Of a DNA stretch of 27,017 nucleotides, positions 1 through 27,017 are shown piece by piece. The notes beneath the pieces were generated by a model, which did no database searches, had not been told where the DNA came from, and saw nothing but the letters and a program-made list of their open reading frames with translations. Numbering within the stretch: the stretch's first letter is position 1; every line of letters begins with the position of its first letter. Position numbers and translations under genes: made by a program. The stretch comes from Spirogloea muscicola (Eukaryota > Streptophyta > Zygnematophyceae > Spirogloeales > Spirogloeaceae): positions 175,748 through 202,764 of the forward strand of contig WELB01000218.1 in assembly GCA_009602725.1 (NCBI GenBank), given 5' to 3'.

Positions 1-141
1 CCCCCCTCTCCCTCCCTTTCTTCTCCAAGGGCGAGCAAACCCACCCCCCCCCCTCCCTTCTTTCGCACTCTCCTCTTTTGAGAGAAGTGGCACTCCGACT
101 GGGGGCAAGAAGAAGAAGTGAGAACAAGCGCGGCTCAATTT

Positions 142-185
142 ACTGGTGGCTGGGAGAGGCCAGCCCAAAGGAATGGGCAAGGTCT
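142..185 (+). repeat. Dispersed module related to 16461-16504 (inverted)
   Basis: This stretch, containing GGCCAGCCCAAAGGAATGG, closely matches the reverse complement of about 16461-16504. It leads directly into the hairpin at 187-227. Confidence 0.65.
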
Positions 186-186
186 C

Positions 187-227
187 ATGGGCGAGCACTT
201 CTTTTCTTAGAGAAAGTGCTCGCCCAT
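187..227. repeat. 14-bp perfect inverted repeat (hairpin) of the core module
   Basis: The arm ATGGGCGAGCACTT (187-200) is followed after 13 bases by its exact reverse complement (214-227). The same 14-mer is the edge of the dispersed repeat copies elsewhere in the window, so this is a head-to-head junction of two copies. Confidence 0.85.
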
Positions 228-343
228 TGAGAATAGGGGAAGCGCTGCCAGATTGACTGGTGGGTGGGAAAGGCCAAAGAAGATGAGCTCGCCTATAGAA
301 GAGAGGGGCTGGCAGAAGCCAGCCAAAAAAGAATGGACAAAAT

Positions 344-430
344 CAGCCCAAAGGAGTGGACAAGGTCTGAGGGAGCCTGAGTGCGAACGACTAGGACTAA
401 GATATCAGCCAGGGAACGCTCAGTAACCTT
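344..430 (+). repeat. Dispersed module shared with 16356-16483
   Basis: Two halves are shared with the 16.4-kb region but in different orientations. Bases 389-430 (GACTAGGACTAAG then CAGCCAGGGAACG) match 16356-16397 directly with a few differences. Bases 344-404 match the reverse complement of about 16421-16483. The element is therefore rearranged, not simply copied. Confidence 0.65.
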
Positions 431-590
431 ATTTGTGTGCTTGTTTTGCTCAATGGGCGAGCACTTTCTTCTTCTCTATGGGCGCGCATTTTCCTTCGGA
501 ACGAGCCACTCTTGAAAGAAAGGCGAGAGAAGGCGCGCTTCCAAATCGACAGCAGTGGCTGTGAGAAGCCAGCCCAAAAGAGTGGACAAG

Positions 591-657
591 AAAGTGCTCG
601 CCCATTGAGAATAGGGGCTGGAACAACCAGCCCGAAAAAGAATGAACAGAGTACGAG
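591..657 (+). repeat. Core dispersed repeat, copy 1
   Basis: This is a 67-bp module from GAAAGTGCTCGCCCAT to GAGTACGAG. It is present four times in the window: here, 1102-1168 (inverted), 7392-7458 (inverted) and 16553-16619 (direct), differing at only one or two bases. It contains an internal GGGCTGG/CCAGCCC inverted repeat. This copy extends rightwards to about 712 in common with 7345-7391 (inverted), including an AACAGAAACAAAGCAGC segment. Confidence 0.85.
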
Positions 658-1101
658 AAGGGGGCCAGGGGAAGCTAAGAAACAGAAACAAAGCAGCTAC
701 GAGACACTCAGTAACCCCTGCTAAGCAGCCGCAGATCAGAGATGCTGGGCTCCTGGAAGTGGGTCCCAAGGCCTGACAGGGCCGGAAAGTGCTCACTCCT
801 TCCCCCCCCACTTCCTACTGACTTCCTACTGCTGACACAGGGGTATTGAGGGCGCCCTGTCTGCCTAGCCTTTGGCTCCGTCATGAACACCTGTATGCAT
901 CTGGCTGGCAGTTTACAGCCGATTTTTTAATATCAGCAGCTGCTTGTATATACCCCCAGCTCCGCGCGTTCGTTGAGCCCAGCCCAGTGGGGCAAGCCGC
1001 TCTACCCCGCTCCACTAACCCAAACTCCGGGCCACCCTCCCCCCCCTGTACCCCCCTGCCCCGCCGTGCTCTCGGCGTGCTCCTCTGCGGCTGGCCCCCT
1101 T

Positions 1102-1168
1102 CTCGTACTCTGTTCATTCTTTTTCGGGCTGGTTATTCCAGCCCCTATTCTCAATGGGCGAGCACTTT
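1102..1168 (-). repeat. Core dispersed repeat, copy 2
   Basis: Reverse-complement copy of 591-657 with nearly no divergence. It lies about 340 bases upstream of the TIR-NB-ARC-TPR start codon. Confidence 0.85.
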
Positions 1169-1511
1169 CCTCTGCGGCTGGCCTCATCTCGGAGGAGCCT
1201 CTCTCACTGTGAAGCCCGCCACTTGCTGCCGCTGCCGCCTCCAGAGCCGCGGCCTCCTCCACATAGGAGGCGCAGCCGTAAGCCCGCTTTCCTGCGAGGT
1301 GCCTCGCCGGTGCTCCACACTCAGGCCCTCCATCACTCAGGCACGCTCATTTTCTCGTCCACTGCCGCCCTCTGTCCAGCCCGCTGTCCTGAGCCAGTCG
1401 TCCAGCTCGTTGCTGCAGGCAATCTGCCCGTGGCGAGTCTATTTCTGCGCCGGACGACTGCCCGAGGCCGCTTGCTCGAGCAGGCGCCCACAGTCGTGAC
1501 TCTGCGAGCCC

Positions 1512-4500
1512 ATGACCGGCAGCTCCACTCCGTGGAAGCCGCCGCCAGGGCCGCTGGGGGCGCCCCTGCAGCCGTATGACGTCTTCTTGTGCCACCGCGG
1601 GCCGGACACCAAGCGCGACTTCTGCACATTCCTGGCGCGCGAGCTGCGCCGGCAGCACCTGGCCGTCTTCTTCGACCAGCGGTCGCTGCAGCCCGGCAAC
1701 GATGCCCCCGTCGTGATGACCGCAGCCATGAGGACGGCGCGCCTGGGCATCGTCGTGCTGTCGCGCGGCTTCTTTGCGAGCAGCGACTGCATGCGGGAGC
1801 TTGGGGTGTTCCTGGACCGGAGCTGCGTTCTGCCAATCCTTGTGGGTCTTCGAGCAAGCGATGTGGATGGCGAGCGCATCGTAGCACGGCGGGGCGTGTG
1901 GAGCGATCCCTGCTGCGATGGCGGCCCACTGTGGGAGTGCTACGGCGGCGACGAGGCGGCCTGGCGGTGCAACGTCGCAAGGGTGGCTGCAGTCTCGATG
2001 GACAAGCTGAGCGACCATGGAGGCGACTGGGACCTGTGCATTGACGAGGCCGTGCGTTCCGCATGTGAGCGCCTCGGTCGACCACCGCCCACCCCCACCA
2101 CCATCGACACCACGCCCTTCCCACGCAATGTCGAGTTCCTCGGCCGCATGCCGCAGCTGGAGTCGCTGCACGAGCTGCTGGCACGCCATGGCCGCGCGGC
2201 CGTATGCGGCCTCCCCGGCATTGGCAAGACGCAGCTCGCGCTTGAATACGTGCACCAGCACCGCCGCGGCTATTCGCGCATCCTGTGGCTGGACGCTTCT
2301 GGCTCCAGGCTTGCGGCTGCCTTCCTCGGCCTCGCGAAACCTCTAGGCGTCGAGCTGGCGCAAGGAATGGAGGAGGAGGAAGCAGCACATATGGCAGACG
2401 GTGGTTTATGTCTGCAGCCGCCACTGCCAGGCTGTGACACAGAGAGGCGAAATGTGGAAAGTGTACGGCGGGCACTTGAGGCCGATGGTGGGCCCACGCT
2501 GCTGGTCCTGGACAACCTGGAGCGTGACAATGCTGTCATGGCGGAGGTGCTGCCCACTGGCGAAGTGTGCCACATCCTCGTCACGACTCGTCTGAGTGGA
2601 GTCTCCAATTTCGCAGAACTCCCACTCGACATGCTGGCCCACCGCGACGCCATGGCGCTGCTGCTCGGCCACGAGGAGTTGGGCGGTGAGGAGCTGGAGG
2701 CTGCAGAGGACCTAGCTGGCAGGTTGGGCTACCTGACACTCAGCTTGGCATTCTGCCGGCGGCAGCTTGCTCATGGCGCCATGCTGCCCTCGCGCCTCCT
2801 GCAATGCTTGCAAGCTGAAGGCTCGCAAACCTTCTCTGCCGAGCCTGGAGACCCGGTCTTTCGGACGCACCCTGACCTGGTGCGCCTCTTCGATGCGAGC
2901 ATTGAGCTACTGCAGGGCGATGAAAAGTCTGCCCCAGAGCACAGGGAGCTGGCTGTCGACATGGCACATGCTGCAGGCTGGTTTGCTGGTGTGCCCATTC
3001 CAGAACCCCTGTTGGCCCAGGCTGCCACCCTGCTCCCAAGCATCCGGCGGGCTCTGCAGCCCACTACGCCACCAGAGTCGTACAGAGTCCAAGATCGACC
3101 AAGACGACAAGAGGGGGCCATGCAGGGTGAGGCAAGCCGGCAAGGGCCAGGTAGACCCCATGGCCAATTTGAGGCCGCGGTGGACCGGCAGAAGCCAGCT
3201 GCAGTGGACGAGGCTGTGCGGCTGCTTGTGCACTATGGCATGGCGAGGCGCGCCAAGTGCGACAGCTCCCTCATCTTCCACCGCCTTATGCAAGAATACG
3301 GCAAGGCTAAGGGTGGCACTGAGGCCGGCACCACCATGGTGACTAGCCTCTGCACCTCCAGCGCCTGCGTGGACACATACCCTGAGCACTGCCACCATGC
3401 CATTTGTGCTGCTCTGGGCAGCCACTCTCAAGAGCCTGTGCTTGCACTCTGTGAGGACCTGCTGGCACGTTTCGTGGAGGGCCCTGCTTTGCGTCTGGTG
3501 AACAACCTTGGCTTTGTGCTCAGGCGATATTCCGATTCGCTGCATCTGGCCGACCGCCTGGCTTGGACTGCTGAGCACCGCCTGCAAGCCTTTCCAGCCG
3601 CCTGCGCGTCTGTGTGCGACCGGAGATCGTGGGTGTTGGGCGTGCTCGGACGATACACAGAGGCGGAGCAGCTGAGCCGCCGTGCACTGAAGCTGCGGCG
3701 CAAGCTGCAGACTACTGAGAAGTCCACGCAGCTCGTCTGCCAGTCCCTGATGATGCTTGCCAGCCACCTGCGCAGCAATGGCAAGTACGTCGAGGCGGAG
3801 GAAGCATGCCGTGAGGCACTGGGTATCCGCGAGCTCCGCTTTGGCAAGCAGCACAGCCTGGTGGCCACAACGCTCAACCTGCTTGCTGAGCTCTGCCACA
3901 ATCAAGGAAAGCACAGCGAGGCAGAAGACCTGGCCCTGCGGTCGCTCAGTATCCGACAGGCAACGTCGTCAGGATCAAGCCGGTTGTATTGCGCCACACC
4001 GCTGAGTCGCCTGGCGATTGTGCTGGAGACGGTTGGCCGCCATGCGGAGGCGGAGAGGTATGCAAGGGAGAGCCTGGCCATCCGCCAGGAGTTCCTCAAC
4101 CCGCGCCGGCCAGAGATTGCAATCTGCCTCACCACGCTGGCTGCCACTTTAGCATCACAGGGGCGGCTGCTCGAGGCAGAGGCCAGGGCCCGCGAAGCAC
4201 GACACATCTCAGAGGACGCCAATGGTGTTGGCCACCCGGTCACTGCATTTGCGCTTGAGGGCCTTGCCAACGTGCTCAAGCTGCTTGGACAGCCCTGCTT
4301 TGCTGAAGCAGAGGACCTGTTCTGCCAGGTTGTGGACATTCGTCAGGCGAAGCTTGGGGGCGAGCACAGCTTGACGGCAACCGCATACCGCGACTATGCC
4401 GACCTGCTGATACGTGTTGGCGAGCTACGGTGGACCCAGGCAGAGCAGCTACTGAGGTCGGCACTGCGTGTCCAGCGAAGCGCTTCAACCGCTACCTCGC

Positions 4501-4994
4501 CAGGCGACCTCCAGCTGGCTCGCACTGTGGCAAAGCTTGCAGAGCTCTACCTTGAGCAACAGCGCTTTGAGGAGGCAGAGCCGCTGCTGCGAGAGAGCAT
4601 CTCCATAGCAGAGCAGGTCCTAGGCAGCAGGCATGCGGAGGCGCAGCACCTGTATGAGGCTCTGCGCAGGTCGTTGCAGGGTCAGGAAAGCTTTGTGGAA
4701 GAAGAAAGCATCATCCACAGTATTCTGCAGATCCAGGCCGAGGAACGAGGCCACCGAAATGCGTGCTCCGGCCGCCTTTTCGTGCTCCTTGGCTCCTTGA
4801 TGACTGGCGATGGGCGTTTGCGAAAGGCGCTTGAGGAGTTGAGTGTCGTGCTGGAGGCCAAGCGTGCTGGGTTGGGTATACGGCACTCCGATGTCAAGAG
4901 CCTGGCCAGGAAGGTGGGTGCACTATGGCGACGGCAACTGCTCAGTGCTACCTCCATGAGGAAAAGTAAGGACTCTTTGTCTTGCATCTCCTGA
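1512..4994 (+). CDS. TIR / NB-ARC / TPR protein (NLR-like signalling ATPase)
   Basis: A single uninterrupted frame of 1160 codons. Residues ~21-185 form a TIR domain: YDVFLCHRGPDT at 22-33, a BB-loop region at 54-65, and SSDCMREL at 90-97, where E96 sits at the position of the catalytic glutamate of NAD-cleaving TIR domains. An NB-ARC/STAND ATPase follows: P-loop GLPGIGKT at 233-240, Walker B TLLVLDNLE at 329-337, ILVTTR at 355-360, a GLPL-like GYLTLSLA at 406-413, and the FHRLMQEY element at 589-596 typical of NB-ARC-TPR proteins. From ~700 to ~1120 there are about eight or nine TPRs of ~42 residues, kinesin-light-chain-like (for example GKYVEAEEACREALGIRE at 757-774). There are no LRRs, signal peptide or membrane segments. 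The start is the first Met, 20 residues ahead of the TIR fold. By family knowledge TPRs sense a ligand, NB-ARC oligomerises and TIR makes NAD-derived signals. An immune or cell-death role is inference. A linker at ~520-565 looks poorly conserved and could hide an unspliced in-frame intron. Confidence 0.9.
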   Translation: MTGSSTPWKPPPGPLGAPLQPYDVFLCHRGPDTKRDFCTFLARELRRQHLAVFFDQRSLQPGNDAPVVMTAAMRTARLGIVVLSRGFFASSDCMRELGVFLDRSCVLPILVGLRASDVDGERIVARRGVWSDPCCDGGPLWECYGGDEAAWRCNVARVAAVSMDKLSDHGGDWDLCIDEAVRSACERLGRPPPTPTTIDTTPFPRNVEFLGRMPQLESLHELLARHGRAAVCGLPGIGKTQLALEYVHQHRRGYSRILWLDASGSRLAAAFLGLAKPLGVELAQGMEEEEAAHMADGGLCLQPPLPGCDTERRNVESVRRALEADGGPTLLVLDNLERDNAVMAEVLPTGEVCHILVTTRLSGVSNFAELPLDMLAHRDAMALLLGHEELGGEELEAAEDLAGRLGYLTLSLAFCRRQLAHGAMLPSRLLQCLQAEGSQTFSAEPGDPVFRTHPDLVRLFDASIELLQGDEKSAPEHRELAVDMAHAAGWFAGVPIPEPLLAQAATLLPSIRRALQPTTPPESYRVQDRPRRQEGAMQGEASRQGPGRPHGQFEAAVDRQKPAAVDEAVRLLVHYGMARRAKCDSSLIFHRLMQEYGKAKGGTEAGTTMVTSLCTSSACVDTYPEHCHHAICAALGSHSQEPVLALCEDLLARFVEGPALRLVNNLGFVLRRYSDSLHLADRLAWTAEHRLQAFPAACASVCDRRSWVLGVLGRYTEAEQLSRRALKLRRKLQTTEKSTQLVCQSLMMLASHLRSNGKYVEAEEACREALGIRELRFGKQHSLVATTLNLLAELCHNQGKHSEAEDLALRSLSIRQATSSGSSRLYCATPLSRLAIVLETVGRHAEAERYARESLAIRQEFLNPRRPEIAICLTTLAATLASQGRLLEAEARAREARHISEDANGVGHPVTAFALEGLANVLKLLGQPCFAEAEDLFCQVVDIRQAKLGGEHSLTATAYRDYADLLIRVGELRWTQAEQLLRSALRVQRSASTATSPGDLQLARTVAKLAELYLEQQRFEEAEPLLRESISIAEQVLGSRHAEAQHLYEALRRSLQGQESFVEEESIIHSILQIQAEERGHRNACSGRLFVLLGSLMTGDGRLRKALEELSVVLEAKRAGLGIRHSDVKSLARKVGALWRRQLLSATSMRKSKDSLSCIS

Positions 4995-7344
4995 CCCATT
5001 CATAAGACATCTATACTTGTATCTGAGCAGCAAACGAGCATCTTCAACCAAGAATGTCCAACTCTGCATGTGGGCGCCTGCTTGGCAAGGTGCACCAGTA
5101 TAATTGCGCTGTATGCAGGGCATCAGTTTCCAGCAGCTTGTAGCACATCATGATGCTGGTCATATCGAGTCTGCTAGATTCAGCTTTTTTCATTTGAGGC
5201 ACTTTCCTTTTGCTGTTGAAACAGGCTCATGCACTGAAAGAAACCTGCTCCGCACTGTGCCCAGGTCTCTCCATCTTGCAGGTTGTTGTGCAGCTTTTGG
5301 CCTTTGCCACTCTCCGGCATCCACTGTGCTTGTTGTGAGCATGAAAAGTCACCACGCACTTATGCATTTCTCCAGTCCAACTCTTGTGAAAAGGAACTGC
5401 GCTCTTCTTTCACGACCAGTTATGCCACATTGTGGTGTGAAGCACTCATTGAGCCCATATTTAGGAGCTGGAAAATATGCCCTTTACATCCATGTTCCTT
5501 CTTTGACAATCTTGGTGCGCCAACAGTCTTGCTCCACCTTGACCCCTTGTCTTTGGCCCCCCTGCAGACTGACTAAGTTTTGCAACTTTGACGACTTCCC
5601 TGAAATAGTATGCAGCCAAGGATGCGTGAAAAACCTGATCTTCCATTGTCGGACCACACTCACTGATTATGCTGCACGTAAGGACCTCGCAGGTGCTACA
5701 AGATTCAATGACACAAGTAGAAGCTCCACAAAATGGAAGAACAGGAGAATATGCCCAAGGTGAAATACACACCGACAAGGAGGACTATTCCACCACGTAA
5801 AGCGATCCGAGCATCTAGATCTCCAGCCATCAGATCGCTTTTGAGTTGTTGTGCAATGCATTAGCTGCAAGGCTTTGCCACCACAAGCAGCTCTTCCTGT
5901 ATGATCGCCTGTAACACCGTGCATTTCTGGCAGATCTGCGGTGGCAAGCCAACAGACGGCAAGCTTGGACTGGTTCTGGTGGGTAAGCAAGAGAGATCAA
6001 CAAGGACATAAGCAAAGGAAGGAGGGTAGAATTACGTTTTGGCTCAATATGCATACAATCTTGACAGTCATGTGCTCCTGAGTCAAAAGCGTGGCCTTTC
6101 AATGGCCTGTTGAGGAGCTTGTGAGGCCGTTACTAGGTACTTGCGGAACTCATTGCACCTGCAAAACTGAGCGCGTCTGCGAAGGTGTGGCAGCTGTGGT
6201 CACCAGACCTTGCCTTGGCTAGGGCTGGGTCTCAGTCTTCAATTCCTACTCCCCATGAAACTCCCTAATGACGGTGCTCCAAATCTCCAAAATACTTCGT
6301 CCGAGTCATATGTGCTCATTCGTGGTGACTAAAGCCTTCCTCCAGCCGTACTTTTGATCCTTTTTCAATTGCTATACCGGCCCCCTGTGTAACGCATGCA
6401 ACATTTTCTCTTCCCTACGGCGGGCTCACACCTTGCATCTGCGTGCTGGCAGGCCGTGCCCTGGCTGCCGCTTCCAGCCATCGGCAGGGGACTGCTTTCC
6501 GGCTGCTACTGCTTCAGACTTGCGGCTGCTAACTGGGGGTTACTCAGCGGCCATCCTTGAATAGTCTCATGTCCTGGGGTGTCTTTGCTTTCCAACTCTT
6601 CTGGACCTTGCTTGTTGTTAGGCTAGTCTTCCAGAGCCCTCGCCCTCTTTGGAACAGCTGCTTCTCTTCTTTACCAGAAGAGATGGTAGCGGTGGCTGTG
6701 AAGAAAGTGGCTGAGAAGGGCCAGCTCAACAAGGAAACGAAGTTCGCACATAGCAGTTGGTGGCTAGACCTCCTGAAGTGTCTTTCCCGCCATGCAGTCA
6801 CCCGACGCCAAGGCAAAGTAGATGAGCAGCCCGGCTCCGCAATTGCCGGTTCGCCTGCGCAGGCGCCTGTCTGGCTTGCTCCAGCGTTCCCAGGCTTTTG
6901 CAGTGCACCTGCAAAGAGGTCGTGCTTTGGCTGCTGCGTCTGGGTCCTGTTGTGGTGACACTTTTTCCGGTTGCAAGCTACTCCGACTTTGACAGGGCAG
7001 AGAGGCGACGCAAGGAGGCGGCCGTTGGGATGCGGGGCGGGCTGACAGTTGCGCGGCTGGGGGTTAGGTCGTTTTGAGTGTGGGGTGTTTAGGGTCCAGG
7101 CCAGCCCTAACGGCAGGGGAGGCGGGCTAACGGCATGCTACGAGTTGCAGGGGGGGGGGCGTCGGGCTTCACGCCGCCTTGGGTTCCGACAAGCGGTAGG
7201 GCCAACCTCCCCGCGCCCCCCCCTCTCCGCCCGCCGCCCGTGCGCTTACCCGGCGCCTCGCCCCGTGGGGCACCCACCTCCCTCCTCTCCTCGGCGGCCA
7301 AGCCGAGGAGAGGAGGCTGGTTTTCCCAGCAGCTTTGTTTCTGT

Positions 7345-7458
7345 TCGTAGCTGCTTTGTTTCTGTTACTTAGCGCTTCCCCTGGCCCCCTTCTCGTACTC
7401 TGCTCATTCTTTTTCGGGCTGGTTGTTCCAGCCCCTATTCTCAATGGGCGAGCACTTT
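7345..7458 (-). repeat. Extended copy of the dispersed repeat, copy 3
   Basis: Bases 7392-7458 are an inverted copy of the 67-bp core at 591-657. Homology continues leftwards to about 7345, matching 657-712 inverted with two small differences, so ~115 bp are shared. A local duplication of the GCTTTGTTTCTGTT segment (7331-7363) lies at its left edge. Confidence 0.8.
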
Positions 7459-7692
7459 CTTTCCACATTTCTTTGGGCTGGCCTGTGAAAACGGCCAGTG
7501 CCTTACATTCTTTCTCTTACATAGGGACAGGAGAAAGAGATTACATCTGTTTTCCTCATGCAGCGACCTCCCTCTCCTTTTTCTTCCCGCGCAGCCGGCG
7601 TGATGGAAGCAGAAGCAGCAGAAGTACTTCGCCACGGGAGCTCTCGAGCTGCGGCTTGCCTGCAGGCCGAGCTCCGTTGTCGCCGTGGGCAG

Positions 7693-7735
7693 CGGCCGCG
7701 GCGGCGGCGGCGGCGGCTGCGGCGGCGCGGGCGCT
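7693..7735. repeat. CGG trinucleotide-rich tract upstream of RAD21
   Basis: A run of about eight CGG units at 7695-7718, followed by interrupted CGG/GCG sequence, lies ~250 bases before the RAD21 ATG. It is probably in the promoter or 5' leader. It creates poly-Ala, poly-Gly or poly-Arg in the three forward frames, none of which I believe is translated. Confidence 0.6.
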
Positions 7736-7974
7736 TGGCGGCCGGCCGTCGCGGCGGCAGCAGGAACGACCTTGGCCGTCGTGGTTGCCACCTTCGGCGC
7801 CCGGAGCTTTGGAGAGGCGGCCCGGCAGCCAAGCTTGCAGCCATGGCGCCTCCAGAGCGCCCGAGCAGCCTCCGCTTAAAACGCGGCCCGCGACTAGCTC
7901 GCTGCAGCTGGCGGACTGTCGCCGCCGGCTAGCGCTGGCGTCTCTCGGAGCTTCAGCCCGCCCGGCAGGCCGCC

Positions 7975-10900
7975 ATGTTCTACTCGCACTTCATCCTCGC
8001 GAAGAAGGGCCCGCTGGCCACGATATGGATCGCCGCGCACCTGGAGCGCAAGCTCCGCAAGGCCCAGGTTTCCGGGACCTCCATCACGGACTCCGTCGGT
8101 GAGCGCTTCCGCCGGCCCTTGCTGTGGGCCACGTTCGCCAGAAGGTGTGAGCTTGCAAAGCCAGAGCGGGCGCGCAGGATGGCTGACGCAGTCGCTGAGG
8201 GCACCTGCGCAGACACCATCATCAAGTCGGAGGTCCCCATTGCGCTGCGCCTGTCGGGCCACCTGCTGCTCGGCGTCGTTCGCATCTACTCCAAGAAGGT
8301 CGCCGTTGTGCTATCGCCACCCTCCTTCGCGGCCTTCTTACAGTCGTGCTTTGGCAAACAGCAGGTCGGTCAGCACTACTTGAGTGTAGTTTTGGGTTGT
8401 TGCATGACTTTGTGCTTCCGTCAGCAGGTGGGCTACCTGTTGCACGACTGCAGCGAGGCGCTGGCAACGGTCAAGGCGGCCTTTGCAGCGGCGCCGGCGG
8501 CAGGCGCGGGGCACGCGGACCTGCCAGGCGGCGGCGCCACCGTGCCTTTCCAGGCCGTCACACTGCCCGAGGCCGACCTCGACTTTGACGACTTCGGCCT
8601 CCTGCCAGCCGCCCCGCCGCCCGCCTTCCTGTGAGTCCTCGAAGGCCTCGCTCGCTGCAGGGCTTGCCCACCTCGACTGTCTGCAGACTCTCCAGTGACA
8701 TCTTTTGATGTTCATGGCTGCAGGAGCGAGAGCTTTGTTGACCCCAATGTCTCGGCGCGCGAGGCTATCACCCTGGAGGAGCGGCCGCTGCCACCGGACA
8801 CGTTCCACGGCCAGTGGGACTCTGATGGTGGCCATCTCTCTCCTACCCTACTTCTTTTCCTCGGCGGAGCCCACCCCCTGGCGCAGCCCGTGTGCTCGCC
8901 AGTGTGCTCGCTTCTTTTGCCTGTGTGCTCGCCTTGTTTGCAAGCTCTGCAAGTGGAAGACTCTGAGCAGGCTGACGGGGAGCTAGTTCCGAGCCTGGTG
9001 GGTGGCACAGAGCGCTTTGGGGCAGCCATGGAGATGCCGCCGCTGGAGCTCGAGGTGGCGAGCGCATCGCAAGAGCTGCAGCGCCAGGCGGGGACTGCCG
9101 ACGAGCCACTGCCGCCGCCTCCATCGCCTCCGCCTATCCCTGAGGAGGGGGTGGATGCTGGCGCCGTGCACGCGGATGTGGCAGCTGGCAGCACGTGAGG
9201 GGCTGCTTGCCTCCGAGGAACTTGATGAGGTTGCTGCAGTACAGCTGAAACAAATTAGTCTGGAATTCAAGCTTGCGCAGAAGTGACAGCATTTCTGGAT
9301 TGCTAGTGATACTGTCCGAAGTCGATGCTTGTAACAGGGAGCTTGAGCCCATGGACATCGACCAGGAGAGAGAGGGCCGGGCGTCAGTGTCGGCGGCAGA
9401 GGAAGTTGCCGCAGCTGCGGGCACGGCGGCGGCGACGAACGGGTCCGACGGTTTGCGCGATGAGGAGGAGTACCCGGAGCCAGAGGTGCTGCGGTCGATG
9501 GCCACGCAGGAGGTGGGGGCCGAGGCCCCGCCGTTCTCTCCGGCGCTGGGCCTCAACTTGGACGAGACGCCCAGCACGCGCGGCAAGCGGACGTCCGGCG
9601 GCTTGGAGGTGGACCCCACTTCTGCAAGGAGCACCAGCGGCATGGCCATGGCTCTGGAGCTGCCCAGCCCTGGGGGCAGCATCGCTGGCGCGAGCGGTGC
9701 AGGCGCTGGTGACATCCTGGCAGGTGCAGTGAGCGCACTGGGCCACAGAGTTGACCACAACTAAACACAGAACCCTGGACCTGCATTGCTAACCCTAAAC
9801 CCTAAAATAGAGCTGTGTCCAAAAGCCAAGCACTCCATGATATCACGGAGTTGAACACACCTGTCCAAGATTGGCAGACTGACAGCTTAACTGTCGCTAT
9901 TGTCAATCAGCCCTTCCAAGCCCGGGTATGGCGGAGCTGTCACCGTCAGCCGCAGCCGCCGGCGAGGCGGCGCAGCGGCGGCGGCGGCCACGGCGGCAGC
10001 ACCTGGTGGTCGACGCCGTGACTTTCCTCTCTAGCGAGTACGAGGCCTATCGTCCGCCTCGTAGGATTGCATGACGTTCTGGATCATAAGAATCTGGGGT
10101 CGGGGCTCTGACCTTATTGTAGATGTTGGCAGCAAGGCCGTGCTCTTCACGGCCCCCCTTACTCGCGTGGGGTTTGCCATAGGGTTATGAAGCGGCAGCT
10201 GGAGGATACTTCCGACATTCGGCGTGTGCGCCGAAGGCCGCCACCGCCGGTCGCGGCCGCTGCTGGGGCCGCTTTTGCGCACGTCTCCCGACTTCAGGGA
10301 AAGGGCCTCACGTTGGACCTCTTCGCAGCGCCGTCGATGCCAGGTCTATTTTTGACCCCTTCTTCATCAAATTCAAGCAACACCAAACAATGACGTGCAC
10401 TCTGATTGAAACGGTACTGTGAAATGTTCATGACATAGATGCAAGTGCTGCTGCGTGATGCCAGGTCTTAATGCAGAGCTCGTCGACTTTTACCAAAGGG
10501 TGGTGGCCATGTCACCAGCAAATGACCTGCCGCTTGAGGCACTGCCTACGCAAGAGACATCTAGGGAGCCTGTGGAGCCAGCGCAGCCGATGGCAGCCGG
10601 CGGAGGTGACACGGAGCCGCTGTCATCGTTTGACGGTGTTCCAGTTGGCAACCAGTCCGTGTCTAAATTTCCACCAATGCGACCACATTCGCAGCCCCCG
10701 CCCTCGGCCGAGATGGCGGCGGGCTCGCCAGCCGGCTTCTATGACGGCGAGCCCGAGACTGTCTTAGAGATTCCTGCCATGGAGCTAGACGCCGCTACTG
10801 AGATGGTCGCCACGCCCGTGGCAGAGCCGCCCGGTAAACCATGGGGTCTATCACCTGGCTGGAATTCTTGACTTAAGAGTCCAGGAGCTGGTGCATGACA

Positions 10901-12269
10901 GTGGCGGTGACTGCTCAGATCAATATGTGGAACTTATTGACAGGGTGTATGAGAATCATGCAGAGCGGGAGCACCATGCTGCACATGCGGATGAGCCGCT
11001 GGAGCTGGACAGTGAGGACCGACCACGACGGGACGTCAACACAGTTGTCAACGGCAGTGGCACTGCCGAGGAGCTGCTCCCCGGCCTGGACCTTGAGGCG
11101 GACTTCGAGGCCAGCCTGGGGAGGCAGGCAGTGGCTAATCGCGATGAAGGAGAGCGTGGCGAAGTTTCTGCTGATGAGCCCGCCACCGCACGGCGTCCCA
11201 CTGAGGTACTGGGAGAGCTTGCCCTCAATTGATATCCCTGGGGCCAGGCACTAGTGCTCAATCATGGGCTTTGACTGTTAAGCACAAAGCAGGTCTAATG
11301 GAATCAAGGGAGAAATGAACTCTGACCGCGGCACTGATGCGTATTTTGTCAAACAACGCTCTGGCAGGGAAGGCCTGTGGCTGAGCTTGACTTTTTGGGG
11401 GACGGCAGAGGTATTGGTGAGAGAGCATCGATATATTAATTACAAGAGTCATGGCCATAGCAGGCTGAGAATATCATAACACTGCCAAGTTGGTCGTGAC
11501 TTGCACAATTAACATGAAAGCAGCTGCACATGTTGCTGACTGAGCCCTCATACCAATATTGATGCAGCTTTTGTTGCATGTTTGTGACTTTGTTGTCTCT
11601 CGTAAAGATGGACTTGACGCTGACGACGCCGTGAATGAGGAGGAGCCCAACGGAGCTGTCCCCAGTAAAATTAAAGACAGCGGATGGTCCTCCAGAACAA
11701 GGCAATCTCTTCCTCAAAGTCGAATCCCCATCACATTTCTCTTCGAGAGTAACTTAGACAAGAGATTGATCAGGCTGAGATTGGACGTAAGGAAGGGTCA
11801 TTGTCGCATGTCAATTGTGGCATCCTCGGTATTTGTCAGCCAATGCCTCTGACAGTGTTGGTTGCTCACGCACAGGGGCGTTGCGTCATACCTCCAGAAG
11901 GCATTTAAAGGCCTGGGCCTTAACGACGGCATCAGCGATAAGACTCCTGCAGAAGTCGCTCCTAAACTGAGCCTCCAGGGCATTGTAGCGGGCAAGAGCC
12001 GCCGCGAGGCTGCACGCATGTTCTTTGAGACGCTGGTGAGACTTCACTTTGGACGTCCCCAGGCAGTGCGATGTTGGCACCTGGCTATTTCAGATTTGGT
12101 GTAATGGTCGTGTATATCTGGACTTGGGCAGTCAGCTGTGACAGCCCGCTGTATTTATGTGCCCATGCAGGTCCTAAAGAGCAAGGACTACATTGACGTG
12201 GAGCAGGCAGAGGCCTACGGCACCGTCCTCGTGTCTGCGCAGAGCAAGCTGATGAATGTGGACTTCTAA
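7975..12269 (+). CDS. RAD21: Cohesin alpha-kleisin RAD21/SCC1
   Basis: Kleisin subunit that closes the SMC1-SMC3 cohesin ring in the nucleus and is cut by separase. Proposed exons: 7975-8098, 8213-8298, 8428-8630, 8724-8827, 8954-9194, 9338-9723, 9911-10037, 10183-10343, 10465-10833, 10919-11205, 11368-11416, 11608-11701, 11876-12035, 12171-12269; all phases agree, giving ~829 aa. The N-terminal SMC3-binding domain opens MFYSHFILAKKGPLATIWIA, and splicing restores SVDTIIKSEVPIALRL and RIYSKKVGYLLHDCSEAL. A basic central motif (QHLVVDAVTFLSSEVMKRQL, ~residues 409-428) matches the family's mid-region. The C-terminal winged helix runs from DSGWSSRTR through SYLQKAFKG to KLMNVDF. The long linkers are acidic and Ala/Pro-rich. 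The exon 10 acceptor could instead be at 10880 (adds 13 aa in frame), and the exon 11 donor at 11411. The separase site is not assigned. N-terminal sequence favours RAD21 over REC8. Confidence 0.95.
9793..9806 (+). repeat. Two plant-type telomere units inside a RAD21 intron
   Basis: CCCTAAACCCTAAA lies within the intron between RAD21 exons 6 and 7 (9724-9910). Degenerate TTTAGGG-like stretches also occur at about 15366-15397 (in an RlmN intron) and 16844-16854. Confidence 0.75.
10336..10468 (+). repeat. 12-bp direct repeat spanning both splice junctions of RAD21 intron 8
   Basis: GATGCCAGGTCT occurs at 10336-10347 across the exon 8/intron boundary and again at 10457-10468 across the intron/exon 9 boundary. 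The 121-base intron (10344-10464) is thus bracketed by identical sequence, with splice sites at the same place in each copy (CAG|GT). Splicing gives the in-frame peptide SMPGLNAELVDFY. Confidence 0.9.
11702..11875 (+). other. GC-AG intron in RAD21 (intron 12)
   Basis: The donor reads ACAAG|GCAATC and the acceptor CGCACAG|GGGCG. This joins SGWSSRT to GVASYLQKAF through a split AGG arginine codon, which is the conserved start of the kleisin C-terminal domain. No GT donor nearby keeps the frame. Confidence 0.8.
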
Positions 12270-12463
12270 GCTCAGCAAGGGCTGCAATAATGGAGGAGTT
12301 GCAAGGGGGTACACTTCGGACTTGCAATATTCTAGGAGGGGTAAATTTAGTCAGTATAAGTCGACTGAGGCTCTTATGAGCTCTCTGTATGAGTACTAGG
12401 CAATGGGCAATCTATTGTCTCCAAGATGATGTTCGTCTGTGACCCCCACACCATGGTTACTCG

Positions 12464-15400
12464 TCATGTGTATGTGAATGCTTCACGGAAGTGCTCTGGG
12501 GGCCTCATCCGTGGAGGCAAGCGGTGACCATTGCTGCTAACAACAGTCCCCAGCTGGCCGCACGCTGCCATCTGATCGTCACCACGACTGTGTCGTATGT
12601 ACACGAGCACACCAGCATCAGCCAGGAGCTTGTGGAAGCGCAGCATGCTGTCATGTGGCGTCGGCTGGAAGGGGCTGCCACTGTGTGCATTGAAGCAGAT
12701 GAGGTTGACCTTACATGCGATTCCCTTGATGAGCTCCACCAGCCTCCGTGCATCCTCATCACTGCAGTGGAATGTGCCAGATGGATGCATTGCTTAGTGA
12801 TTGATCATCAACGTGTTGCTACCCACCGCTGCATATGAGTCACAAAGCAATGCTACTGCGCAACATAGTCAAGTTCAAGATTTACATTTACTAAAGACAC
12901 AGCAAACGCTTTTGTAGCCAGGTGCAGATGATGGTTAGCTTTGATGCTGTTGGACTCTGTTGGACAGATGCTTAGCATCTACAAAAAAATTCCTCATCAG
13001 ATAGAATGGGCTAAAAGAGTATTTGTGAGAGGAACTTAAGGAGCCTTAGGTATCCACCTGTCATTAACTCCCGCAAGCATCACGTACTCAAAGAACACCT
13101 TGGCCTGGTGCCGCCGCGGGAACTCCTCACGGAGTGCCCCCATCAGGCAATTCAGGTTGTACTTGCGGTTGATAGGCATGATCCAGCTCCTCACCTGTGC
13201 CCCAGATTCACAAACAAGGTCGCTCTTAGTCAGATCGCTCTTAGTCAAGATTAGACCTCTGTTTGCATCTGATCAGCACCAGACGTGCAATCATATACAT
13301 GAAAACAGTTGACGACGTTTGTGTAGATGAGCTGCCTTTAAAGCATGACTGATGTGATCCTAATTTCCAGCTTCCATTCTTGGTACTCAATATTTCAATT
13401 CTGGGTGCTAGCACCCGGTGGCAATAATCCCACTCACCTCGTCAGTAGTAGCGTTCAGGCTGACGGCCAGATGGCAGGGCGACGACCGGCAAAATTCCCG
13501 AAGCTGCGGGACCAGGCCGCTGGTCGAGATAGTAATCTTTGCCGGGCTCAGATGAAGGCCCCTGAGGTCGACCATAATCTCTGCAGCACGCATGACTGGC
13601 CCCAGGTTTTGCAAGGGCTCGCCCATGCCCTGCACCGGGGTTGCTGCAATGCTCTTATGTCACCCGGCGATCCTTCAACGATGAGCAGAGGTACCTATGT
13701 TGTCACAGTATGGCCCTAAAGTCCATGAAGGACTCAATCTATGAATTGTAGACTGACATTGCCCTGCTTTACTCATTTGGCCGAGCTCTGGGCTCAGATA
13801 AGAGCCAGTGCAGAACTGTGCAAACAATGAAGCTGACAAATCTAGACCAGTCAAGAGGTGCATACCATGAAGACTACATTAGTGACTGAGCCACCCTCAA
13901 GGGCAACAATGCGACGAGCAGCAACTAGCTGATCCACAATCTCGCCAGTGGTCAGGTTCCTTTTCAAACCCATCCTGTTCATAGAAGAACATATAGCGCC
14001 ATGAGGTTTATCTGCGCCATTAGGCTCTTTGGCTGCACACTGGAAAAGCAGGGCTGCCCATGATCACGGAAGGCAGCATCCTGCCAACAACCTCTTTCTT
14101 ATCATGTGACAAAGGGCTTTCAAAAGACAAGGGTGGGCAGTGAAGCCTTCATTTGCAGGAAGACATGTAATAGTTGATCATCACATTGCCAGAGATAAGT
14201 GATGATACCCAACCTTCCCGTGAAGCAAAATTGGCAATTCATTGCGCATCCCACTTGACTTGACACGCACACCGTTGTCCTCCCATCAGCAGGTATTACT
14301 ACTGCCTCCACCATGGCGCCCCCTTCTACCTCGAAGAGAAGCTGCACAAGAATTAAAAACGGGAAAGCCTAGGGAAAGGTTACTTTGCAGCATTCCCTAT
14401 GTATTCTTCACATTAGCAGCGCAGCTTTGTCAAGCACGTACTTCAAGTTGCAAGTGAGTGTCCTTAACAAGGCCCAATAACTAGCCTCTTGCCAATGCAA
14501 GTGGTCACTTTCAAACGATATACTGTTGCTACATCACAGTGCAAGATTACGATTTCAGCCAAGGAGTTCCATACGAGGTGCATTTGACAAGCATAGCATA
14601 TTTGCTGTAGGCAACTAGAGAAACTCTATCATGTGACATTTTGAGCCACTACTGCGAGCAGAGATCTTGCAGTGTAGCACCTTCCTTGTACCATCTGCAG
14701 CCTTACGTATGTCCTTCACAGTCAGGGCGTTAAACAGAGCCCATTCCTGCAGCATGGCTCTGAAGTCCTGACTAACTCCTGGAAGGGTGCCGTGCGGCAG
14801 CTTATCAGACGTGGCCCCACATCATCAGGAAGGTGGCAGACAGGTCACGGAAGAGCCAGCTGCAACGTGCCTATATGGCTGTTCAGCTGGCCCCGCAGAT
14901 GCATGCTAAGCCTGACAGACTGAAATTTAGATCTTCAACTCCAGCCCAGCATGACGGAGTCAATGCTGGAGGCTAGAGATGATTTAGAAACAGGGAGTGT
15001 CTCTCTTAGCTGAACCTGCCGTTCATGCTAAGTCCCACGCATCATCAGCAGCATGCCTGCCTGCTCTGGTCAATGTGCAGTGGAATATGTGTTGCATGTT
15101 CCACCGATGAGCAGTTAGCGAAGCTGGAGGAGAATGTCCAACGTCTTTGCGCACCTGTCATCTCATCCGGCCCTTGAGCAAGCTTCCCATTGCCATAGAG
15201 CCACCGCCACAGTACCAACGCCCGGCCCTTTGGATGGCCCATGTCCTGCACCCAAGCCTGCCAACCACACCAAACACCAGGCAAATGCATGTGAATCCTC
15301 CTACTCTGAAAACCTTAACTACCTATGTCACCAGCAGGGAAAGCTAATCAATCAACGGTTGAGGTCTAGGGTTTAGGTTTATGATTTAGGGCTTAGGGAA

Positions 15401-16087
15401 GAGCATGTACCCGTGGCTTGTAATGCAGTGACAATTTGCCCAGCAAAGAGCTTCAGACAGAGAGTCAGGGTTTTACGTTGGGATTCAGATGCAAGCACGG
15501 CAAATCACCTCCATCTCTGGGAATGACATGTCTTTCAGCTGCACCTCTCTTGACAGGAGCCCATTGCTACCTAGAGTTTGACGGCCACAATTCTGTCACA
15601 AATCATCAAGCTCCTGGCGGAGTTTGCCGTCCAAGCAATTCAAGCTCAACCAATACCCTTAGACGCCCGCACAGTCATAGCTGCATGCCTTTGATGCAAA
15701 GTCATGAAGTCTTACAGTCCATGGCTTAAGACATAGGTCTTACAATCTTAATTCAGGGCCATACAGGTTTCTGATAACAGCACCTGGGCTCGGTTGAGGC
15801 ACTTCCTGCCCACAGCAGAAACCTGCATCTGCTATCTCCGCCGCATGTCTTTCCACGACATCGTAGCTCGCGGTGGTTGTGCAACAAGTGCGTCGCAGCT
15901 CACTTGGGTCGCAGAGGTGCTGACCTCTGAGCTGCCGCCAAAGGCTGGGACTCAACTTGGCATCTACTCCAAAGGCACATTTTCGGGAGACGGCGAGCTG
16001 CGGCCTCCTGCCAGCCGCAGAGCGCAGCATGGCGGCAGCCACGGCAGCCATCTGCCCGTCGGCATTGCCGCCGAGCTTCGACGCCAT
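12464..16087 (-). CDS. RLMN: Plant-type RlmN radical-SAM RNA (adenine-C2) methyltransferase, probably organellar
   Basis: Family enzymes methylate C2 of an adenosine in 23S rRNA (A2503) and some tRNAs (A37), using a 4Fe-4S cluster and two SAM. Proposed exons, in transcription order: 16087-15904, 15570-15509, 15257-15155, 14778-14681, 14341-14214, 13974-13866, 13629-13438, 13194-13058, 12761-12464; phases agree and give ~436 aa. The cluster motif [15 protein letters not shown] (CX3CX2C), [52 protein letters not shown] and the C-terminal catalytic-cysteine motif AACGQL are all present. The C-terminal tail resembles land-plant homologues. The first two exons are the least certain: they fit by phase and give an Ala/Arg-rich N-terminus ([16 protein letters not shown] from the second Met at 16051) like a chloroplast or mitochondrial transit peptide. 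It is convergent with RAD21, the two stops being ~195 bases apart. The tail ends at a TGA at 12466-12464. Confidence 0.93.
13220..13250. repeat. Tandem 15-bp duplication in an RlmN intron
   Basis: TCGCTCTTAGTCAGA at 13220-13234 is followed immediately by a near-identical copy. It lies in the intron between the NATTDE and MPINRKY exons. Confidence 0.7.
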
Positions 16088-16270
16088 GGGCGCCGCGCCA
16101 GAGGGCCACTCCAGGCTCTCAGACTGTGCTCGGCGAGCAGACTGTGCTCGTTCTTGTCGTCACAGCACCTCCCGCCTTCGGACGTAACCAGGCGCCGTAG
16201 ACCGTATGGCTGCGGAGGCGGCCTTCAGCAGGCGAGCGCCGGCGGCGATGGCTCAACTGGCCTACAAAAG

Positions 16271-16340
16271 TCCTTCAAGGCAGGCTGCAGCCTACATAGC
16301 AGCTGCAGCCTACATAGCAGCTGCAGCCTGCCTTGAAGGA
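16271..16340. repeat. 20-bp perfect inverted repeat with tandem 18-mers between the arms
   Basis: The arm TCCTTCAAGGCAGGCTGCAG (16271-16290) has an exact reverse complement at 16321-16340. The interior holds two copies of the 18-mer CCTACATAGCAGCTGCAG, the second overlapping the right arm, so the whole can fold into a strong stem with a 30-base loop. Confidence 0.9.
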
Positions 16341-16355
16341 CCTAATGAGGCTCCT

Positions 16356-16440
16356 GACTAGAACTAAGACATCAGCCAGGGAACGTTAGTAACCTCTAGT
16401 CAGGAGATGCAAGTGATGCACTGATGTCTTAGTCCTAGTC
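16356..16440. repeat. 20-bp imperfect inverted repeat related to 389-430
   Basis: GACTAGAACTAAGACATCAG (16356-16375) pairs with CTGATGTCTTAGTCCTAGTC (16421-16440), with one mismatch in 20. The left arm and the bases after it match 389-430 near the window start. Confidence 0.85.
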
Positions 16441-16552
16441 CTTCGCACTCCGGCTCCTTCAGACCTTGTCCATTCCTTTGGGCTGGCCTTTCCCAGCCAC
16501 CAGTCAATCTGGCCGCGCTTTCTTTACTAGAGCGTTAGGCTAGAGTTCTTAG

Positions 16553-16619
16553 AAAGTGCTCGCCCATTGAGAATAGGGGCTGGAACAACCAGCCCGAAAA
16601 AGAATGAACAGAGTACGAG
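16553..16619 (+). repeat. Core dispersed repeat, copy 4
   Basis: Direct copy of 591-657, identical or nearly so over 67 bases. It follows a TTCTTAGAGAAAGTG-like junction similar to that at 205-218. Confidence 0.85.
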
Positions 16620-17728
16620 TTCTTAACTAGAACTGAGAGAATGCGCGCAGTGCGCATGAATCTGAAAGGGAGGCCAATTCTCGCCTTACAAATGTCCTGT
16701 TAACTAGAGCTTACTAATTGAGTATCTTCCTACCGGGAAAGGCAAAAAGCGCTTTCCGGCCCCCTTCGGGCATTGTCAACTCTCATCGAGCTGGCTGTTC
16801 ACAGCCCTCGCCCCGCTTTGTTTCTATTATGGGTTGTGGTATTGGGGTTTAGGGCTCTGCAAACTGCAAGTTCCTCACAGCCACCAGTCAATCTGGACGC
16901 GCTGTTTCTTGTTTTGCTGTGTACTTGTTCGTTTCCCTTCAGCCTGGCCCTTTCTTTTCGTCTTTTCGCACTGCTTTTCTGTGGGGCTGGCCTTCTTTCT
17001 CATTTCCAGCTTCTCAAAGCCTTCACTGACAACTGCCCACGAAGGTCTGTCCCTAGCTAGGTCGCAGACACTGCACCTGCAAGAGCCTTGCCCTTAGCCT
17101 TCTTGTGCCATATATCTTGGGGCCAGCTGTTGATAGCCACTGCTCGCTTGGAGAACATACTTCTCTCCTCCTTTGGGTGAGCTTACTTTCTCCATCGCTA
17201 CACGCACTCTCTTGTTTGTGCATGAAGGACCCCAGGCGAGGACTAAATTGGAGCTGACTACATCTGAGCTGGACGGTCTTGGTCACCGTCCCCTTCTAGA
17301 TGTGCACATCTCCCAGGCAGGCCTTTCACCTGCCCTTTGGAGCCAACAGCCAATCCTTGGGCTTGATTTCAAAGCTGCAGCAGTGCTGGCATCATCCTTC
17401 TCTCTGCCATTGCCACACGGTCAAGCAGGCCCAAGAAGCAGAGGCAGTCATGATGCTCACGAGTGGTGCATAGATGCAATTTGCCAGTGTGTATTCACAT
17501 ATGCACGATCACGTTCTCTGACAGCTTCTAGGCTCACCATGTCCTGCTGACCAGTTATTTCTGAGCAGTCTCGTTTTGATTCTCTCTTGTGACGCACTTG
17601 CCCAGTCAAAAGCCACCTGTCTATCTCCTGAGAATAACAACCTGAATATTCACATGCTGCTGCTGGAGCTGTAAAAGTGTGGTGTCAATATGTAAAGCAA
17701 TGGTCATTTGTAACTGGAGCAATCCTAC

Positions 17729-20700
17729 TTATGTAAGTGGGTGATGGAGTGGGTGAGAAGGTGGGGGAGAGGAAGGAGGCAACTCTTCAAAGTCTTCCTT
17801 TGGCTGCACAGACTTGTCTGCCTTGCCATCCGCGTGGAGGTGAGAAGCTGCCGCAGCGGAGGCGTGAGGAGCCGGAAGTGCATATATTGCCGTTGAGGGC
17901 TGTATGCTCTCAATCAGGCCCGCCACGCCTGTGGCGGCCGTTTGGGCGCTGGACGGCAGAAAGAGGTCGTGCCGCTGGTCCTTGTAAGCTCGCCAGATCT
18001 GAAAGCCCAATCAAGACGTGGCTCGCCCACAGCACTTAGCATGCATCTGAGATGTACTACACCATCGCATTCCTGACCCACATTACGAAGCTTACATCCA
18101 AGTCATCCTGTCATGTCTGGGGTTCATAGGCTAAGCTTACATCTGAGGCTGCCAGGATCTCCTGCACGCGTGCTGTGTACACGCCCTCGCCAGCCAGTCC
18201 CCTCAAGACCTGCAGGCCCGGCACCTCAGCATACTTGTTCCTTGCCTTCTATTACCAAACCCTCAAAGTTAAGGAGCAAGTTGAGGAGCAAATTCACAAC
18301 CAATGTAGGAAGGCAATTTGTGTGCCTGACCTCCACGGCAAGCACGCGCCCCACAGATGCCTCAGCTTCGGACCATTTCATCTGAACGGTGAGGCCGTTC
18401 CGGACGCCGGCTCGCCAGTCCAACAAGCCAAGGAGTACAGGGACAAGGCCAACCCTTCATAAAGAAGCACAAACGGGAGACCATGAGCGAGCATCTAGCG
18501 TTTAGGTGTTGGAGTTATGGTACGGTTATAGATGTTTGGTGCTTCAAACTCGTGACACCAGCGCACATGTAAACAAGGCGTTGCCTGATGGAAGGGAAAG
18601 GCACGCTGAAGCCAAAACAGGAAAGCACAGCATAAGCCTTACTTCAAAGCCTGAGCCACAATGGCATCCCGAGCGCGATTGGCCGGGCTCACGCAGCGCT
18701 TGAGCGCTTCTAGCGCCAACACGCTGCCGCCAGGCCAGCCTATGGCCTTCATGAGCAGTGGAACCACCTGAGAAGGGCACATGACACATGAGACGTTGCC
18801 ATCATTGACAGACGCTTCATCAGTAGCACTCATGTCAGTCTTTCAATCGTAGTAGAGGCAGAGTAGTGTAGGAGGTGAAGTGACCTGTGAGGAGCCAAGC
18901 CCAGGCGCAGCCATGGCTTCAACGCATGCCGACATAGATGCAAGTTGGTGCAGCACCCGCAGGCAGCTGAGTCGGACTTTCTCTTGCAGGGACAGCCCTT
19001 GTTCCTCAGATCCTGGCTCAGTGACTCCCTCAATGCTATCCTTCGGGCACGGGGCCGTGTTGGGCGTGTTGGCCATGGCTGTCAGAAACTTTGGAATGTA
19101 CCCAAGCTGAGCAACATGGTCGCCCAGAACGGGCTGCACGCGGAGGAGTGAGACTAGAGCAGCTGAAAGCATCAACGGGACCTCCATGTCGGCCTTGTCG
19201 ACCGGAGATGGTGACGTCGACGACATGACGCTGATGTATTGGTCCAAGAGACCCTCCAGGAAGCGCTTGGGATTCCGCAGGGGGTGCTTGGGGTCCTTCA
19301 GAAAGAGCCGCACGTACACGCCTCCTACTTGGGGCTCAATGCCCGTATGCATGCCATCCTTAATCACAAGACGAACAATTCTCATCACAAGAAAACAATA
19401 TCAGTTTGACCATCAGGGCGTGCCAAGATAAGATGCCTGGAATCCAAAACAAGCAGACATCATCACACGGAACATACTCTGTGGATGGAAGCAAACATCG
19501 ATCCAAGCTCTTGGAAACTCCACTCAGCCTGGGGCGCCTGAGCCTGCCGTTGGTGCAGGTCATTGGCAATGTCTGCAACCTTGTGTGCCAGCTCTTTGGC
19601 CATCTGAGGGGACCACACAAGCTCAGGGGTCTCGCTCGTTTCGGCAAGCGCCGCAATCACAGCCTCCCCAGGTCCGTCTCTCACGACTGAAAGAATGCCG
19701 TCCGGCAAACATTTGGCAAGACCAATGGCAACCCTCGGACCATGCAAGGGCTCGCCCATAAGCTTGCCAAGTAGCGCAGCAGCAAGGACACTTTGCTGCA
19801 GGACAACATCCTCTGAAGACAACAACAAGCAATGCACGAGGGTCAGATACCTGCAGCTCAAAGTGCAGCAGCTGCCTGAGGCTACCATGGTGCTGCGAGC
19901 CTAGTGGAGCTTAGACAGGCAGCCATGTTAGTGTTAATTGTCCAAAGCTGCACAAGGTGGGCAGCATCTTACTCTGCTCTAGAAGAACAAGCTCGAGTAT
20001 GTACAAGAAGCCGCCATGCTTGGCGGCTGACCACGCCAACTCTGGCGTGCAGGCAAGTGCGTACAGGACCCGCAGAGCTCCAAGCCTGATAACAGCAGCA
20101 TGTGTGCTGTCAAAAGCAAAGTGCTCAAAAGGATGAAGCTATGCAACTAAAATCTCATCACTGTCTACGGCAACCCCAAGACAGAAATTTAAGAGTCCTA
20201 GAGAGGTTGCAGGGACAATTTCGTCCCCAGAAAGAAATAGGCACCGATTAAAATTTGTGCGAAAGAAGCACTGAGAACATCTGCATAAGCTCAACTCAAC
20301 ACGGCCAGCGTCCAAAGAGGCTGACAGCCCAAGGACTCAAGTTAGAGAGGCTCGTACCTACAGGAAGGTACCGTATGGATCAAATGTAATAATAGGAGAA
20401 GGTTGTCAACCTTTGTCACTATGGCTGCCACGCAGGCCTGGTGGTTGGTCAACTGAGCCAGGACTGCAAGCGCAAGGACAGGAAGTTCGTCGATGGACAA
20501 GCTGGGGCCTTGTAAGCAGCAGAAGAGAGGTGCCACCATCTCCACGTCCGCAACAGTGGCTGCCAGGCTGGGGTTTGTAGCCAGCAGATTCTGGCACAAG
20601 CAATGATGGATCACCTTTGTGAGCGAGGTTTCTGAGAATAAAAGGTGCTCTCTTCCTGCCCATAGGTCAAAATCTGCAGAGGTGATGCTAGGTACGACCT

Positions 20701-23700
20701 CACCTGCAAATCCCTCAATCTCACCTGCAAAGCCGTCAGAGCCTGCTTAAGCTGGCCTATGCTGACGTCTCTGGTACTTCGACTGGACTTCCTGATCTTC
20801 TCTGACGACTCCTGGCTCTGAGTATTCATGTCTGCCTGCTCGGAGGTGTCACCACCCTCCTGCCTGACCAAAAGCTTCTCTGTAGTGTCCGATGAGCTTA
20901 TCGAAGCTTCCAATGGTCCATCACCAGACTCCTCCAACATGGGCAAATTCTTCAGTGTGCTGCCCAGGAACTCTAGGAGCGCTGAGCAAAACTCCCCTGG
21001 CCTGGAGACCTCGAAGTCGGGCTGCTCATTGTACACTCTTACATATACATGTCCTAAATATAGCTCCTCGTCAAGAACCTTGAACCTGGTGAATGGCGAC
21101 ACAACCAGGTTTTTTCAGACTGACAAATTATCATTGCCAGATCTATACCTGTCCAAGAATTAGCAATCAGTCAAAGCATTGCCCTTTCCTGGACAAAGCT
21201 CCTCACCAGAAAGTGGCGCCCGCCTCCAGGGGGTATGTACCGTCTTGGTCTGGTCTCTCACGTTCCTGCTCTACCATCTTTGCAAGTTCTGCTCGAGTTG
21301 CTGTGTTCCATATTACCTGCAATGAGAAGTGGTCGGACCATGTTGGCAGAGACACTGAAGATGAATGCACATGAAGTACGCAGGTCAGCAGCAAGATGGC
21401 TTCTCACCAGCAAGAAGATGAGCTCACCTCAGGAGTCTCAATGTTCGCCGTGAGCTTCTGGAGAAGCTTCTGAGGCACGGAGGCTGACAGCATATCCGCC
21501 AGCGTAGGGGTGAGCAGAGCTCTCAGCGCGAGCGACAATGTGGGGTGGAAGGTCGACTTGACCGGTCCATGCTCATCCAGCCGGCCACTCAGACGAGCAA
21601 GCGCACAGACTGCGAGCTCAGCGTGGACATTGCGTGCAGCCTGGATGCTGTTGCCAACCAGCCGGGATGCATTTGTATCCTCGCTTTCAAGCAGTGGCGC
21701 TGTGGCCTCAACCGTGCTATCGTACTGCAGCAGCAAGGGTAGCAGGTACCTAAACCACCAAGCAGGGAGCACAGACTTTAACAACATGCAGCTGAGATTG
21801 ACAATCTTTCTACCCAAAGCATGCAGCAACTGCATATTTGTGGCCTTGACTTTATTCAGTGAATATTTTTGACGAAATCTGAAGAGCAGAAGCAGCTTAA
21901 ATGTGAACTTGATAGGAGCTTGCCAGAGGGCTCCAGCCTTCAGGAGCCTGTCTTGCAGCTCAGCGTTGGCCGCCATCTGCGCCATCGAGGTGAGGGCGGC
22001 CTCCACGGCATCGGTGGCCAGCTCGAGCTCCAAGCACTTGACAGTGTCAACAGCGAGGCTGGTGGAACACGCAGCCATCTCATCCCTGGCGCCCTCGAAT
22101 ACGCTCACGCCAGCCATGGTCCTCATGATGTTGGTCACCACCACCATGGCCGGCTCCGAGGGCGCCGTCGAGGGCCGCACTATGCCTAGGCAGCGGGACA
22201 GCAGCGAGGACAGGAGCAGCACGCCACCATCTCGTGCCAGCTCCTCGCCATTGAGCGGCGAAGACACGCACGTCAACCACACGAGCTCCGTAGCAGCCTC
22301 CAGCAGTGGCGCTCGCTCCGCTGACAGAAAGTCGGCGTCCTCTGGGTCCACGCGGACTGCATCTAATAGCATGGGATAGCCTGCGTACTTGTATGGCGCG
22401 AGCACCTCCGAATACCGGCGGAACAGGATGCACTGGCTCTTGAGGAGGAGCTTCAACCTCCACGGCTGTGGCCCTTGCAGGCCTTGCAATGACGACTGCA
22501 CAAAGTACATGCAGAAGGAAGACAAAGTGGAAAGTTAGTGTCAGAATGACAGTTGTTGCCCACTAATCACATGCTTATCTTTGACAGATTAGCCATGAAG
22601 GCGTAATGACTTACCTGTAGTCGCTCGTATGCCTTCTGGACAGCCTCAAACTTGTCGCGGCCCTCTGGGTTCTTATCAGGGTGGTACTTCATAGCTAGCT
22701 TGCGGTATTGGCGCTTTAATATGATATCGTCCACCCCAACAGTACCTGCATGATGTGGACATGAACAACATAAGAGGTGAAAATGCAGCTGCAAATGATG
22801 GAGTTGGATCTGGGTTAACCCCCCACGACACCTTGTCCCAGGAGACACAGTGCGGGTGGAAGTTATGCAACTTCTCAGAATAGGTCCCACAGCAGTGGGA
22901 CCTCTTCTAACCTGGAGATTATATAGCACTGCTTGCCTGGCTCGGCTTGCTCATCTCGGGCAATTTCCAAGATGGAGCAGGCATCTTCTTCAGAGAGGTC
23001 CAACGGACGGCGCGTCAGTTCCTCACGCCACGTGCCGAGCAGCGACTGGAGGAACTCGACGTGCTCCACGATCGGCCAGTCTGGGAAGCGCACTTCGTCG
23101 CACAGGTTGCGGAGGTAATATCGGTGGCACCACAGTTCGTCAGCCAGCTCGGAGTACGTCACCGGAGGCATCGGCGCATACTCATACAGGCAGTGACAGT
23201 GCTGCGGAAGCTTCTGAGGGAAGTCTCCAAGATGCTGGAATATCTGCAAGCAGAATACAGAGGACGCTCTGAAGCTGCTGGCCTTGCTGGTCACAACGAT
23301 TGCATGCAATGACACGACACAAGCGAAGTTAGAGGCAACTATTATTTTCTGAGTGCAGCCTAATGAGGCGGCTGCCTTGGCACCGCAACCAGACCTGGTC
23401 AATGAGACGCCCACCCCTCATTGAGTGAGTCCAGATGAGCTCAGGTGTGTCAGAGTCTGCCACCATTGCTGCGGCGAAAGGGCCGGGCCCCCGCCTGTCT
23501 AGCACATAGAGAAGGCTCTCGGGCAGCAGGCCTCCCAACACACTCTTGCGGGAGAGTGGGAGTGAAGCGGAGGCCGCAGCCTCGGCACCCCCGTGAAAGG
23601 ACTGCTGCAAGTGCGCGCTGCTGAGCAGGAGCGCAGTGGACCTGTGCTCAAAGTGACGAGCATGATAACACAGGGTTCAGGCCTCTTGAACACCCGCCAG

Positions 23701-26694
23701 CTGCTGCGCAGAATTACCATCTCCAGTAGCAGACGTGATTTTGTGCATTGGGTCCCTGATCGAGCACCTGAGGTTGGAGCCCCCATAGGCAAGCAGGAAG
23801 TAGAAAACTCCTGTTGTGTACAGGCGCGCCATGGCCCGTGGGTTGTGCCGCATTGCTGTCTCCAAGAGGGAAGCTGCTCCAGCAACTACTGCAGGTTCAC
23901 CAGTCAAAATGGACTGCAGAAAGATCCAGCAAAGGAGGTGATAAGTGGCCACTAATGATTGCAGGCAAAGAAAAGCGAATGTGATGGTCTTGGGCTGCAG
24001 GAGCAAAGTGAAACCTGTGCCACATGAGGCAGGCAGCGCGGGCTGGAGAGGATGCGCTTCACGATCGGCGTGGGCGTGACAAGCTCGCCGCCCTCGTCGA
24101 GGTCCGTGTGGACCGCCAGCAGCTTATTCAGGATCCCCAGCGCAACTTCTCCCACCTTCATACCCACTTTGGACAATGACAAGTCAGCACCCAATCAAAA
24201 TCACCCTCCCAGCTATGGTCTCACTGCCTTCAGTGCAATTCGTTCTCTGATGCCTTCTTTTATGACTGTATCCAGTTGCTTTGAGGTCAATTGTGAAATA
24301 GAAGGGAGACAGCAGAAAGTGTCAGAGGGTGGGAGACATCAGTCAGCATGCGATATTTGATGAGCACCTGGGCAGGCGTGAGGACTGGCGCTTTACTGGC
24401 GAGCACCCATCGCAGCTCGCGGACGATGTGCAGCGGCTGCCAGCGGGGCATGTCTGCAGCCCAGCATAGATCCGACCAGCCAACCTCGTTCTTGAAGAAG
24501 GCCCGGCGGACGGCATCCTTCTCCACAGGCCCCACCCGGTTGCAGTCTGCCAGCTGGTAACACCACTCCTTGGGCGGCTCCGTGTATGCCTTTGCCGCGA
24601 TCAGATTGGACTGCAAACACATAGCCCGCGTGATATCTTGGCAGGAGATGCGAAGCAAGACAAGTCGCTCCCTATCTGTCACTGAGGAATGTACAGCTCT
24701 AGCTGGAAGAGCCAAACGACCTTGCCAACTTGCCCGAGCGCGTGGAAGGAAGTGAGATACTGAGTGCTTGAGCGCGTGGAAGGAAGTGAGATAACAAGAA
24801 TACTATGAGCAAGCGAGCAAGCAGGCAAGCAAAGGAGAGAGTGCAAGTAAAGGGGGGGTGGGGGAGTGGAAGAGACCTCACCTGAAGAGGCACAGGGGCT
24901 CGCTCTGACGCCTCATGGGCAGTTGTGAGGAGGTCGACACAGAGCTCACAGCCACCCGCCGAAATGCATGCCTCGGCGTTCTCGGGCACCGACACGAGGA
25001 CCTGCCTCACCGAGCAGGTTGTTATGGGAGAAGAACCCCTTTGCAAACATCCATATTGTTCACACTCAATCAAGACCATGCTGTCAACTGTGAGCGAGCC
25101 CATGCTGTATTCAACAAAGGACAGAAGTTTCTGCACTGATTGTACCATAGCTACTAGCATAGCGCTGCAGCTATCCCCTTGCCTTGAGGAGGAGGAGCAG
25201 GCGGTGACGGAGCGCACGGTCATTTGTGCGGTCCAGCAGCACAGTCATGTGGGCAGTGCCATCAAAGGGCCCAATGGCCGGCCAGTGCGCCTCGTAGACA
25301 ATGGCCATGGCTCGCGCACACAACTCCCGGATGCTGGCGCCGCTGCCACAGCCGCCGCCGCCCTTGCTGACAGCGGTGCTGTAGACCTCAAGGCTGCCGG
25401 TAACAGCTCCATTGCTGTCCGCTTGACCGTTGTCTCGGTCGTCCTCGAAGCCCTCCGGCACAAGGCCCGCGTCAGCGTCACACATGAAGCGGTGGTAGAG
25501 CGCGGCAAATAGGCCAATAGCGTCGTGCAGCGGCAGGAGCGCCTCTCCAGATGCAAGTGCACGATCATCGAGCAGAAGGCGCAGGTAGTAGTGCCCGACA
25601 CAAAGCTCGCGGGCGAGGCTTGGGTATGGTACACGAAACTCGGCAAAATTCCAGCTGATGAGCTCACCGCCAGCGCCGCCACTGCCGCAGCTGGTGAACT
25701 CAGCCAACAATCGCTCGCGTTCAATGTTGAGGAGATGCACCTCGCCTGCCAGCGCCTCGCGCAGCTCCTGCCGCGTGCGCTCGTTCCAGATCAACGCCGC
25801 ACGGCTGTGGTCGCGATCGAGCTCCCGCCAAAGCGTGCCCCAGTTGAGCAAGAGGCTCCCAGTGGCCACCGGCGCCGGCGCTGATAGCGGCAGCGGCAGC
25901 ACTGGCGTTGACTCCAGTGCAACAGCCAGCGGAGGAGTATGCCCTGTGGCCCCAGAGTCAGCGTCTTGACGTGGCACCTCCGGAAAGGCGGCGGCAGCTT
26001 CCGCATGAGCAGTCTGGTCGCCGGGCCTCTCTGCAGCGCTTCCAGAGGCTGGCGGCGGCAGCAGTGTGCCATTGGCGGCATGAGGGTGGACGGACAGCGG
26101 GAGCTGAGCGCTGGCAGCGGCTGCAGCTCCAGCGCCAGCGCTAGTGGCAGTGGCGGCTGCCCGAAGGCCGGCTGCGACCACGGGGCCCACCGCCATGCCC
26201 GATGTGGTGATGACACTTGCCAGCTTGCTGCCGCCGGCAGCGGTGGCCCTCGGGCTGGCTGCGTCCATGGCTGCCGTTGACGAAGCCCTCTGGCGGCCCC
26301 GCCGCTGCTGCAAGACGCGCCGCAAGGGCCCCTCGCTCTCGTTCCTGCTGCCACCATCCTCAGCCCCACCGCCCTCGAGCCCCGGGTGCTGGTGGAGGTA
26401 TGCCAGGAGGCCGGGAGGGAAGCAGCGGGACAGCAGCGCCTGCGCCGGCTGATGGCCGTCCGCCCATAGTGCAACAAGCTGCCGGCTGACGTTGCGGCGC
26501 GCGTCTGTCGCTGCAGATACTGCAGCTGCCAAGTGGCGCAGCAGCGCACCATCACGCAGAGCAGCATCGCGCATGGGCTCTGCTGCCGCAGCGTCCTCCT
26601 CGGCGATGACGCGCATGAGGCCTGCCACGCGCTCGCGCACGCCTTCGGCCGGGTGCCCATAGAGCGCAAAGAGCCGCCGCCGCAGGCCCGCAAC
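17729..26694 (-). CDS. GRV2: Endosomal J-domain protein RME-8/GRV2 (DNAJC13), 5' truncated by the window edge
   Basis: RME-8 is a peripheral endosomal co-chaperone that recruits Hsc70 and works with retromer in cargo sorting. Exons in transcription order: 26694-25183, 25001-24882, 24610-24368, 24155-24015, 23913-23768, 23641-23395, 23243-22937, 22745-22615, 22495-21924, 21749-21428, 21316-21207, 21085-20725, 20590-20358, 20085-19973, 19812-19478, 19358-18885, 18767-18643, 18454-18331, 18209-18141, 17998-17729. All phases agree and give 1984 residues to a TAA. Four IWN-type repeats are visible: [12 protein letters not shown] (~301), ELIWTHSM (~785), [11 protein letters not shown] (1248) and [12 protein letters not shown] (~1584). 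There is a GYF_2-like module at ~555-605 and a J domain at ~909-949 with [10 protein letters not shown] (HPD 927-929). The first exon here carries an Ala/Ser/Pro-rich insert not expected in land plants. The N-terminal lipid-binding part (several hundred residues) must lie beyond 27017. Three of its introns have GC donors. Confidence 0.97.
20699..20731 (-). other. Tandem alternative splice donors in RME-8
   Basis: The 12-mer CTCACCTGCAAA occurs twice (20699-20710 and 20720-20731). On the coding strand this places two TTTGCAG|GTGAG donors 21 bases apart. The upstream donor (exon end 20725) matches the conserved TALQ-NLL junction. The downstream one (exon end 20704) would add seven residues, VRLRDLQ, in frame. 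Confidence 0.75.
21750..21923 (-). other. GC-AG intron in RME-8 (LLKAGALW junction)
   Basis: The donor reads CCTCTG|GCAAGC and the acceptor TTTAG|GTACC. Joining TG to G makes the conserved tryptophan codon and yields [19 protein letters not shown], which matches the family exactly in spacing. A GT donor in the right phase is absent. Confidence 0.9.
22746..22936 (-). other. GC-AG intron in RME-8 (just before the J domain)
   Basis: The donor GAGCCAG|GCAAGC and acceptor CATGCAG|GTACTG leave a split glycine codon (G|GT), giving DEQAEPGTVGVDD before the J-domain [10 protein letters not shown]. The linker is poorly conserved, so support rests on phase and donor consensus. The GT sites downstream are in the wrong phase. 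Confidence 0.65.
24736..24793. repeat. Tandem 34-bp duplication in an RME-8 intron
   Basis: A 24-base segment starting GAGCGCGTGGAAGGAAGTG is repeated exactly at 24736-24759 and 24770-24793. It lies in the intron 24881-24611, followed by an AGCAAGC-rich simple stretch. Confidence 0.8.
25002..25182 (-). other. GC-AG intron in RME-8 (LLLLLK junction)
   Basis: The donor CTCAAG|GCAAGG is a perfect AG|GCAAG consensus. The acceptor is GAGGCAG|GTCCTC. The join gives [21 protein letters not shown], with the same residue spacing as land-plant GRV2. Reading through instead meets a stop four codons later, before any GT. Confidence 0.88.
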
Positions 26695-27017
26695 CTGCAC
26701 ACGATATACACATGATGATGGCCAGTCACGGAGGTGCAAAAACCCCATGGAGCAAGGTAACAGAGCTCCACATAAAATGCACTGCCGCTGTTAGGAAGAA
26801 GACCAGGGCCATGCTCAGCCAGACCAGCGAGGCGGTACAAGAGGAGAGGGGAAAGGTATGGGGAGTAATGGTGGGAGGTCGGGGGTTTCTGTTGGGAGTT
26901 TATCTGGGGGGAGCAGGTTAGCCCAAGCAAGGATGGACAAGAGAAGGAGCGGCAGGTGGAGACAGAGAGCAAGAGAGAGGGGGTAGGACAAGGAGGGGCA
27001 GGAAATGGCAATCACAG
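26695..27017 (-). other. Probable RME-8 intron running off the window
   Basis: The acceptor GTGTGCAG lies just before the exon starting at 26694. On the coding strand this stretch is rich in C and T and has no frame resembling the RME-8 N-terminal region, so it is most simply intron sequence whose upstream exon lies outside the window. Confidence 0.6.

Follow-up and report, generated by a model that had tools for sequence, protein, structure and literature searches.

The window, a 27,017-nucleotide stretch of the Spirogloea muscicola contig WELB01000218.1 (here C218; positions 175,748 to 202,764, forward strand), carries close to its left end an open reading frame that runs from ATG to TGA with zero internal stops. 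Further along lie an open frame for the N-terminal part of a RAD21/REC8-type cohesin subunit and an RME-8/GRV2-type DnaJ gene, to which three frames further down lacking a Pfam match were assigned by position (Table 1). Comparison of the five intact genomic copies of the first gene gave dN/dS values of 0.15-0.21 in all ten pairs, and a Fisher test gave p = 2e-27 for the window gene and the copy on contig C237; the frame is therefore not a chance one, and it is confirmed as real and under purifying selection. Over the four close pairs tested the Fisher p values ranged from 2e-27 to 4e-37. Contamination was ruled out by RAD21 or GRV2 matches on the same contigs (C218, C237, C92). The host looks to be of the streptophyte-type green lineage, not a chlorophyte.

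Table 1. Features of the window, with strand and supporting evidence.
Feature	Position	Strand	Evidence
In-frame stop TGA bounding the 5' end of the TIR-NB-TPR frame	1497..1499	+	read from sequence
Intronless TIR - STAND/NB-ARC - TPR gene (P0001)	1512..4994	+	1160 aa; open in 5 copies
TIR domain, residues 22-185	1575..2066	+	Pfam TIR/TIR_2 cover 22-112; phmmer to Roq1 covers 21-183
E96, candidate TIR catalytic Glu (SRGFFASSDCMREL)	1797..1799	+	aligned to Glu of 3jrn, L6, 3h16, Roq1; kept in 5/5 copies
M163, where plant TNL TIRs have the 'SG' glycine	1998..2000	+	aligned to Roq1 'NISGHD'; Met in 5/5 copies
Nucleotide-binding domain with hand-set ends (residues 204-390)	2121..2681	+	AAA_16 4e-8, NB-ARC 3.5e-5, FxsT model from residue 204
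P-loop GLPGIGKT (K239)	2208..2231	+	GKT kept in 5/5 copies
Walker B TLLVLDNLE (D334)	2496..2522	+	D334 kept in 5/5 copies
RNBS-B-like TTR motif (358-360)	2583..2591	+	kept in 5/5 copies
ARC/winged-helix region, ends set by hand	2682..3311	+	motifs; FxsT stretch spans 204-512; H590 5/5, R591 4/5
Variable linker, residues 516-562	3057..3197	+	alignment of copies; 34-residue insertion in three 73-74% copies
Kinesin-light-chain-like TPR array, all matches combined (residues 711-1053)	3642..4670	+	TPR_12 8e-46, KLC1 5.8e-22
Neighbour: open frame with N-terminus of RAD21/REC8-type cohesin subunit	7933..8634	+	PF04825 1.2e-31
Neighbour: RME-8/GRV2-type DnaJ protein, several exons	18843..26790	-	RME-8_N 8.7e-46, GYF_2 8.6e-9, DnaJ 7e-12 between 22567 and 26790

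The N-terminus matched Pfam TIR_2 (1.5e-12, residues 24-112) and TIR (1.5e-11, residues 22-98). E96 stands opposite the glutamate of the 'C-L-x-E-L' motif in 3jrn (AT1G72930) and 3ozi (L6), with a matching glutamate in 3h16 and Roq1, and in a second alignment this residue was common to all five TIRs. A single-sequence AlphaFold2 model of the domain had a mean pLDDT of 41 and gave no usable fold, so no claim is based on the fold and the assignment of E96 rests on alignment to solved TIRs. At the place of M163 plant TNL TIRs have a glycine, and we infer that this is the self-association glycine that, according to PMC9806590, the shared groups of plant TIRs retain, the TNPs excepted.

The nucleotide-binding region was recognized by AAA_16 (residues 208-341). 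The Pfam NB-ARC match is marginal in the window protein (23.6 bits, cut-off 23.5), falls below the cut-off in the C237 copy (22.8 bits) and is absent at E 0.001 from the copy at C92:536k; searching the region (465 aa) against the PDB returned no match at E 10. The STAND/NB-ARC switch set is complete, comprising the P-loop, Walker B, an RNBS-B TTR/Arg, a GLPL-like motif and an MHD-equivalent histidine; LGYLTLSLA (2724-2750) and HRL (3279-3287) are presumably the GLPL-like motif and the occupant of the MHD place. TPR_12 matched the C-terminal part in six stretches, and no LRR was found by Pfam after the nucleotide-binding region, where TPR-type repeat families alone score, placing the protein outside the TNLs. 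Among the TIR, NB-ARC, ARC/WHD and TPR windows, the TPR window had the lowest dN/dS in seven of ten pairs, with one further tie. In nine of the ten pairs dN peaked in the linker window (530-575), which had the lowest value in the comparison of the window gene with C237.

These results confirm the observation in the original prediction and support its interpretation in part; it had described a green-algal protein with a TIR domain (E96), a P-loop NB-ARC ATPase (K239, D334) and kinesin-light-chain-like TPRs in place of LRRs. The catalytic signatures are intact, and the domain order and the NLR-like/STAND reading are backed by Pfam, by a match to the bacterial FxsT model and by motif conservation across copies. 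For the ATPase, the motifs and the AAA_16 match agree with the prediction and the NB-ARC score sits at its threshold; 'green-algal' needs correcting to streptophyte-type green lineage, and TIR-NB proteins ending in TPRs occur in land plants as well (TNP/XTNX). Production of NAD-derived signals by the TIR is plausible given E96, and more so given an EP-domain gene linked to other copies (below); with the original prediction, we infer an immune function.

The gene belongs to a family that appears to be the detectable source of TIRs in this genome, since all matches to PF01582 (8/8) and to PF13676 (8/8), both counts being lower bounds, fall within it. The four NB-ARC matches in the genome are likewise all family members, with none outside, though the model missed three intact copies. 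Clade B comprises the copies C14, C31 and C92:536k, and by manual grouping six places contain stops (C218:164-167k, C92:171-175k, C237:144-147k, C237:148-151k, C263 and C157). That the C237 copy is a mere allele of C218 was ruled out by a dS of 0.17 and by a third set on C92.

Two homoeologous contigs (C237 and C92) carry, next to family members, a three-exon gene with the same GT-AG sites in both, encoding a protein of 495/493 amino acids (HB-EP) with a possible myristoylation site, an unassigned domain (HB) and an EDS1-PAD4 (EP) domain. No lipase-like domain was found in the 495-residue model, and none of the 38 Lipase_3 matches in the genome lies on C237 or C92. The EP domain (PF18117) scored 49.4 and 45.6 bits against a cut-off of 23.1, in matches covering profile positions 31-91 and 31-108, or 32-112 of its 211 positions when the joined model is used, which is less than half of the profile. 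The EDS1_EP profile exceeded its cut-off twice, both times beside family members, and in none of 14 controls. A phmmer search of the EP exon against the PDB retrieved PAD4 (1.2e-9) and EDS1 (1.3e-8), aligning YRKLVEPIDLANFYR over YRRLVEPLDIANYYR; the same exon had no match in plasmids. Just after 'YYR', where EDS1 has basic residues, the algal domain has C and L, and PAD4 lacks the basic residues too. In the homoeolog pair, dN/dS was 0.25 overall, 0.03 for residues 91-229 (HB) and 0.16 for EP, and the first 90 residues were near neutral (0.92).

On C237 the HB-EP gene stands head-to-head with an intact TIR gene, 1.8 kb apart, and C237 and C92 share the order C - EP - A, in inverted form. The HB-EP protein has 14 matches in the genome, every one on one of five contigs that also carry TIR-NB-TPR family matches. 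No EP gene is seen near the window gene on its own contig, where the matching stretch (C218:168000-177500) consists of N at 7361 of 9501 bases. The HB domain had no convincing relative in Pfam or the PDB: single-sequence searches gave nothing persuasive, exon frames gave N1221-like matches (E 0.0077-0.013) and DUF7648 (E 0.0074), all under their own cut-offs, one of five members gave SpoIIGA (E 0.0045), and a five-sequence profile against the PDB reached at best 3p8l (E 0.33). By eye, our guess would be a HeLo/MLKL/RPW8-like helical bundle.

Taken together, we favour, at a probability of roughly one half, a sensor whose TIR product would be read by the linked HB-EP protein, in an early or parallel form of the TIR-EDS1 pathway. 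The TPR array would hold the protein closed and sense a ligand or a change in the host; nucleotide exchange in the NB-ARC/WHD module would then lead to oligomerization, and the assembled TIR domains could cleave NAD+ via E96 to yield nucleotide signals. In seed plants, by the account in PMC12856790, TIR products bind in the EP pocket. The HB-EP protein beside other family copies, whose EP domain is homologous to the product-binding domain of EDS1-PAD4/SAG101, would be the most likely reader of the TIR signal in the genome, with the N-terminal HB domain, possibly membrane-anchored, as executor. This scheme builds on the observed domains and motifs, on sequence constraint, on the history of the copies and on the homology of EP and its linkage in the genome; oligomerization, NADase activity, product binding and membrane execution are modelled on the named families. 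Several observations weigh against this scheme: no EP match lies near three of the five intact TIR copies (C14, C31, C92:536k), the TIR copy adjoining the intact EP gene on C92 is broken, HB lacks a convincing relative, the start of HB-EP evolves almost neutrally, and the EP match is partial and has C and L in place of the basic residues of EDS1. As in the seed-plant TNL - EDS1/PAD4/SAG101 - RNL pathway, a candidate TIR enzyme-sensor and an EP protein share one genome, and in the alga they are linked; the seed-plant receptors end in LRRs whereas the algal one ends in TPRs, and EP is carried there on a lipase-like domain, here on an unrelated N-terminal HB.

The strongest alternative, though an unlikely one, is that the gene encodes an algal TNP-type protein comparable to maize TNP-IIa, whose TIR depletes NAD+ or signals to something other than an EP reader, the linkage to EP being chance or a product of cluster dynamics. 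Compared by description, land-plant TNP/XTNX proteins (Arabidopsis TN17/TN21, ZmTNP-IIa, MpTNP-III) have the same TIR - NB - TPR order and share with the algal protein the catalytic-motif glutamate, the P-loop and the TTR motif; in both the nucleotide-binding domain is often or mainly annotated as AAA, and the SG glycine would be missing from both if M163 marks the position in question. XTNX genes are mostly intronless (23 of 143 with annotated introns; PMC5662649), a feature matched by the single frame of all five algal copies. Cell death by ZmTNP-IIa, as described in PMC9806590, requires the TIR glutamate and the P-loop and not EDS1, which counts against the HB-EP protein as reader, and the clade B copies without an EP neighbour fit the same view. 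The adjacent double glutamate that PMC9806590 reports for ZmTNP-IIa (E130/E131) has no equivalent in the algal protein, and the algal genes form a multi-copy family partly clustered with EP genes. Chance linkage sits poorly with 14 of 14 HB-EP matches on TIR-bearing contigs when the family loci with 10 kb on either side amount to about 0.2 Mb of 153 Mb (a hand estimate), and selection constrains EP and HB in their own right.

Somewhat less likely again is a bacterial TIR-STAND-TPR gene gained horizontally and spread by duplication, acting as a self-contained abortive or NAD-depleting sensor. The absence of introns would suit such an origin, and the NB-ARC to TPR backbone matches the bacterial FxsT model (NCBIfam NF040586; 3.8e-60) at 204.3 bits, a whole-protein score below the cut-off of 300. 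The original prediction likened the TPR-ended architecture to bacterial and fungal STAND proteins, and proteins of this order do exist in bacteria, in plasmid genes (L014, L015, L016; Azospirillum, Skermanella, Prosthecochloris), the NB-ARC match of L015 lying just under the Pfam cut-off. However, BLASTP identity to these relatives is low, at about 26-31% in the (TIR-)NB stretches and 27-44% in the main TPR ones. Searches with the whole protein found 41 plasmid records, with no place among 72,556 plasmids covering 80% of the query, one weak TIR-only match from 61 candidate stretches in genome contigs, none in viral contigs (0/35) or phages, and none in the genome from which L010 comes; one bacterial TIR gave 0/5 in viral contigs. 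The best PDB scores of the TIR are with plant domains (3jrn, L6), a bacterial one (3h16) ranking third, and the family is old enough to be present in homoeologous blocks beside RAD21. Fungal NB-ARC-TPR NLR-like proteins share the backbone, with HET where the alga has an N-terminal TIR, and PMC9806590 notes similarity of the TNP nucleotide-binding domain to ascomycete and actinobacterial proteins.

It is improbable that the protein is a regulatory STAND protein whose TIR is a non-enzymatic scaffold for protein-protein contacts, like that of MyD88-type adaptors: the tryptophan of the plant 'W-C-L-x-E-L' motif (3jrn, L6, Roq1) is replaced by D or Y in the copies, but all five retain E96 with much of the sequence around it. 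A decaying family of no present function, whose intact copies have so far escaped loss, would account for the six places with stops and for the three clade C copies, all broken, and is very improbable given the constraint on the five intact frames and the Fisher values of the four close pairs.

TNPs are said to originate in land plants (PMC12856790); PMC9806590 and PMC5662649 report that seven chlorophytes, K. nitens and C. braunii lack them. EP proteins (EDS1, PAD4, SAG101) are given as present in seed plants only in PMC10834447, and the EP domain as uniquely defining the EDS1 family in PMC9806590. The screen in PMC10834447, as described, used the lipase domain besides EP and clustering to known members, so it would probably have missed an EP protein that lacks a lipase. 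PMC11096116 states that three unicellular Zygnematophyceae have no NB-ARC; this needs qualifying for Spirogloea, where the score lies right at the Pfam cut-off. In a streptophyte alga, an EP domain whose carrier has no lipase and whose gene is linked to TIR-NB-TPR genes would mean that the raw parts of TIR-EDS1 signalling predate land plants, and the linked genes would offer a simple system for testing how TIR products were first read.

Beyond the sensor and its HB-EP reader, a wider proposal, which we hold more loosely, is that TIR-to-EP signalling may be older than seed plants, the linked module, with EP receptor and executor in one protein, doing the job that seed plants divide among a TIR receptor, an EDS1 heterodimer and a helper NLR. 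The C157 copy may hint that HB once served an EP receptor as well as an NLR-like protein, as there an HB domain also precedes an NB-ARC-TPR frame. C157 was rejected as a working gene, with exon 2 out of frame and stops in the NB/TPR part; between C157 and C237 the HB domain (residues 91-225) gave a dN/dS of 0.27.

A protein of 1160 amino acids is encoded by one uninterrupted frame at window positions 1512-4994 (+), which an in-frame TGA at 1497-1499 bounds on its 5' side. The domain order TIR, NB-ARC, TPR put forward by the original prediction was borne out by a Pfam profile search of the window protein. The proposed ATPase is also present, but is better described as a STAND/FxsT-like NB-ARC than as a typical plant NB-ARC: the NCBIfam model of FxsT, a bacterial NB-ARC-TPR protein, matched at E 3.8e-60 (best stretch residues 204-512). 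Because its score (204 bits) falls below the model cut-off of 300 bits, the window protein is not an FxsT. Nor is it a TNL (TIR-NBARC-LRR), since these end in LRRs and it has none.

Candidate catalytic positions named from the sequence withstood comparison. When residues 1-200 were searched against the PDB with phmmer, E96, the candidate TIR catalytic glutamate, aligned with the Glu of the 'C-L-x-E-L' motif in 3jrn (AT1G72930, 2.7e-12) and L6 (3ozi), and with its counterpart in both bacterial 3h16 and Roq1. This Glu is unchanged in all five TIRs of an alignment of the algal sequence with those of Clostridia, Azospirillum, Skermanella and Prosthecochloris, and the position of the plant 'WCL' Trp is D or Y in the algal family. 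Beyond the TIR, all five intact genomic copies agree at K239 and D334, the ATPase residues of the original prediction, at the TTR motif (358-360) and at H590; the last belongs to an HRL motif whose R591 is L in one copy.

Features of the TIR-NB-TPR family and of the linked HB-EP gene (C numbers, contigs of the assembly; C218 carries the window)
Feature	Location	Strand	Remarks
TIR_2 and TIR	window protein, residues 22-112		Pfam
AAA_16	window protein, residues 208-341		Pfam, 4e-8
NB-ARC	window protein, residues 229-370		Pfam, 3.5e-5, 23.6 bits vs cut-off 23.5
TPR_12/TPR_10 repeats	window protein		Pfam, 8e-46 and 4e-36
TPR array	window protein, residues about 711-1053		Pfam, kinesin-light-chain (5.8e-22) and other PDB matches
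Clade A	C218:177k, C237:157k, C92:171k (broken), others
Clade B	C92:536k, C14, C31
Clade C	C237:148k, C263, C157
EDS1_EP match	C237:153680-153964	-	adjoins TIR-NB-TPR copy
EDS1_EP match	C92:181055-181273	+	adjoins TIR-NB-TPR copy
HB-EP gene (MGVCFS - HB - EP)	C237:153548-155544	-	three exons, outside window
HB-EP gene (MGVCFS - HB - EP)	C92:179485-181465	+	three exons, outside window
Degenerate HB-EP paralogs	C263:56.0k, 65.0-66.4k, 72.2-73.6k		29-52% identity by piece

A search of the assembly (153.1 Mb, 471 contigs) with the window protein gave 40 matches on seven contigs. Grouped by hand into copies and clades, these comprise five intact copies (the window gene, C237 at 92%, C92:536k and C31 at 74%, C14 at 73%), six broken copies bearing stops and a few fragments. 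The C14 and C31 copies lack the first 20 residues, with runs of N and simple repeats immediately upstream. Compared with each other, these two show dN and dS of 0 over 492 sites of TIR coding DNA, with a dS of 0.13 in the NB region, reflecting either gene conversion or assembly collapse. In all ten pairs of intact copies dN/dS was 0.15-0.21 (Nei-Gojobori), with Fisher p of 2e-27 to 4e-37 in the four close pairs tested. Among the TIR, NB-ARC, ARC/WHD and TPR windows the TPR had the lowest dN/dS in 7/10 pairs, with one tie, unlike the expectation for a fast-evolving recognition domain. As lower-bound counts, every genomic match to PF01582 TIR (8/8), PF13676 TIR (8/8) and NB-ARC (4/4) belongs to this family, the NB-ARC model missing three intact copies. 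With 23.6 and 22.8 bits, NB-ARC scores in the family straddle the Pfam threshold, so that a screen by cut-off can miss it; in the available text of PMC11096116, NB-ARC is listed as missing from three unicellular Zygnematophyceae, one of them Spirogloea.

Two genomic matches to EDS1_EP, the EDS1-PAD4 domain, exceeded the cut-off of 23.1 bits (47.3 and 44.2), compared with none in 14 control genomes. Each lies in a gene that we call HB-EP, in which both GT-AG introns are the same in the two homoeologs (products of 495 and 493 aa). The EP exon matched PAD4 (8zf0_C, 1.2e-9) and EDS1 (8zf0_B, 1.3e-8) in the PDB by phmmer, with signature YRKLVEPIDLANFYR, followed by further EDS1/PAD4 chains and, weakly, SAG101 (0.021). 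The Pfam match ends at profile position 91-112 of 211, indicating a shortened or divergent C-terminal half. HB-EP contains no lipase-like domain and is therefore an EP-domain protein rather than an EDS1-family member. Its N-terminus, MGVCFS, agrees with the N-myristoylation pattern and may be such a site; the HB domain that follows found no convincing match in Pfam or the PDB and appears helical by eye only. Between the homoeologs dN/dS was 0.25 overall (Fisher p 2e-12), 0.92 for residues 1-90, 0.03 for 91-229 (3e-11) and 0.16 for EP, residues 341-470 (9e-6).

HB-EP and TIR genes are linked. On C237 the HB-EP start codon (155,544, -) and that of an intact TIR gene (157,340, +) lie head-to-head 1.8 kb apart, with a broken clade C TIR copy on the opposite side of HB-EP; C92 has this order inverted, with a broken clade A copy. 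The HB-EP protein gave 14 matches genome-wide (E 0.01), confined to C237, C92, C157, C263 and C218, all five of which also bear TIR-NB-TPR matches. On C263 a broken TIR copy is surrounded by two more HB-EP copies, both degenerate, and by a remnant of EP, an old birth-and-death cluster; an EP remnant is also retained on C157, and at 152.6 kb C218 has an HB exon. By a hand estimate, +/-10 kb windows around all family members add up to ~0.2 Mb of the 153-Mb assembly, which puts the chance of one such EP neighbourhood at about 0.1%, although the copies are not mutually independent. Two observations weigh against the linkage: this genome search found no EP match near the three clade B copies, and on C218, the contig of the window gene itself, 7361 of 9501 bases in the corresponding stretch are N.

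A mechanism can be proposed from what was observed, namely the domains with their motifs, the constraint on them, the homology of EP and its linkage to TIR genes. TNL TIRs become NADases on oligomerisation, and their nucleotide products bind a pocket that the EP domains of EDS1 heterodimers form; these heterodimers recruit helper NLRs (PMC12856790). By analogy, the TPRs of the window protein would sense, its NB switch would assemble the TIRs, the TIR product would bind HB-EP, and HB would act at a membrane. We give the window protein a probability of roughly three in four of being such a sensor-enzyme; for coupling of its product to HB-EP the odds appear even. Judged by its sequence, the protein would work like a land-plant TNP (TIR-NBARC-TPR) or a TIR-STAND-TPR protein. 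It may belong among the land-plant TNPs: compared by described features, these share its layout and intronless state, and the lack of an SG glycine here would fit their described loss of a self-association glycine. Among algae, Klebsormidium is described as having NB-TPR genes (PMC7145615) and Ulva an NB-ARC-TPR protein (PMC8891106), while proteins consisting of TIR only are mentioned for green algae (PMC5662649); EP proteins are published as seed-plant-only (PMC10834447). No EP domain outside seed plants and no TNP in an alga is reported in the available parts of PMC9806590, PMC5662649, PMC7145615, PMC8891106, PMC9153377, PMC12856790, PMC10834447, PMC11218826, PMC11096116, PMC9915684, PMC7994812, PMC7075850 and PMC10561179; preprints and most subscription journals fall outside this scope, and an earlier report is possible.

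At C157:297712-301645, HB exons lead toward NB-ARC-TPR without a TIR. Exon 3 keeps its reading frame across the junction between HB and '...TTPFPQNVDFLG...' and on into the P-loop; the copy is broken, with exon 2 out of frame and stops further down. Either a genuine HB-NB-TPR protein once existed and left this relic, or rearrangement brought the parts together by accident.

The window gene has RAD21/REC8-type cohesin and RME-8/GRV2-type neighbours, indicating a eukaryotic nuclear genome. An RbcS exon matched 9n37 ('small subunit 1A', Arabidopsis) with 120.6 bits and 1gk8 (Chlamydomonas) with 87.6; telomere-like repeats are nearly all TTTAGGG among the places listed. 'Green-algal' holds in the wide sense but not the narrower one, and we infer a zygnematophycean host, most likely Spirogloea. 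RbcS (four places), RAD21 (C218, C237 and C92, plus a short fourth on C76) and the clade A and B triplets suggest a genome triplication, as published for Spirogloea muscicola (PMC7994812, in part). The RAD21-type N-terminal frame is open at window 7933-8634, and several matching pieces at C237:163729-164414 and C92:64743-65435 bear stops, perhaps through gene loss after triplication. Window 17942-19056 (1115 bp) is 100% identical to C159:166499-167613 and 88-91% to the C92 homoeolog, representing a recent copy or an assembly artefact. A short GGGCGAGCACTTTC-type repeat, perhaps a small mobile element, lies at window 588-763, 1091-1173, 7345-7461 and 16551-16619 and recurs near some other TIR-NB-TPR copies.
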